This document shows positions 1-64,000 of a stretch of 64,000 nt of DNA, in pieces (the stretch's first letter is position 1; each line of letters begins with the position of its first letter). The notes below the pieces were generated by a model, which was not told where the DNA came from, did no database searches, and was given only the letters and a program-made list of their open reading frames with translations. The translations under genes were made by a program, and so were the position numbers. The DNA comes from Fluviicola sp. GTDB taxonomy: Bacteria; Bacteroidota; Bacteroidia; Flavobacteriales_D; Crocinitomicaceae. The DNA lies in the NCBI RefSeq assembly GCF_029266855.1, contig NZ_JAQSWB010000007.1, positions 124,001-188,000 on the forward strand, given 5' to 3'.

Positions 1-1
1 C

Positions 2-364
2 GCAGGAATGGAAGCACTTTTCAAATACCGTTTTCTTATGATTGACTTCAACCAGAACATGCGTGAAAATCCGAAACTGCATGAACATTTCAAACAGCTG
101 GAAGAAGTACGGAGAACCACCTATCTGTATTCGTTTGACCTTGCTATTAAAGCCGGAGTTATGCGGGCACCTGCATTCGAAGGAGAATACAACGGATTGA
201 ATGAACGAATCCGTGTTTTTAGCGACTACTGGATAGCTTCAGCTGAAGTTTATGGAGAACCTGTGGAAACAACAGTAGATAAGTACCATAACTTATTAGT
301 TGAGATGTTCTTTCCGTATTTTACAAAGGATTCGCAGCGGGAGTTTTTGTTAAAGCGACTTTAA
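2..364 (+). CDS. TetR/AcrR-family regulator, C-terminal part (partial)
   Basis: The reading frame is open back to the window edge, so the ATG at 8 is probably internal and the DNA-binding N-terminus lies outside the window. The visible ~120 residues are helical and resemble the ligand-binding C-terminal half of TetR-type regulators from Bacteroidetes, with the 'KYRFLMIDF' start and the 'DYWIASAE' and 'FFPYFT' stretches near the end. No helix-turn-helix is visible here, so the family call rests on C-terminal resemblance only. It is convergent with yqeY, and a terminator hairpin lies between them. Confidence 0.65.
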   Translation, partial: AGMEALFKYRFLMIDFNQNMRENPKLHEHFKQLEEVRRTTYLYSFDLAIKAGVMRAPAFEGEYNGLNERIRVFSDYWIASAEVYGEPVETTVDKYHNLLVEMFFPYFTKDSQREFLLKRL

Positions 365-367
365 GAA

Positions 368-400
368 ATAAAAAAATCCCCAATCATTTGACCGGGGATT
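368..400 (-). terminator. Rho-independent terminator closing the ftsZ-yqeY end of the dcw cluster
   Basis: The inverted repeat AATCCCC/GGGGATT (375-381 with 394-400) is followed on the minus strand by a run of seven T. That polarity fits termination of yqeY and the genes before it. On the plus strand the hairpin lacks a T run, so it would serve the TetR-like gene only weakly. Confidence 0.75.
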
Positions 401-448
401 CTCCAACAATAAAAACAGAGTCTAAGGAAACTCTCGTTTAACAATACA

Positions 449-901
449 TTACAAATTAGCCAAAGCTTCTTTTACCAGTTCGGAAACACGTTTCCCATCT
501 GCTTTTCCAGCTAACTGACCGTTTACAGGTCCCATTACTTTACCCATATCCTGAGGTCCGCTGGCACCAACTTCAGCAATTTTTGCCGCGATGATTGCAC
601 GAACTTCGTCTTCGGACATCATTTTCGGTAAATAGTCCTCTAAAACTTTTGCCTGAAACAATTCTTCTTCCGCCAAATCATTTCTTCCCTGGTCAACATA
701 AATCTGGTAAGTCTCCATGCGTTGTTTGTGAAGTTTCAAAACGATTTTATTCGCTGCTTCTTCCGTCAACTCACCTGAACTACCGGATGTTGCCTCCAGT
801 AATAATTTACTTTTAATATCACGCAAAACTGCAAGGCGTTCTTTCTCCTTAGCAAGCATCGCGTTTTTTATATCCTGATTGATTTTTTCTGTGAAATTCA
901 T
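449..901 (-). CDS. yqeY: GatB/YqeY domain-containing protein
   Basis: This 150-residue protein is full length for the YqeY family, which is related to the tail domain of GatB, the tRNA-dependent amidotransferase subunit. Its own role is not firmly known. Family-like stretches are 'MLAKEKERLAVLRDIKSKLL' near the start, 'LEDYLPKMMSEDE' in the middle and 'GPQDMGKVMGPVNGQLAGKADG' near the end, matching the conserved MGKVMG segment. It starts with ATG and follows ftsZ on the same strand after an 87-base spacer that holds nested inverted repeats. ftsZ-yqeY adjacency is commonly seen in Bacteroidetes. Confidence 0.93.
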   Translation of the reverse strand: MNFTEKINQDIKNAMLAKEKERLAVLRDIKSKLLLEATSGSSGELTEEAANKIVLKLHKQRMETYQIYVDQGRNDLAEEELFQAKVLEDYLPKMMSEDEVRAIIAAKIAEVGASGPQDMGKVMGPVNGQLAGKADGKRVSELVKEALANL

Positions 902-906
902 TTTTG

Positions 907-981
907 AGGATTTTAAGATTTTAGGACTTTAAGACATCAGGACTAAATGAGTCTTAATATCTTAAAATCCTGTTGTCTTAA
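907..981. repeat. nested inverted repeats between ftsZ and yqeY
   Basis: AGGATTTTAAGAT (907-919) is perfectly inverted as ATCTTAAAATCCT (959-971). Inside it TTAAGAC pairs with GTCTTAA, and a competing near-perfect pair is TTAAGACATCAGGA (929-942) with TCCTGTTGTCTTAA (968-981). The stretch is built from variants of a short AGGA-TTTAAGA word. It has no T run suitable for termination. It may be an RNA processing site or a REP-like filler repeat. Confidence 0.55.
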
Positions 982-988
982 TGTCTAT

Positions 989-2527
989 TTAGTCTACGTT
1001 ATCGTGTAAGAACGAGTTATTTGTTTTAATTCCGTCATCAGAAAGTCCGAAGCGGCTCACATTTAATTCTTCGCTTTTAACAACCTGATCCAAATGAATG
1101 TTCCTTCTGACGAAAGCAGGTTCGTCTTCCAATTCTTTCAGTCCTTCTGCCTTCTTCAACTTACTGTTGTAATTTTTAATGCGCTCCATACGCTCCATAT
1201 TACGTCGCTGTAATTCTTCTGCGCTAACAGGAGCCTTTTGAACTACATTTTCCAGTTCAACTTTAGCTTCCGCTTCATCTTCCAGGAAATAACGTTTCGG
1301 CTCTTCTTTTTCTTCAACCGAAGGAGTCGACATTGGTGTAACCATTGGTTTTGCCTCAGACTTTACTTCCCAGTCAAACTCAATAGTACCCGAATTTGTT
1401 GATTTCACTTCTTCAACTCTTGGATCTGACTTTAAAAAAGGTTCTTCCTCCTTCTTCTCAGGAATAACCTGATGTGTAGGTGAAGTCAAAGGAGTTTTGA
1501 TCTCATTCTTAGGTTCGTCTTCCAAAACAGAAACTGTTTTTTCAGGAGCTTTTTCAAAACCCGTGAACGGAGTCGAATTAAATCCAGTTGCTACCAAAGT
1601 AACACTCAATTTATTTCCAAGAGTCGGATCGTAACCATGTCCCCAAATAACATCTGCAGTAGATCCCGCTTCGTCCTGGATGTAATCCGTGATCTCACCG
1701 ATCTCATCCATTGTAACTTCGATATCACCGTAAGTAATGTTCAACAAGATGTATTTCGCTCCTTCAATGTTGTTATCGTTCAACAACGGAGATGTCAATG
1801 CTTCCTGAACCGCGTTGATCGCACGACCTTCACCTTCAGAAACAGCCGATCCCATAATCGCAACTCCGGAATCACGCATAACCGTGTTCACATCGTTGAA
1901 ATCCACGTTGATAGCTCCGGTTGTTGTAATTACATCTGCAATTCCTTTTGCGGCAGTAGCCAATACGTTATCAGCCATAGCAAATGCCTGGGCTAATGAC
2001 ATATTCCCACCAACTTCACGCAAACGCTCGTTATTGATTACCAACAAGGTATCAACACACTGACGCATTACATCCAATCCTTCTTCTGCCTGCTGGCGAC
2101 GGCGGCGTCCTTCAAAAGCAAAAGGAACCGTTACTATACCAACAGTCAATATATTTAATTCTTTAGCAACTTGTGCAATCACAGGAGCAGCACCGGTTCC
2201 TGTTCCACCACCCATTCCGGCAGTTACAAAAACCATTTTGGTCCCACCCGAAAGCAGTGCACGAATATCTTCAATATTTTCAACGGCAGCATTTCTACCA
2301 ATTTCAGGAATTGCCCCCGCACCACGTCCTTCTGTCAGGCTTGGACCCAACTGAATTTTATAAGGCACCGGAGAAATATCCAAAGCCTGACGGTCTGTAT
2401 TACAAACGATGAAATCAACACCTTTGATTTCCTGATCGAACATGTGGTTTACAGCATTACTTCCACCACCACCAACACCAATCACTTTGATAATTGACGT
2501 TGTTCCTTTTGGCAAATCGAACTCCAT
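989..2527 (-). CDS. ftsZ: cell division GTPase FtsZ
   Basis: FtsZ is the tubulin-like GTPase that polymerises into the division ring at mid-cell. The nucleotide-binding start 'GGGGSNAVNHM' (about residues 19-29), the tubulin signature 'GGGTGTGAAP' (107-116) and the T7-loop 'NVDFND' (207-212) are all present. After the ~325-residue core comes a long acidic linker with 'EDEPAFVRR', which resembles the usual C-terminal peptide that binds FtsA. A further ~35 residues ending 'NSFLHDNVD' follow; such an extension is familiar from flavobacterial FtsZ. At 512 residues it is longer than the ~380-400 of enteric FtsZ because of the linker. ATG start, 70 bases downstream of ftsA. Confidence 0.99.
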   Translation of the reverse strand: MEFDLPKGTTSIIKVIGVGGGGSNAVNHMFDQEIKGVDFIVCNTDRQALDISPVPYKIQLGPSLTEGRGAGAIPEIGRNAAVENIEDIRALLSGGTKMVFVTAGMGGGTGTGAAPVIAQVAKELNILTVGIVTVPFAFEGRRRRQQAEEGLDVMRQCVDTLLVINNERLREVGGNMSLAQAFAMADNVLATAAKGIADVITTTGAINVDFNDVNTVMRDSGVAIMGSAVSEGEGRAINAVQEALTSPLLNDNNIEGAKYILLNITYGDIEVTMDEIGEITDYIQDEAGSTADVIWGHGYDPTLGNKLSVTLVATGFNSTPFTGFEKAPEKTVSVLEDEPKNEIKTPLTSPTHQVIPEKKEEEPFLKSDPRVEEVKSTNSGTIEFDWEVKSEAKPMVTPMSTPSVEEKEEPKRYFLEDEAEAKVELENVVQKAPVSAEELQRRNMERMERIKNYNSKLKKAEGLKELEDEPAFVRRNIHLDQVVKSEELNVSRFGLSDDGIKTNNSFLHDNVD

Positions 2528-2597
2528 ATGCTTTCTTTTATTGTTGTTGTTATTGTTGTTATTTCTATGACAGAATTTTCATCTTACATAGTTAATA

Positions 2598-3884
2598 CTA
2601 TTCTTCCTCCGCAAAGAAATTTTTACTCTTTGTTAACAAAGTATCAAAGAAACTTCCTCTTGTTTTCGTTGAGTGTCCTTTCACTTGTCCGGTTACGGAC
2701 TCTACTTGTTTCTGAGGCACTTCATTCTCGAATCCTTTCATCACCAATCCGATTCCCGTAGCATACATCGGAGATGTAATAGCTTCTATCGTATTTGTCG
2801 ACGCCAAATGTTCTGTCGGAAGACCAATTCGAGTTGTCATTCCGGTCATGTACTCGAATAACTGCGTGATGTGTTTCAATTGAGATCCACCACCGGTAAC
2901 GACGATACCTGCAATCATTTTCTTCTCATATCCGGAGTTCACGATTTCATAATGAACATGCTCGATGATTTCTTCCATACGGGCCTGAATAATGCTCGCC
3001 AAATTACGAAGCGTAATTTCCTTCGGGTCTCTTCCACGCAATCCGGGAATACAAACCACTTCTGTTTCCAGGCTTTCAGATGCAAGGGCAGAACCGAACT
3101 TCACTTTCAATGCTTCAGCATGACGTCGAAGAATGGTACATCCTTCCTTAATATCATCTGTAATCACGTTACCACCGAAAGGAATTACTGCTGTATGACG
3201 AATGACTCCTTCATGGAAAATTGCTACATCAGTTGTTCCACCGCCGATATCAACCAAAACAACACCGGCCTCCTTCTCTTCATCATTCAAAACAGCATCC
3301 GCAGAAGCGATTGGTTCCAGGATGATATCTTTCACCTGAAGTCCTGCTTTGTCTACACAAACCTTAATATTCTTCGCTGCATTGATCTGACCAGTAATAA
3401 TATGAAAGTTTGCTTCCAAACGAACTCCCATCATACCGATCGGGTCAATAATCCCCTGCTCATTATCAACGATATATTCCTGGGGCAGCACATGGATAAT
3501 TTCTTCTCCCGGAGGCATTACCAGCTTATACATATCATCGATAAGCGCATTGATATCTTTCTGGGAAATCTCTACTTCCGGGTTGTTCCGGGTGTAAATA
3601 CCCCTGTGTTGTAAACTTTTGATGTGTTGTCCTGCAATTCCGACATTCACTACGCGAATAATCAGATCTGCATCTACACGGTTTTGAGCTTCTTCTACAG
3701 CAGTTTTGATAGATTGTACTGTTTTCTCAATATTGGACACGATTCCTCTGGCAACACCCAAAGACTCGCTTTTTCCCATGGAAATAATTTCAATTTTCCC
3801 ATGTTCATTTTTCGTACCGACTAAACATGCAATTTTAGTGGTCCCAATATCCAATCCAACTACAATCTTTTTTCCCACTGACAT
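2598..3884 (-). CDS. ftsA: cell division protein FtsA
   Basis: FtsA is the actin-like ATPase that tethers FtsZ filaments to the inner membrane and recruits later divisome proteins. The 428-residue product has the phosphate-1 motif 'VGLDIGTTKIACLVG' at the start and phosphate-2 'VLVDIGGGTTDVAIF' near residue 210. The tail 'SFFDTLLTKSKNFFAEEE' fits the amphipathic membrane-binding helix. It directly precedes ftsZ, as is usual. It does not follow ftsQ directly: a divergent two-component system of 2.6 kb and two non-coding gaps lie between, so ftsA probably needs its own promoter in the 377-base upstream gap. Confidence 0.98.
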   Translation of the reverse strand: MSVGKKIVVGLDIGTTKIACLVGTKNEHGKIEIISMGKSESLGVARGIVSNIEKTVQSIKTAVEEAQNRVDADLIIRVVNVGIAGQHIKSLQHRGIYTRNNPEVEISQKDINALIDDMYKLVMPPGEEIIHVLPQEYIVDNEQGIIDPIGMMGVRLEANFHIITGQINAAKNIKVCVDKAGLQVKDIILEPIASADAVLNDEEKEAGVVLVDIGGGTTDVAIFHEGVIRHTAVIPFGGNVITDDIKEGCTILRRHAEALKVKFGSALASESLETEVVCIPGLRGRDPKEITLRNLASIIQARMEEIIEHVHYEIVNSGYEKKMIAGIVVTGGGSQLKHITQLFEYMTGMTTRIGLPTEHLASTNTIEAITSPMYATGIGLVMKGFENEVPQKQVESVTGQVKGHSTKTRGSFFDTLLTKSKNFFAEEE

Positions 3885-4261
3885 AAACTCTTCTTTTGCT
3901 TCAACCTACATCCCGTTTTGACCGGGATTAAATTTGCCGTTTTGAAACTTGATTAATCGGATTTTCATCCGCTTATTTCTTGTCTTTATCGGGTAAAAAT
4001 CAGCACATATCGATGTTTTGGTTCTTACCTATAATACGGTATGTACAAACTTAAATTTTATTTGGTCGCGTTCTTCGTGAATTTAGAATACTTATTAAAC
4101 AAGTATTGTTAATAAAGACAGTGCTGATTTTTAGGTAAAACCTTTGTAAAGGCCAGCAAAAACAGCCCGCTTCAACTATTTAGTTAATTATCAAACTGTT
4201 TATAATTTTAAAATAAAAATTTTATGTAATTTTAATAGGACCCACAAATTAATTATTTACC
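3885..4261. other. divergent intergenic region between ftsA and the sensor kinase gene
   Basis: These 377 AT-rich bases lie between the start codons of ftsA (minus) and the kinase (plus), so both promoters should be here. Visible structures are ATCCCG-7-CGGGAT (3911-3929), a perfect 13-base inverted pair TAAAAATCAGCAC (3994-4006) and GTGCTGATTTTTA (4121-4133), and AATACTT-7-AAGTATT (4088-4108). No open reading frame of note and no clear TAnnTTTG element were found. Confidence 0.6.
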
Positions 4262-6229
4262 ATGCTACAACGACTTTCAATAGTCTTACTACTCTTGTTG
4301 ATTTCCCAGGTATTAAATGCTCAGAAAACAGACCTGGAGAAAATTGAAAATTTGAAGATCCGAATTAAGCAAGCGACCTATTATGACAGTTCAACGGTGT
4401 TTTCACTTGGGAGACAATGCATTCAGCTTGCCAAAAAACTTAATAAAGAGAATGAAATCGGCTATGTTTATCAGTATTACGGAAGTTTCAACTACTATGC
4501 AAACAAACTGGGTGAAGCTAAAAAGTATTACTATAAAAGCATTGCCATCGGAGAAAAAACAAAAGACTTCAAACTCATCAATTCCACGAAGATCAGGCTC
4601 AACTACTTAACCCTGGACCAGGATGTGCTAAAGGCTGAAAGTGGATTCAAACAGCTTTTACAGGACGCGAAAAAAGGAAATTATATTGAAAATCAGCTTG
4701 AGATCTATAATGGATTCGGCATCATGTACGAAACCCGACTGATGTATGATAAAGCCACGGAAAGTTACTTGAAAGGACTGCGCATTTCAGAAAAGCATCA
4801 TCAAAAATTTGCTACCGGTTATTTGTTGAATAACCTGGCACTTCTCAAATTAAAAGCAAAAAAATACGAAGAAGCAAAAAAAGACCTGGAGCGTGCGCTG
4901 ATTCTCTCAACCGAAACCAATGAATCACGCCTGCGATTAAATGTATTAAATAACCTGGGCCTGGTCACCCATGAAATTAAAGATTTTCAGGGTTCCGTTA
5001 TTCATTACAAACAAACGGTTACTGAAGCCAAAAAGATCGGTTTTCCATCCGGAATACTTGCTGCTTACATCAATTTATCCTCGTCTTACCTGGACAATAA
5101 ACAGTTATCCGAAGCTTCCAAAAGTTGTGATTCAGCTCTTATAATTGTTCAAACATACCGCGACCCTCTTTTCCTGGTCAATGCTTATCTTATGAGAGGA
5201 ATGGTCTCGACGGAGCAAAAGGATTTTCAAACAGCAGAAAGATGCATTGACTCTATCCGGTTTTTCCTCCAATCATACAACGACCCCAATTTTCGGAAAG
5301 AATTGATCGCATTACAGTCAAAATTGGCCTCTGCCCAGGGGAACTTTAAGCTCGCTTATGAACTTGAGCGCCAATACAGCAGTTTATCAGACAGTATCCG
5401 GGAAGTTTCCAATGAAAATGAACAAATGAGATTGCAAACCATTTATGGAAAGGAACGTCTTGAAAACGAACTCACCGACTCCAAACAACGGAATAAAATC
5501 TTACGGACCAAAAGCGAATTGAAATCGGCCAATTACCGCTTTACTTTCCTGGTGATTTTTTCCCTGTTCCTGCTCGTCCTTGCTGCGATCTACATTTATA
5601 ATGTCCGAAAATCACGTAAAATCAAATCTGTTTTTTCGCAAAAGTTAATTGAGCAAATCGATGCGGAACGTTCCCGGATCTCCAAAGACCTGCACGACGA
5701 CATTGGCCAAAGTTTAGCTGTAGTTAAGTCAAAACTCAATTTATTTACGACGGGAAAGATTTCGCAATTGGAAGGTGTTGACGCAGAGATCGGTGACATT
5801 TTGGAACAAACAAGAGTACTCAGCCATCAGCTTCATCCAACAGCTTTAGAAAAAATAGGTTTGGAGCGCGCATTGATTTCAATTCTTGAGAAAACGCAAT
5901 CCGCCACAGACATGCTTTGCAATTTCGACTTCGATCCGGGAGGAAGAACCATTGACTTGGAAACCAGTTCACAAATCTATCGCATCATCCAGGAATGCAT
6001 ATCCAATACCATTAAGCACGCTCATGCGAGTGCTTTAAAGGTTAGCGTAGAAGAAAAGAACGGAGAACTGATCGTTCAATACAGGGACAATGGAATTGGA
6101 ATATCCGGATCCCAGGATAAATTGGGCTTGGGACTTTTAACTATCCAGGAAAGAACAGCTATAATAGGCGGGCGATTAGATTTAAAAACCGGAACAAACA
6201 AGGGAATTTCACTGACAATAACTATTTAG
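4262..6229 (+). CDS. TPR-containing sensor histidine kinase (HisKA_3/NarX-DegS type)
   Basis: The 655-residue protein starts with a signal peptide ('LSIVLLLLLISQVLNAQ'). A long periplasmic region of tetratricopeptide-like helices follows (about 40-390), then a coiled coil and one membrane segment ('FTFLVIFSLFLLVLAAIYIYNV', about 427-448). The dimerisation and phosphorylation motif 'ISKDLHDDIGQSLAVVKSKL' has its histidine near residue 478, and the ATPase motifs are 'IIQECISNTIKHAHA' and 'GLGLLTIQERTAIIGG'. This is the kinase type that pairs with NarL/LuxR regulators, and exactly such a gene follows at zero spacing. The signal is unknown; the periplasmic TPRs suggest a protein or envelope cue. 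Its place inside the dcw cluster is unusual. Confidence 0.93.
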   Translation: MLQRLSIVLLLLLISQVLNAQKTDLEKIENLKIRIKQATYYDSSTVFSLGRQCIQLAKKLNKENEIGYVYQYYGSFNYYANKLGEAKKYYYKSIAIGEKTKDFKLINSTKIRLNYLTLDQDVLKAESGFKQLLQDAKKGNYIENQLEIYNGFGIMYETRLMYDKATESYLKGLRISEKHHQKFATGYLLNNLALLKLKAKKYEEAKKDLERALILSTETNESRLRLNVLNNLGLVTHEIKDFQGSVIHYKQTVTEAKKIGFPSGILAAYINLSSSYLDNKQLSEASKSCDSALIIVQTYRDPLFLVNAYLMRGMVSTEQKDFQTAERCIDSIRFFLQSYNDPNFRKELIALQSKLASAQGNFKLAYELERQYSSLSDSIREVSNENEQMRLQTIYGKERLENELTDSKQRNKILRTKSELKSANYRFTFLVIFSLFLLVLAAIYIYNVRKSRKIKSVFSQKLIEQIDAERSRISKDLHDDIGQSLAVVKSKLNLFTTGKISQLEGVDAEIGDILEQTRVLSHQLHPTALEKIGLERALISILEKTQSATDMLCNFDFDPGGRTIDLETSSQIYRIIQECISNTIKHAHASALKVSVEEKNGELIVQYRDNGIGISGSQDKLGLGLLTIQERTAIIGGRLDLKTGTNKGISLTITI

Positions 6230-6889
6230 ATGAAAGTAATTTTAGCAGATGATCATCCTATATTCAGAAGTGGTCTAAAGTTTCTTCTGGAATCTTCTTT
6301 CGACCATGTTGAAATTCAAGCCTACGAAAATGGTGCACAGGTCGTAGACAATATTCCCTCTTTCAAACCGGATATTGTACTGCTTGATATAGATATGCCG
6401 GTCCAGAACGGATTGGAAACCTGCTCGATTATCAAACAGCAATACCCCGATTTAGCAGTCATTATTCTTTCCATTCACAAAACCACGGATGTTATTAAAC
6501 TCGCCTTTTATAATGGCGCGCGGGGATACCTTATCAAAGACAATACTTCAGAAGAAATCGTAGAATGCATTAACTGGGTAAGGGAAGGGAAAACCTATTT
6601 ACCGCTTGTATTAAGAAATCAGCACAACAAACGCGAGGTTGATCCGAAAATGGAATTAATCACAGATGAAATCAGTTCGCTCACACCGACTGAACTGAAG
6701 GTTTTGAAACTTGTAAGCAAAAAGTACTCCAGTAAAGAAATCGCCAACCTGCTCTTTGTATCTCCGAAATCAGTTGAGAATTACAGATCGCGGATCTGCA
6801 AAAAGCTGAACCTGGACGCCCGGAACAACAGTCTGATCCTTTGGGTTATGGAAAACAAATTTCTCCTGGATTCGGATCAGCTTCAATAA
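6230..6889 (+). CDS. NarL/LuxR-family response regulator
   Basis: The start codon immediately follows the kinase stop, so the two are co-translated as a cognate pair. The receiver domain (about 1-120) has the acidic pair 'ADDH' and the phospho-acceptor Asp53 in 'VLLDIDMPVQNG'. The C-terminal helix-turn-helix (about 149-192) shows the LuxR signature 'LTPTELKVLKLVSKKYSSKEI' and 'SPKSVENYRSRICKKL'. It should bind DNA when phosphorylated. Its targets are unknown, and neighbouring ftsA or ftsQ are candidates by position only. No terminator is obvious after the gene. Confidence 0.93.
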   Translation: MKVILADDHPIFRSGLKFLLESSFDHVEIQAYENGAQVVDNIPSFKPDIVLLDIDMPVQNGLETCSIIKQQYPDLAVIILSIHKTTDVIKLAFYNGARGYLIKDNTSEEIVECINWVREGKTYLPLVLRNQHNKREVDPKMELITDEISSLTPTELKVLKLVSKKYSSKEIANLLFVSPKSVENYRSRICKKLNLDARNNSLILWVMENKFLLDSDQLQ

Positions 6890-7427
6890 TACAACAAAGA
6901 GATCCTATTTTCATAAAACCTCTCTGCTTCGGGGCATAGTTGTGTGTGCTTATATTTTTGTGCAATAGTAAGTTAAATGTGGTGTAAATCAATCCAATGG
7001 AAAAATCAGTATAAATCAAGACTGCATTAGGTACGCAACGTGCCCCCACTGGGAATATCAAATCGCCGAAAGCGTGAATATAACCAGTAGGAGCTTTAAT
7101 TGTTGCTTGCAACCATTCACTTTGGCATCTCTCCATTTTCACCTCCTTGACTCAAGAAGTGTCCACTACCAAAATTGAACAGTTTACAGATGATTTAACG
7201 TAAAATCCTGTTGTGATGCAGAACTAAAATACACAACGTAGAAAAAAGTAGTAGTAGATTATTACGTGTCATCTATGTTTTGTAAACCCTAATTTTAATT
7301 TCTTAAAGCAAATCTAAATTTACAAAAGCATATATTAAAGAGGGCTGGCCCCTCAAAAAAAAGTTACTAAACTTTAGCAGTAAGAAATTACAACAAGATT
7401 TTGTTTCTTCTGTTCAAAAACAAACAA
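6890..7427. other. 538-base intergenic region between the response regulator and ftsQ
   Basis: The convergent ends of the response regulator (plus) and ftsQ (minus) border an AT-rich stretch with no convincing gene. It holds a TAnnTTTG-like word near 6951-6960 (TATATTTTTG) and a small GC stem GAGGG/CCCTC around 7340-7356, flanked by an A8 run. A 98-codon minus-strand frame overlaps the regulator gene, but I do not accept it as a gene. Confidence 0.5.
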
Positions 7428-8234
7428 TTAAAGCGTGTCTCGCAGGTATGTACACACTACCTGATTGCGGTATTTTAAGTTGATTGTTTTATATTTATTC
7501 CATCCAACATAAGGTAAACCGTTGGTATAAAAAACAATTAATTTTTTCAGTTTTTCCCTTACATCACGCTCTGTTGGAGCCGGACCCAACACAATTCGCT
7601 GAGCACCAACTCGCGGGATTAGAATAAAATCTCCCCACCTGTCCCTATGCACCTGGCTGATTTGAGCCGTTAAAAAAGGATTTTGATGAATAACCTTAGC
7701 TATGTGAAAGATCTCATCCAAGCTCCGCTCATTCTTCAATTTCGGATCCGACTCAATATCCTCAACAAGCAAGGTATCAGACTTATCTTTGATGTTCCCG
7801 GTGAAAACCAGGATCCGGGCAGTAAAATTAGGAGTTGGATTCATTGTTGCTCCTTTCGAATCCACATAAAAACTTTCCCCGAACTGATTAAAGATCCGTG
7901 CATATGGCTGCCGGATTTTTAATTTGATTCCCCAATTCCCTCCTAATTGTTTGTACACATTTACTTCTTCAACCTCGTGCATCTTTCGAATATTCTCTTC
8001 GATTGCAGCGGTATTCAAATTCTTCATTAATTGATTCGGGTAAAAGAGATTCATCCTTTTCAAACGCACCAACAATTCGGTTTCGGTCAAAAATGCATTC
8101 TCATCAACCACAGAAATAGAAACATTGGGATTCAAAACGACTGCTTCATCCTGGTTTTTACGTGCTAAAAACAGCACCCCAATGATGGCAGCAGCAAATA
8201 AAGCCCAGGCAGCTATTTTCAGTTTCTCTTTCAA
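7428..8234 (-). CDS. ftsQ: cell division protein FtsQ
   Basis: FtsQ (DivIB) is a bitopic inner-membrane divisome protein that links early and late division factors. The 268-residue product has a short basic N-terminus, one membrane segment ('IAAWALFAAAIIGVLFLA', about 7-24) and a periplasmic part beginning with a POTRA-like stretch ('FLTETELLVRLKRMNLFYPNQ'). FtsQ is poorly conserved, so position after murC supports the call strongly. No ATG is available; the TTG at 8234 lies one base after the murC stop and is the plausible start. In most genomes ftsA follows directly, but here it does not. Confidence 0.92.
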   Translation of the reverse strand: MKEKLKIAAWALFAAAIIGVLFLARKNQDEAVVLNPNVSISVVDENAFLTETELLVRLKRMNLFYPNQLMKNLNTAAIEENIRKMHEVEEVNVYKQLGGNWGIKLKIRQPYARIFNQFGESFYVDSKGATMNPTPNFTARILVFTGNIKDKSDTLLVEDIESDPKLKNERSLDEIFHIAKVIHQNPFLTAQISQVHRDRWGDFILIPRVGAQRIVLGPAPTERDVREKLKKLIVFYTNGLPYVGWNKYKTINLKYRNQVVCTYLRDTL

Positions 8235-8235
8235 C

Positions 8236-9600
8236 TTAATTTTTTTCTAATCTTTTTTTCATTTCAGGAACAATCCGGTCAATATCTCCTGCTCCGATCG
8301 TCAAAACAACGCCTTCTTTAATCGTGCTTGCGAATTCCAAAACTTCTTCCGGGGATTTCAGGCGCGCTTTTTTACCGATTTTACGCACCAATTCATCACT
8401 GGTAACACCGGGAATCGGCTCCTCTCTCGCCGGGTAAATGGGCATAATAATCGCTTCATCCAATTTAGCAAGCTCACGTACAAACCCTTCTTCAAAATCT
8501 CTTGTCCGAGAAAACAAGTGAGGCTGAAAAACACCGATCACTGCCTTGTTGGGATAAAGCAAACGGATGGATGAAACAAGCGCTTCAATTTCGGTCGGAT
8601 GATGTGCATAATCATCAATATAAATCAATTTTTCCGTGCGTACCTGGTATTCAAAGCGTCTTTTAACACCTTTGAAATTTTGCAGTCCGGAACGAATTTC
8701 ATTTTCGGAAAGTCCCAATTCTTTACACATAGCTGCAACTGCCAAAGCGTTTTCTGCATTGTGAATGCCCGGCAGCCCTAAAGCCACCTCTTCCCAAACT
8801 TCACCATTCATATGAATATCCACGAAAAACTGACCTTTTTCATAATGCAGATCCGTTCCGTTTATCTGAGCACCCGGCTCATTGATTCCATAAGAAATCC
8901 CTCTAAATCCGGTTTGACGAAGCGGAAGGCCATATTTATAAATAAGCAGCTGATTCTCCTTGTGCTTATCGGCATATTCCTGGAAGCCTTCGATGAATAA
9001 TTCCTTGGTGCCATAAATATCCAAATGATCCGGATCCATTGCGGTAATAATACTTGCAAAAGGCTTCAATCGTAGGAAGGAACGATCAAATTCGTCTGCC
9101 TCAATTACGGAATAATCTGCGGATGGTTCAACCAAGACATTCGATGAAAAATTAGAAGAAATCCCACCAAGAAAGGCCGAACATTTTAAAGGCGACTGAC
9201 TTAACACATAAGCAAGCATTGTTGAGGTGGTTGTTTTACCATGCGTTCCAGCAACTCCAAGACCTTTACTTGTTTGTGTGATCAAACCTAAGACCTCGCT
9301 GCGTTTTAATACCTTATGATTTTGCTGCACATAAACCAACTCCCCCATATTTTTAGGGATTGCAGGTGTATAAACCACCAGAGTTGAATCTGTCTCCTGG
9401 TACTCCTCCGGAAGTTCGTTACCCAAATCACGGAAATGAATAGCAATGCCTTCTTTTTGCAATTCATCCGTTAAAGGAGAAGGAGTTTTGTCGTATCCGG
9501 CCACATCAAAACCTTTCGCTTTGAAATAGCGTGCCAGGGCCGACATTCCGATTCCGCCAATGCCTATGAAATAAAAGCGTTTTATGTTGTCCAATTCCAT
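8236..9600 (-). CDS. murC: UDP-N-acetylmuramate--L-alanine ligase MurC
   Basis: MurC adds the first amino acid, L-alanine, to UDP-MurNAc in the cytoplasm, using ATP. The 454-residue length is typical. Visible motifs are the N-terminal Rossmann-like 'GIGGIGMSALARYF' (13-26), the ATP loop 'GTHGKTTTS' (118-126), 'EADEFDRSFL', and 'DDYAHHPTEI' of the central and C-terminal domains. ATG start. It is followed one base later by ftsQ. A pair of inverted REP-like elements separates it from murG upstream, so the transcript carries hairpins at that junction. Confidence 0.98.
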   Translation of the reverse strand: MELDNIKRFYFIGIGGIGMSALARYFKAKGFDVAGYDKTPSPLTDELQKEGIAIHFRDLGNELPEEYQETDSTLVVYTPAIPKNMGELVYVQQNHKVLKRSEVLGLITQTSKGLGVAGTHGKTTTSTMLAYVLSQSPLKCSAFLGGISSNFSSNVLVEPSADYSVIEADEFDRSFLRLKPFASIITAMDPDHLDIYGTKELFIEGFQEYADKHKENQLLIYKYGLPLRQTGFRGISYGINEPGAQINGTDLHYEKGQFFVDIHMNGEVWEEVALGLPGIHNAENALAVAAMCKELGLSENEIRSGLQNFKGVKRRFEYQVRTEKLIYIDDYAHHPTEIEALVSSIRLLYPNKAVIGVFQPHLFSRTRDFEEGFVRELAKLDEAIIMPIYPAREEPIPGVTSDELVRKIGKKARLKSPEEVLEFASTIKEGVVLTIGAGDIDRIVPEMKKRLEKN

Positions 9601-9610
9601 TTTTTCAAAC

Positions 9611-9642
9611 TTCCCCCTTTGGAGGGGGACTGAGGGGGAGGA
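9611..9642 (+). repeat. REP-like G/C-rich element, left copy of an inverted pair
   Basis: The sequence TTCCCCCTTTGGAGGGGGAC followed by TGAGGGGGAGGA can fold on itself (CCCCCTTTGGAGGGGG). It recurs in inverted orientation about 90 bases away at 9731-9763. It lies in the murG-murC spacer and encodes nothing. Confidence 0.75.
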
Positions 9643-9730
9643 TTTATCAAATTATTTTGACAAAATTTCTTCCCCCGGTTAACCTATCATTCAATTTATC
9701 AGTTTTTCAAGTTCGGAAAACAATACACAT

Positions 9731-9763
9731 TTCCTCCCCCTTTATCCCCCTCCAAAGGGGGAA
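9731..9763 (-). repeat. REP-like G/C-rich element, right copy of an inverted pair
   Basis: On the minus strand this reads TTCCCCCTTTGGAGGGGGAT followed by AAAGGGGGAGGAA. It differs from the copy at 9611-9642 by only a few bases in the middle. Two inverted copies with an AT-rich spacer form a BIME-like doublet. No transposase is nearby. Confidence 0.75.
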
Positions 9764-9775
9764 ACAAATTCGTAC

Positions 9776-10882
9776 CTACAGCACCAAATTTTCAATCACA
9801 TCCACTATATCTGTTGTTGCATTCGGTTTTGCCATTCGTTTAATCGCAACACGCAACTCATTCATTTTATCCTCATCATTCAGAACCTGGATCGCTCCGG
9901 AGATCAATTGTTCTTTTGCCACATTGTCCTTTATCAGGATTGCGGCCTGATTCTTAACTAAAGCCATCGCATTCTTCGTTTGATGATCTTCGGAAACGTT
10001 CGGTGAAGGAACCAAAACAGTCGGCTTGCCCACAATACACAATTCCGAGATTGACAACGCTCCTGCGCGCGAAACGATTACATCTGCAACCGTATATGCC
10101 GCATCCATTCTCGCGATAAAATCCGTTAAATAAACCGGAGCTTTTTTCCGAATCTCCAATTCTTGTTTCATCGATTCAAAATAATACTTTCCGCATTGCC
10201 ATAAAACCTGGACACCTGCCTCTTCCAATTGACTCAAACCCTGAAGAACACCCTCGTTCAATGTCCGTGCTCCGAGACTTCCACCCATTACCAGGATGGT
10301 TTTTTTCAATGGATCCAGTACCGGGAATTCTTTGAATGCTTCGTCTTTGCTAATCTCCATACGGTTCACTTCTTCCCGTACCGGATTTCCTGTCAGTCGA
10401 ATTGAAGCAGGGGGAAAAACACTTTCCAATCCTTCATAAGCTGTGCATACTGCCTTTACTTTCTTAGCCAGCAGGCGATTGGTTTTACCAGGATGCGAGT
10501 TTTGTTCCTGAATAAGTGTAGGAATTCCTAAACTTTGAGCCATCCTAAGCGTCGGACCGCTTGCATAACCACCTACCCCAATCACTACTTCGGGTTTAAA
10601 TTCCTTCAGAATATTCTTAGCCAAAGAAAGACTTTTAAACAACTTGAAAGGAAGCGCTAAATTTTTAATTGTCAGTTTTCGCTGCAGACCGACAATGGGA
10701 AGCCCAACAATTTTATATCCTGCTGCAGGAACTTTTTCCATTTCCATTTTTCCTTCTGCACCAACAAACAGAATCTCCACATTCGGGTTGCGTTTTTTTA
10801 TTTCGTTGGCAATTGCCAATGCCGGAAAGATGTGTCCACCTGTTCCACCGCCTGATATCACTATTTTCTTCAATTCTTTCAT
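9776..10882 (-). CDS. murG: UDP-N-acetylglucosamine--lipid I transferase MurG
   Basis: MurG is the peripheral inner-membrane GT28 enzyme that adds GlcNAc to lipid I to form lipid II. The N-terminal glycine-rich loop 'GGGTGGHIFP' (11-20), 'LIQEQNSHPGKTNRLLA' (from 123), the second G-loop 'GGSLGARTLNE' (200-210) and the donor-site stretch 'SRAGALSISELC' are all present. The 368-residue length is normal. The start codon overlaps the ftsW stop as ATGA, so the two are translationally coupled; FtsW polymerises the lipid II that MurG makes. Confidence 0.98.
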   Translation of the reverse strand: MKELKKIVISGGGTGGHIFPALAIANEIKKRNPNVEILFVGAEGKMEMEKVPAAGYKIVGLPIVGLQRKLTIKNLALPFKLFKSLSLAKNILKEFKPEVVIGVGGYASGPTLRMAQSLGIPTLIQEQNSHPGKTNRLLAKKVKAVCTAYEGLESVFPPASIRLTGNPVREEVNRMEISKDEAFKEFPVLDPLKKTILVMGGSLGARTLNEGVLQGLSQLEEAGVQVLWQCGKYYFESMKQELEIRKKAPVYLTDFIARMDAAYTVADVIVSRAGALSISELCIVGKPTVLVPSPNVSEDHQTKNAMALVKNQAAILIKDNVAKEQLISGAIQVLNDEDKMNELRVAIKRMAKPNATTDIVDVIENLVL

Positions 10883-12054
10883 GCAAAAACACTTTCAGAT
10901 TCTACAGAAACCTTTTCTTCTTGTTTTTGGGCAACACCCTGTACAATTCCAATTGCTATACAAGCCATAATCATTGCAGATCCTCCCATTGCCAAAAAAG
11001 GCATATTTTGACCTGTAACCGGAAAAATCCCCGTACAAACCATCATGTTTACAGCTGCCTGGGAAAGTAGGAGAATTCCAATTCCCAAACAAACATACGT
11101 CTCAAAGAGCTGTTCGGCCCTGAGCCCAATCCGCATAATCCTGTAAAGCATAATCAGGTAGAGCAGCACCAAGATGATCGCTGCGAATGACCCGAACTCT
11201 TCCACAAAGGATGCGAAGAAAAAATCGGCATAGGCTTCCGGAATAAATTCTTTCACCTTTCCCTTTCCTACGCCCTGACCAAAGAAGCCACCCAAATAAA
11301 TTGCCTGTTCAGCACTTTTTGCCTGCATATTCCCGGGAGAATCAATGTCATCCGCATTCTCATACCTGTTCGTAATTCGGTTCATCCAGGTTTCGTAACG
11401 TGGTAAAATATTCAGGTCGGGTAACGCTTTATGCAAGCCAACCGCCATTACGAATAACAGGATTCCCGCAAAAATGACTGAAAAGAGTTTGGAAAAAGGT
11501 ACTCTTCCGAGGAAAAGCAACATAAAGCTGATCATAAACAGAATGGCAGCCGTTGAAAAGTTATCTTTAACAATCAACCCACAAATAATAACTATCGGTG
11601 CCATTACCGGTAAAAAGCCTTTTTTCCAATCACTCATTTCGTCCTTCTTCTTTACAAGCATCCTGGAAACATAGATCAACAGAGCCAACTTGGCAAAATC
11701 CGAAGACTGGAAGGTCAATCCCACAAAAGGAATCTTCACCCATCGGCCCGCTTCATTTACTTTCGTCCCGAAGAAAAGCGTAAAAATTAACAAGGCAATT
11801 GAGCCGTAATAAATGATCTTGGACATCTTGGAAATGTACATCGGATCGCGTTTATGGACCCAATACATTGCCAATACGGCCAGAAGTATATAAATAAAAT
11901 GCTTAAACAAATACTTAAATGGTGTTCCGCCTTCGATCTTCACTAAGATCGGAACGAAACTGTAAACAGAAACCAACGAAAACCCAAGTAAAATGAGCGT
12001 AATTACCCAAATCACCAAATCTCCTTTAAAGTGTTTTCTTAGAAACTGTACCAT
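10879..12054 (-). CDS. ftsW: peptidoglycan polymerase FtsW (SEDS family)
   Basis: FtsW is the multi-spanning SEDS glycosyltransferase that polymerises lipid II at the septum together with PBP3. The 391-residue protein has about ten hydrophobic segments. It shows family stretches such as 'RWVKIPFVGLTFQSSDFAKLALLIYVSRML' and, near the end, 'NMMVCTGIFPVTGQNMPF' and 'GGSAMIMACIAIGI', the most conserved part of the family. ATG start. It lies between an unknown small gene (two bases upstream) and murG (four-base overlap). Confidence 0.97.
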   Translation of the reverse strand: MVQFLRKHFKGDLVIWVITLILLGFSLVSVYSFVPILVKIEGGTPFKYLFKHFIYILLAVLAMYWVHKRDPMYISKMSKIIYYGSIALLIFTLFFGTKVNEAGRWVKIPFVGLTFQSSDFAKLALLIYVSRMLVKKKDEMSDWKKGFLPVMAPIVIICGLIVKDNFSTAAILFMISFMLLFLGRVPFSKLFSVIFAGILLFVMAVGLHKALPDLNILPRYETWMNRITNRYENADDIDSPGNMQAKSAEQAIYLGGFFGQGVGKGKVKEFIPEAYADFFFASFVEEFGSFAAIILVLLYLIMLYRIMRIGLRAEQLFETYVCLGIGILLLSQAAVNMMVCTGIFPVTGQNMPFLAMGGSAMIMACIAIGIVQGVAQKQEEKVSVESESVFA

Positions 12055-12056
12055 TT

Positions 12057-12524
12057 TTATTGATGTAACTTGACAAAGTTCTCAAAGACCTCCATTTTTG
12101 TTTTCCACTCATTTCCCTGAACGGTAAAAAGTAAAATATGCCTTGAGCGCTTGTTCTTTTTCAAAAATTCCAATGCATCTTCCAACGATTCAGTTCCGGT
12201 AACCAAAGGCATCGCGGAAATAATATCAGACGGAAGTGAAAGCTGCGGATTATCAAACTGAGCACACCACTGAATAGAGCGCAAAGTTTCAGGATCCACT
12301 TGTGCCATTTCCTGAATACTGATCTCATTCGACATCCAGAAAACCGGAAACGGGAAGGTGGAAATTGTTGCAGAAAGTTCAACAACAGCTGGTTTATACC
12401 ATGTGAATACATCCATTCCCCAAAGTTTACCCAAGGGTCTCAGGGACATTCTCTCAGCTGCATCAAGCGACTCCTTTCGGGCCTGAAGCAGTTGGGCTTG
12501 CTGATCAACCTTTTTAATTTCCAT
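12057..12524 (-). CDS. uncharacterised protein between murD and ftsW
   Basis: I do not recognise this 155-residue product. I prefer the ATG at 12524 ('MEIKKVDQQAQLLQ'), ten bases after the murD stop, over the longer track start that runs 74 bases into murD. It is mostly soluble and helix/strand mixed, with a charged coiled-coil-like N-terminus, a hydrophobic 'PFPVFWMSNE' stretch and a C-terminal 'SRHILLFTVQGNEWKTKMEVF'. It has no signal peptide and no sure membrane segment. Its tight spacing to murD and ftsW argues for a role tied to wall precursor synthesis or septation, but that is inference from context only. Confidence 0.8.
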   Translation of the reverse strand: MEIKKVDQQAQLLQARKESLDAAERMSLRPLGKLWGMDVFTWYKPAVVELSATISTFPFPVFWMSNEISIQEMAQVDPETLRSIQWCAQFDNPQLSLPSDIISAMPLVTGTESLEDALEFLKKNKRSRHILLFTVQGNEWKTKMEVFENFVKLHQ

Positions 12525-12534
12525 GACCGGCGGA

Positions 12535-13878
12535 TTAAAGTGAACGCACTGCCTCTTTAAATTGATTTCCTCTGTCTTCGTAATTTTCGAACAGGTCAAA
12601 ACTAGCACAAGCAGGCGACAACAAAACTGTTTCGTCTTTCTTTGCTAAACGGTAACCGTAAGCCACAGCCTCCATTGCAGAACCTGCTTCAACGATTGTT
12701 TCTACATGATCGGAAAACGTATCGATGATCTTCTGATTGTCTTTTCCAAGGCAGATAATTGCTTTTACCTTTTCTTTTACCAATTCGACCAATTCGGAAT
12801 AATCATTCCCTTTATCGACACCTCCAACGATCCAAACAGTTGGCTGCTCCATACTTTCCAATGCAAACCACGTTGAATTGACATTTGTTGCTTTTGAATC
12901 ATTGATAAACTCAATGCCGCAAACCTTTGCAACGAACTCCAGACGGTGTTCCACATTTACAAAGTCAGCCAAACTTTCGCGCACGATTTCCTTGCGAATA
13001 TCAAGGATTCTTCCCGCAAGCCCGGAAGCCAGGGAATTTTGGGTATTGTGCTTACCCTTCAAAGCTAGTTCATGTATAGACATAGTGAATTGATTGTTAA
13101 AGTTTATGATGAGTTGTTTGTTTGCTACATATGCTCCCTGTTCAAATTCCTGTGTCAATGAAAAGGGAAGTTTTTTTGCCGGAACGGAGCGTTTCTCCAG
13201 TTCGGCGAGTATTGTTTTATCGTCTGCGTTATAGATGAAATAGTCATCTGCCGTTTGATTGTTCAGAATCCGGAACTTCGAGTTCACATACAACTGCATG
13301 TTGTATTCGTAGCGATCCAAATGATCCGGAGTTATGTTTGTCAGAATTGCAATTTCTGCTTTGAAATCTTCCATATCATCCAGCTGGAACGAACTTAGTT
13401 CCAACACGTAGATTTCATTATCTTCCAATGCAACCTGCTTAGCGAAACTATACCCTACATTTCCGGCCAATCCCACTTTCAAACCTGCTTTCTTTAGCAT
13501 GTGATGGATCAGCATGGTGGTAGTAGTCTTCCCGTTACTTCCGGTAATACATATTTTTCGTGCCGTAGTGAAATAACCTGCAAATTCGATCTCGGAAATC
13601 ACTTTGATCCCTTTCTCGCGAATTGCTTTCATAACCGGGGCCTTCTCAGGAATTCCCGGGGACTTAATCACCAATTCAGCTTCAAGGATACGATCCATCG
13701 TATGCGATCCCTGCTCCCATTCCAATTGATGCGCATTCAATTCCGTCTGAAACGAATCCTTGATACTCCCAAAATCGGAAACGAAGACCTTCGCACCCTT
13801 TACTTTTGCAAGAATCGCAGCACCGACACCACTTTCGCCAGCGCCCAAAACAACCACTATTTTGTTTCGAATGTTCAT
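12535..13878 (-). CDS. murD: UDP-N-acetylmuramoylalanine--D-glutamate ligase MurD
   Basis: MurD adds D-glutamate to UDP-MurNAc-L-alanine in the cytoplasm. The 447-residue protein has the N-terminal UDP-binding 'LGAGESGVGAAILA' (11-24), the ATP loop 'GSNGKTTT' (113-120), 'ELSSFQLDD' and the C-terminal 'LLSPACASFDLFENYEDRG', all typical of MurD. The ATG overlaps the mraY stop by one base. It is followed by the unknown 155-residue gene rather than by ftsW itself. Confidence 0.98.
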   Translation of the reverse strand: MNIRNKIVVVLGAGESGVGAAILAKVKGAKVFVSDFGSIKDSFQTELNAHQLEWEQGSHTMDRILEAELVIKSPGIPEKAPVMKAIREKGIKVISEIEFAGYFTTARKICITGSNGKTTTTMLIHHMLKKAGLKVGLAGNVGYSFAKQVALEDNEIYVLELSSFQLDDMEDFKAEIAILTNITPDHLDRYEYNMQLYVNSKFRILNNQTADDYFIYNADDKTILAELEKRSVPAKKLPFSLTQEFEQGAYVANKQLIINFNNQFTMSIHELALKGKHNTQNSLASGLAGRILDIRKEIVRESLADFVNVEHRLEFVAKVCGIEFINDSKATNVNSTWFALESMEQPTVWIVGGVDKGNDYSELVELVKEKVKAIICLGKDNQKIIDTFSDHVETIVEAGSAMEAVAYGYRLAKKDETVLLSPACASFDLFENYEDRGNQFKEAVRSL

Positions 13879-15128
13879 TAACGTAGTTTCAGAGTTACGA
13901 TTGATACAACTGCCAAGAGAATTGCTACGATCCAGAAGCGGGAAACAATTTTCGCCTCGTGCAAGCCTTTTTTCTGGTAATGATGATGCAAAGGAGCCAT
14001 TCTGAAAATCCTTCGTCCTTCACCAAATCGTTTTTTCGTGTATTTGAAATAACCGACTTGCATGATGACAGACAAGTTCTCGACCAAGAAAATTCCGCAC
14101 AACACCGGGATCAATAATTCCTTACGGATAGAGATTGCAAATACCGCAATGATTCCCCCCAAAGCCAAACTTCCGGTATCTCCCATGAAGACCTGCGCCG
14201 GATAACTGTTGTACCACAAAAAGCCGATACAAGCCCCCACAAATGCCGCAATAAATATCACGAGTTCTTCAGCGTAAGGAACGTACATCACATTCAGATA
14301 ATCGGCGAAATGCACATTGGAAGTTACATAGGCCAAAACGGCCAATGCAATTCCAGCAATTGCACTTGTTCCGGTGGCCAAGCCATCGAGTCCGTCGGTC
14401 ATATTTGCCCCGTTTGAAACAGCAATGACCACAATAATCACAAATGGAATAAAGAGCATCCATCCATAGGATTTATCGATATCACCGATCAACCAGTTGT
14501 AATTGAACTCGTTGTTCTTTACGAATGGAATGGTAGTAGTCATATCGCGTGTCACAATCCATTTCGAAGGAATCGTATCAACGATATCTTTCGAGTGCTG
14601 ATGAGTCACGAAGGATTCACCCGACTGCAGGTGATAGTTTGCAGGCACCTTTTTGTGAACCTGTACATCCGGATGGAAGTACAAAATTGAGCCGACAATA
14701 ATTCCCACACCGATTTGACCTACAACTTTAAATTTCCCTTTTAATCCTTCTTTGTTCTTTTTAAATACTTTGATGTAATCATCTATCAAACCGATTATTC
14801 CCAGCCAAACGGTTGCAAGAAGCATCGTAAACACATATACATTATGCAGCTTTGCAAACAAAAGTGTTGGGATCAGGATTGCAGAAAGAATAATAATACC
14901 TCCCATTGTCGGAGTCCCTGATTTCTCAATCTGGCCAGCCAATCCAAGATCACGAACAGTTTCCCCGATTTGCTGACGACGCAGCAAGTTGATCAAGCGC
15001 TTTCCGAAAATAATAGACACAATCAATGAAGTAATCAACGCCATTGCAGCCCTGAATGAGATGTAATGGAAAAGCCCCGCTCCCGGGAAATCCAATTGTT
15101 CTAAATAATTAAAGAGGTATGTTAACAT
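13878..15128 (-). CDS. mraY: phospho-N-acetylmuramoyl-pentapeptide-transferase MraY
   Basis: MraY transfers phospho-MurNAc-pentapeptide to undecaprenyl phosphate, making lipid I in the inner membrane. The catalytic 'DDY' (116-118), '[12 protein letters not shown]' (242-253) and the C-terminal '[11 protein letters not shown]' are present with about ten membrane segments. At 416 residues it is some 50 longer than the E. coli enzyme (about 360). The extra sequence falls around residues 152-222 ('[17 protein letters not shown]' onward) and is hydrophilic, so it probably forms an outside or cytoplasmic loop; similar insertions are known to me from Bacteroidetes MraY. ATG start. Confidence 0.98.
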
Positions 15129-15178
15129 GTCTTTCTATTTAAAATTCATTTTATCTGCGCTAACGCTTGACAATTATC

Positions 15179-15194
15179 ATCCGCCGCGGCGGAT
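15179..15194. repeat. 16-base perfect palindrome after murE
   Basis: ATCCGCCGCGGCGGAT is a perfect palindrome two bases downstream of the murE stop, inside the murE-mraY spacer. It is much richer in G+C than its surroundings. It lacks a T run, so it is more likely a repeat or mRNA-stabilising hairpin than a terminator. Confidence 0.7.
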
Positions 15195-15196
15195 TC

Positions 15197-16657
15197 TTAT
15201 TTTTTCAGTTTAGTGAAGTAATTTTTTACAACTTCGAAATCATCAAAGGGATGTTTCACCCCGTTAATTTCCTGGTACTTTTCATGTCCTTTCCCGGCAA
15301 TCAGAATAATATCTTTTGCCTGTGCCAGGGAAACAGCAGTTTTAATGGCCTGGTCGCGATCCAAAATGGAAAGGACCTTCATACTTTGGTGTGCTCCGAC
15401 ACCAGCTTCCATTTGTTTCAAAATTTCAGCCGGGTCTTCTGTTCGAGGGTTATCTGAAGTTAAAATGACCTTATTACTTAATTCACAGGCTATTCGCGCC
15501 ATTTCAGGTCTTTTCATCGCATCGCGATCGCCACCGCAACCAACTACCGTGATAACCTGCTCGTTTCGCGTGCGAATATTTTCAATCGTTTTTAAAACAT
15601 TCTCCAAAGCATCAGGCGTGTGGGCATAATCCACAACTGCAGTGATATCCGTTTCGCTCTTGGTGAATTGAAATCGTCCGTCAACAGCTTCCAATTTGCT
15701 GAGAACCGTTAAAACCTCTGTTGAATCGGAATCCAGCAACTGGCTGATCCCATATACTGTTGCGATATTGTATGCGTTGAAATCTCCTATCAAACGCGTC
15801 CACAATTCGATTCCATTCACTGTCAGAAGCAAACCGCTGAAACTGTTCTCCAAAACCTTTACCTTGAAATCTGCATGGCTTTTCAGCGCAAATGTGGAAA
15901 CCTTAGCTTTGGTATTCTGAACCATCACCATTCCATTCTTGTCATCTGCATTGACTAAAGCAAAAGTATCTTTCGTTAATTCATCAAAGAAGGTTTTCTT
16001 GGCAGCAATGTATTCTTTGAAAGTGCCGTGATAATCCAAATGATCATGCGTAATATTCGTAAACGCACCTCCTTTGAAAACCAAACCTGCAATCCGGTGT
16101 TGAGAAATAGCGTGGGAACTTACTTCCATGAAACAATGAGAACATCCCTGTGCTACCATGTCTGCCAGCAAAGCATTCAATGCAATCTGATCCGGTGTTG
16201 TATGTGTCGACGGAATAACTTCTTTACCAATTAGATTCACAACTGTGGAAAGTAATCCTACTTTGTACCCCAACTCTGTATACAAATCATGCAAGAGAGT
16301 GGTAGTCGTCGTTTTACCGTTTGTCCCGGTAATACCAACCAACTGTAAGGACTGGGACGGATAATCGTAAAACGCATGAGCCAGCTCTCCAAGAGCCAAA
16401 GCTGTATTCGGAACAATCAGCAGAGTTACATGTGCCGGAACTTCAACAGCTCTCTCGGCAACAATTGCGGTGCAACCTTTCCCGATAACCTGAGAAATAA
16501 AGTCGTGCGCATCCACTCTTGTTCCTTTTACGGCAATGAAAAGCGTTCCTGAAACTGCCTTTCTTGAATCTGAAACAAGCGCAGAGACAGTCACATCAGC
16601 TGGGCCGATCCACTGAGTAACTTTCGTTGCTTTTGCTATTTCATTTAAGGTTTTCAT
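15197..16657 (-). CDS. murE: UDP-MurNAc-tripeptide synthetase MurE (meso-diaminopimelate type)
   Basis: MurE adds the third residue of the stem peptide. I use the ATG at 16657 ('MKTLNEIAKATKVT'), whose first bases overlap the pbp3 stop as ATGA; the longer track start runs deep into pbp3. The 486-residue product has the ATP loop 'GTNGKTTTTT' (111-120) and 'TTPDQIALNALLADM'. The specificity motif 'DNPR' (402-405) is the form associated with meso-diaminopimelate rather than lysine. A Gram-negative DAP-type wall is therefore predicted. Confidence 0.97.
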   Translation of the reverse strand: MKTLNEIAKATKVTQWIGPADVTVSALVSDSRKAVSGTLFIAVKGTRVDAHDFISQVIGKGCTAIVAERAVEVPAHVTLLIVPNTALALGELAHAFYDYPSQSLQLVGITGTNGKTTTTTLLHDLYTELGYKVGLLSTVVNLIGKEVIPSTHTTPDQIALNALLADMVAQGCSHCFMEVSSHAISQHRIAGLVFKGGAFTNITHDHLDYHGTFKEYIAAKKTFFDELTKDTFALVNADDKNGMVMVQNTKAKVSTFALKSHADFKVKVLENSFSGLLLTVNGIELWTRLIGDFNAYNIATVYGISQLLDSDSTEVLTVLSKLEAVDGRFQFTKSETDITAVVDYAHTPDALENVLKTIENIRTRNEQVITVVGCGGDRDAMKRPEMARIACELSNKVILTSDNPRTEDPAEILKQMEAGVGAHQSMKVLSILDRDQAIKTAVSLAQAKDIILIAGKGHEKYQEINGVKHPFDDFEVVKNYFTKLKK

Positions 16658-18759
16658 TCCAATATTAATTCCATTAATCCTCCCCGAACCACTGGTGATC
16701 CGGCAGGAATTGTTTGTTTTACTACTCTTCCGCTTCCACGGACATACACATGCATTCCCAAATGCTCGATCAGGTAAACCGCATCTTTCGCTGTTAAACC
16801 CGACACACTTGGAACTGTAGTTGAAGAGATCTTTCGGGGAACAATCGAGATATGAGAATCTGAAGTCCGAACCCGTGACCATTCGCTGTAAGCATCCATT
16901 TGATATGGCAAATGCAAGCGTTTCAATACAACCAGCAGGTCATTGATGTTCCCGTCTTTGATCAGTGGAGCATCATCCACCCGTTTTTTCTCTTCGTTGA
17001 TTGCTTTGTGGTAATTCAATGAATTGGAATAGACCTTATTTGCAATAGCCGAAAACACTGTTCCCGAAACAGTTGCCCCATAAATATCTTTCGATGGAGC
17101 AGCCACAACAACGATACAAGAGTAAAGCGGCTCATCTGCCGGAAAATATCCAACGAAAGAGGCCTGATATGTTTTGTTTCCATCTTCCCCGTAACGACCA
17201 TCTGCATTTTGAACTACCGCAGTTCCCGTTTTACCCGCAATATCGAAAAGAGCCGATTTCAAAGCACTACCTGTTCCGCGCTTCACAACTCCCTTCAAAC
17301 ATTCCTGCATCGATCGCAGCGTTTTATCGGAACAAATTTTCGGACGAAGTACAATCGGTTTAAATGTTTTCACAATACGTTGTCCGCGGCGAATATGCTC
17401 TATAAATTGCGGACGAACCAAGGTCCCGTTGTTTGCAACCGCGTTGTAAAATGCCAAAGTTTGCAAAGGCGTTTGCTGCACTTCGTAACCGATCGACATC
17501 CAGGGAAGAGAAATTCCCGACCATTGTTTCGTTCCCGGTGCATACAATGTTGGTCTGGGCTCACCTTGTAAATCAATTCCAAGTGAATCCCCGATTCCAA
17601 ACGAACGCAAACGATCAATAAACACCTGCGGATCATTGCGGTATGCCCTGTGAATGACACGCGCAATCACGTTCGAAGACAATTCAAATGCTCTGCGGAT
17701 AGTAATTCTTCCATAACCGTACGGATTCGAATCTTTCAATTTCAGGTCGTAGAATTGATATTCGCCAACCGCATTCACCGTATCATCCAGGCTGATCTTT
17801 TGATCTTCAAGGGCCGCCATCAAGGCAGCCAGCTTAAAGGTAGAACCCGGAACTTCTTTCGTCCCGATTGCGTGATTGTACAATTCGTGGTACTCACCAT
17901 CAGAAGCCATTTGTAGATTTGATACCGCGCGAACAAAACCGGTTTTTACATCCATTACGATAACACAACCACTTTTCGCCCCCTGGTTTTTCAACTGGCG
18001 ATACAACTCCGAGTGCGCAACTTCCTGGATATCCATATCAAATGAAGTAATCAGATCAGCTCCTTCAATCGGTTCGCGAATCATTTTACCTGTCCTTTTC
18101 CATCCCGAAGAAATGCGCTGTTCGATCTCTTCCCCCGGCTCACCGGCCAGAACCTCATTAAAAGCTCCCTCAATACCAACACGCAACTCTTTCGAGCCTC
18201 CTTCACTTGCACGATAATACCCAAGTGTTCTTTTCAGGATTTCGCCATGTGGTCTTTTCGATACAAAATGCTCTTCCGTATCAATCAAACCACCCTTGTT
18301 TCTTCCCAGCTTAAAAATAGGCAGCTCTCTCAAGCGATTCCGCTGCTCATTTGTTGCTTTTAACTTAATAGTTATAAATCGTCGCCCTCTGGACCTTCCC
18401 TTCCGGATGTAATTTTCAAAATCACGTGCAGAAGTTTCACGGAACACCTTATTCAAGCCCTGGCACAAATCGCTGATCTCCTTATCAAAGATCTCCTGAT
18501 CCACTACACTAGGATCCATGTGTATGTCAAAGAACGATACCGATGTAATCAACGGCGTATAATTTCTATCTAAAACCTCCCCCCGACGCGGGTATTTTTT
18601 CACCGTCCGGGTGGGAATTTTTTCTTTTGTAGCTGTAAACAGCGAAGCACTGCCTTCCGACTGGATCATGATTGTTTTAACAACCACTACAATCAAGGCA
18701 ATGAAAAAACCTATGTAAACCAGGTAAGCCCGCCACATCAAGTCTTTTTTATCACTCAT
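16654..18759 (-). CDS. ftsI: septal penicillin-binding protein 3 / FtsI with PASTA domain
   Basis: This class B PBP is the transpeptidase that cross-links septal peptidoglycan beside FtsW. The 701-residue protein has an N-terminal membrane anchor (about 13-32), a dimerisation domain with 'YPRRGEVLDRNYTPL', and the active-site triad STFK (306-309), SSN (361-363) and KTGTA (510-514). A C-terminal PASTA-like domain (about 644-701, 'VPSVSGLTAKDAVYLIEHLG') may bind uncross-linked peptidoglycan; E. coli FtsI lacks it. The ATG overlaps the ftsL end by eight bases. Confidence 0.97.
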   Translation of the reverse strand: MSDKKDLMWRAYLVYIGFFIALIVVVVKTIMIQSEGSASLFTATKEKIPTRTVKKYPRRGEVLDRNYTPLITSVSFFDIHMDPSVVDQEIFDKEISDLCQGLNKVFRETSARDFENYIRKGRSRGRRFITIKLKATNEQRNRLRELPIFKLGRNKGGLIDTEEHFVSKRPHGEILKRTLGYYRASEGGSKELRVGIEGAFNEVLAGEPGEEIEQRISSGWKRTGKMIREPIEGADLITSFDMDIQEVAHSELYRQLKNQGAKSGCVIVMDVKTGFVRAVSNLQMASDGEYHELYNHAIGTKEVPGSTFKLAALMAALEDQKISLDDTVNAVGEYQFYDLKLKDSNPYGYGRITIRRAFELSSNVIARVIHRAYRNDPQVFIDRLRSFGIGDSLGIDLQGEPRPTLYAPGTKQWSGISLPWMSIGYEVQQTPLQTLAFYNAVANNGTLVRPQFIEHIRRGQRIVKTFKPIVLRPKICSDKTLRSMQECLKGVVKRGTGSALKSALFDIAGKTGTAVVQNADGRYGEDGNKTYQASFVGYFPADEPLYSCIVVVAAPSKDIYGATVSGTVFSAIANKVYSNSLNYHKAINEEKKRVDDAPLIKDGNINDLLVVLKRLHLPYQMDAYSEWSRVRTSDSHISIVPRKISSTTVPSVSGLTAKDAVYLIEHLGMHVYVRGSGRVVKQTIPAGSPVVRGGLMELILE

Positions 18760-19282
18760 TGTCTGCCCGCTTTAATCGTATTACTTTCGCCGGATTGACC
18801 GTTTCCTTCAACCCCCTTTTTTCCAATGCCTGAACCAAGCGATAACGCGAAGTCGATTCTTCCAAATGCGCTTTGTTCTCAATATATTCAGCAGTCTGTG
18901 CATCCACATCCGCCTGCAGATCCGTAATATCTTTCTGTAATTGTTTCCCGTAGTACCCTTTCGCGACCATCAGCATCAGCAACAACAGAATAAAGAAAAT
19001 GAAGGTTAAATTATTCAATACGAAATCCCGTGTAAGGATCTCCCCGTTCAACACCTGGATCAAAATATTCTGACGACGCGGCTTTGCAGCTGCAGTCGGC
19101 TTAACCTTTTCTCTGGGAGTCGAACTGTTTTCCATTTTCGGCTTTGCCTCAGTTTTCTTCACCGACTCTTTTTTACCCGGCTTCTCTTTCGGCATTTCCG
19201 TTGAATACTTTTCACGAGATGATTTCCCCCGCACAGCATCCATCGGATTCACATCCTCCCGTTCCCTGTACTCATTTTCCAT
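18752..19282 (-). CDS. ftsL: FtsL-like cell division protein
   Basis: The 176-residue product has a charged Lys/Glu-rich N-terminal cytoplasmic part (about 1-90), one membrane span ('LTFIFFILLLLMLMVAKGYYG') and a short periplasmic coiled coil ('LQKDITDLQADVDAQTAEYI'). This is the FtsL layout, with a longer cytoplasmic tail than in enterics, as seen for Bacteroidetes FtsL-like proteins. I take the ATG at 19282, since the track start is a TTG 18 bases earlier inside rsmH. Position between rsmH and ftsI supports the call. It would bridge FtsQ/FtsB-like partners to FtsWI. Confidence 0.9.
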   Translation of the reverse strand: MENEYREREDVNPMDAVRGKSSREKYSTEMPKEKPGKKESVKKTEAKPKMENSSTPREKVKPTAAAKPRRQNILIQVLNGEILTRDFVLNNLTFIFFILLLLMLMVAKGYYGKQLQKDITDLQADVDAQTAEYIENKAHLEESTSRYRLVQALEKRGLKETVNPAKVIRLKRADNE

Positions 19283-20201
19283 CTTCCACTCTTTTAGCAA
19301 TCCTCAACTTCGCACTGCGCGCACGTGTATTTCGCTGAATCTCCTCCTCACTCGGTAGGATCGGCTTTCTATTCACCTCTTCAAAAGGCTTCAATACTTT
19401 CCCGAAAAAATCTTTCTCAATCGAACCATCCAGGCTCCCGCGCTTCATCAGGTTTTTCACCAAACGATCCTCCAGGGAATGATATGACATCACCACCAGG
19501 CGAGCATCCGGCTTCAGCACTTCAGGTGTTTGCAACAGGAATTTCTCCAACACATCCATTTCCTGGTTCACCTCAATTCGAAGCGCCTGAAACACCTGCG
19601 CAAAGAATTTATGATCCTTAAACTTCGGAGCAACCGGCATCAAAGCCTCCATCAATTCCCCGGTCGTTTTGATCTTAGACCTGTTTCTCGCTTTCACTAA
19701 TTCAACAGCAGTTTTGAAAGGATGATCCAATTCACCGTATTTTCTGAAAATCGCAGCCAATTGTTCCTCATCGTAGGTTTGAACAATTTTCGCAGCGGTA
19801 AAATCGCCCGCCTGATTCATACGCATATCCAACACTTCATTGGAACGAATTGAAAACCCGCGCTTCGCATCATCAAACTGATGAGACGAAACCCCCAGGT
19901 CAGCCAGAATCCCGTCAACAGCAGGAATCCCCATTGCGCGTAAATGATTTTTCAGAAAAGCAAAATTGGCCGCTACAAAATGAAAATTCGGAGCTTCCCA
20001 TGCATTTGCCCTAGCATCCGGATCCTGATCAAAAACAATCAGCTTTCCTTTTGGAGAAAGTTTTTCGAAAATTGCGCGGGAATGGCCGCCACCACCAAAG
20101 GTAACATCTACGTAAATCCCATCCGGATTAATAGCCAATCCATCAAGACACTCCTGCAACATGACAGGCACGTGATATGTCGCGTCGTTATTCGTCATCA
20201 T
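19272..20201 (-). CDS. rsmH: 16S rRNA (cytosine(1402)-N(4))-methyltransferase RsmH
   Basis: RsmH (MraW) methylates N4 of C1402 in the 16S decoding centre using S-adenosylmethionine. Recognised stretches are 'YHVPVMLQECLDGL', the SAM motif 'YVDVTFGGGGHSRAIFEKL', 'ILADLGVSSHQFDD' and 'VVMSYHSLEDRLVKNLMKRG'. The length (309 residues from the ATG at 20201; another ATG is at 20198) is typical. The track start is a GTG further into mraZ. The start lies within the last bases of mraZ, and the end overlaps ftsL by 11 bases. Confidence 0.97.
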   Translation of the reverse strand: MMTNNDATYHVPVMLQECLDGLAINPDGIYVDVTFGGGGHSRAIFEKLSPKGKLIVFDQDPDARANAWEAPNFHFVAANFAFLKNHLRAMGIPAVDGILADLGVSSHQFDDAKRGFSIRSNEVLDMRMNQAGDFTAAKIVQTYDEEQLAAIFRKYGELDHPFKTAVELVKARNRSKIKTTGELMEALMPVAPKFKDHKFFAQVFQALRIEVNQEMDVLEKFLLQTPEVLKPDARLVVMSYHSLEDRLVKNLMKRGSLDGSIEKDFFGKVLKPFEEVNRKPILPSEEEIQRNTRARSAKLRIAKRVEDGK

Positions 20202-20649
20202 TCCCCAAATCACCCATTACTTCATCTGCCAAATCAGCAAAATCAGCCATGTTTCCATCAATCAGTTGGAAGTACTTAGACTTGTCCCAGATCTCAATTC
20301 GGTCGTTGTATGCAATCAGCATAACATCTTTATCCAAACCCACACGCTCCATATGCATTACCGGAATCAAAACGCGACCTGCATTGTCCAGCGCGATTTG
20401 CTTTGCCCCCTGATGGAACAAGCGGTAAAACATTCGGTTTTGTGGTTTGAACAAATTCAGCTTTGACAATTTCACTGACAATTTTTCCCATTCGTTCATG
20501 GGGTAAAGAGTCAAACATTCTTCAAAGCCTTTATTCAACATGAATTGTTCCTGAGCTTCCGGAGAAAGTTGCTTGCGTAAACCAGCAGGAAAAAGGAATC
20601 TTCCTTTTCCGTCCAGCTTCACCTCAAATTCTCCTACAAGTCCAGCCAT
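20188..20649 (-). CDS. mraZ: transcriptional regulator MraZ
   Basis: MraZ is the first gene of dcw clusters and a DNA-binding repressor of its own operon in studied bacteria. The 153-residue protein shows the two SpoVT/AbrB-like repeats: 'GEFEVKLDGKGRFLFPAGLR' near the start and 'LDNAGRVLIPVMHMERVGL' in the second half. It forms ring-like oligomers in other species, which explains repeated operator boxes. GTG(G) words with ten-base period lie just upstream (20684-20711) and are the probable operator. ATG start; overlaps rsmH. Confidence 0.97.
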   Translation of the reverse strand: MAGLVGEFEVKLDGKGRFLFPAGLRKQLSPEAQEQFMLNKGFEECLTLYPMNEWEKLSVKLSKLNLFKPQNRMFYRLFHQGAKQIALDNAGRVLIPVMHMERVGLDKDVMLIAYNDRIEIWDKSKYFQLIDGNMADFADLADEVMGDLGNDDE

Positions 20650-20683
20650 AGCTATTAATAATGGGTAAAATTAGGGAGAATAA

Positions 20684-20711
20684 CCCACTTTTTACCACTC
20701 AATTACACTTT
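20684..20711 (-). promoter_or_regulatory. putative MraZ operator: GTG boxes with ten-base period
   Basis: On the minus strand, 35-62 bases before mraZ, the sequence reads GTGTAATTGA-GTGGTAAAAA-GTGGG, three GTG words exactly ten bases apart. MraZ boxes in E. coli (TGGG repeats) and mycoplasmas (AAAGTG repeats) have the same kind of spacing. Binding itself is inferred. Confidence 0.6.
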
Positions 20712-20804
20712 GTTGATAACTTCTAACGTTAACAACACTTACAAGGTTACAAATTTTTAATCAAATCTATTGATTTTGCTGATTTTTTATGATTTCAAAC
20801 TGAA

Positions 20805-20849
20805 GTGGTAAAAAGTGGTAAGTAATGACAAATTGTGGAAAAATAGTGG
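20805..20849 (+). promoter_or_regulatory. second GTGG array in opposite orientation
   Basis: GTGG occurs at 20805, 20815, 20835 and 20846 on the plus strand, steps of 10, 20 and 11 bases. The first 14 bases, GTGGTAAAAAGTGG, are the exact reverse complement of 20685-20698 in the mraZ-proximal array. This mirrored set may let MraZ loop the DNA or control a rightward transcript. Confidence 0.5.
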
Positions 20850-21545
20850 TTTTTGACACATAATAAATGAATAAGATCCGGGACTTCCGAAGCGAGAAAG
20901 ACGGGGAAATAAATATTTGATTAATAAGGGTTTGCTTCCTTATTAGTCAAACAAAAAACGAATTCAATCAGATTAGCATCGGCTTCTTATTCCATATTTG
21001 GATCCTTAAAGCGGAGAAGCTGCCCTTTAAAAGAGAAGTTTATGGGACGAACAAGAGTAAAACTCCAAGAATCACTTTAAAATCCCTGAAAAATGAAAAT
21101 TTTGACAACATTTTGAAGAAATAGAAGAAAACGTGAAATACACTGAATAACAGCTGCTTACGGTGTAATTCAGCAAAGTAATGGAATACAAAATCGATTT
21201 ACTTGCGGAAAACCACATTTTCATTTTCAGTATTTATACGGTTGTACGAACGGAACTAACAGTGTACATTTGTCATACACTATTCGCAACGAGTCAGAGA
21301 CGAAGCTGAACAGGCAAACCGTTTTGAAAAAAAATAGGGACTCTGTCTGACAGCTATCAGATGACTTTTAGAACTGAATACGACTGGGAAATTCGTTAAT
21401 CTTCGAAGATTTTCAACTTTTCCAGTCGATTCACCAAAATTGCTTAGATAAACAAAAGATATTGAGCAGCATGTTTTGTCCAAAACAAAACAGTATGACT
21501 CGAAGATACTCTTACGCAAGAGTTAGTTAGGTTAAGTTGTAGTAG

Positions 21546-21576
21546 AAAAGCCCCGTCGTTTACGCCGGGGCTTTTT
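21546..21576. terminator. bidirectional terminator downstream of the pseudouridine synthase gene
   Basis: AAAAGCCCCG...CGGGGCTTTTT forms a strong stem with inner CG-TTTA-CG. It has T runs in both directions (five on plus, four on minus). On the minus strand it ends the RluA-family gene; on the plus strand it could end a transcript from the gene-free region to its left. Confidence 0.8.
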
Positions 21577-21578
21577 CC

Positions 21579-22259
21579 TTATGTGAGAAACCGTCTCCAA
21601 AAATCCGGCAGGGGCTCTTGAAGTTCTATCCATTGATCAGAAAAGGGCTGCCTGAATTTCAGACTATGTGCATGCAGAAATAATTCGTCGATACCCAATT
21701 CGTTTTGGAAATAATGATTATGATGACGATTTCCATATTTCGGATCATTAATGATCGGATGCGCAATTTTGTTTGCATGAATACGCAGCTGATGCATTCT
21801 TCCGGTAACCGGAATCATTTCCACCAGGCTATAGCGCTGTTTTTCGTAAGGCGGAATCAGATAGTCCCGTTCAAATTGCTCCAGGCATTTATACTTTGTC
21901 AGTGCTTCTTTGTAGTTCCCCCTGTCATTCTTTACCGGAGAATCAATCACTCCTTCTGTTTCCACATGACCACGTAAAAGTGCCAGGTATTTTTTTTCGA
22001 TGACCCCGTTTTCGAATAAAAGCTGGAAACCAGCAACCCACTCTGCTTTCTTCGCAAAAAGAATCAGTCCGGAAGTTTTACGGTCCAGTCGGTGCACCGG
22101 ACTCGCTTCTATCCACCCCTGCTCCCGGATCAAATCAGTCAGGGAAGTTTCTTCAATATTCCTTGCGTAGTATGAATGATGCACAATCAGGTTGTTGGGC
22201 TTATTTACTACCAAACATTGTTCATCTTCATAAATAACCTTCACCTGTTGCTGACCCAC
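21579..22259 (-). CDS. RluA/TruC-family pseudouridine synthase
   Basis: The enzyme converts uridine to pseudouridine in RNA; similarity is closest to the TruC-like (tRNA) branch, but rRNA cannot be excluded. The catalytic motif 'PVHRLDRKTSGLILFAK' contains the active Asp, and 'VTGRMHQLRIHANKIAHPI' is the second family motif. No S4 domain is seen. I place the start at the GTG at 22259 ('GQQQVKVIYEDEQC', 226 residues) because the longer track frame runs through the terminator of the upstream gene. No ATG is available in this region of the frame. Confidence 0.9.
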   Translation of the reverse strand: MGQQQVKVIYEDEQCLVVNKPNNLIVHHSYYARNIEETSLTDLIREQGWIEASPVHRLDRKTSGLILFAKKAEWVAGFQLLFENGVIEKKYLALLRGHVETEGVIDSPVKNDRGNYKEALTKYKCLEQFERDYLIPPYEKQRYSLVEMIPVTGRMHQLRIHANKIAHPIINDPKYGNRHHNHYFQNELGIDELFLHAHSLKFRQPFSDQWIELQEPLPDFWRRFLT

Positions 22260-22304
22260 GATCCTATTTAATGATTGTAAAGGTATTCCACAAAAGTTAG
22301 AAAC

Positions 22305-22335
22305 AAAAAAACGTGGAAGAAAGTCTCCCACGTTT
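22305..22335 (-). terminator. terminator of the surface lipoprotein gene
   Basis: AAACGTGG (309-316 of this kb) pairs with CCACGTTT (22328-22335). On the minus strand the stem is followed by a run of T interrupted by one G. It follows the lipoprotein stop by about 20 bases. Confidence 0.8.
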
Positions 22336-22356
22336 CAGGTTGGTTTTTGGTTTTAA

Positions 22357-23091
22357 TTATTCGATCGTTACTGACAATTGGTTCACGCGCTCTTTACCGA
22401 AATAGTAATTTTTCCCATTAATTGTTGTCTGCATTAATTTATAAGGGACAATCATTGCTACAGAACTGCCCGCACTTAAACCGCTTAATTCAGAAGCAGA
22501 AAAAGTACAGGAGTTCACACTTCCAGCCAGTGTTTTTGACACATTTCCGATAATAAATAAGGTAGAATCCGCAGCAGAAACTGAAGAGCAACTCAATGTA
22601 TATCCGTTCGCTTTAGTCACAGTGGCAGAACTTGTGATTGCTGATCCGCTGGGGAAAACCAGGGAACTTGCATCGTAAGTGAAAGCTGCATGTCCGTTCC
22701 CACCGGAAACTGACCAATCCGTTGAAGAAGAGAAATCCAATCCGGTTGGCATGGTCTGATTAGGCGCAAAAGTATAAGCGTTGTTTGAAGATGCAGTTAA
22801 ATTCTGAGAATTAACCGAAACCGTTCCTACATTCACCAGGTCAGTTGTTCCATTCATAAAGATCCCAACTGCTGTTCCAATCTCAATGGTAAAACCCTGA
22901 ACCGTGCTTGATGATTTAATTGCCCACATCACCCCGTCGGCGCCGATTGGTGTCGGCGTAGTGCTTCCGGTTGGTGTACTTACCGGAGTTGGAGCCGGTT
23001 CTTCCGGAAGGATATCTTCCTTTTTGCAAGAGGATATTAACATGCTCAGTGAGCAGACTAAAACAAACAAACTTGTCTTTGAATTTTTCAT
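22357..23091 (-). CDS. uncharacterised surface lipoprotein
   Basis: The 244-residue product has a lipoprotein signal ('LFVLVCSLSMLISSCKKED'). The residues after the lipidated Cys, K-K-E-D, fit the Bacteroidetes lipoprotein export signal for the cell surface. A Pro/Thr linker (about 30-50) leads to a Ser/Thr/Gly-rich all-beta body; I recognise no domain. The reading frame is single and ends at a strong terminator. A well-formed Bacteroidetes promoter (TTG-20-TAAGTTTG) lies just upstream, so it is a stand-alone unit. Function unknown. Confidence 0.85.
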   Translation of the reverse strand: MKNSKTSLFVLVCSLSMLISSCKKEDILPEEPAPTPVSTPTGSTTPTPIGADGVMWAIKSSSTVQGFTIEIGTAVGIFMNGTTDLVNVGTVSVNSQNLTASSNNAYTFAPNQTMPTGLDFSSSTDWSVSGGNGHAAFTYDASSLVFPSGSAITSSATVTKANGYTLSCSSVSAADSTLFIIGNVSKTLAGSVNSCTFSASELSGLSAGSSVAMIVPYKLMQTTINGKNYYFGKERVNQLSVTIE

Positions 23092-23114
23092 AAGTTCTTA
23101 ATTATTGGTTATTA

Positions 23115-23145
23115 CAAACTTAGTCCTGTTCAATAAACCATTCAA
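23115..23145 (-). promoter_or_regulatory. Bacteroidetes-type promoter for the surface lipoprotein gene
   Basis: On the minus strand TTG (23143-23145) is followed after 20 bases by TAAGTTTG (23115-23122), matching the known -33/-7 consensus TTG-N17-20-TAnnTTTG. The start codon at 23091 is 23 bases further on. Confidence 0.65.
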
Positions 23146-23195
23146 TACTTCATTTGCCGTATTTTGAAGGCTTACGTTAAGCCAAAATATTCTCT

Positions 23196-23203
23196 TAACT
23201 TTG
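23196..23203 (+). promoter_or_regulatory. promoter -7 element of engB
   Basis: TAACTTTG matches TAnnTTTG and lies 18 bases before the chosen engB ATG at 23222. No clear TTG at the ideal -33 distance is seen. Confidence 0.5.
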
Positions 23204-23221
23204 CAGTCAAATACAGAAGTA

Positions 23222-23839
23222 ATGATTATCAAGGACGCCAAATTCATCATCAGCAATACAGACATCAAACTTTGCCCGACAGACGGAAAGCCCGAGTACG
23301 CTTTTATCGGTCGTTCGAACGTTGGGAAATCTTCCCTGATCAACATGCTGGTTGATAAAAAAGACATGGCGAAAACTTCCGGCAGACCGGGTAAAACGCA
23401 ATTGATCAATCACTTTTTAATTAACAACGAGTGGTATTTGGTCGATTTACCGGGATACGGGTACGCAAAAGCTTCGAAATCGAGTAGAAATCAGTGGGAA
23501 AAATTCATTTCTGAATTCCTGACTAGAAGAGAGATGTTAATCAACACCTTTGTACTGATTGATTCGCGTCTGGAACCACAGAAAATAGATTTGGAATTCA
23601 TGACCTGGTGTGCCGAAGAGCAACTTCCGTTCTCCATCGTTTTCACGAAAATCGATAAACTTTCAAGTTCCGCATTGCAGAAAAACCTGGCAGCTTATAA
23701 AAAGGAAATGCTGAAGACCTGGGAGGCACTTCCTCCGGTTTTCACCACATCCAGCGAATCCAAGTTTGGACGTGAAAAGATCCTGAATTACATTGAGCAG
23801 ATTAATTTCGACCTTGCGGAAAGCAGGAAAAATAATTAA
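23222..23839 (+). CDS. engB: ribosome biogenesis GTPase EngB (YihA/YsxC)
   Basis: EngB is an essential small GTPase for 50S ribosomal subunit assembly. The G1 loop '[13 protein letters not shown]' (30-42), G3 'DLPGYGYA' and G4 'TKIDK' are present, with a final '[12 protein letters not shown]' fitting the G5 region. From the ATG at 23222 ('[10 protein letters not shown]') the product is 205 residues, normal for the family; the track start is a TTG that overlaps the promoter element. It stands alone, convergent with the epimerase gene after it. Confidence 0.96.
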
Positions 23840-23864
23840 AGGCGGGCAGTTAAAAGTCTAAATG

Positions 23865-23882
23865 TCCGGACAGCTATCTGGA
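23865..23882. repeat. degenerate copy of the CCCGATAGCTATCGGG palindrome
   Basis: TCCGGACAGCTATCTGGA matches TCCCGATAGCTATCGGGA at 15 of 18 positions. It lies in the gap between the convergent engB and epimerase genes. Confidence 0.45.
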
Positions 23883-23906
23883 TATAAATTGTCAAACTTT
23901 TCGAAT

Positions 23907-24920
23907 TCAATCCATTCTTCCTTTGATCGTAACTGCGATTGTATCTTCTAATTTTGTAAACTCAAAATCAGGAAAATCTTTTAGTAATTTCTCATTAGAG
24001 AATTGAGAGTCATTTTGCGAACTGCGGGCACTTTCCTTGGTAATTGTGGGTCGTTTTCCCTGAAGCCTGCCAAGAATACCGGACAAACGCCATGCAAAAC
24101 GGATTAGAAAGGGCCCTGCTAACTTATACGGAGCTTTCACATCCAGCTGGCTGCAGATCTGATCAAACAATTCTTTAAACTTAAGATTGGAACCTGTAAC
24201 CAGGTAACGTTCCCCGGTTTTTTGAGTTTCAACCAGTTTTAAAATGAATCGTGTGACATCCCGCACATCCACAAAGGCATTAGAGCCTTTCGTATAATAT
24301 TTCAATCCTCTATGGAGTGTTCTGAATATTTTTAAAGAACTTTCTTCCCAGGATCCGGGACCGAACATCACACTCGGATTGACGATAGAAACATTCAGAC
24401 CTTCTTCCTTTGCACGCCAGACCTCTTTTTCCGCGCTAAATTTGGAAAGGGAATATCCGCTCACCTCATCGTTGGGATTCCACAGGTTTGATTCGCGCTT
24501 CAGGCCATCCGTGAATTGCGAGTCGCTTCCTATTGCCGCCGTTGAAGAAACATGAATGAATTGATTTACTTCCGAATTCAATGCAAAATTGACCATATTC
24601 GCAGTCCCTTGTCTATTGACTTTGAAAAGCAAGTTAAAGTCCCTTCTGTGAAACGAAACAAGTGCAGCACAATGAACTACTTTCGAAATGCCACGCAAGG
24701 AATCTTCAACATCCGTCAAATCCAATATATCCCCTTGAAACCAACTTAATTTTTGAAGTAATGTTTCTTTTTGTTCCGGATAATAGAAATCCAATAAGCG
24801 ATAAACTATTTCTTTCCTGGTTTCCTCACGAAACAGTGCCCTTACCTCATAGCCTTTATGAAGCAATTCAACGACCACATGTGATCCGAGAAGCCCGGTC
24901 GATCCAGTTACTAAAATCAT
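23907..24920 (-). CDS. NAD(P)-dependent epimerase/reductase (extended SDR)
   Basis: The 337-residue protein has the Rossmann motif 'VTGSTGLLGSHVV' at the start and the catalytic 'YSLSKFSAEKEVW' (YxxxK). The body resembles dihydroflavonol-4-reductase or 3-beta-HSD-like extended SDRs. The substrate cannot be told from the sequence. I use the ATG at 24920 over the track GTG at 24926. It is not clearly linked to the sugar genes further right; neighbours are engB and a small lipoprotein gene. Confidence 0.88.
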   Translation of the reverse strand: MILVTGSTGLLGSHVVVELLHKGYEVRALFREETRKEIVYRLLDFYYPEQKETLLQKLSWFQGDILDLTDVEDSLRGISKVVHCAALVSFHRRDFNLLFKVNRQGTANMVNFALNSEVNQFIHVSSTAAIGSDSQFTDGLKRESNLWNPNDEVSGYSLSKFSAEKEVWRAKEEGLNVSIVNPSVMFGPGSWEESSLKIFRTLHRGLKYYTKGSNAFVDVRDVTRFILKLVETQKTGERYLVTGSNLKFKELFDQICSQLDVKAPYKLAGPFLIRFAWRLSGILGRLQGKRPTITKESARSSQNDSQFSNEKLLKDFPDFEFTKLEDTIAVTIKGRMD

Positions 24921-25055
24921 TCCCACAAATGTAATCAGTTATCTTGAGTGGAAAATAGAATCGCAAGATTATTAATTTGAATATTCTATCAGAAAAAATG
25001 AATATTTAACGATTATGGGAAAACATATTATTTTTTTAATTAATTGGTTTGTGCG

Positions 25056-25063
25056 TACATTTG
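25056..25063 (+). promoter_or_regulatory. promoter -7 element close to a start codon (leaderless pattern)
   Basis: TACATTTG is a perfect TAnnTTTG. The ATG of the small lipoprotein gene begins only five bases after its final G, so transcription should start at or very near the start codon. Confidence 0.6.
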
Positions 25064-25067
25064 CATT

Positions 25068-25379
25068 ATGAAAAGGAAAAAGCTACTGCACGTCCTTTCA
25101 ATTCTTGCGTTTATGAGTTCATGCCAATCGGAATATGAGCGCCAGGTAGAATATGCGCAAAAATTAGTTGAAAAGGAACGTGGATTATTAAATCAAATGG
25201 GGGAAATGGAAACCATTTCTCACAGTTATACAACACTGGAGGCAATCCAAGAAGAACTTTCCTTTCGTTCACATCTTTCCGGAAATGAAGAGTTATTCAA
25301 TGAGCAGGTTGCCAATTACAGAACTGATTGTGAAATTCATGCGAACCGGGAACAAAAATTAATTTCAAAGTTTCCTTAA
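25068..25379 (+). CDS. small uncharacterised lipoprotein
   Basis: From the ATG at 25068 the product is 103 residues: a basic start, a short hydrophobic stretch and a lipobox-like 'LSILAFMSSC'. A charged, helical mature part with heptad-like Glu/Lys/Leu spacing follows. The track start (TTG at 25044) falls before the promoter element and is rejected. I recognise no family. Its stop overlaps the stop of the convergent alkyltransferase-like gene by four bases. Confidence 0.75.
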   Translation: MKRKKLLHVLSILAFMSSCQSEYERQVEYAQKLVEKERGLLNQMGEMETISHSYTTLEAIQEELSFRSHLSGNEELFNEQVANYRTDCEIHANREQKLISKFP

Positions 25380-25735
25380 TCGATGTTTAATTCGGTCATC
25401 GGATCCCAAAAGATTTCTTTCCAATTTACAATTTGATCGTTCCGGACTTCTACTCCATCTGATTTGAGTAATTCTTCCATCTTTGTCGGTGTTTCAAAGT
25501 GCATTTTTCCAGTTAGCAAACCGTTTCTGTTAACGACCCTTTGAGCCGGAACATTTTCCAGTTTGTGAGCAGCATTCATTGCCCAGCCCACCATTCTGCT
25601 CCCACTTTTCGCTCCCAAATACTTGGCAATTGCACCATACGAAGTGGCTCTTCCGCGGGGAATCAGCCGTACAACCTGATACACCCGATCAAAAAAATCA
25701 GCATTTGCTTCGGAGAGTTTAATTGGTTTTACCAT
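25376..25735 (-). CDS. alkyltransferase-like protein (MGMT family, no active-site Cys)
   Basis: The 119-residue protein matches the DNA-binding domain of O6-alkylguanine-DNA alkyltransferases ('VVRLIPRGRATSYGAIAKYLG', 'VGWAMNAAHKLENVPAQRVVNRNG'). The acceptor motif PCHR is replaced by 'PAQR', so it cannot take the alkyl group itself. Such ATL proteins bind alkylated bases and flag them for nucleotide excision repair. No N-terminal domain is present, as expected for ATLs. The family call is firm; the repair role is by analogy. Confidence 0.92.
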   Translation of the reverse strand: MVKPIKLSEANADFFDRVYQVVRLIPRGRATSYGAIAKYLGAKSGSRMVGWAMNAAHKLENVPAQRVVNRNGLLTGKMHFETPTKMEELLKSDGVEVRNDQIVNWKEIFWDPMTELNID

Positions 25736-25756
25736 GACTTAAAATTAATTTAAAAA

Positions 25757-25782
25757 GATCACTTCGACTCCCCTCAGTGACC
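25757..25782 (-). repeat. REP-like element (GGAGTCGAAG type), first of an inverted pair
   Basis: On the minus strand it reads GGTCACTGAGGGGAGTCGAA followed by GTGATC, with ends GGTCACT/AGTGATC able to pair. It aligns with the copy at 25816-25841 at 18 of 26 positions. It lies in the 150-base gap before the sorting-domain gene. Confidence 0.7.
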
Positions 25783-25815
25783 TTTTTGCGATTGAAAATT
25801 AGTTATTATTAGATA

Positions 25816-25841
25816 GGTGGCCGAGCGGAGTCAAAATCACC
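25816..25841 (+). repeat. REP-like element (GGAGTCGAAG type), second of an inverted pair
   Basis: The sequence GGTGGCCGAGCGGAGTCAAA followed by ATCACC is the inverted partner of 25757-25782. Short sequences of this kind (GGTnnCnGAGnGGAGTC) are scattered in Bacteroidetes intergenic DNA as I know it. Confidence 0.7.
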
Positions 25842-25888
25842 GAGCTAAATTTTCAATTCCTGTGTAACCTTTAATAATTTGACGCATT

Positions 25889-26230
25889 ATGGAAGTAAAT
25901 CCAAAAGCCATGAAAACCGCAGTTTTATTAGGTGGGCTACTCCTTATTTCCAGCTCATTATCAGCACAAAGTATCGATCCTCCCGAAGAAAGTCAATTAC
26001 CAAGTTGGGAATTGAAAGTTTACCCGAACCCAACAAGTGATTTACTTATGATTTCTTCTTCCCTGGAAATCAAAGATGTAACCTTAATCGATCTGAATGG
26101 CCAGGTCTTGAAAAATCATGCTATGCCAAACTGGTGTTATTCACTTCATGACTTACCCGCAGGATGGATCTTTGTTTACATAGAAAGTGCAGACGGACGA
26201 ATCGAAAAGAAAAATGTCTATAAGAATTAG
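25889..26230 (+). CDS. short secreted protein made almost only of a type IX sorting domain
   Basis: After a signal peptide ('MKTAVLLGGLLLISSSLSAQ', second ATG at 25910) the mature protein is little more than a Por_Secre_tail (T9SS C-terminal) domain. This begins at 'ELKVYPNPTSDLLMISS', continues through 'VTLIDLNGQVLKN' and 'LHDLPAGWIFVYI', and ends 'KKNVYKN'. Normally this ~75-residue domain sits at the end of large secreted enzymes or adhesins. Here no cargo is visible in front of it. It may be a remnant of a larger gene or a small surface protein. A terminator follows. Confidence 0.85.
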   Translation: MEVNPKAMKTAVLLGGLLLISSSLSAQSIDPPEESQLPSWELKVYPNPTSDLLMISSSLEIKDVTLIDLNGQVLKNHAMPNWCYSLHDLPAGWIFVYIESADGRIEKKNVYKN

Positions 26231-26297
26231 AATGTCAGATTAACAAGTTCAAAAAGATTTAAAGCAGGCACGTGATCATTGCCTATAAATTAATTGA

Positions 26298-26328
26298 AAT
26301 CCTCTCGGCTTAGCCAGGGGATTTTTTT
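26298..26328 (+). terminator. terminator after the sorting-domain gene
   Basis: AATCCTCT...AGGGGATT with inner GGC-TTA-GCC forms a hairpin followed by T7 on the plus strand. Confidence 0.75.
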
Positions 26329-26360
26329 ATTCCTTTGCATTTATCCAAAAAAAAGGAATC

Positions 26361-26732
26361 ATGAGAGCACTTCTTACCATTGCATTATTACTTATTTCCA
26401 ATTCGTTTATGACTTACGCCTGGTATGGTCATTTGAGAGACAATGCAGATGCTAAAAAAACGGGGATATGGGTCTTTGCAATAACGATCCTAACGAGCTG
26501 GGGAATTGCCTTCTTCGAATACATTTTCATGGTTCCGGCTAATAAGTTGGGTTACCAGGGAAATGGCGGACCATTTTCACTCATCCAGCTAAAGATCATC
26601 CAGGAAGTTGCCTCCATTCTTATCTTCATGGTTTTTTCGTTGATCTTCTTCAAGGATGAAGCTCTCAAATGGAATCACGCAGTAGCTTTCTTATTGATAT
26701 TGATCGCTGTTTATCTTGTATTTAAGAAATAG
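26361..26732 (+). CDS. DUF486 / DMT-like small membrane protein
   Basis: The 123-residue protein has four hydrophobic segments and the DUF486 features 'YAWYGHLR', 'WGIAFFEYIFMVPANKLGY' and 'FSLIQLKIIQEVASILIFMVFS'. The family belongs to the drug/metabolite transporter superfamily and has no assigned substrate. ATG start, single frame, full length for the family. A TTTGCATTT word lies about 20 bases upstream but without the full -7 consensus. Confidence 0.92.
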   Translation: MRALLTIALLLISNSFMTYAWYGHLRDNADAKKTGIWVFAITILTSWGIAFFEYIFMVPANKLGYQGNGGPFSLIQLKIIQEVASILIFMVFSLIFFKDEALKWNHAVAFLLILIAVYLVFKK

Positions 26733-26756
26733 TTGTAGTTCTTCATTCAAGGTTGC

Positions 26757-26776
26757 ATCCCGATAGCTATCGGGAT
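26757..26776. repeat. 20-base perfect palindrome ATCCCGATAGCTATCGGGAT
   Basis: The sequence is identical to its reverse complement over 20 bases. It lies in the gap between DUF486 and the sugar transferase gene (convergent). It lacks a T run on either side and is probably a dispersed repeat; a degenerate copy is at 23865-23882. Confidence 0.75.
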
Positions 26777-26843
26777 CGCGATATTGCGAACAGCTCTTAT
26801 ACAGCAAGGGATACAGACGTATTATATTCCTGATGTTTTCAAA

Positions 26844-27434
26844 TCAGCGGATCATTTTCAGAAAAGTCAGCCACATGATTTTTATATCCTGGCTCAGGGT
26901 CGGATTAGCGATATATTTTTTATTCAATTCAATTTTGGCCGGCATAATTTCATGAATATAAGTTTCTCTCGGGTTTTCGGATTGACCCAGCAATTCATTT
27001 TCTTTGAAATACTCCAGCGAAGCATAATCGGTAATTCCGGGCTTAACTGAAAGCACCATCCGCTGGTCGGAGGTATACAAATCAACATACTCCTGTACTT
27101 CCGGCCGGGGGCCAACAATACTCATTTCACCCGTTAATACATTTATAAATTGCGGAAATTCATCCAGTTTTGATTTCCGGATAAAATAACCCACACGTGT
27201 GATTCGCGGATCACGCATGCCTACGGTTAATTTACCTTGCTTGTCGGCATCCACGCGCATGGTGCGAAATTTCCACAATTTGAATAAAACACCGTTCTTC
27301 CCTACTCGTTTCTGGCGATAAAAAGCTCCACCTTTGCTCTCCAAAACAATAGCCAGGCTTATCAAAATTCCAAACGGAAGAAAAATAGCTAAAATTATCA
27401 GCGAAACGAAGATGTCGAACAAGCGTTTCATCAT
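26844..27434 (-). CDS. polyprenyl-phosphate sugar-phosphate transferase (PglC/WbaP C-terminal type)
   Basis: This monotopic enzyme moves a sugar phosphate from UDP-sugar to undecaprenyl phosphate and so starts a surface glycan. The 196-residue length is that of the minimal PglC form. It has the re-entrant N-terminal hydrophobic helix ('FDIFVSLIILAIFLPFGILIS'), 'FYRQKRVGKNGVLFKLWKFRTM', the catalytic Asp-Glu in 'KLDEFPQFINVL' and 'GEMSIVGPRPE'. It overlaps the aminotransferase gene by four bases. Such pairs often add a bacillosamine-type or related amino-sugar first. Confidence 0.94.
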   Translation of the reverse strand: MMKRLFDIFVSLIILAIFLPFGILISLAIVLESKGGAFYRQKRVGKNGVLFKLWKFRTMRVDADKQGKLTVGMRDPRITRVGYFIRKSKLDEFPQFINVLTGEMSIVGPRPEVQEYVDLYTSDQRMVLSVKPGITDYASLEYFKENELLGQSENPRETYIHEIMPAKIELNKKYIANPTLSQDIKIMWLTFLKMIR

Positions 27435-28642
27435 CCCAATACTGTTTTAACTGCTGTTTTAACTGCTTGAATCACAATCTGAACCTGTTCGTCAGTCAGA
27501 TCAAAAAACACCGGCAATGTGATCTCGTTTGCATAAGCATTCCAGGATTCCGGGTAATCTTCTATTTTATATCCTCTCTTTTTATAAGCTGTCAAAATTG
27601 GGAGCGGTTGAAAATGAACATTCACGGATACGTCCTGATCAAAAATTGCCTGCATGATCGCGTCTCTTTGTGGCTCGGAAGCCCCTGCAATTCTCAATTG
27701 ATACAAGTGATAACATGTTTCCCGTTTCTCATCCTTCAATTTAGGAAGAATGGCCCATGACTCATTCTTTAATCCGTCGTTATAAGCCAGGCAAATCGTT
27801 TTTCTCCGATCCATATTCTCCTGGAAGCGGTCCAATTCCACTAATCCGATGGCCGCCTGGATATCCGTCATGTTACATTTGAATCCCGGTTCCTCAACAT
27901 CATAACGCCAATTCCCTTTCTGTGCTTTTGCCAGCGCATCTTTACTTTGACCGTGAAGAATCTTGATACACAGCTCTTTGTAGATCGCTTCATGATCGAA
28001 AGTATCCGGTAAATTAATCGACATGGTTCCTCCTTCAGCCGTTGTAAGGTTCTTTACTGCATGAAATGAAAAACAGCTGATATCAGCAATACTTCCGGAT
28101 CGTTTGCCACCATAAGTTGCACCAAAAGAATGAGCTGCGTCCGACGCAACCAAAATACGTCCTAATTTCTTCTGATAATCCGAATTTCCCTGGAACATGC
28201 TTTTTATAGCCGGATCGTTTACAAGTGCAAATATTCCATCGTAATCACAGGGGAAACCGGCAATATCAACGGGCATAATGACCTTCGTTTTTGGAGTAAT
28301 CGCTTTTCGGATTGCCTCCACAGAAACATTAAAATCATCCGGATTAATATCAACCATGACTGGTTTTGCCCCGGTATGGATCACCACATTCGCAGAAGCA
28401 CAATAAGTAATTGCCGGGATAATCACCTCATCTCCGGGACCAATTCCCCACCAGCGCAATACGACCTCCATTCCTGCTGTCCAGGAATTTACTGCAACAG
28501 TGCACTTGTTTCCACAATACTCGGTCAATTGTTTTTCAAACAACTTCGTTCTCGGACCTGTTGTGATCCAGCCTGAAGTTAAAGCCCTGGTTACTTCATC
28601 AATTACTCTTTGATCTATTCTGGGAGGTGAAAATGGAATCAT
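27431..28642 (-). CDS. DegT/DnrJ/EryC1 family PLP-dependent sugar aminotransferase
   Basis: The enzyme transaminates a nucleotide-linked keto-sugar to an amino-sugar. From the ATG at 28642 ('MIPFSPPRIDQR') it has 403 residues, normal for the family. Visible are 'SGWITTGPRTKLFEKQL', 'GDEVIIPAITYCASANVV', the PLP aspartate region 'DAAHSFGATYGGKRSG' and the Schiff-base lysine in 'SFHAVKNLTTAEGG'. The track start lies 24 codons upstream in a non-conserved stretch starting with GTG. It is coupled with the PglC-type gene, so its product probably feeds that transferase. Confidence 0.95.
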   Translation of the reverse strand: MIPFSPPRIDQRVIDEVTRALTSGWITTGPRTKLFEKQLTEYCGNKCTVAVNSWTAGMEVVLRWWGIGPGDEVIIPAITYCASANVVIHTGAKPVMVDINPDDFNVSVEAIRKAITPKTKVIMPVDIAGFPCDYDGIFALVNDPAIKSMFQGNSDYQKKLGRILVASDAAHSFGATYGGKRSGSIADISCFSFHAVKNLTTAEGGTMSINLPDTFDHEAIYKELCIKILHGQSKDALAKAQKGNWRYDVEEPGFKCNMTDIQAAIGLVELDRFQENMDRRKTICLAYNDGLKNESWAILPKLKDEKRETCYHLYQLRIAGASEPQRDAIMQAIFDQDVSVNVHFQPLPILTAYKKRGYKIEDYPESWNAYANEITLPVFFDLTDEQVQIVIQAVKTAVKTVLG

Positions 28643-28722
28643 TGCATTAATTTTAAATAAAGTTAACCAAAAAAATACGGGGTAAATTACAAGCGAGACA
28701 AATAGAGGCCCCACTTATGTAT

Positions 28723-29946
28723 TTAAGCATTTAATGTTTTCAGAAAGTTCGAAGCAATTACATCACGATTGAATTGAAACTCAGCATATTTTCTGCCATT
28801 CTTACCCATTTCCGTGGCCAATTCCGGATTATCAGCAAGCAGTAAAACATTTTCGGCCAAAACGGATGCGTTTTCAGGTTCAACAAAAATGGCAGCCTGG
28901 GCCTTATCCACAAAATGCAATCTTGCTTCACCATTTACTCCCAAAAGAATAGGAACTTCCATTGCCAGCGTTTCAAATACTTTAGAAGGAATTGCTCCTT
29001 CAAATAGATCCAATTTCCTAAGTGGAATGACCGCAACGTTGATTTCCTTCAAAACACCAGGCATTTCAGACTTCTCAACCGGAGGCAAAAAATGAACATT
29101 TGTTACCTTCAGTTCCTCTTTCAATTGCAACAACCGTTCTTTTTCCGGCCCTGCCCCCTGAATGATAAATTGAATTTCGGGACGATTTTCAAGCAGCTTA
29201 GCAGCGTTCAGGATCACATCCAATCCTTGGGCATAACCAACAACCCCGCCGTAGAAAAATAAAATATCGGATTCTTTGAGTCCGTTTCTTTCACGGTATC
29301 CAATCTTTTCGATTTCAGCCGGGTTGTAAAAGCTTAAATCGACGCCATTAGGAAGCCAAACCACTTTTTTCTCCGGAAAGCGTTTTGAGATATCATCTAC
29401 AATTCCTTGTGTTTGCCCGGTAATCAGGTAAGATCTCCGATAACACTTAGCTTCCAGCCTGTAAGCCAGCCCCAATAAGAATTTATTTGTAACCAAGCCC
29501 AGTTTTTCTGCGCTTTCAGGCCAAAGATCAGAGACATTAAAAATGAGCTTTGCATTTAATTTCCTGGAAAGTCTCATGGCAGAGTATCCCAAAAATAAAG
29601 GTGGCGATTCCACCATTAAAAAATCGAAATTTTCCAATTTCTTGCCTCTTCTGCAGGATGTATATACGAAACTAAAATAGTTAAGCAGCCGTTTAATTAT
29701 TCCTTTGGAATCAGAAACATAAATTTTTGATCTGTGAACCGGAATTCCATCGATGACTTCCTCCAAAATCTTTCCATTTTTATATTCTTCATGGATTTGC
29801 ATTTTGGGGTAATTAGGCATTGCCGTGAGTACTTCTACATGCATTCCTTTGGCTTTTAAACGCACAGCCAATTCATGCAATCGATTTTGCGGGGCACCTA
29901 TCTCTGGAGGATAATATTGGGTTAAAATCAATAATCTGGATCCCAT
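28723..29946 (-). CDS. glycosyltransferase family 4 (WbuB-like)
   Basis: The 407-residue GT-B enzyme begins 'RLLILTQYYPPEIGAPQNRLHELA', typical of WbuB-type transferases that add N-acetyl-fucosamine or similar sugars. It has the GT4 parts 'LFFYGGVVGYAQGLDVILNA', 'FIIQGAGPEKERLLQL' and 'PSKVFETLAMEVPILLGVNGE'. It sits between wecB and the aminotransferase, on the same strand with short gaps. The exact sugar is not readable; no FnlA/FnlB-type genes for L-FucNAc synthesis are in the window. Confidence 0.93.
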   Translation of the reverse strand: MGSRLLILTQYYPPEIGAPQNRLHELAVRLKAKGMHVEVLTAMPNYPKMQIHEEYKNGKILEEVIDGIPVHRSKIYVSDSKGIIKRLLNYFSFVYTSCRRGKKLENFDFLMVESPPLFLGYSAMRLSRKLNAKLIFNVSDLWPESAEKLGLVTNKFLLGLAYRLEAKCYRRSYLITGQTQGIVDDISKRFPEKKVVWLPNGVDLSFYNPAEIEKIGYRERNGLKESDILFFYGGVVGYAQGLDVILNAAKLLENRPEIQFIIQGAGPEKERLLQLKEELKVTNVHFLPPVEKSEMPGVLKEINVAVIPLRKLDLFEGAIPSKVFETLAMEVPILLGVNGEARLHFVDKAQAAIFVEPENASVLAENVLLLADNPELATEMGKNGRKYAEFQFNRDVIASNFLKTLNA

Positions 29947-29954
29947 CAGTTTTC

Positions 29955-31025
29955 TTAATTTTTATAGTTCAAAATCAGGTCGATCATTAATTCCGCAGCA
30001 TTTCCCTCCCCAAAATAAGTTAAGCGTTCGCTCGTCGGATTAAAGTTCTTAATCGCATCTACTATTTTCTGTTCGTTTGCTCCCACCAGGATATTCCAGC
30101 CATTATCAACAGTTTCAACCCATTCGGTTTCATCTCTCATCGTAATACAGGGAATTCCCAAAAAGAAAGCTTCTTTTTGAATACCTCCGCTATCCGTTAC
30201 AATTTTCTTAGCTGTTGATTCCAAACGTACCATGTCCAAATATCCAACCGGATCTATCACCCGGATGTTATCACCCAGCTTTAATCCGTAATCGGCAATA
30301 TATTTCAATGTTCTGGGATGCAACGGTAGAACAACCGATTCATTACACGCATTTAAGCCTGCAACAATAGCAGTTAGTCGCTCCAAACTATTCGTATTTT
30401 CAGCCCGATGAATCGTACACAATAAAAACGATCCTTCCTGAAGCTGAAGCTCATCAAGGATCATGCTTTTTTCCCTGGCGATCTTAGTAAAATGTAAAAT
30501 TCCATCGTACATAACATCTCCAACTAAATGAACACCCTTTGTTATCCCTTCATTTTTCAAATGATCAACAGCAGTTTGAGTCGGGACAAACAATAAATCC
30601 GAAATATGATCAGTTAAGATTCGATTTTGCTCTTCCGGCATTGCCTTGTTAAAACTTCTCAGGCCTGCTTCCACGTGAATAACCGGAATCAATAACTTAG
30701 ATGCCGCTAAAGATCCGGCAATTGTTGAGTTGGTATCCCCATAAACCAAAACGAAATCCGGTTTTTCAATTTCCAATACCTTCTCAATTTCCGCCAGCAT
30801 TGCACCTGTCATTGCGCCGTGTGAGCCCGAGCCAATATTTAAATGATATTTTGGATTCGGGATATTCAATTCTTCAAAGAAAACATCCGACATATTTGCA
30901 TCGTAATGTTGCCCGGTATGAACTAAAATTTCATCAAAATACTTACTGAATGTTGAAGAGACAGCAGCCGCTTTTATAAACTGAGGTCTTGCGCCTAAAA
31001 TTGTTACGATTTTTAATCTTTCCAT
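29955..31025 (-). CDS. wecB: UDP-N-acetylglucosamine 2-epimerase, non-hydrolysing
   Basis: WecB-type enzymes interconvert UDP-GlcNAc and UDP-ManNAc. From the ATG at 31025 the protein has 356 residues with 'ILGARPQFIKAAAV' at the start, 'VYGDTNSTIAGSLAA', 'VEAGLRSFNKAMPEEQNR' and 'DSGGIQKEAFFLGIPCIT', all family signatures. The track start is an upstream TTG. It leads the wecB-GT4-aminotransferase-PglC series. FnlC-like relatives act on 6-deoxy sugars, so the substrate could be a UDP-6-deoxy-HexNAc instead. Confidence 0.94.
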   Translation of the reverse strand: MERLKIVTILGARPQFIKAAAVSSTFSKYFDEILVHTGQHYDANMSDVFFEELNIPNPKYHLNIGSGSHGAMTGAMLAEIEKVLEIEKPDFVLVYGDTNSTIAGSLAASKLLIPVIHVEAGLRSFNKAMPEEQNRILTDHISDLLFVPTQTAVDHLKNEGITKGVHLVGDVMYDGILHFTKIAREKSMILDELQLQEGSFLLCTIHRAENTNSLERLTAIVAGLNACNESVVLPLHPRTLKYIADYGLKLGDNIRVIDPVGYLDMVRLESTAKKIVTDSGGIQKEAFFLGIPCITMRDETEWVETVDNGWNILVGANEQKIVDAIKNFNPTSERLTYFGEGNAAELMIDLILNYKN

Positions 31026-31172
31026 TGAGGACAAAATAAACTATTTCCTTTGAATACTCGAATATTTTCTCTTTATAAAGACTAATTTACTTTTCATTCA
31101 TTCCAAAATTCATGATTTAAATTGATCAAAAAAAACTATCTTCGGTTTTTATTTTGTGCGCTTATACCCGAT

Positions 31173-32159
31173 ATGAAAAGCATCCTTAACTATATTCTTT
31201 TTTTCACCCCTTCTTTTCTTAATAAACCAATCAGGAGGATTATGGGGCAAAAGATTGGAAAAAAAGTACGTATCAGAATCGGGACTTTACTTACTGCAAA
31301 TGATGTTATTATCGAAAACAATGTAAGCATTGGTCCTTTCTGTATAATAAAAACAAAAAAGCTGAGAATCGGTGCTTATTCGAAAATCCAACCGCTATCT
31401 ATCATCTCCACTCAAAATGTTGATTTCAGAAAACATATTCATATAGCACCATTGGTTGTTATAAAAGGTGAACAATCTAAAAAATCATCTATTATCCTGG
31501 ATGATCACAGCAGGGTTTTTCCTTTTTGCTGGATTGATACGGGGCATGGTGTTGAAATAGGAAAGAATGTAGGAATTGGTGGACATACATTGATTTTTAC
31601 TCATGGTGTATGGCCAAATTACCTGGATGGTGCCGGAGTGTCTTTTGGCAAAGTGGTCATTGAAGACAATGTTTGGATTCCATGGCGAGTTTTTATTCTT
31701 CCAAATACACATATCGGTACCAATTCAATTGTTGGAGGAAATTCTTTACTGAACAAAACTTATCCACCAAATAGTTTAATCGGAGGCAGTCCGGCAAAGA
31801 TTATAAAAGAAAATATTGGTCAGACTATCAGTCCCGAAGAAAAATTGGGGCGTTTCAATGAAATTATTCATGCTTACCTGGATTATAAAGACCTTCCTAT
31901 AGCGGAAAAAGAGAAAAATAAAATCAATTTAGACGGGATTATTCTATCTATCGACTCAACTGATAATCTCCCCGAAGGAGCAATCCTTGTTTTATTAAAC
32001 AGCTCTCTCAGCCAAACGGAAATTGATGTATTGAACCAAAAAGGAATTCATATTATTGACCATCTGAACAAACAGTTAATCAAAGCTTCCAAATCAAAAA
32101 AACTGGATGAATTTGTATCCTATTTACGCCGTTATGGTGTAAGACTTTATAATAAATAA
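31173..32159 (+). CDS. left-handed beta-helix acyltransferase (WbbJ/CysE-like)
   Basis: The 328-residue protein has a short N-terminal stretch, then hexapeptide repeats of a left-handed beta helix ('GTLLTANDVIIENNVSIGPF', 'GVEIGKNVGIGGHTLIFTHG', 'VVIEDNVWIPWRVFILPNTH', 'LIGGSPAKIIKENIG'), characteristic of O- and N-acetyltransferases. The histidine in 'IFTHGVW' is a candidate catalytic residue. About 110 extra C-terminal residues (from 'EKLGRFNEIIHAYLDY') are not part of that fold and I cannot place them. ATG at 31173; the track TTG is 17 codons upstream. It pairs with the deacetylase-fold gene four bases later. Confidence 0.85.
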   Translation: MKSILNYILFFTPSFLNKPIRRIMGQKIGKKVRIRIGTLLTANDVIIENNVSIGPFCIIKTKKLRIGAYSKIQPLSIISTQNVDFRKHIHIAPLVVIKGEQSKKSSIILDDHSRVFPFCWIDTGHGVEIGKNVGIGGHTLIFTHGVWPNYLDGAGVSFGKVVIEDNVWIPWRVFILPNTHIGTNSIVGGNSLLNKTYPPNSLIGGSPAKIIKENIGQTISPEEKLGRFNEIIHAYLDYKDLPIAEKEKNKINLDGIILSIDSTDNLPEGAILVLLNSSLSQTEIDVLNQKGIHIIDHLNKQLIKASKSKKLDEFVSYLRRYGVRLYNK

Positions 32160-32163
32160 ATCA

Positions 32164-32877
32164 ATGAGTATTGTACTAAGAGTTGATGTAGATAAACCCT
32201 ACGGTAATCATACTATTTTTCGTAAAATAATCAGTAAGTTGATGGAAGATTACGCAGGATTTGCTTTGACGAGTTCTCCAGCATATCTTTCTCATCAAAT
32301 TCAATTCCTTGAATTTTGCAATAAGAACTCTGTAAAGGGCTATTTTTACTACCGTACGTGTACAAGACCAAACGAAAAGGTATTGAAATTAATGGCATCC
32401 GGGAAGCATAAGACCGGCTTTCATGCTGAAAACACAAGAACGTTTGAAACATTCAAATCTGAACTGAATTCTTTTCGAAACAAGTTACCAGGGGTCAACG
32501 TTAGTACTTTTTCAAAACATGGATCCGGAATATTAAAACTAGGAAAAAATCATTACCCACCTTTTGAACCGGAAAAGTATCTGAAATGGGCAAAAGAACT
32601 TGATTGTGCTTTCCCTTCAGGAAATGGTATCTGTGAATCTGAAGAAGACTTAAGTGATACAAACGGTTTCTACGAAAAAATATTCTGGATCGAGCCAGAT
32701 TATAGGTTGCCTGGCTTTGACTCTATTAAACAATTAGTTGAAACAGCAAAAAAACAGCGTGTCGTAATTCTAATACATCCAGAGAACTATATAGCACGAA
32801 AACAAGTTGCTGACGAATTCAAATTACTTGTTAAACTGGCTAAAGAAGAAAACATTGAGTGGGAAATGCCCTATTAA
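32164..32877 (+). CDS. polysaccharide deacetylase-fold protein
   Basis: The 237-residue protein shows the layout of NodB-like carbohydrate deacetylases: an N-terminal 'LRVDVDKPYGN' with the metal and catalytic Asp pair, a central 'FHAENTRTF' in place of the usual HT.NH motif, 'FSKHGSG', and a C-terminal 'VVILIHPENY' motif. The matches are partial, so another hydrolase of the same fold is possible. It follows the acyltransferase by four bases, and both read against the rest of the cluster. Its stop abuts the stop of the HisF-like gene with no space. Confidence 0.72.
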   Translation: MSIVLRVDVDKPYGNHTIFRKIISKLMEDYAGFALTSSPAYLSHQIQFLEFCNKNSVKGYFYYRTCTRPNEKVLKLMASGKHKTGFHAENTRTFETFKSELNSFRNKLPGVNVSTFSKHGSGILKLGKNHYPPFEPEKYLKWAKELDCAFPSGNGICESEEDLSDTNGFYEKIFWIEPDYRLPGFDSIKQLVETAKKQRVVILIHPENYIARKQVADEFKLLVKLAKEENIEWEMPY

Positions 32878-33654
32878 TCAATTTTTCCGGCGAACACTTG
32901 AATGAATTCTGCTTAAAGAAGCGCTGTCAAGGTAAGAAATCAACACAGCTTGGTGTTTACCATGAAAAACAAACATACTTCCCGCTGCTACTGCTGTAGC
33001 CCCAATTTCAATTGCCTGGCATAAATGGTCAATCGTTCCTGCGCCACCGGAAATAATCAAGGGGATTTTCACAACTTCCCTTATAAGTTGAATCAATTCC
33101 AAATCATATCCGCTTCTTGTACCTTCCCTGTCAATTGAATGAATTAAAATTTCTCCGACTCCCATTTGATCCAGTTTCCGGGAAAAATCGGCAAGATCCA
33201 AATCAGTAGCTTTTGTTCCTGATTTAGAATACAAACGATATTCACCGGAAGGTGTTTTTCTGACATCCAGTGAAACACAAATACTCGAACTTCCAAATTC
33301 GCTCACTGCCTGCTTTAAAAACTCCGGATTCTCGAAAACTTCCGAACCGATAATTACTTTTTCTATTCCGATTTGAATGATCTTACGAATATCCTCTATT
33401 GTTTTAATACCTCCGCCATAAGTCAATGGCATAAAACATTCTTCCGCAATCTCCTTCAACAGTCCGAAAGGAATTGGAGTTCCTTTAACGGAAGCATCAA
33501 TATCCAGAAAAACAAGTTCATCCACTTCCTTTTCATTGAAGATTCGAATCGCATTCAAGGGATCTCCTATATACCTTGAATTCTGAAACTGAACTGTTTT
33601 AACCAAGCCGCCATTCTGAAGTAAAAGAACCGGAATACATCGTGGTAGAGCCAT
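32878..33654 (-). CDS. HisF-like glycan amidation protein (WbuZ type)
   Basis: The protein is a (beta/alpha)8 barrel like the imidazole-glycerol-phosphate synthase subunit. At the N-terminus, however, 'CIPVLLLQNGGLVKTVQF' lacks the catalytic Asp11 of true HisF (normally CLDV.DGRVVKG), while Asp in 'VSLDVRKT' is kept. The LLL.N.GLVKT form is that of WbuZ/AglZ-type proteins, which with HisH and an amidotransferase make amidated or acetamidino sugars. Neighbours are flippase and epimerase genes, not his genes, which agrees. It overlaps the hisH-like gene by one base. Confidence 0.9.
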   Translation of the reverse strand: MALPRCIPVLLLQNGGLVKTVQFQNSRYIGDPLNAIRIFNEKEVDELVFLDIDASVKGTPIPFGLLKEIAEECFMPLTYGGGIKTIEDIRKIIQIGIEKVIIGSEVFENPEFLKQAVSEFGSSSICVSLDVRKTPSGEYRLYSKSGTKATDLDLADFSRKLDQMGVGEILIHSIDREGTRSGYDLELIQLIREVVKIPLIISGGAGTIDHLCQAIEIGATAVAAGSMFVFHGKHQAVLISYLDSASLSRIHSSVRRKN

Positions 33655-34271
33655 CAGAATTCGGAAATAAAATTGGTTAATAACTGCATGCCGAATCTAT
33701 GGCTTTTTTCAGGATGAAACTGAACACCTGCAATATGTCCTTTCAGAACTGCGGCATCAAATTTATGAATGTAATCAGCTTCCAAAACAACTTCATTGCG
33801 ATTGCTGCATTTTACAAAGTATGAATGAGCAAAATAGAATCTCGTTTCTTCGTCAAATCCTTTCAACAGTTTATTTCCCTGTTCGGGTGCCGAAACATAA
33901 TCCCACCCCAGGTGCGGAACAGGAAATGATTTATAATCCGTTGAATTGAACTTTTTACTTTCCAGATCGATCCAGGAAAGACCAGGTCGGATTCCTTCCT
34001 CACTTTTCATACCCAGTAACTGCATTCCCAGGCAAATTCCCAGTATCGGAACTTTATCTGTCAAAACTCGCTGATTTAAAACCGGTATCAACCCTCTTTC
34101 ATTCAAATTATTCATTCCCTGGTCAAATGATCCTACTCCTGGAAGAATAAGTTTACCTGCAGCCGAAATTTGCTCCTTATCACTGGAAATTACAGCGTCA
34201 AAGCCTATAAACTGGAGCATGTTCTTTATCGAGCCTAAATTTCCCAGGCCATAATCAACAATTACTATCAT
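33654..34271 (-). CDS. HisH-like glutamine amidotransferase (WbuY type)
   Basis: This class I glutaminase subunit supplies ammonia to the HisF-like partner. From the ATG at 34271 ('MIVIVDYGLGNLGSIKNML') it has 205 residues, normal for HisH. The nucleophile lies in 'LGICLGMQLLG' and the His/Glu pair in 'GVQFHPEKSH'; both are intact, so glutaminase activity is likely. The track start 17 codons upstream begins in repeat-like sequence. The N-acetyl-sugar amidotransferase WbuX, the usual third member, is not in the window. Confidence 0.9.
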   Translation of the reverse strand: MIVIVDYGLGNLGSIKNMLQFIGFDAVISSDKEQISAAGKLILPGVGSFDQGMNNLNERGLIPVLNQRVLTDKVPILGICLGMQLLGMKSEEGIRPGLSWIDLESKKFNSTDYKSFPVPHLGWDYVSAPEQGNKLLKGFDEETRFYFAHSYFVKCSNRNEVVLEADYIHKFDAAVLKGHIAGVQFHPEKSHRFGMQLLTNFISEF

Positions 34272-34357
34272 GCTAAAGAAGTTCAAAAGGTTTAAAAAGT
34301 CTAAAAGGTTCAATTTGAACATCTGAACTTTTTATATTCTCCAATTCAAATATACTT

Positions 34358-35665
34358 TTATGCAGCATCTGTCTTTATCGTTTTGGTGAGTTTCAGGAAA
34401 AGAAGAATGATAATCAAATAGATGATTGACAATAAAACAGAATTAAAGCCCAGAATCCAATGAAATGAATCAAATCCCGAATCGGTTAAATTCAGTTTTC
34501 CCATCGTTTTTAAAAGAATCGGAAGAACTCCGAAATTAAACAACTGGAAAAATGCTACTATCAAACCGAAACCAAACATCAATTTTTGTTTAGACAATAC
34601 CAGGGATAAGGATGAAATGGGTGAAACAATGAAATTCAGCATTAAAGCAGGGGCCAGTATTTCCGCAATTCTTCCTGCTTCCCTCCATTTCTCACCGAAA
34701 ACAAACCCAAAAAGATCACTTCCAAAAAAGAAAAGTACTGTAAATGGAATAATCGAAATATAAAACAGGGTTCGGAGTGTTTTTAAAGTCAATGGATAGA
34801 CAGCTTGTTTCTTATTGAACAATTCAGAACTTTTATTGAAAAAGACTTGTCCCAGGGACTGACCGAAGAGTGATAAAGGCAGTTTTAGCATCAAATACGC
34901 ATAACTGTAAGAACCAAAAGTTCCTTTCCCATAAAACTCCACAATAAATGCAGCTAATGCCAGGTCTACTCCCAGATCCAATAAAACATGCGGCAAGTAC
35001 ACCGTCGGATACGATTTGTAGTTTTTAGCCAATATGCGCATTCTTTTCAAATCACTGGAAGAAGTATCTCCTTTTTTATTCGATAAAAAGGTCCTGACGA
35101 AAGAAAAAACGGATAAAAAAGATCCGAGCAGTGTTCCGAAAATCAATCCGAAAGAACCCCAGTTCAAAAGACCGAAGATTAGTCTCAATGTATTCACTGA
35201 AACAGAATTAACCATGCGCTGGATGGAGATCTGTCGGAAAAGTTTTTTTCTCACCGACCAGTTTGTTCCCAGGTTGATCCAAACACTGACATACGCACTC
35301 AAGACTGAAATCACCAGGAACACGTAATTGGAAAAACTATATGGTTTGAGCATATAATAAGTCAGTCCGACCAGGAAAACCGCCGTGAGAACAATCAGCG
35401 AGATCCGAAATGACAAGCGATATAATGAAAATGCGTGATTATCCTGTTTTGCAACCGGAAGGGTTGCTTCATAACGGGCAGTTGCAAATGCTGCAATAAA
35501 TGCAACCAATCGCGTATAAACTCCCAACTCCCCCATATCTGCCGTGGAGTAAATTCGGGTGAGTACAGGATAAATGAGGTAAGCAATCAACTGAGCAATT
35601 ACGGTACCTGTCATTAAAGTCAGGACAGATTTTACAAAGTCAGATTTTAATGCTTTTATTTGCAT
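34358..35665 (-). CDS. polysaccharide flippase (Wzx, MOP superfamily)
   Basis: The 435-residue protein has about twelve hydrophobic segments and the typical start 'LMTGTVIAQLIAYLIYPVLTRIYS' of Wzx-type lipid-linked oligosaccharide flippases. Such proteins move undecaprenyl-linked repeat units to the periplasmic face. The ATG at 35665 overlaps the epimerase stop by ten bases. A second flippase with the same N-terminal pattern lies at 45.1-46.4 kb. Confidence 0.93.
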   Translation of the reverse strand: MQIKALKSDFVKSVLTLMTGTVIAQLIAYLIYPVLTRIYSTADMGELGVYTRLVAFIAAFATARYEATLPVAKQDNHAFSLYRLSFRISLIVLTAVFLVGLTYYMLKPYSFSNYVFLVISVLSAYVSVWINLGTNWSVRKKLFRQISIQRMVNSVSVNTLRLIFGLLNWGSFGLIFGTLLGSFLSVFSFVRTFLSNKKGDTSSSDLKRMRILAKNYKSYPTVYLPHVLLDLGVDLALAAFIVEFYGKGTFGSYSYAYLMLKLPLSLFGQSLGQVFFNKSSELFNKKQAVYPLTLKTLRTLFYISIIPFTVLFFFGSDLFGFVFGEKWREAGRIAEILAPALMLNFIVSPISSLSLVLSKQKLMFGFGLIVAFFQLFNFGVLPILLKTMGKLNLTDSGFDSFHWILGFNSVLLSIIYLIIILLFLKLTKTIKTDAA

Positions 35666-36660
35666 TGCAACACATGACGAAGGTATTCATTAATTCCTTC
35701 TTCAAAGGTATATAGGGGTTTATAATTCAAATATTGCTCCATCTTAGCTGTTGAAGCCAAGGAATCCTTAATATCTCCTTTTCTTGGGGGTCCGTAAGTA
35801 ATCGTACTTTTCGTTGTTACACCCAATCCTTTCAATTCGTCCTGCATGCTCTGAATCAGATCATTTAACGTTAGACTCCGTCCACATGCTACATTGTAAG
35901 CCTGACCTAAAGCTTCCTTGTCTTCTGAAGCCAAGGATAACAAATTTGCATAAATTGCATTATTTACATAGGTAAAATCTCGCGATTGTTCCCCATCTCC
36001 ATGTATAACAATTTCCTCTCCCCGAAGCATTTTATCTAAAAATTTCGGGATAGCAGCAGCATAAACACCATTTGGATCCTGGTACGGACCAAACACATTG
36101 AAGTACCGTAAACCAACTGTTTCCATTCCATACAACTGATGATAAACCTGGGCGTATTCCTCGTTTAGTCTTTTAGTAGCCGCATAAGGAGAAAGCAGTG
36201 CTCCTTCCTGGCCTTCTTGTTTGGGCGAGGTAATGGAATCTCCGTAAACAGATGAGGAACTCGCATAGACAAACCGTTTTACATTTGCCAATTGTGCCTC
36301 ATGAAGAATCGTTAAAAAACCAGTTGCATTAACGTGATGGTTTTTGAAGGGGAATTCTATAGATCTCGGAACAGACCCTAATGCGGCCTGGTTAGAGATC
36401 GCATCCACATCCTTTAATAAATGCCTGTAATCCTCCGGATTACAAATATCTCCGTTTACAAAACGGCAATTTTCGTATTGGGACAATCTATCGACATTCG
36501 ACTGAAGGCCTGTTTCCAAATTATCCAAAACAATAACAGAGGCCCCTATTTTCAATAGTGCCTCTGCCAAATTTGAACCAATGAAACCGGCACCACCGGT
36601 TATCAAAATGGTTTTATCTTTTAATCTCTGTATAATCTCAATGGGGATATTCACTATCAA
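35656..36660 (-). CDS. UDP-GlcNAc/GalNAc 4-epimerase-like SDR (WbpP/Gne type)
   Basis: The 334-residue extended SDR has 'ILITGGAGFIGSNLAEALL', 'NQAALGSVPRSIEFP', the catalytic 'SPYAATKRLNEEY' (YxxxK) and 'RYFNVFGPYQDPNGVYAAAIP'. This set is close to UDP-N-acetylglucosamine 4-epimerase WbpP. It would give UDP-GalNAc or an acid form for the glycan. No ATG is available after the in-frame stop at 36661-36663; TTG at 36660 or GTG at 36654 must serve as start. Confidence 0.92.
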   Translation of the reverse strand: MIVNIPIEIIQRLKDKTILITGGAGFIGSNLAEALLKIGASVIVLDNLETGLQSNVDRLSQYENCRFVNGDICNPEDYRHLLKDVDAISNQAALGSVPRSIEFPFKNHHVNATGFLTILHEAQLANVKRFVYASSSSVYGDSITSPKQEGQEGALLSPYAATKRLNEEYAQVYHQLYGMETVGLRYFNVFGPYQDPNGVYAAAIPKFLDKMLRGEEIVIHGDGEQSRDFTYVNNAIYANLLSLASEDKEALGQAYNVACGRSLTLNDLIQSMQDELKGLGVTTKSTITYGPPRKGDIKDSLASTAKMEQYLNYKPLYTFEEGINEYLRHVLQCK

Positions 36661-36756
36661 TCACATTTATTATTCAACCCTTTGTCAATATCAATATAAA
36701 CTTCATTACACCGGGGCCATACTGACGTTTGACCATCATCGAAAGCCGAACTTCCC

Positions 36757-38292
36757 TTATTTAGCGTAATTCACTGAACGTTTTTCACGAATCACGGTCA
36801 CTTTTACCTGTCCCGGATAAGTCATTTCCGTTTGAATTTTCTGAGAAATTGCAAACGATAATTCATCAGCCCGTAAATCTGTTACTTTTTCACTTTCCAC
36901 TAAAACACGAAGTTCTCTACCTGCCTGAATTGCATATGCTGAATTCACCCCGTCATAAGACAAAGCCAAATTCTCCAGATCTTTAATCCGTTTGATATAA
37001 GATTCTACAACTTCACGACGAGCACCTGGGCGAGCACCAGAAATGGAGTCACAAATTTGTACGATCGGCGAGATCAGGGTTGTCATTTCAATTTCATCAT
37101 GGTGAGCTCCGATTGCATTCAATACATCCGGTTTTTCACCGAATTTCTCAGCTATTTTCATTCCCAGGATAGCATGTGGCAATTCCGGTTCTTCATCCGG
37201 AACTTTACCAATATCGTGTAATAATCCGGCACGTTTTGCCACTTTTACATTTAAGCCGAGTTCAGCAGCCATGATCGCACAAAGATTTGCTACTTCGCGG
37301 CTATGCTGCAATAAGTTCTGTCCGTAAGAAGATCGGTATTTCATACGTCCAACCATACGGATTAATTCCGGATGTAATCCGTGAATTCCCAAATCGATGC
37401 ATGTTCTTCTTCCCGTTTCAGCGATTTCTTCTTCCAAAGATTTTTTCGTTTTCGCTACTACTTCTTCAATTCGGGCAGGGTGAATACGACCATCCGAAAC
37501 CAATTGATGTAAAGCCAAACGGGCGATTTCTCTTCTTACCGGATCAAAACAAGACAAAATAATTGCTTCCGGAGTATCATCCACAATGATCTCAACACCG
37601 GTAGCTGCTTCCAGCGCACGGATGTTTCTACCTTCACGACCAATAATACGTCCTTTCACCTCATCAGAATCAATATTGAATACAGAAACTGCATTCTCTA
37701 CCGCTTGTTCCGAAGCCACACGCTGAATGGTTTGAATCACGATGCGTTTTGCTTCCCTGTTTGCATTCAGTTTTGCTTCTTCTGTTATTTCTTTAATATG
37801 AACCATTGCAGCAGTTCTTGCTTCGTCTTTTAAAGATTCCATCAACAGGTTTTTCGCCTCTTCAATAGACATCCCGGTGATTTTTGTCAGCTCAGCAACA
37901 CGCTTTTGGTGCATTTTATCCAACTCCTGATGACGAATTTCGTTTGCTTCAACCTTCGTTGCAAGTTCAGCTTGTAAACGCTCCGTGTCTTTTTCTTTCC
38001 TGGAAACCTCTTCGATTTTTTGTGTGAGTGCCTTTTCTTTGCTTTTCACCCTGTCTTCATTTGATTGCATGCGTCTTTCACGTTCTTTGACGTTTTCCTC
38101 ATGCTCTTCCTTTAATTTCAGAAAGCGTTCCTTTGCCTGGAGAATTTTATCCTTCTTCATCGCTTCTCCTTCCAGATCCGCTTCTTTCAAGATTTGTTCC
38201 TTCCTTTTCTTTAACATTGTATTCTGGATAATGAAAGTAGCTACACCACCTCCAATCAACCCGATCAATGCTCCAATAATTACATTTACCAT
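36757..38292 (-). CDS. rny: ribonuclease Y
   Basis: RNase Y is a membrane-bound endoribonuclease that starts mRNA decay. The 511-residue protein has the N-terminal membrane anchor ('[19 protein letters not shown]'), a long coiled coil (about 25-160), the KH domain with '[22 protein letters not shown]' and the HD domain '[23 protein letters not shown]', in the usual order. ATG start. It lies after zapA and a terminator hairpin, and separates the two halves of the polysaccharide locus. Confidence 0.98.
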
Positions 38293-38300
38293 AGTTTCTT

Positions 38301-38350
38301 AAATAAAAAAATCCCACTGCTTACGGAGAATGTTACGTAAACAAGTGAGA
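38301..38350 (-). terminator. terminator hairpin between zapA and rny
   Basis: On the minus strand TCTCACT (38344-38350) pairs with AGTGGGA (38312-38318), enclosing TTTACG/CGTAAG with a small internal loop, and is followed by T7. It ends the zapA transcript in front of rny. Confidence 0.7.
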
Positions 38351-38371
38351 AAAAGACCTGCTATAAAGCAA

Positions 38372-38665
38372 TTAATTCAATGCATCCAAATCATCAGAAA
38401 GTGCTTTCAATGCAGCAGTTGCTTCAGAGAAATCAGCTTGGGGAGCGTTACCGGAAACCGGTGCTTTCCCCCCTCTAGTAGACAATTGTAAGGCGGTCAT
38501 CGCCAATAAGTCTTGCATATCGCGAACAGCAAAATTATCCTGAAGTTGTTTAATTGCTTTATTAATATCTTCGGCAGCACGCTGCACCTTTTCTACTTCC
38601 GACTCCTGGACAGTTAAAGGATACGTGCGGCCAGCAACCACTACTTTCAAAGACACCTTACTCAT
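38372..38665 (-). CDS. zapA: cell division protein ZapA
   Basis: ZapA is a small FtsZ-bundling protein of the division ring. The 97-residue product has the family start 'VSLKVVVAGRTYPLTVQESE', the helix 'VQRAAEDINKAIKQLQ' and a C-terminal coiled-coil part with 'DLLAMTALQLST'. Length and order of elements fit ZapA. It overlaps the preceding coiled-coil gene by eight bases and is followed by a terminator. Confidence 0.94.
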   Translation of the reverse strand: MSKVSLKVVVAGRTYPLTVQESEVEKVQRAAEDINKAIKQLQDNFAVRDMQDLLAMTALQLSTRGGKAPVSGNAPQADFSEATAALKALSDDLDALN

Positions 38666-38969
38666 TCGCTATTTTTAATTGTTGAATGCAGAAATCAATC
38701 TCTTTCACAAGCACATCAATTTCAACTCCATTGGTTGAAACAGCTTGTACCTGAACTTGTTCACGCGTTTGGCTCAATTCTGATCTCAAGCTTTGGAGCT
38801 CTTCCTCCATTGCCTTTTTCTGGTTTTTAAAATCAGAAATTTCAGTATTAAGACGGTTAATTTCATCTGTCATAGAACGAACGCGTTCTCTCTCAGTCAC
38901 CAACGATTGGTGTAACTGACGAGATTTCGCGCCAATTTGTTCAATTAAAGATTTCAACTCAGACGTCAT
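38658..38969 (-). CDS. small coiled-coil protein encoded with zapA
   Basis: The 103-residue product is one long coiled coil, rich in Glu, Gln, Arg and Leu heptads (for example 'EINRLNTEISDFKNQKKAME'), without a signal peptide. Overlap with zapA suggests a shared division role; ZapB is the known coiled-coil partner of ZapA in other bacteria, but length and sequence do not prove that identity. A good promoter lies just before it. Confidence 0.8.
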   Translation of the reverse strand: MTSELKSLIEQIGAKSRQLHQSLVTERERVRSMTDEINRLNTEISDFKNQKKAMEEELQSLRSELSQTREQVQVQAVSTNGVEIDVLVKEIDFCIQQLKIANE

Positions 38970-38985
38970 CCAATAAGCGTTTGTA

Positions 38986-39015
38986 CAAAAATAACAGGTA
39001 AAACCAATTCTACAA
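38986..39015 (-). promoter_or_regulatory. Bacteroidetes-type promoter of the coiled-coil-zapA unit
   Basis: On the minus strand TTG (39013-39015), 19 bases, then TATTTTTG (38986-38993) match TTG-N17-20-TAnnTTTG. The start codon at 38969 lies 16 bases downstream. Confidence 0.65.
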
Positions 39016-39176
39016 CAATTTTATTGTAAGTTGTGAACAGTTTTTTGGCGATAAATCAAATTAATCACGAATTACGTCCGTCGCCGCGGAGCCTAGTACC
39101 GAATTCTTGTTGTGCTGTTTACAACTATTCTCAGTTTTAGCAGAAGAAAATTTTCGGGAATTTCTAAAAAACGGAA

Positions 39177-40427
39177 TTAATTGCTTCCAGATGGAGATTT
39201 CCGGTTTTGGAGATAAACAGTGAATAAGCAGAAAAGCAAGACATAAAACACAATTCCACTTTGACGTTGGAGCATAGATTCAAACAAACAATTGAAGGCC
39301 AAGTTCAAAGTCAGCCAAAACAACAGACTAAACCGATACTTCATGGCCATTCTGAAATAACAGACAAAAATCGAAAGAAAGATTAGCAAGCCCAAAACAC
39401 CGATTTCGACAGCTACTTGAAGAAATTGGTTGTGCGGATTGTACTTGAATTCAGCATAATCATCCAAGCCTTTATCCCGTAATCTTTTTCCAAGTTTATC
39501 ATCAAAATTCGCTGTTCCTGATCCCATCGGGTGTTCTAAAAACTCCTGGGTTGAAACTGTCCACATCAATAACCTCGTCTGATTTCCGGAAGGGTTAGTC
39601 CTTACTTTTTCAAAGATCAAATCCGGGTTTTGAACGTATGCCGAAAGATCATTTTTAGCATTGTCGACCTCTATCTGCACGTGTATATTTCCGTAATATG
39701 CTGCAACAGGGATAATTGGAAGAAGCACTATGACAACCAGAAACAAAACCCTTGGAAGCCGCCTATAGAAATAAACAATCAGTATTACAGTAATCAGTAA
39801 GAAAAAGAAAAGCAAGGAAGCAAACGAAAAACAGAACAGTAAATTGGCGCAGGTCAGTAAGAAATAGGCTCCGAGTGTCCAGTAATTAAATCCCTTCCAT
39901 TTATTTCGAACTCCTTCACGAACCATCAGCAGTGTAATCGTAGCTATAGCGGCAAAGTAAGTCGGATGATGGATGTATGAATAGCTGGTACTTCCAAAGC
40001 TATTATTGAAGTCATGAGTTAAGTAGTAAACATCAATTCCGTGAAAAACTGATAAAACTGTTAGTATGACTGTTCCCAAAACCAAGCCGATAGTAATCGG
40101 TTTCAGATCTAACTGCCGTTGAAACCGAAAGGAAAATAAAAGCGGGAAAAGCACCAGAACCAATTTCTTCTCCAAATATCCGAGCGCATCGCCCATATGA
40201 TCCGTGAAAAAAACTCCTATGGCATAGGCTAAATAAAGTAACACGAAGGTCAGTAAAACCGGTGAAAAAACAAACTTCATTTTCTTACGCACAACCTGTG
40301 TGATTGTGAATAAGATCAATAAACCGGCAAAAAGACTGATTGATTTCGGGGCAAAACAAAAACAAGCTAAGGTTGCTGCAAGTAAGTATTCGTATACTTG
40401 TTCTATTTGGAGTTTTGCTTTCATCAA
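39177..40427 (-). CDS. O-antigen ligase/polymerase-like membrane protein
   Basis: The 416-residue protein has about ten to twelve membrane segments and the Wzy_C/RfaL-type periplasmic stretch with 'SGTANFDDKLGKRL' and 'EFKYNPHNQFLQVAVEIGVLGLL', where the NxHNxFL pattern is typical of O-antigen ligases. It either polymerises repeat units or joins the glycan to its carrier. The start overlaps the preceding NeuD-like gene by four bases. A second protein of the class is at 43.8-45.1 kb. Confidence 0.88.
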   Translation of the reverse strand: MMKAKLQIEQVYEYLLAATLACFCFAPKSISLFAGLLILFTITQVVRKKMKFVFSPVLLTFVLLYLAYAIGVFFTDHMGDALGYLEKKLVLVLFPLLFSFRFQRQLDLKPITIGLVLGTVILTVLSVFHGIDVYYLTHDFNNSFGSTSYSYIHHPTYFAAIATITLLMVREGVRNKWKGFNYWTLGAYFLLTCANLLFCFSFASLLFFFLLITVILIVYFYRRLPRVLFLVVIVLLPIIPVAAYYGNIHVQIEVDNAKNDLSAYVQNPDLIFEKVRTNPSGNQTRLLMWTVSTQEFLEHPMGSGTANFDDKLGKRLRDKGLDDYAEFKYNPHNQFLQVAVEIGVLGLLIFLSIFVCYFRMAMKYRFSLLFWLTLNLAFNCLFESMLQRQSGIVFYVLLFCLFTVYLQNRKSPSGSN

Positions 40428-40951
40428 ATAGTCGAAAAAACGGGAATTACTTGCCCGATGTGGGTTTTAACGGAATCCGAAATAACCGAGTTACTTCCAA
40501 GTAAGGTGCCTATCGCCAAATGAGAAAATTCACCAACTTTACAATCGTGATCCACTACTACATTGGAATTAATAATTGAATGTCGACCAATTTCGGAGTT
40601 CGAATTGATCACTGCTCCTGCCAAAACCACTGCTCCCTGACCAACAACTGCATTTGTTGCAATGATTGACTTGGGATGAATGACCGTAGCCCATGTAACT
40701 CCGATTGTTTCGTTTACCAATTTTCTTCTTATTGTATTATCTCCAATTCCGATAATACAGGCATCCGGTTGGATTCGTTTCGAAGTAAAGTCTTCTACTG
40801 TTCCTAATACTTTGGCATCTCCAAAAACAACTTCCCCTACAGCAATTGAATCATCAAAAAAGCCGGCCAGGAGATATTCATTGGAATATGACAATGCATC
40901 TGCAATAACGCGGGCATGCCCGCCAGCTCCAATAATTACAACTCGTTTCAT
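40424..40951 (-). CDS. NeuD/PglD-family sugar O- or N-acyltransferase, shortened
   Basis: The N-terminal nucleotide-sugar binding part has 'VVIIGAGGHARVIADAL', and hexapeptide repeats follow ('VVVDHDCKVGEFSHLAIG', with the usual catalytic His). The protein stops after 175 residues with 'SVKTHIGQVIPVFSTI'. Relatives are about 195-215 long and continue with two or three more helix turns ending in a conserved 'GxPAK'-like tail. The end is therefore missing, and the next gene starts within the stop (ATGA). It may be inactive or the shortened coil may still trimerise. Confidence 0.85.
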   Translation of the reverse strand: MKRVVIIGAGGHARVIADALSYSNEYLLAGFFDDSIAVGEVVFGDAKVLGTVEDFTSKRIQPDACIIGIGDNTIRRKLVNETIGVTWATVIHPKSIIATNAVVGQGAVVLAGAVINSNSEIGRHSIINSNVVVDHDCKVGEFSHLAIGTLLGSNSVISDSVKTHIGQVIPVFSTI

Positions 40952-40954
40952 TGC

Positions 40955-42037
40955 TTAGTTATTGATCATTTCATGATATTTCTGCTCAACAACTTTCATG
41001 TTATTGGCCCAAATTCCTTTTTCTTCGATTACTTTCTTATTTATCGGACTTGCCTTTTTGTGAAAAGCTTCGTAGTTGGTATACGTTTCCATAATTCGAC
41101 TAGCTAAACCTTCCACATCATTGATCTCTACCAAAAACCCGTTTTCACCATCAGTTATCCATTCCCGGTTAGCCGCGATATTTGTAGCAATACAAAAAGC
41201 ATCGCAAGCCATTGCTTCATTTAAAGAGATATTATTCCCGTCTGATAATGAAACGGATACGAAGATATGAGTCTTGTTTAAGGTTTCAGAAATTTGATAT
41301 CGATTTACTTCTCCCCAAAAAGTCACAAGTTCTGACAAACCTAATTCATGCGTTAAGGCAATCAGCTCATCTTTTAGTCGCCCAAATCCCATAATATTCA
41401 CTTTAAGGTTTGGAATTTTATCTTTCACTATTGCTACTGCACGTATCAAGTGAGGAATGTTGTAAATGGTTTCTAAATTCCGTGTACTGGTAATCACAAA
41501 TTCGTTATCCGGAAGAGCGCGGGAATCAGAATTAAAGACTACTGGATCTATTCCAAAAGGAACAATATCGACTTTAGACATATCTGTTCCCATTTCTCTT
41601 GTAACATCATACATTTCCTGCGACATCACAGTAATCCATTTTGCTTTTCTGAAGGCAAACTGAAGAGCTTTTCGGTAAATTCTGGAATTCCTTCCACTAA
41701 TTAATAGATCAGAACCAAGTGCAGTTATCACATAGTTCTTATGCCCTACCAATGCTCCTGTCACGCCGTAACTAGTAGCATAAAGAGAATGAAAAATATT
41801 GGGTTTAATTGATTTAACTAAACGTCTTACTTTTAAGAATTTAGTGATGTAATGCCAGTTTCCACCTGAAACATCTGCTTTACTAGCGGGAATGACATGT
41901 ATCTGGACATCTGGACATGCTTCTTGGGAAATCGGAACAAATGTAATCAAGTGAACCTCATGTCCTAAGGACTGGAAGTGATTACACCACCTAAGGGTAT
42001 GAAAACTCTCTCCAAATGCAAAATAACAGATTCTCAT
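40955..42037 (-). CDS. glycosyltransferase family 4
   Basis: The 360-residue GT-B protein has a Rossmann-like start ('RICYFAFGESFHTLRWCNHF'), the central 'EFVITSTRNLETIYNIPHLI' linking the two domains, and a donor-binding C-terminal part ('SLSDGNNISLNEAMACDAF' and 'WITDGENGFLV') with the conserved Glu-x7-type region. The acceptor and sugar are unknown. The start overlaps the preceding epimerase gene by four bases, within a tightly packed run of sugar genes. Confidence 0.92.
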   Translation of the reverse strand: MRICYFAFGESFHTLRWCNHFQSLGHEVHLITFVPISQEACPDVQIHVIPASKADVSGGNWHYITKFLKVRRLVKSIKPNIFHSLYATSYGVTGALVGHKNYVITALGSDLLISGRNSRIYRKALQFAFRKAKWITVMSQEMYDVTREMGTDMSKVDIVPFGIDPVVFNSDSRALPDNEFVITSTRNLETIYNIPHLIRAVAIVKDKIPNLKVNIMGFGRLKDELIALTHELGLSELVTFWGEVNRYQISETLNKTHIFVSVSLSDGNNISLNEAMACDAFCIATNIAANREWITDGENGFLVEINDVEGLASRIMETYTNYEAFHKKASPINKKVIEEKGIWANNMKVVEQKYHEMINN

Positions 42038-42963
42038 TTTAACAAGTTATTCTTACGAAAGTAATCAATTGTCAAATCTAAACCCTTATCTACACCAAAT
42101 TCATAATTGCCAATTTCATTTTTTAACTTCAAATCAGTGTATATAATCTGGTTTGTTACCACTCTTAGTTTGGTGATTTTTATAATATCTAAAAAATCGC
42201 GCAGGAAATTCGGCAAGTAATAACAATGAAGCTTTACACCCAGTTTTTTAGCAATTAAACGGTAGAATTCTATTAAATTCATAGAATCGCCCACATGAAA
42301 TACACCATTAGATGAATCGTTCGTTAAAAAAAAAGTGATTACTTGGCACAAATCACCAACATACAAGTAATTGACTTTTGCTTCTTTAGTTCCAAGGAGT
42401 GTTTTTTGATGTTGAATCTTTGTCATCAGATTGTTCAACGCATTGAACGGATGCATTTCCCCAAAAACATTGGTGGGTCTTAAAACAACAAGTTGATAAG
42501 CTCCATTATTTTGATTGAAAAGTGCCTCCTCGGATTTTAGTTTTGTTTGTTCATATAAATTTTGAGGTGTCGGTCTTTCTAATTCATCCACCAGGTAACT
42601 TACAGGGCTATATGATTTACCAACAACTCCAACACTGCTAAGGTGGATAATCTTTGAAATACCAGAATACTTAACTGCTTCGATCAGATTGTTTGTTCCT
42701 TGAACATTCGTCTGATCCAATTTTTCCTGATTACGAACTTCAGCCGCAAGATTAATGAGAATATCCTGCTGTTCAAAAGCCTTTTTTAAGGAATTCTTAT
42801 CATTTAAATCTCCATAAACTACCGAGAAACCAAAAAGGTTTTCATTTAGTTTAGTCAGATCCCTGCTCATTAATGTAATATCATAGTGTGCTGTGTCCAA
42901 AAAACGGAGTAAATTTTTCCCCACAAATCCGGTAGCACCAGTTATAATTACTCTTTTTTTCAT
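42034..42963 (-). CDS. NAD-dependent sugar epimerase/dehydratase
   Basis: The 309-residue extended SDR has 'IITGATGFVGKNLLRFLD', 'NLAAEVRNQEKLDQTNVQGT' and the catalytic 'NLYEQTKLKSEEAL' (YxxxK). It belongs to the epimerase/dehydratase group that makes deoxy or epimeric nucleotide sugars. Which sugar is not clear. It shares its start region with the GT2 gene end by one base and its end with the GT4 gene by four, so it is co-translated. Confidence 0.9.
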   Translation of the reverse strand: MKKRVIITGATGFVGKNLLRFLDTAHYDITLMSRDLTKLNENLFGFSVVYGDLNDKNSLKKAFEQQDILINLAAEVRNQEKLDQTNVQGTNNLIEAVKYSGISKIIHLSSVGVVGKSYSPVSYLVDELERPTPQNLYEQTKLKSEEALFNQNNGAYQLVVLRPTNVFGEMHPFNALNNLMTKIQHQKTLLGTKEAKVNYLYVGDLCQVITFFLTNDSSNGVFHVGDSMNLIEFYRLIAKKLGVKLHCYYLPNFLRDFLDIIKITKLRVVTNQIIYTDLKLKNEIGNYEFGVDKGLDLTIDYFRKNNLLK

Positions 42964-43880
42964 TATGAAATTCCTTTGGGAGGATTAAAAATCCTAGGTA
43001 ATGTATACATATATGCTTTCAGCTTTCTAAAATAGGTCACTTTAAACGGAGAAAGTAAAGCAAACAAAACGATTTTAAACAGGACATGAAACAAACTGAT
43101 CCATTTAATTACAAGCGCCTGAAAACGACTTCCGTGTTTAGAAAAGAATTTGATCTTATTAAAAACTTGATTCGAAATTGAAATATTGTAGTTTTTCTTG
43201 GCACTTTGCCCGATATGATGCACAATTCGCGCATTCGGGAAATACAGACATTTCAGCCCATGATGATTTGCTCTCCAGCAAAATTCTACATCTTCAATCC
43301 AGAACATCGTTTCATCGAGAACTCCAATCTTATCAAAAAGTGTTCTTCTAAAGAAAAGAGCTGCTCCTGAAAAAGATTCTCCTTCAAAAATTTCATTAAA
43401 ATTCTTGTCCTCGTAATTTTTCTTTTTCAAAAAGAAATTCAGATAAAATGATTCACAAAAAACAGACGCTACTGTAGGATATCTCCAGGCACTGAGTTGA
43501 AAACTCCTGTCTGAATTTAATAATTTGGGAGCCAATAAATGAATTTCCGGGTGCTGATCCAAATAATCCCTCATGATATCGATCGCATTATCCTGAAACT
43601 CCGTGTCCGGATTCAGCATAAAAATATAATCTCCGGTCGCAAGTTCAAAACCCTGATTATTTCCCATTGGAAATCCTGCATTAAAGTCATTTTCAATTAA
43701 AATAACCTGTGGAAACTCAGTTTTTATAGCCTGGCAGGAATTATCTGCTGAATTATTATCAACAACAATCACTTCCAAATTCTCTGAAGAGTTGTATTTA
43801 TAAAGTGTTCTAAGACTTGTAAGAATCAGGTCTCTGACATTATAATTAACTATTACTACTGAAATTTTCCTTTCTGACAT
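42963..43880 (-). CDS. glycosyltransferase family 2 (rhamnosyltransferase-like)
   Basis: The 305-residue GT-A protein begins 'KISVVIVNYNVRDLILTSLR', with the donor-site 'EVIVVDNNSADNS', 'GDYIFMLNPDTEF' (metal-binding DxD-like region) and 'MFWIEDVEFCWRANHHGLK' (catalytic ED region). This is the subgroup often annotated as rhamnosyltransferase. A C-terminal hydrophobic patch could attach it to the membrane. It overlaps the preceding polymerase gene by 35 bases, which is larger than the other overlaps here. Confidence 0.92.
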   Translation of the reverse strand: MSERKISVVIVNYNVRDLILTSLRTLYKYNSSENLEVIVVDNNSADNSCQAIKTEFPQVILIENDFNAGFPMGNNQGFELATGDYIFMLNPDTEFQDNAIDIMRDYLDQHPEIHLLAPKLLNSDRSFQLSAWRYPTVASVFCESFYLNFFLKKKNYEDKNFNEIFEGESFSGAALFFRRTLFDKIGVLDETMFWIEDVEFCWRANHHGLKCLYFPNARIVHHIGQSAKKNYNISISNQVFNKIKFFSKHGSRFQALVIKWISLFHVLFKIVLFALLSPFKVTYFRKLKAYMYTLPRIFNPPKGIS

Positions 43881-45144
43881 CCCCGTTTTGTTTCAATTTG
43901 AATACAAATAGTCCAAGTAAAAACCAATACAAGTAACTAAACAAATAAAAATCCAATGCATTACTTACAATATTCACCAAACCAGTGACAATAAAAATGA
44001 TAAATATAACACTTACAAAATCGAACGCATGTTTTCTAATGTACCGGATCAGACTTATAAAAAACATTAGGGCCATGCCCAGATACATTGCTAATGCAGA
44101 AATTCCTGTTTCAATCATTAATTTAAAATACCAACCATCCGTTGATGCAAACGAAACACCCGGAGTATTGGGTGGAAACAATTGTACAGCTGTGTGACCG
44201 GCCTTTCCTAATCCCAATCCCATTGGATTATGTTCGATGGAATGAATAACTTCTGCCCATAAACCAACCCTGGTATTACCGCTCTCGAGACCTACTGTTT
44301 GTTTAGACGAGGTAAGTACCCATTCCATCAATTGAGAAAACTGGGGAACAAACAGATAAAAAATCAGCAATTCAAAAAGAATAAAAGTTACCAAAATCAT
44401 TTTGGCTTTTCTGTTTTTTCCAAGTAACAGTAAAATAGCCAATGCAAAAAAAGAAGCTATCATAGGCCCTCTTGAAACACTAAAGAACACAGCATTCACC
44501 GTTACTAAAGAGAAAAGTAATGCGAAGATATTTCCTGTTTTTAAGTACTGATAAGTCCAATAGCAAAATGCACTCAGCATAATCATAGCAAAGACTACCG
44601 GTGTCCAGAAAATGGATGTCATTCTCACAAAACCTTTAAAAGCCATTACAATAGGTTTGTCGGTCATGATTTTATGGAAATAAACATGTACTCCCGGGAA
44701 AAAGAAATAAATCACAAAACCAATGATCGCAACGAAGACCAATATTTTAAAAAAGCCATGAAAAAGACTATCAAGGTTTACTTTTTTATCCCAATAATAT
44801 GAACCGACGAAATAAGCCAGCATTGGTAAGTAAGTTAATCTAAAGCCATATAAACTTGCTTTAAGATCATGTGAAAGATAAACTCCAATGAGGACATTGA
44901 ACAAAAAATAAGTAATGACAATTTTATCAAACAGATGCATTTTCCTGTTCTTATCCTTAATCAGGGATAAAAGAAAAAACAGCAGTATCAACGAAAAAAG
45001 CATTTCAGGGATCAAACTTATCAATATTGAAAAGCCGGATGCATGTTCTGCCCCCATAATAAGTAAGCGAATAGTCGGGTAAAAAACCAAAAGGCTTAAA
45101 AAAACACTTAATTGATTGGACTTAAGATAATTATAGATACTCAT
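43846..45144 (-). CDS. O-antigen polymerase/ligase-like membrane protein
   Basis: The 432-residue protein has about eleven hydrophobic segments. It carries a Wzy_C-like periplasmic loop with 'GLGLGKAGHTAVQLFPPNTP' and 'STDGWYFKLMIETGISALAM'. It is probably the Wzy polymerase or the ligase of the glycan; the sister at 39.2-40.4 kb may do the other step. It follows a flippase gene three bases upstream, a typical Wzx-Wzy pair. Confidence 0.88.
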   Translation of the reverse strand: MSIYNYLKSNQLSVFLSLLVFYPTIRLLIMGAEHASGFSILISLIPEMLFSLILLFFLLSLIKDKNRKMHLFDKIVITYFLFNVLIGVYLSHDLKASLYGFRLTYLPMLAYFVGSYYWDKKVNLDSLFHGFFKILVFVAIIGFVIYFFFPGVHVYFHKIMTDKPIVMAFKGFVRMTSIFWTPVVFAMIMLSAFCYWTYQYLKTGNIFALLFSLVTVNAVFFSVSRGPMIASFFALAILLLLGKNRKAKMILVTFILFELLIFYLFVPQFSQLMEWVLTSSKQTVGLESGNTRVGLWAEVIHSIEHNPMGLGLGKAGHTAVQLFPPNTPGVSFASTDGWYFKLMIETGISALAMYLGMALMFFISLIRYIRKHAFDFVSVIFIIFIVTGLVNIVSNALDFYLFSYLYWFLLGLFVFKLKQNGDVRKENFSSNS

Positions 45145-45147
45145 TTT

Positions 45148-46434
45148 TTAATGATCGCGATTAGATAATTGGGCGTCATAGGATTTAGAAATTCGTATAA
45201 TCCAGTTGATCAGTGCGAAGATAAGCAAAACTTGTATTATTGAGGTTAATAAGAGGATGCTTCCCAGGTTTAATTCCAAATATGATCCTATGATAAAAAC
45301 AAGTAAAACGAAGAAATTACTTGTAATCGAGAATATGAGCAAAACGTGATGCCTGTTAAAAATCAAAGGGATCTGAGAAAGTGCTGCACGTATAAAATCA
45401 ATACAAACCCAGGCTGCCAGGTATCTGGCATAAACTCCCGAACGAAACCATTCTTTTCCATAAACAAAGGAAAACAATTGAGGTCCGGCTAATATCAGAA
45501 TAATAAATACCGGAATAATGATCAAACAACTCATTTTTATTGTCCGTTTCACTAATGGGAACATAGGTTCTTTGTTATGTACCGCTGAATTTGCTTCCTG
45601 ATAGAAAACCTGGGCAATGGATGCCCCAATAAAACTCATCGGCAAAAACAATATACGAATCGCCAATGAAAAAATTCCCACATAGTAATCTCCGAACAGG
45701 AATGAAATAATGTAAATTAATCCGTTGAGTTGAAGTGCATCCAGTAAGGCCTGGAAAGAATTGATCAGTGGAAACCTGGCGTATTTTCTTCCTACAAATA
45801 GCATTCGCTTAAAGCTGACACCCTTAATAATTAAGCGGAAATCTGCCTTTATCTGATACAAAGCAACGAATAATGACAAAAATGCCGAACTGAAAAACGC
45901 GATCAAAATCCCATTATACTGGAACTTGGCCAGGCTTGTGGAAACTGAAAAAACATTGTTGAAGAGTGATTGGGAAATTCGGAATGTTGCTATTTCACGA
46001 TACCTCCTTCGCCGATTATTCCATGCCATAAGGGATTGACTAAACCCGACTATTAAAACGAAGATCGGCAAAATATAATACCATACACCTAATCTTTCAT
46101 TCCAACCCAGGAATGATAACAGGAATAAAATTCCGTAAAAAACGGTTGCAAAGGCTACATTTACCAATAATGAAAGCGCCAGCAGGTTCGCTGCATCTAT
46201 ATTTCGTTTCGGGACGAGCAATGCCACTTCATATCTTCCGCCTGCTATTAGGGCAATAACACCGTAAATAGAGCTTATTAACGCAAAAAAACCCCACTCT
46301 TCCTGGGTGAACATGCGCTGAACAATTGGCGAAAACGCAATTGTCAGGAGCTGCGCAATCACAGTACCTGTAATTAATTTCAGAATATTCTTAATGAATT
46401 CGGACCGGTTTTTTAAATTCAGCTTACCAACCAA
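45148..46434 (-). CDS. polysaccharide flippase (Wzx, MOP superfamily), second copy
   Basis: The 428-residue protein has about twelve hydrophobic segments and starts 'ILKLITGTVIAQLLTIAFSPIVQRMFT', closely like the flippase at 34.4-35.7 kb. Two flippases imply two lipid-linked glycans or one locus assembled from two. No ATG is present before the conserved part; the TTG at 46434 is the likely start. It begins the tight series wzx-wzy-GT2-epimerase-GT4-acyltransferase-ligase. Confidence 0.92.
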   Translation of the reverse strand: MVGKLNLKNRSEFIKNILKLITGTVIAQLLTIAFSPIVQRMFTQEEWGFFALISSIYGVIALIAGGRYEVALLVPKRNIDAANLLALSLLVNVAFATVFYGILFLLSFLGWNERLGVWYYILPIFVLIVGFSQSLMAWNNRRRRYREIATFRISQSLFNNVFSVSTSLAKFQYNGILIAFFSSAFLSLFVALYQIKADFRLIIKGVSFKRMLFVGRKYARFPLINSFQALLDALQLNGLIYIISFLFGDYYVGIFSLAIRILFLPMSFIGASIAQVFYQEANSAVHNKEPMFPLVKRTIKMSCLIIIPVFIILILAGPQLFSFVYGKEWFRSGVYARYLAAWVCIDFIRAALSQIPLIFNRHHVLLIFSITSNFFVLLVFIIGSYLELNLGSILLLTSIIQVLLIFALINWIIRISKSYDAQLSNRDH

Positions 46435-46476
46435 TTTATTCTGATTAATTAATAACTATGACGCCTAATAATTGAA

Positions 46477-46785
46477 TTATGCCTGATTGGTTGTTCCTCC
46501 AAAATTCATTGGTGGAAAAGGAGGTGTATCCGTATCATTAATTACGCCATTTACTTGCTCATATTTTTGAACATTCTCGGCCAACGCCCGCATTAAACGC
46601 TTTGCATTTTGTGGTGACATGATTACTCTGGAACGAACTTTTGCCTTTGGCATTCCTGGCATCATTTGAACAAAATCTGCAACAAATTCAGCTTGCGAAT
46701 GAGTGATTATAGCGAGGTTAGAATAAACCCCTTCCGCTAACTCTTCATTTAGCTCAATATTAATTTGATTGTCATTTTTTTCCAT
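46477..46785 (-). CDS. DUF3467 domain-containing protein
   Basis: The 102-residue protein shows the DUF3467 pattern: 'INIELNEELAEGVYSNLAIITHSQAEFVADF' followed by 'MPGMPKAKVRSRVIMSPQNAKRLMRAL'. The family is small, widespread and has no assigned function. In many Bacteroidetes I know this gene as a near neighbour of rpoC; here about 4.7 kb of other genes lie between. ATG start. A near-consensus promoter (TATTTTCG) precedes it. Confidence 0.9.
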   Translation of the reverse strand: MEKNDNQINIELNEELAEGVYSNLAIITHSQAEFVADFVQMMPGMPKAKVRSRVIMSPQNAKRLMRALAENVQKYEQVNGVINDTDTPPFPPMNFGGTTNQA

Positions 46786-47019
46786 GGTAACGAAAATACA
46801 GGTTTCCGAAGACTTTTTAAACTGTTTTCAAAATTAAATGCCCTATCTTACCTTATCCTTCCTTGGAAGTGTGCAACCGGCAAGAAATACGGACTAAAAA
46901 TTTAATCCCTCACTTATGCTGTAGGATATTATTCCTATCTTCCGCATCTGAAAGAACTAATAAACAGAATTACAGTCACTTGTAGATATTCCATATTAAT
47001 TATTATCGCTTTCTTTCTT

Positions 47020-48753
47020 TTGCCCTTGAATAGCTTCTCAAACTATCTCAAACCAGGCGGCAGAAAGCAGCACTATATTCATGCGCTCCGGGTTCAACGC
47101 ATTAATACGGATTCGGCTTTAATCTATATTGATCTTGCATTTCAGGAAGCCAAGAAAAGTCATAATATAAACTACCAGGGGGAAGTCTCCCTCTCAAAAG
47201 CAAGAATACACCTTCTCCGGGGTGAGATAGATTTGGCAATTGAATATGGCTTGCAATCACATAAATACTATTCACAAAAGAAAAATCATGAAGGAATAAG
47301 TAAAGCAAATCTGTTGCTCGCGCAGGCTTACAGTATTATCAAGGAGAAGAAAAAGTCTGATGAATGCCTGAAACTTGCAGAAAACTATGCACAATCAAAC
47401 AAACAGCATCAAATGCTTATTGAAGCTCTTATTTGCCGAGGAAACACCTGTTTTCAATTTGGTAAATATGCTGCTGCCATGAAGTATTACAAGGATGCCA
47501 AACAAAAGATGAAAAGGATCGTAAATCCATATCTTGAAACGAAAATCAACAACAACATTGCCAATATATTAATGAATACAGGTAATACTCCTGAAGCACT
47601 TAAAATCTACAAAAAAGCTATTGTTCAATACAGAAAAATAAATCAACCGCTTGACGAGCTTTTGATCCTTTACAATATCGGCAGACAATACAGAGAGGTC
47701 AAAATGATTGATTCTTCATTGTATTACAATAATTTATGTCTGAGTCTTGCTTTAAAAGTACACAGTTTGGAGGACATTACTTATTCATATTCCGGATTAA
47801 AAGAGAGTTATCAAATTCTCGGAGATTATAAAACTGCGCTTCATTACAATGAACTCATGAACGTTTACCAGGACAGTTTGCAGATGAATGCGAACAAAGT
47901 ACGCATTGCACGCCTGGAGGCAGATTACGAACTCAGAAGAGGAAAGGAAATAATCCAGATTCAAAAGCGGAAACTGATCCTGACTAAACGAAAAACAACC
48001 TTTGCATTATTAGCCTTGTTTATTGCCTCTTCTCTGATTATCTTAGGTTTGTTCTACTTCAGGAAATCACGAAAACTGAACCAGGCACTTAAACAATCAA
48101 ATGCAGAAATCCGGGAGCAGAATAAAACTATTGACAAAGCTCTTCACGAGAAAGAGGTTTTACTAAAAGAAGTTCATCACCGGGTGAAAAATAGTTTGCA
48201 GATAGTTTCCAGTTTACTGAATTTACAGGAATCGCAATTAACGGATGAAATTGCGATTGATGCTTTGAGAAATAGTAAAATCAGGATCCAGACCATTGCA
48301 CTAATGCACCAAAGCCTTTATCAAAGCGATGCAGATCTGGGACGTGTAAACAGTGCCAGTTATCTTCAGAATATTCTGTCTTTGCAATTGCAGGCACTCT
48401 CTGTCAAAACCAAGCAGATCGAGACTTATACTGATTTTGAAGACCTGGAGCTAAGCATTGACCAAGCCGTTCCTCTCGGTTTAATTGCTTCCGAGCTTAT
48501 CAACAATGCCTTGAAACATGCCTACAAGGAAACCAAGAATCCTCATTTGTCCCTAATCACAAAAATGGTTGATAACGAATTACTTTTAAAAATATCCGAC
48601 AATGGAAGCGGATTTGAAAGCAATGATTTCAGAAATCACTTTTCCCTGGGGCTTGAAATTGTAGAAGCTTTAAACAACCAACTTCACGGCAAAATGGAAT
48701 GTCCGTCCACTCCAAAAGGAACAAGCTTTACTTTTTTATTTCCGCTCGAATAA
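47020..48753 (+). CDS. TPR-containing sensor histidine kinase (HisKA_2 type)
   Basis: The protein has N-terminal tetratricopeptide-like helices (about 20-300), a coiled coil, one membrane segment ('TFALLALFIASSLIILGLFYF'), the HisKA_2 motif 'LLKEVHHRVKNSLQIVSSLL' and an ATPase domain with 'ASELINNALKHAYKE' and 'ISDNGSGFESND'. No response regulator is adjacent. The track start is TTG at 47020. In-frame codons upstream, after a stop at 46903, encode 'CRYSILIIIAFFLLPLNSFS', a signal-peptide-like stretch with no ATG, GTG or TTG before it. The true start may be ATA 46960, ATT 46969 or CTG 46948. Confidence 0.88.
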   Translation: MPLNSFSNYLKPGGRKQHYIHALRVQRINTDSALIYIDLAFQEAKKSHNINYQGEVSLSKARIHLLRGEIDLAIEYGLQSHKYYSQKKNHEGISKANLLLAQAYSIIKEKKKSDECLKLAENYAQSNKQHQMLIEALICRGNTCFQFGKYAAAMKYYKDAKQKMKRIVNPYLETKINNNIANILMNTGNTPEALKIYKKAIVQYRKINQPLDELLILYNIGRQYREVKMIDSSLYYNNLCLSLALKVHSLEDITYSYSGLKESYQILGDYKTALHYNELMNVYQDSLQMNANKVRIARLEADYELRRGKEIIQIQKRKLILTKRKTTFALLALFIASSLIILGLFYFRKSRKLNQALKQSNAEIREQNKTIDKALHEKEVLLKEVHHRVKNSLQIVSSLLNLQESQLTDEIAIDALRNSKIRIQTIALMHQSLYQSDADLGRVNSASYLQNILSLQLQALSVKTKQIETYTDFEDLELSIDQAVPLGLIASELINNALKHAYKETKNPHLSLITKMVDNELLLKISDNGSGFESNDFRNHFSLGLEIVEALNNQLHGKMECPSTPKGTSFTFLFPLE

Positions 48754-48772
48754 GGCTACTGCAAGAATTCCG

Positions 48773-48780
48773 TATTTTTG
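48773..48780 (+). promoter_or_regulatory. promoter -7 element close to the EamA gene start (leaderless pattern)
   Basis: TATTTTTG matches TAnnTTTG and the ATG at 48785 follows after four bases (CACC), the same spacing as at 25056-25068. Confidence 0.6.
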
Positions 48781-48784
48781 CACC

Positions 48785-49666
48785 ATGAAAGAAAAACAGC
48801 CCTCTCAATCCATGCTCACAATCGCTATGATTTGCAGCATGGTCGTTTGGGGAATAAGCTGGCCTTCCAACAAGGTCTTAACTTCCTTTGGCTCTCCGGT
48901 TGATTTAGGCGTTTTTCGTTATGGATTCGTCGTCATCAGTTTCCTGCTTCTTCTGATTCCATTAAAAACAAAGTTCACTATTTCCAGGAAAGGAATTCCA
49001 TTCCTGCTCATTGCCGGCGCTCTCATGGCAACGTATAATTACACCTTTCTTGCAGGCCTTAAAAATGGAAGCCCCGGAGCTGGCGGTATTTTAGTTACAA
49101 CCTTAAATCCGGTTATGGCTTATGGAATTGGGATGCTCATTGACTGGAAAAAACCGACAAGAAACGAATTCATCGGCTTATTATTTGGAGTTATTGCCGG
49201 TTTAATGCTCCTGAAAGTTTGGGGGAATGAGACTATTTTTGCGAGACCCGGAAACCTGTACTTTCTGTTAAGTGCCTTGATTTGGGCTGTTATGAGCAAA
49301 TTTACATCGAAATCTGCGAAATATGGTTCACCGTTTGCATTTACCTGGTGGATGTATCTAGTTACCTTTTTGTGTATTTTTCCTTTTTGCGACTTTACAG
49401 AAATTGGTAAATTAATTCAAACGCCGGATATTCATTTCTGGGGAAATGTTCTTTTTTCAAGTGTGATTACAACCACTCTGGCAACCACCACTTACTTTTT
49501 TGCCACTTCTAAAATCGGAGCTGAAAAAGCGAGTAGTTTTATCTTTATTGTACCGTTCAGTGCCGCGATATTCTCATTCGCTATTCTGGGTGAAAAATTG
49601 GAAATAAATACCATTGCCGGTGGTATGTTGGGAATTGCCGCTGTATATATGATTAACAGAAAGTAA
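48785..49666 (+). CDS. EamA/RhaT-family transporter
   Basis: The 293-residue protein has about ten membrane segments in two EamA repeats. The first starts 'MICSMVVWGISWPSNKVL', and the second contains 'FLLSALIWAVMSKFTSKSA', followed by 'ASSFIFIVPFSAAIFSFAILGEKL', the usual end of the repeat. Members export or import small metabolites; the substrate is not predictable here. ATG start next to a promoter element. Confidence 0.93.
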   Translation: MKEKQPSQSMLTIAMICSMVVWGISWPSNKVLTSFGSPVDLGVFRYGFVVISFLLLLIPLKTKFTISRKGIPFLLIAGALMATYNYTFLAGLKNGSPGAGGILVTTLNPVMAYGIGMLIDWKKPTRNEFIGLLFGVIAGLMLLKVWGNETIFARPGNLYFLLSALIWAVMSKFTSKSAKYGSPFAFTWWMYLVTFLCIFPFCDFTEIGKLIQTPDIHFWGNVLFSSVITTTLATTTYFFATSKIGAEKASSFIFIVPFSAAIFSFAILGEKLEINTIAGGMLGIAAVYMINRK

Positions 49667-49743
49667 CATAGTTGTACTGAATTCGTTATCCCAATAAACA
49701 AGTCTTTTATTTTCTCTACTTTAGCATTCGAAAACTGAAAACT

Positions 49744-50667
49744 ATGAAAAAACTAACATTTCTGTTCATCCTGCTTGCTATAATATCAGTAGGATGCAAA
49801 AAAAAGGGTTGCACCGATGAGAATGCAACCAACTACAACTCCAAGGCAAACTCAGATGATGGAAGTTGCACATATGCGGTAGAAACAGGACCCTACTTAA
49901 TTGTGAAATTACATTTTGATTCTTTGCAGCCACGTCTGGACAATTTTGGCAATCCGGCTGTGATCCCATCAAATCATTCAGCTCAATCACCTATATTTCA
50001 TGCAATGAGTGCCCATTACATTGAGTTTGCTCAAAATATGTATACACAATTAGGAGCGGGTGAAGTTTTGTATCATGGCGCAGAAACTACAGCAGGTGGC
50101 TCAAATGCTGTTGATTTCAGTAAAGCAATTATCAAAGGAGACAATGAAGTATTCCTGAAAATTCCATTGAAGGATATTTCACCTGATACTTATAACTGGG
50201 TTCGCTTGTCCCTGACTTATCAAAACTACAGTTTGAATTACCGTTACTCGGATGGAAATGATTACACCGGCCGTTTGGCTGCCTTTGTAGGATTTAATAC
50301 CTATATCTCGAACTATAAAGTCTGGACGCAAACCCTGAATATCAATGCAAACAAATTGCAGGGATACTGGGCATTTGAGAATTACGGAATCGTTGTTCAG
50401 GGTCAGGCTTCAGTTACCACTGTACCAAATCCTTTATCGGCAACATCACCGGTTCCTGCAGGTTCTTGTGTTGTAACCGGAAATTTTGATACCCCTTTCA
50501 CTATTACCGGAAATGAAACACAGGATATTACTTGTACCATGTCACTCTCCACAAACAAAAGTTTTGAGTGGTATGATGCAAACCAGGATGGAAAATATGA
50601 GCCGACAGGTGGTGATTATCCGACAGACATGGGATTAAGAGGTTTAAAGCCCATCATTACACCGTAA
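49744..50667 (+). CDS. uncharacterised surface lipoprotein with GCTD-NATNYN motif
   Basis: The 307-residue product has a lipoprotein signal ('FLFILLAIISVGCKKKGC'). Next comes the short motif 'GCTDENATNYNSKANSDDGS' (a Cys-bounded repeat common in Bacteroidetes surface proteins). A beta-rich body follows, including 'FDSLQPRLDNFGNPAVIP', 'DTYNWVRLSLTYQNYSL' and 'LQGYWAFENYG'. I know similar unnamed proteins in Bacteroidetes but no function. ATG start; a terminator follows. Confidence 0.82.
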   Translation: MKKLTFLFILLAIISVGCKKKGCTDENATNYNSKANSDDGSCTYAVETGPYLIVKLHFDSLQPRLDNFGNPAVIPSNHSAQSPIFHAMSAHYIEFAQNMYTQLGAGEVLYHGAETTAGGSNAVDFSKAIIKGDNEVFLKIPLKDISPDTYNWVRLSLTYQNYSLNYRYSDGNDYTGRLAAFVGFNTYISNYKVWTQTLNINANKLQGYWAFENYGIVVQGQASVTTVPNPLSATSPVPAGSCVVTGNFDTPFTITGNETQDITCTMSLSTNKSFEWYDANQDGKYEPTGGDYPTDMGLRGLKPIITP

Positions 50668-50693
50668 ATATCGGAATTACACAAACAATTTTG

Positions 50694-50723
50694 AAGGAGG
50701 GAATCTATGTCCCTCCTTTTTTT
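50694..50723 (+). terminator. terminator after the GCTD lipoprotein gene
   Basis: AAGGAGGGA (50694-50702) pairs perfectly with TCCCTCCTT (50710-50718), followed by a T run on the plus strand. Confidence 0.85.
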
Positions 50724-50798
50724 ATCTCCTAACCGGAGCATTCAGAAATAAGGCATGGCTTTTGCTAAAACGCAAGAAATTATTTTAACTAACTATTT

Positions 50799-51413
50799 AT
50801 GAAAAGAATAATCTTACTTGCCACTTTTATTTCAGCAGCAATCGCTTTCGGACAAAAAGGATCCTGGTACCTCGGAGGAAGTACCGGAATCTCTTCAATT
50901 CTAAAACAACCGCGATCTATTATTTCAAAATCAGCTTCCTGGTCATTCTCACCGGAAGTAGGTACTTTTGTAAGTGATCAGATACAAATTGGTTTAGGAC
51001 TAACAGTAAGCGGTTACCGAAATTCATTTATCCCTGCGAACATACTTGACAACATGCAATTCGGAGGCAGGATCTATGGCCGCTATGTTTTCGGAAAGGC
51101 AAGCTTTAAACCATTTGTGGGAATCAGTACCAACTATTTGGGAAGAGCATCTAATCTAAGTTCCGGGTTTGGAAGCACCGGTAAGTTGAATATCTTTAAT
51201 GTGAGTTTGAATGCGGGCTTTGCTTATTCTGTTTCTCCGCGATTTAGCATTTTCGGTTCCGTTGGGGTTTTTGGTTTCACACATTCAAGAACAGGTTTCA
51301 TCAAAACTCCTGATCAAACCTCTAACAACTTTAGCTTCAATTCGGGTGCGCCTGGTGGTCGGCTGACAGTCGGAATTTACTATACTTTCTGCAAAGGAAA
51401 ATCAGGTGAATAA
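50799..51413 (+). CDS. outer-membrane beta-barrel protein
   Basis: The 204-residue protein has a signal peptide ('IILLATFISAAIAFGQ'). Alternating hydrophobic/polar strands rich in Gly, Phe and Tyr follow, in the manner of small OmpW/OmpX-like barrels (for example 'WYLGGSTGISSIL', 'GGRIYGRYVFGKASFKPFVG' and the C-terminal 'GRLTVGIYYTFCKGKSGE'). The function is unknown. It is convergent with rpoC, with a shared bidirectional terminator between. Confidence 0.85.
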   Translation: MKRIILLATFISAAIAFGQKGSWYLGGSTGISSILKQPRSIISKSASWSFSPEVGTFVSDQIQIGLGLTVSGYRNSFIPANILDNMQFGGRIYGRYVFGKASFKPFVGISTNYLGRASNLSSGFGSTGKLNIFNVSLNAGFAYSVSPRFSIFGSVGVFGFTHSRTGFIKTPDQTSNNFSFNSGAPGGRLTVGIYYTFCKGKSGE

Positions 51414-51432
51414 ATTTTCATTTTTGATCAAT

Positions 51433-51473
51433 AAAAAATCCCCTCCGGTTGAACCGAAGGGGATTTTATTTTT
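51433..51473. terminator. bidirectional terminator between the barrel gene and rpoC
   Basis: AAAATCCCCT-C-CGGTT pairs with AACCG-A-AGGGGATTTT. A-rich and T-rich flanks on both sides give usable T runs in both directions. Confidence 0.85.
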
Positions 51474-51486
51474 AGATAATTATACC

Positions 51487-54400
51487 TTAAGAAATCGCAT
51501 CCAATTCTTCCTTGTTTGCAACAATGACTTTTTGGAAACGACGTACACCTGTACCAGCCGGAATCAAGTGACCAACAATTACGTTCTCTTTCAAACCTAA
51601 TAAATGATCTTCTTTTCCGGAGATTGCAGCTTCATTCAATACTTTCGTTGTTTCCTGGAAGGAAGCAGCTGAGATGAATGATTGTGTCTGTAATGAAGCA
51701 CGGGTAATACCTTGTAATAACGGTGTTGAAGTTGCAGGAACTGCATCACGTGATTCTACTAACTGCTTATCAGCGCGTTTCAATTGTGAATTTTCGTCAC
51801 GTAATTTACGTGCAGAAACAATCTGACCTGCCTTAAGCGTTGTAGATTCTCCCGGATCAACAACAACCTTCATTCCATAGATAGAATCGTTCTCTTCCAT
51901 AAAGTCTGCTTTATGAACAGATTGTCCTTCCAAGAAACGAGTATCTCCTGCATCCACGATCTCTACTTTCAACATCATCTGACGAACGATTACCTCGAAA
52001 TGCTTATCGTTGATTTTTACCCCCTGAAGACGGTAAACCTCTTGGATTTCATTCACGATGTACTCTTGTACTTTCGTCGGCCCCTGGATATTCAAGATAT
52101 CGTTTGGTGTAATAGCACCATCAGATAACGGTTGTCCTGCACGAGTAAAATCGTTCTCCTGTACCAGGATGTGTTTAGAAAGCGGAACCAAATATTTGCG
52201 AACATCACCTACTTTGGAAGTTACCTGAATCTCACGGTTACCACGTTTAATTTTTCCAAATTCAACGATACCATCAATTTCAGAAACCACTGCAGGGTTA
52301 GAAGGGTTACGTGCTTCGAACAATTCCGTTACACGAGGAAGACCTCCGGTGATATCCCCTGTCTTACCAGCAACACGAGGGATTTTAACCAAAATCACAC
52401 CTTCTTCTACTTTATCACCTTCACTTACGGAAATATGGGAATCAACAGGAATGTTGTACTCACGCAATACTTCTTTTGTTTTAGGATCAATAATATGAAT
52501 TGCAGGGTTTTTCTTCTTATCGCGGGATTCGATGATCACTTTTTCAGTAAATCCTGTTTGCTCATCGACTTCTTCACGGTAAGTAATACCATCAATAATA
52601 TTTTCAAATAATACTTTTCCTGATACCTCAGAAATGATAACCGCGTTATACTGGTCCCATTTACAGATGATATCACCTTTCTTAACGGTGATGTTATTTT
52701 CAACCAACATTTCCGCTCCGTAAGGAATATTCGAAGTCATTAAAGCAACTCCGGTTTTCGGATCAGTAATTTTCAATTCAGCTGAACGTCCGACAACAAT
52801 TGTCTTCGGCACGCCATCTGCACCTTTACGTGTAATCGTACGTAATTCGTCGATTTCCAATCTACCGGAAGATTTTGCTTTCAAATCGGATTCATCAGCA
52901 ATGTTCGATGCAGTACCCCCAACGTGGAATGTACGTAATGTCAACTGTGTTCCCGGCTCACCAATTGATTGAGCAGCAACTACACCAACAGCATCTCCAT
53001 CCTGTGCAGGACGGTGAGTTGCCAAGTTACGTCCGTAACATTTAGAACAAACTCCACGACGCATCTCACAAGTTAATACCGAACGGATCTCAACTTCTTC
53101 AATACCTGCTTTTTCGATTTCATCAGCTACGGTCTCAGTGATCAATTCTCCTGCCTCAACAATCAATTGTTCTGTTTCCGGGTTGAAGATATCGTGAACA
53201 GATGTTCTTCCTAAAATTCGGTCGATCAACGGCTCAACGATCTCATCATTTTTCTTCAATGAACTCGCTACTAAACCTCTCAATGTTCCACAATCCATTG
53301 CATTAATTACAACATCTTGTGCAACGTCAACCAAACGACGAGTTAAGTAACCCGCATCCGCCGTTTTCAATGCCGTATCGGCCAAACCTTTACGTGCACC
53401 GTGAGTAGAGATAAAGTACTCCAAAATCGAAAGACCTTCCTTAAAGTTGGAAAGAATCGGGTTTTCGATAATTTCCTGTGCAGAAGCTCCTGATTTTTGA
53501 GGTTTCGCCATCAATCCACGCATACCGGACAACTGACGAATCTGCTCTTTCGAACCACGGGCTCCGGAATCAAACATCATGTAGATGGAGTTGAATCCTT
53601 GATCGTCATTCTTCAGCTGATCCATCAACGTATTCGTCAAACGGATATTGGTATGCGTCCAGATATCAATAATTTGGTTATAACGTTCGTTGTTCGTGAT
53701 AAGACCCATGTTATAATTGGCCATTACCTCTTTCACTTCCGTTTCTGCTTTCGCAACCAAAATTTCTTTTTCTTTCGGGATAATGATATGATCCAGGTTG
53801 AATGATAATCCACCACGGAATGCCATACCGTATCCTAATTCTTTAATATCATCCAGGAACTTAGCTGTTTTAGCCGTTCCACACACTTTTAATACGTGTC
53901 CGATAATATCACGAAGCGCTTTTTTCGTCAATACGTCATTGATGAAACCAACTTCACGCGGAACTACCTCATTGAAAAGTACACGTCCGCAAGTTGTATC
54001 GATCATCATTAAAGTTGGCACACCTTCCTCATTCAAATCGTATGATTTTACTTTGATTGGAGCGTGTAAATCCAATTTACCTTCGTTATTGGCGATAATT
54101 ACCTCTTCAGGAGAATAGAAAATACTTCCTTCACCTTTAACTTTATGCTCAGGAGTACTTGTACGCATCTTAGTGATGTAGTAAAGACCCAAGACCATAT
54201 CCTGGGAAGGTACCGCAATCGGTGCTCCATTCGCAGGGTTCAAAATGTTGTGAGAAGCAAGCATCAATAATTGTGCTTCCAAAATTGCAGCGTTACCTAA
54301 TGGTAAGTGAACCGCCATCTGGTCACCATCGAAATCGGCGTTGAATGCCGTTGTTACCAACGGATGCAAACGAATTGCTTTTCCCTCAATTAATTTTGGC

Positions 54401-55767
54401 TGGAATGCCTGAATTCCCAAACGGTGAAGTGTAGGAGCACGGTTTAATAATACCGGGTGTCCTTTCAATACGTTTTCTAAGATATCCCAAACAACCGGCT
54501 CTTTGCGATCAACAATTTTCTTTGCAGATTTTACTGTCTTCACAATTCCACGCTCAATCATCTTACGAATAATGAACGGTTTGTAAAGCTCAGCAGCCAT
54601 ATCTTTTGGTAAACCACATTCATGCAATTTCAAATCCGGTCCGACAACAATTACCGAACGTGCTGAATAATCCACACGTTTACCCAATAAGTTTTGACGG
54701 AAACGACCTTGTTTACCTTTCAATGAATCGGAAAGGGATTTCAACGGACGATTTGATTCTGTCTTAACCGCAGATGCTTTACGAGAGTTGTCGAACAATG
54801 AGTCAACAGCCTCTTGCAACATACGTTTTTCATTACGCAAGATAACTTCCGGAGCTTTGATCTCGATCAAACGCTTCAAACGGTTGTTACGGATAATTAC
54901 ACGACGGTAAAGGTCATTTAAATCCGATGTTGCGAAACGTCCGCCATCCAATGGAACCAATGGACGTAATTCCGGTGGAATAACCGGAACAACTTTCACG
55001 ATCATCCATTCAGGACGGTTGTCAATACGTTTTTGAGAATCGCGCATTGCTTCAACAACCTGAAGTCTTTTCAAAGCTTCATGCTTACGTTGAACCGAAG
55101 TTTCCGTATTTGCCTGGTGACGCAATCTGTAAGATAAATCTTCCAGGTTTAACTTGCGCAACAAGTCATACAATGCCTCAGCACCCATCTTCGCGATGAA
55201 TTTGTTCGGATCCGTATCTTCCAGGTATTGGTTTTCTCTTGGCAAAGTGTCCAGGATATCCAAATATTCTTCTTCTGTAAGGAAATCCTTTTCAGTAAGG
55301 GAAGTTCCATCCAAATTATTTGCGATACCCGGTTGAATAACCACGTAACGCTCATAATAAATGATTTGATCCAATTTCTTGGTAGGCAATCCTAATAAAT
55401 AACCGATTTTATTCGGTAATGAACGGAAATACCAAATGTGTGCTACCGGAACAACCAAAGAGATATGTCCCATACGCTCACGACGTACTTTTTTCTCAGT
55501 AACCTCAACACCACAACGGTCACAAACGATTCCTTTGTATCGAATACGTTTGTATTTACCACAATGACATTCGTAATCTTTCACTGGTCCGAAGATGCGT
55601 TCACAGAACAATCCATCTCTTTCCGGCTTGTATGTACGATAGTTAATTGTCTCAGGCTTGAGCACTTCTCCGCTTGACTGATCACGGATCACCTCAGGAG
55701 AAGCCAACGAGATCGTAATCTTGTTAAAGCTACTTTGTTTTTTCGGTGTTTCTTTTCTGTAAGCCAT
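51487..55767 (-). CDS. rpoC: DNA-directed RNA polymerase subunit beta'
   Basis: The 1426-residue largest subunit holds the catalytic site. Recognised parts are the N-terminal zinc-binding cluster ('[21 protein letters not shown]' region, about 65-85) and the Mg-binding '[15 protein letters not shown]' near residue 475. The trigger-loop region '[19 protein letters not shown]' and the second Zn cluster '[20 protein letters not shown]' are also present. The length is typical for Bacteroidetes. It ends the rpo/rpl block at a bidirectional terminator. ATG start. Confidence 0.99.
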
Positions 55768-55822
55768 GTTATAACTTTCTTTAATTCAATTTGACAATTT
55801 GTTTCCTAATAACGTTTTGATC

Positions 55823-58800
55823 TTAGTCCATTGATATATTCAATCCAAGACCTCTTAATTCATGCAACAATACGTTGAATGATTCAGGGATACCCGGTTC
55901 AGGAATGTTATCACCTTTAACGATCGCTTCGTATGCTTTCGCACGACCCATCACGTCATCGGATTTAACTGTCAAGATTTCTTGTAGGATATTAGCAGCT
56001 CCAAATGCTTCCAATGCCCAAACCTCCATCTCACCAAAACGCTGACCTCCGAATTGGGCTTTACCACCCAATGGCTGTTGTGTAATTAATGAGTATGGTC
56101 CGATTGAACGAGCATGCATTTTGTCATCAACCATGTGAGATAATTTCAACATGTAAATTACACCCACAGTTGCCGGTTGGTGGAAACGATCTCCCGTTCC
56201 GCCATCATACAGGTAAGTTTTACCTGAACGTGGAACACCTGCTTTATCTGTCCATTCATTGATCTCTTCCGGTTTAGCACCATCAAAAATCGGAGTAGCG
56301 AATTTCACACCCAATTTTTCTCCGGCCCAACCAAGTACTGTTTCGTAAATCTGACCTAAGTTCATACGAGAAGGTACCCCTAGCGGATTCAATACGATAT
56401 CTACCGGTGTTCCATCCTCTAAGAACGGCATGTCTTCAGCACGAACGATATTAGCAACGATACCTTTATTACCGTGACGACCAGCCATTTTATCACCCAC
56501 TTTCAACTTACGTTTCTGAGCAACATATACTTTCGCCATTTTCACGATACCTGCAGGCAGTTCATCTCCAACTGAAATATGGAATTTTTTACGTTTGTAA
56601 ATCCCCAATAAATCATTTGCTTTAATCGTAAAGTTATGTAACAAACGACTAACCAATGCATTTACGTGAGAATCAGTTGTCCAATTTGTAGGATTCACGA
56701 TAGTGTAATCGATCACCAATAAATTTTTATGTGTGAACTTCGTTCCTTTTTTAATGATTTCTTCTTTGAAATTGTTGAATACACCAGCTGATTTATTCTC
56801 ACCTAAAACGGTCATCAATTTATCAGCTAATTTTTCTTTCAATTCAGCGTAATCTTTATCGTATTCCGTATCAAGAACTTCCAATACGGGTTTGTCCTGA
56901 GCTTTTGACTTACGATCTTTAATTGCGCGAGAGAACAATTTTTTCTGGATAACAACTCCGCGAAGAGATGGACCTGCTTTCAAAGAAGCATCCTTCACAT
57001 CACCTGCTTTATCACCAAAGATTGCACGTAATAACTTCTCTTCCGGAGAAGGATCCGTTTCACCTTTAGGAGTAATTTTACCGATCAGGATATCACCTTC
57101 TTTGATCTCAGCACCAATGCGGATCAAACCGTTCTCATCCAAATCTTTCGTTGCTTCTTCAGAAACGTTCGGAATATCAGAAGTTAATTCTTCCATTCCA
57201 CGTTTTGTATCACGAACCTCTAACGAATATTCGTCAATATGAATCGATGTAAAGATATCGTCACGAACAACTCTTTCAGAAATCACGATCGCATCCTCAA
57301 AGTTATACCCTTTCCAAGGCATGAATGCAACTTTCAGGTTTTGTCCCAATGCCAACTCTCCACCTTGTGTAGCATAACCTTCGCAAAGAACCTGTCCTTT
57401 CTCAATTCGGTCCCCTTTGCGAACAATCGGCTTCAAGTTGATTGTTGTACTTTGGTTTGTTTTCTGGAATTTTGTTAATGAGTAACGAGTCACTTCACTA
57501 TCAAAGCTTACTAATTTGTCATCAGCAGACCAATCGTAACGAATCACGATTTCGTTTGCATCAACGTATTCAACTGTTCCCGGTCCTTCCGCATTAATCA
57601 ATACACGGGAATCGCGTGCAACTAATTGCTCGATTCCTGTACCAACTACCGGAGACTGTGGTTTCAATAATGGAACAGCCTGGCGCTGCATGTTGGATCC
57701 CATCAATGCACGGTTGGCATCATCATGCTCCAGGAATGGAATAGAAGATGCTGCAATCGATGCAATCTGGTTCGCACCTACGTCCATCAAATGTAAATCC
57801 TTCGGTTGAACAACCGGGAAGTCACCTTCAAAACGAGCTTTCACCAAATCAGAAAGGAAATTTCCTTTCTCATCAACAATTGCATTTGCCTGAGCGATCA
57901 TTTTTTCATCTTCTTCTTCAGCAGATAAATAAATCGGTTCAGTCGTTGTATCTACTTTACCATTCGATACGGAACGGTAAGGAGTTTCGATAAATCCAAG
58001 TTTATTCACTTTCGCGAATACACACAAAGATGAAATCAAACCAATGTTTGGTCCCTCCGGTGTTTCAATCGTACACAAACGACCGTAGTGCGTATAGTGA
58101 ACGTCACGTACCTCAAAACCTGCTCTTTCACGAGAAAGTCCACCTGGTCCTAGTGCAGACAAACGACGCTTGTGAGTTACCTCGGAAAGCGGGTTGGTCT
58201 GATCCATAAATTGAGACAACTGGTTGGTTCCGAAGAATGAATTAATAACGGAAGACAAAGTCTTCGCGTTGATCAAGTCAATCGGAGTAAAGACCTCATT
58301 ATCACGAACGTTCATACGCTCACGAATTGTACGGGCCATACGAGCCAAACCAACACCAAACTGAGCGTATAATTGCTCACCTACTGTACGAACACGACGA
58401 TTTGACAAGTGGTCAATATCATCCACATCCGCTTTAGAGTTGATCAATTCGATCAGGTATTTGATAATTGAAAGAATATCATTTTTAGTCAAAACACGAG
58501 ACTCTTCCGAGTTGTCGATATTCAACTTTTTATTCATTCTATAACGACCTACTTCACCTAAGTCATAACGTGCGTCTGAGAAAAATAATTTTTCAAAAAC
58601 ACCTTTTGCAGTTTCATAATCAGGTGGTTCAGCGTTACGTAACTGACGGTAAATGTGTTCAACAGCTTCTTTTTCAGAGTTTGAAGTATCTTTTTGAAGC
58701 GTATTATAAATAATGGTATAATCAGCAGTGTTTGCATCTTCCTTGTGGAAAATCACTGTTTTTACACCTGAATCAATTACCAGGTCAACGTGGTGATCCT

Positions 58801-59635
58801 CCAATACCGTTTCACGGTCAAGAACCACTTCGTTACGTTCGATAGATACTACTTCTCCTGTATCTTCATCTCCAAAGTCCTCAATCCAAGACTTCAATAC
58901 ACGAGCTGCCAGTCTTCTACCAACGCATTTTTTCAAATTAGCTTTATTAGCTTTCACTTCATCAGCTAATCCGAATATTTCTAGAATATCTTTATCTGTT
59001 TCATATCCAATTGCACGGAAAAGTGTTGTAACAGGCAATTTTTTCTTACGGTCGATGTAAGCATACATTACGCTGTTGATATCCGTTGCAAATTCGATCC
59101 AAGATCCTTTAAAAGGAATCACACGAGCAGAGTACAATTTTGTACCGTTTGCGTGACGGCTTTGACCGAAGAATACCCCTGGTGAACGGTGTAACTGAGA
59201 AACAATAACACGTTCTGCACCATTGATTACGAACGAACCTTTTGGTGTCATGTATGGGATTGTACCTAAGTATACATCCTGCACGATTGTTTCGAAATCT
59301 TCGTGTTCAGGGTCTGTACAATATAATTTTAGTTTAGCTTTTAGCGGAACGCTATAAGTTAAACCTCTTTCGATACACTCATCAATAGTGTAACGAGGTG
59401 GGTCGATGAAATAATCAAGGAACTCCAACACGAATTGATTTCGTGTATCAGTAATTGGGAAATTTTCCGCAAATACCTTGAACAATCCTTCGCTTTCACG
59501 ATTTTCAGGTGTCGTTTCCAATTGGAAAAACTCCTGGAAGGATTTAAGCTGAATATCCAGAAAATCCGGATAAGCGAACTGATTTTTGCTAGAAGCAAAA
59601 TTAATTCTCGTTGATGTATTGCTTGTTGTTGCCAA
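55823..59635 (-). CDS. rpoB: DNA-directed RNA polymerase subunit beta
   Basis: The 1270-residue second-largest subunit has the rifampicin-binding region with '[33 protein letters not shown]' and the C-terminal '[22 protein letters not shown]', both nearly universal. The wild-type-like '[10 protein letters not shown]' gives no sign of rifampicin resistance. No ATG is available at the conserved start '[19 protein letters not shown]'; TTG at 59635 is used. It is followed by rpoC after 55 bases. Confidence 0.99.
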
Positions 59636-59703
59636 GGCGAAATAAATTTAATTGAGAAAAGGACTTTAAAAATTGGCTAAACGCCGGTAAACAGGTCAAG
59701 GCA

Positions 59704-59719
59704 TCCGTCAAATGACGGA
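59704..59719 (-). promoter_or_regulatory. hairpin in the rplL-rpoB spacer
   Basis: TCCGTCA-2-TGACGGA is a perfect seven-base stem in the 112-base rplL-rpoB gap with no T run after it. In other bacteria this gap holds an attenuator or RNase site that lowers rpoB output; the same is possible here. Confidence 0.5.
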
Positions 59720-59747
59720 CACCTTTCCTGCAAAATTTTGTAACTAA

Positions 59748-60125
59748 TTACTTGATCTCTACTTCAGCACCAGCTTCTTCAAGAGCTGTTTTCAAAGCAC
59801 TAGCCTCGTCTTTGGATACAGCTTCTTTCAAAGTTGTAGGAGCTCCGTCAACTAGGTCTTTAGATTCTTTCAATCCGTTACCAGTTAATTCTTTAACCAA
59901 CTTAACTACAGCAAGTTTGTTAGCACCACCTGATTTCAATACTACATCGAATTCAGTTTTTTCAGCAGCAGCTTCACCAGCTCCAGCTCCACCACCAGCC
60001 ATCATAACTGGAGCAGCAGCAGCAGGCTCGATACCGTACTCGTCTTTCAAAATAGTTGCTAACTCGTTAACTTCTTTTACTGTAAGGTTAACCAATGTTT
60101 CTGCGATTTGTTTTAAATCAGCCAT
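59748..60125 (-). CDS. rplL: 50S ribosomal protein L7/L12
   Basis: The 125-residue acidic protein forms the mobile stalk of the 50S subunit that recruits translation factors. It shows the N-terminal dimer part ('[20 protein letters not shown]'), an Ala/Gly-rich hinge and the C-terminal globular domain ('[20 protein letters not shown]' and '[20 protein letters not shown]'). ATG start, 73 bases after rplJ. Confidence 0.98.
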
Positions 60126-60198
60126 TTTTATAAATTTTAAAAAAGGTTCTTAAATAATTTTTTTTACTTGTGCCTTTGCCGAATTCTCGGCACTTGCG

Positions 60199-60720
60199 TT
60201 ATGCTCTTTCTTCGAGCGTTTTAAGGATTCCAGCAATTTTGGAACCACCACTTGTAAGACCGGAAATAACATTTTTCGCCGGGCTTTGTAGTAATCCGAT
60301 GATATCACCGATTAATTCTTCACGAGACTTGATTGCTTCAAGCGCATCCAATTGGTTGTCACCAATGAAGATTGCTTCTTCAATATAAGCTCCTTTAAGA
60401 ATAGGCTTATCATTTTTCTTGCGGAAATCTTTAATCAATTTTGCAGGAGCATTTCCTACTTCAGCAAACATGATAGATGTCGGACCACTTAACACGGATG
60501 CCAAGTTATCGTAATTTCTACCTTCAACCTTAGCCATTGCTTTAGCCAACAATGTATTCTTAACTACACGTAGTTCGATACCTTGTTGAAAACAACGACG
60601 GCGCAATTGGTTGATTGTTTCAACTGTAAGAGCTGCTGTATCTGCAAGATAGAAGATGTTTGCTTTCGATAAATCTTGAGCAAGATCTTCAATGTACTGT
60701 GCTTTTTGATCTTTATTCAT
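60199..60720 (-). CDS. rplJ: 50S ribosomal protein L10
   Basis: The 173-residue protein anchors L7/L12 dimers to the 50S stalk base. It has 'KAQYIEDLAQDLSKANIFYL', 'LRVVKNTLLAKAMAKVEG' and 'GPTSIMFAEVGNAPAKLIKD', and a C-terminal helix for L7/L12 binding. It starts only 11 bases after rplA, so the leader-type control seen in E. coli upstream of rplJ has no room here. Confidence 0.98.
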   Translation of the reverse strand: MNKDQKAQYIEDLAQDLSKANIFYLADTAALTVETINQLRRRCFQQGIELRVVKNTLLAKAMAKVEGRNYDNLASVLSGPTSIMFAEVGNAPAKLIKDFRKKNDKPILKGAYIEEAIFIGDNQLDALEAIKSREELIGDIIGLLQSPAKNVISGLTSGGSKIAGILKTLEERA

Positions 60721-60731
60721 ACTTCAAGATT

Positions 60732-61427
60732 TTAAGCTACAACAGATTTAGCATCAATTTGGATACTTGGAGACATTGTAGAGCTGATGTAGATACTTCT
60801 AATGTAAGTACCTTTTGCAGCGGATGGTTTCAATTTGATTAACTGTTGGATTAATTCGAATGCATTGTCGCGAATTTTAGCTCCTTCGAAGCTAGCTTTC
60901 CCAACAGATGAGTGAATGTTACCAAATTTGTCAACTTTGAAATCAATCTTACCTGCTTTTACTTCTTCAACAGCTTTACCAACTTCCATCGTTACAGTAC
61001 CTGTTTTTGGGTTTGGCATTAAACCACGAGGTCCAAGGATACGTCCTAAAGCACCTACTTTACCCATAACTGACGGCATTGTAATAATTACGTCGATGTC
61101 TGTCCAACCACCTTTGATTTTCTCAATGAATTCATCTAATCCAACGAATTCAGCACCAGCTGCTTTTGCTTCAGCTTCCTTGTCCGGAGTACAAAGTACT
61201 AATACTCGTACGTCCTTACCAGTTCCGTGAGGCAATGCAACAGTACCACGAACCATTTGATTCGCTTTACGAGGATCTACTCCTAAACGTACAGAGATGT
61301 CAACAGAAGAATCAAACTTCGTTGTTGTAATGTTCTTAACCAAATCACAAGCTTCAGTCAATGTGTAGACTTTAGTTAAATCGTATTTAGCTAAAACCTC
61401 TTTTCTTTTCTTTGAAATTCTACCCAT
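60732..61427 (-). CDS. rplA: 50S ribosomal protein L1
   Basis: L1 forms the mobile stalk next to the E site and often represses its own operon. The 231-residue product has '[20 protein letters not shown]', '[19 protein letters not shown]' and the signature '[15 protein letters not shown]'. ATG start, eight bases after rplK. Confidence 0.99.
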
Positions 61428-61435
61428 GACGCTTG

Positions 61436-61882
61436 TTATTTAGTTGCCGGAGCTTCACCTCCTTTAACAGTTACACCCATACTACGCGCTGTTCCAGCGA
61501 TCATTGACATTGCGGAATCAACTGTAAAACAGTTCATATCCGGCATTTTGTCTTCAGCAATTACACGGATTTGATCCCATGACATTGATCCGACTTTGCT
61601 CTTGTTCGGTTCAGAAGAACCTTTCTTAAGCTTAACGCTGTCAATAATTTGCACTGCTGCTGGAGGAGTTTTGATGACGAAATCAAATGATTTGTCACTG
61701 TAAACAGTAATCACACATGGTAATACCTTTCCTGGCTTATCTTGCGTACGAGCATTATACTGCTTGCAAAATTCCATAATGTTGACCCCTTTTGCACCAA
61801 GTGCGGGACCAACTGGAGGAGCTGGATTGGCTTGACCACCTTTGATCTGTAATTTGATCAATGCTGCTACTTCTTTAGCCAT
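61436..61882 (-). CDS. rplK: 50S ribosomal protein L11
   Basis: L11 sits at the GTPase-associated centre of the 50S subunit and is needed for stringent response signalling. The 148-residue product has '[20 protein letters not shown]', '[13 protein letters not shown]' and the C-terminal '[24 protein letters not shown]'. Length and order are normal. ATG start, 83 bases after nusG. Confidence 0.99.
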
Positions 61883-61965
61883 TGTTTATTTAAATTATGC
61901 AGTCGTAACGTGGGCGTTAAAGGGAAGCTTTAATCAATAATCCCACTGCTGCGGTTAATACATGT

Positions 61966-62517
61966 TTATCCTTCTTTTTCGACTTGCATGTAGCTAAGCT
62001 CGAGAAGGTTCTTGCGACCGAAGATTTTAACCATTACTTTCAATTTCTTTTTCTCTTCATTGATCTCGTCAATTACTCCGGAGAAATTGTTGAATGGTCC
62101 GTCGATCACTTTAACTGACTCTCCGATAACGAACGGGATTTTCACTTCCTCTTCTGTTTCGGATAATTCGTCAACTTTACCTAAAATTCTATTTACCTCA
62201 GACAAACGCATTGGTTGAGGGTCTCCCCCTTTTTCAGCACCCAGGAATCCGATTACATTTGGAATTCCCTTGATCACGTGAGGAACCTCCCCGATCAATG
62301 CTGCTTCAATCAATACATATCCTGGTAAATACGCTTTTTCCTTTGAGATTTTCTTCCCGTTACGGATTTGAAAAACTTTCTCAGTTGGAATCAATACTTG
62401 AGACACGTAATCATCGAGCTTTAAACGGGAAATTTCGAGATCCAGGTATTCTTTCACCTTTTTCTCTTTTCCACTTACTGCACGTACTACGTACCAACGT
62501 TTTTTAATATCTCCCAT
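61966..62517 (-). CDS. nusG: transcription termination/antitermination protein NusG
   Basis: NusG binds RNA polymerase and links it to Rho or ribosomes. From the ATG at 62517 ('MGDIKKRWYVVRAVSGKE') it has 183 residues with the NGN domain ('LPGYVLIEAALIGEVPHVIK' part) and the C-terminal KOW domain ('VKVIDGPFNNFSGVIDEI'). The track start at 62688 reaches back through secE in another frame and is not used. It follows secE by eight bases. Confidence 0.98.
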   Translation of the reverse strand: MGDIKKRWYVVRAVSGKEKKVKEYLDLEISRLKLDDYVSQVLIPTEKVFQIRNGKKISKEKAYLPGYVLIEAALIGEVPHVIKGIPNVIGFLGAEKGGDPQPMRLSEVNRILGKVDELSETEEEVKIPFVIGESVKVIDGPFNNFSGVIDEINEEKKKLKVMVKIFGRKNLLELSYMQVEKEG

Positions 62518-62525
62518 TTTTCCAA

Positions 62526-62747
62526 TTAAAAGAAAGAATAGATAAATCCAACAACCCCTTTCCAGGAAGAGGTAGGAGTTCCTGTAATTCCAAAGACATT
62601 GTCCATCGCGAACACTAACAATGCAAAAATTACAGACGCAACTACCACAATAAGTGCATTGCTCTGCAATTCTTTCCACGTCGGCCACGTAACATTCTGA
62701 GTCATCTCAGTAATTGTCTCGCTAAAATAATTTCTAAACTTTGACAT
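62526..62747 (-). CDS. secE: preprotein translocase subunit SecE
   Basis: SecE is the small clamp subunit of the SecYEG channel. From the ATG at 62747 ('MSKFRNYFSETITEMTQNV') it has 73 residues. It carries the conserved amphipathic 'NVTWPTWKELQSN' and one membrane span ('ALIVVVASVIFALLVFAMD'), the short single-span form of most bacteria. The track start runs into the tRNA and is wrong. Confidence 0.97.
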   Translation of the reverse strand: MSKFRNYFSETITEMTQNVTWPTWKELQSNALIVVVASVIFALLVFAMDNVFGITGTPTSSWKGVVGFIYSFF

Positions 62748-62767
62748 GGTCAATTTATTTTGTTTTG

Positions 62768-62840
62768 CACGGGCGGTAGGATTCGAACCCACGACCAATG
62801 GTTTTGGAGACCACTACTCTACCAGCTGAGCTACGCCCGT
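62768..62840 (-). tRNA. tRNA-Trp (anticodon CCA)
   Basis: The minus strand folds into a full cloverleaf: acceptor ACGGGCG/CGCCCGT with discriminator G, D-arm GCTCAGCTGGTAGAGT, anticodon loop CTCCAAA with CCA, and T-arm GTGGGTTCGAATCCTAC. CCA is not encoded. Position between tuf and secE is a classical one for tRNA-Trp. Confidence 0.97.
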
Positions 62841-62842
62841 GT

Positions 62843-62868
62843 AAAAAGGGGAGTTTAAGCTCCCCTTT
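62843..62868 (-). terminator. terminator after tuf
   Basis: On the minus strand AAAGGGGAG-6-CTCCCCTTT is followed by more T (T5 in all), 20-some bases after the tuf stop and just before tRNA-Trp. Because tRNA-Trp and secE follow, it is probably partial or they have their own promoter. Confidence 0.75.
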
Positions 62869-62890
62869 CATTCAATATATTTATCGCGAA

Positions 62891-64000
62891 TTAAGCGATG
62901 ATTTCAGTAACCTGACCAGCACCTACAGTACGACCACCCTCACGGATAGCGAAACGTAGACCTTTGTCCATTGCTACAGGAACGATTAACTTAACATTGA
63001 TTGTTACGTTATCACCTGGCATAACCATCTCACGTCCGTCTGTCAAGAAAATCTCTCCAGTTACGTCAGTTGTACGGAAGTAGAACTGAGGACGGTATTT
63101 GTTATGGAATGGAGTGTGACGACCACCTTCTTCTTTTTTCAATACGTAGATTTCAGCTTTGAAATCAGCATGTGGTTTAACAGAACCTGGTTTACAGATT
63201 ACCATTCCACGTTTGATTTGAGATTTCTCAATACCACGTAATAAAAGACCTACGTTGTCACCAGCTTCACCGCGATCCAAGATCTTACGGAACATCTCTA
63301 CCCCAGTTACAGTTGAAGTCAATTTCTCTTCACCCATACCTAAGATTTCAACCGGATCTCCAGAGTTAATAACTCCTGTTTCGATACGTCCTGTTGCTAC
63401 TGTACCACGACCTGTAATCGTAAATACGTCTTCAACCGGCATCAAGAAAGGCTTATCAACATCACGAGGAGGCAATTCGATATATGTATCTACTGCATCC
63501 ATCAACTCGTCGATTTTAGCAACCCACTCAGCTTCTCCGTTCAATGCACCAAGTGCAGAACCTTGAATAACCGGTGCATTGTCACCATCATAGTCGTAGA
63601 AAGACAACAATTCACGAACTTCCATTTCAACTAATTCCAACAACTCAGCATCGTCAACCATATCCACTTTATTCATGAATACAACTAAACGAGGAACACC
63701 AACTTGTTTTCCTAATAGGATATGCTCACGAGTTTGCGGCATTGGACCATCAGTCGCAGCAACAACCAAGATAGCACCGTCCATCTGAGCAGCACCTGTA
63801 ACCATGTTCTTTACGTAATCCGCGTGACCTGGACAGTCAACGTGAGCGTAATGACGATTCAAAGTTTCGTACTCGATGTGTGAAGTGTTAATAGTAATAC
63901 CACGCTCTTTTTCTTCAGGAGCGTTGTCAATAGAAGAGAAATCACGAACCGCAGCCAATCCCTTAGAAGCTAACACACTAGAGATTGCAGCTGTTAACGT
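62891..64000 (-). CDS. tuf: translation elongation factor Tu (partial, N-terminus beyond window)
   Basis: EF-Tu brings aminoacyl-tRNA to the ribosome. The frame is open to the right edge, so the listed track start is internal; about 26 N-terminal residues with the first part of the G1 loop are missing. Present are '[20 protein letters not shown]' (switch I), '[20 protein letters not shown]' (G3), '[10 protein letters not shown]' (G4) and the C-terminal domains with '[20 protein letters not shown]'. The stop is followed by a terminator. Confidence 0.98.

Follow-up and report, generated by a model that had tools for sequence, protein, structure and literature searches.

The window analyzed here, a 64,000-nucleotide stretch on contig 7 of a 4.3-Mb Fluviicola genome, carries dcw genes on its minus strand, namely ftsZ (989-2527), ftsA (2598-3884, with a Pfam FtsA match), ftsQ (7428-8234) and murC (8236-9600), with further minus-strand dcw genes beyond. 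Pfam gave no match for FtsQ, which was identified from its position between murC and ftsA and from the orthologs in the same position in relatives. A gap of 3,543 bp separates ftsQ from ftsA and contains, in the direction opposite to both, genes for a histidine kinase (4262-6229, plus strand, 655 amino acids) and a NarL/FixJ-type response regulator (6230-6889, plus strand, 219 amino acids). The ORF coordinates and strands thus agreed exactly with the earlier note, which had described such a pair inside a split ftsQ/ftsA. Kinase and ftsA diverge from a common intergenic region (3885-4261). The earlier note had further called both flanking gaps non-coding; the regulator-ftsQ gap indeed holds no intact gene, but most of it (6890-7427) is the frameshifted and deleted remnant of a secreted-protein gene.

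Pfam matches above the cut-offs assigned TPR, HisKA_3 and HATPase_c domains to the kinase and Response_reg and GerE domains to the regulator. The kinase begins with a hydrophobic or signal segment followed by the TPR region, which is likely periplasmic, and one strong transmembrane segment (residues ~423-449) follows the TPR part. The catalytic motifs of both partners are intact. In the kinase these are the phospho-acceptor H478 within the HisKA_3 motif DLHDDIGQ (DLHDD at 476), an N-box (ECISNT) at 578 and G-boxes at 608 and 622; with HisKA_3, the phospho-acceptor His and HATPase_c, it falls within the HisKA_3 (DesK/NarX-type) class, and the nearest solved structure to its core is DesK. The regulator, which has the conserved receiver Asp (D53) and a C-terminal GerE/LuxR-type helix-turn-helix, falls within the NarL/FixJ class, and its alignment with the nearest solved structure, NarL (1a04), spans nearly the full length. 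Because the kinase stop codon and the regulator start are contiguous, the two genes probably form one operon; no conserved terminator was found 3′ of the regulator, where hairpins vary between species. By these features the pair is a conventional membrane two-component system of ordinary components, a DesK-type kinase with a likely periplasmic TPR sensor and a NarL-type regulator.

Among characterized systems, FimS-FimR of Porphyromonas gingivalis is likewise a Bacteroidota system in which a sensor kinase with a periplasmic TPR region is coupled to its own transcriptional regulator (PMC11053733). The NCBIfam FimS model matched the Fluviicola kinase best in the TPR region (E 8e-14), but at 50.8 bits against a cut-off of 600 the match did not reach the equivalog level, and the Fluviicola pair is at a different locus with no link to fimbriae genes. 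DesK-DesR and NarX-NarL share the same catalytic core and regulator architecture, a HisKA_3 kinase with a GerE regulator, whereas the Fluviicola sensor is a TPR domain rather than a multi-transmembrane or nitrate-type one.

The dcw gene order is one of the best conserved among bacteria. A survey of the order covered 140 genomes, and in 135 of them both murC and ftsA could be assigned to the same contig and strand. The murC-ftsA spacing was 762-1044 bp in all 126 scorable genomes outside the genus, leaving room for ftsQ and a short spacer only, while inside Fluviicola it ranged from 1,043 to 7,681 bp. The Fluviicola ftsQ-ftsA gap is therefore exceptional. A literature search returned no account of such an arrangement in Fluviicola. 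In one genome from another family of the order (G059), murC is inverted relative to ftsA and lies ~8 kb away (G059:C22:245074-255514), which is a different break of the dcw cluster; in the outgroup genome G069 the two genes are on different contigs.

Eight of the 14 Fluviicola genomes (G000, G001, G002, G006, G007, G008, G012 and G013) carry the pair between ftsQ and ftsA. The earlier note had named absence of the insertion from all relatives as counting against its reading; in fact seven carry it, with orthologs 79-88% (kinase) and 89-94% (regulator) identical to those of the window. Since these orthologs occupy the same place in seven other genomes of the genus, two of them single-contig, the arrangement is neither chance nor an assembly effect; it is real, is shared across the clade and is of historical interest. 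Between kinase and ftsA all eight genomes have a spacer of 376-386 bp; between regulator and ftsQ its length ranges from 538 to 3,863 bp. Estimated dN/dS was about 0.04 for the kinase and about 0.02 for the regulator, with synonymous sites saturated or nearly so and few pairs scorable. With dS near saturation and dN/dS nevertheless this low, substitution patterns indicate that the pair is old at this site and under purifying selection.

Three congeners (G004, G009 and G011) have an orthologous pair elsewhere, with regulator identities of 61-63% and kinase identities of 43-46%, the orthology at this level resting on trees and on the synteny of the three relatives. At this old locus the pair is divergent to a 410-amino-acid sensor-kinase-like gene and, in G009 and G011, is followed by a 258-amino-acid gene and then a 428-amino-acid aminotransferase gene. 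The corresponding site was checked in five of the eight genomes with the pair at ftsQ-ftsA (G000, G002, G007, G012 and G013), and in each the 410- and 428-amino-acid genes stand directly side by side, without the pair. Both the kinase tree and the regulator tree place all Fluviicola copies together, with the copy of a same-family genome (G024) next, matching a species tree built from five dcw genes; support is modest in places (75 near the G013/G002 split in the species tree and 60-91 in some parts of the two gene trees). Because the old locus is emptied, the relatives' orthologs are still there and the gene and species trees agree, the distribution is best explained by vertical inheritance and a single move of the pair within the genome, in the ancestor of one branch of Fluviicola. 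The earlier suggestion that the system was inserted here is upheld by the same evidence. Had ftsQ-ftsA instead received a foreign pair horizontally, the native copy being lost in a separate event, the kinase identity of only 43-46% to the old-locus copies would be accounted for; both trees, however, join the copies with those of congeners and then of the same-family genome as the species tree does, and the regulator is 61-62% identical in G009 and G011 where FtsQ of the same genomes is 58-59% identical. Together with the emptied old locus, the trees make horizontal gain most improbable. In G003 the 410-amino-acid gene falls into two frames, possibly through a sequencing error in this draft genome, and the old locus has no pair (L082:1165-2270).

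One further genome, the small G005, which the species tree joins to G002 as its sister at full support, carries no pair. Its sequence jumps from just past ftsQ to 35 bp upstream of the position of the kinase ATG, and since homology resumes at that point we read the junction as the scar of a deletion by which the pair was lost cleanly.

The ftsQ-ftsA junction has also received an unrelated gene. In G002, G007 and G013 a gene for a secreted protein of 1,043-1,098 amino acids lies between ftsQ and the regulator and converges on the latter, and in G009 a 1,046-amino-acid counterpart lies between ftsQ and ftsA without the pair. Of this ~1,050-amino-acid gene the window retains, as remnants, the 5′ end with the sequence upstream of it (7028-7427, minus strand), in which the first about 82 codons are frameshifted (about 7033-7272), and, beyond a ~2.9-kb deletion, the 3′ flank (6893-6976, minus strand); the deletion breakpoint is common to four other genomes. 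A 98-amino-acid ORF (6846-7142) was rejected as a gene, having no Pfam match and reading through the remnant. From the distribution of gene and remnants it follows that the opening of the gap either preceded the arrival of the pair or was independent of it, and the secreted-protein gene probably opened the junction beforehand. A Y1/IS200-type transposase gene between the secreted-protein gene and ftsA in G009 (L076:1817-2278) points to repeated insertion at this joint. The pair might alternatively have regulated the adjoining ~1,050-amino-acid secreted-protein gene and be what is left of that module, as the gene converges on the regulator in three genomes and its remnant adjoins the pair in the other five. 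We consider this very unlikely, as G009 has the gene at ftsQ-ftsA while its pair is at the old locus, and five species have deleted the gene and kept the pair under strong purifying selection. The gene, of ~1,050-1,100 amino acids, is fast-changing (L075:1122-4460 and L076:2545-5685) and survives as remnants in six further genomes. The C-terminal domain of its product, without a match in Pfam or NCBIfam, recurs in many other Fluviicola proteins and is possibly a secretion signal.

Within the intergenic region, an 80-bp core upstream of ftsA (TTATTAACAAT..GTTTAATAAGTATTCTAAATTCACG ... TAAGTTTG; 4036-4115, minus strand) is conserved at 93% mean and 88% minimum identity among pair-bearing genomes and is single-copy in each genome tested. 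It includes an exact TAnnTTTG box (TAAGTTTG; 4046-4053, minus strand), a sequence described as the -7 consensus of sigma-A in flavobacteria (PMC9723704), and this box lies 168-178 bp upstream of the ftsA start in all eight pair-bearing genomes. The core of pair-less G005 is 89% identical to that of G002, within the range of the pair-bearing genomes. The elements TTATTAACAAT, AAGTAT and TAnnTTTG are likewise present in G009, G010 and G011, which either lack the pair or have it at another site and in which TATGTTTG occupies the position of the ftsA -7 box. The simplest reading of this conservation is that the block is an ftsA promoter older than the pair. On the other strand, a candidate kinase -7 box (TAnnTTTA; 4227-4234, plus strand) precedes the kinase ATG by 34-36 bp in each of the eight genomes, and the kinase thus likely has a promoter of its own. 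The two candidate boxes are about 174 bp apart, and the central part of the spacer shows essentially no conservation (mean 0.55).

Two candidate regulator sites were considered in this region. The palindrome AATACTTGTTTAATAAGTATT in the ftsA core was discarded, as G002 and G005 keep the rest of it but have a disrupted left arm, and the element is present in a genome without the pair. On the kinase side, the conserved motif TTCAACTA-N5-TTAATTA (4171-4193, plus strand) is possibly an activator or autoregulation site. It was rejected as a regulon marker, being exact only at the kinase-ftsA locus of three genomes; one-mismatch matches were no more numerous than those of a reversed-pattern control, and the motif was not found upstream of the old-locus kinases.

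The earlier note had proposed that the regulator may control ftsA or ftsQ. For ftsQ this finds no footing, as there is no promoter region in common and the regulator gene converges on ftsQ across the secreted-protein-gene remnant. For ftsA, the proposal would have the regulator bind the shared intergenic region and directly control ftsA-ftsZ, signaling the state of the envelope to division. The divergent genes with about 174 bp between their -7 boxes and a spacer length fixed in eight species would fit such control, and precedents exist in NarL-type RcsB, which is reported to act at the ftsA/ftsZ promoter in E. coli (PMC12607864, in a passage citing Carballes 1999), and in GluR of the Burkholderia glumae GluS-GluR system, which is reported to bind the ftsA and ftsZ promoter regions, a role established by mutation and gel shift (PMC8281045). 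The core is, however, conserved to the same degree after loss of the pair in G005, its elements persist in G009, G010 and G011, and the spacer middle is not maintained. A fixed spacer alongside saturated dS could reflect selection on the shared region, and two independent promoters would explain it too. Many NarL-type pairs, moreover, adjoin genes outside their control. The search of the ftsA promoter found no site specific to pair-bearing genomes; binding sites of NarL-type regulators are short and loose, and the regulator may bind even where no site is recognizable. Overall, nothing in the sequence speaks in favor of the regulator binding at ftsA; control of ftsA is possible, a functional link to division is not favored, and we regard direct regulation of ftsA-ftsZ as unlikely. 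That the relocated regulator was recruited in this Fluviicola branch to control ftsA-ftsZ from the shared region, so that division would respond to a periplasmic signal sensed by the TPR domain and the system would regulate the very dcw cluster that houses it, appears rather unlikely as well.

We consider it likely that the pair is a relocated two-component tenant beside a self-sufficient ftsA(Z) promoter. The sequences themselves show how the pair is built, its orthology, where it lay before and lies now, its loss from G005 and a promoter core conserved irrespective of the pair. On this basis the pair moved from between the 410-amino-acid sensor-kinase-like and 428-amino-acid aminotransferase genes into the ftsQ-ftsA junction, where it would run from its own putative promoter, divergent to the older one of ftsA(Z). 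The location would be tolerated because ftsA-ftsZ has its own promoter. The TPR domain may read a periplasmic cue, upon which the kinase would autophosphorylate at H478 and pass the phosphate to D53 of the regulator, and the regulator would dimerize and control its own operon and unlinked envelope or secretion targets.

In Fluviicola a gap has thus formed at the ftsQ-ftsA joint, taken up unrelated genes and lost part of them again, with ftsA keeping a strongly conserved promoter region of its own. This history amounts to a natural experiment that asks if ftsA-ftsZ needs to share a transcript with the upstream cluster. Should the regulator act on ftsA, the locus would offer a compact test of environment-to-division signaling in Bacteroidota. 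Two-component control of ftsA would be no new principle by analogy with the E. coli and B. glumae systems; the novelty would lie in the position of the pair inside the dcw cluster. RcsC-RcsB shares a NarL-type regulator, acting on ftsAZ in E. coli according to the passage cited above and hypothetical in that role in Fluviicola. The rcs genes lie outside the dcw cluster, whereas the Fluviicola pair lies inside it. For GluS-GluR the role at ftsA and ftsZ is established by mutation and gel shift, whereas for the Fluviicola pair it is hypothetical. Among the records compared, the complete chromosome CP034120.1 (L088), deposited as 'Glaciecola amylolytica THG-3.7', falls inside Fluviicola in the dcw tree and is probably a mislabeled record.
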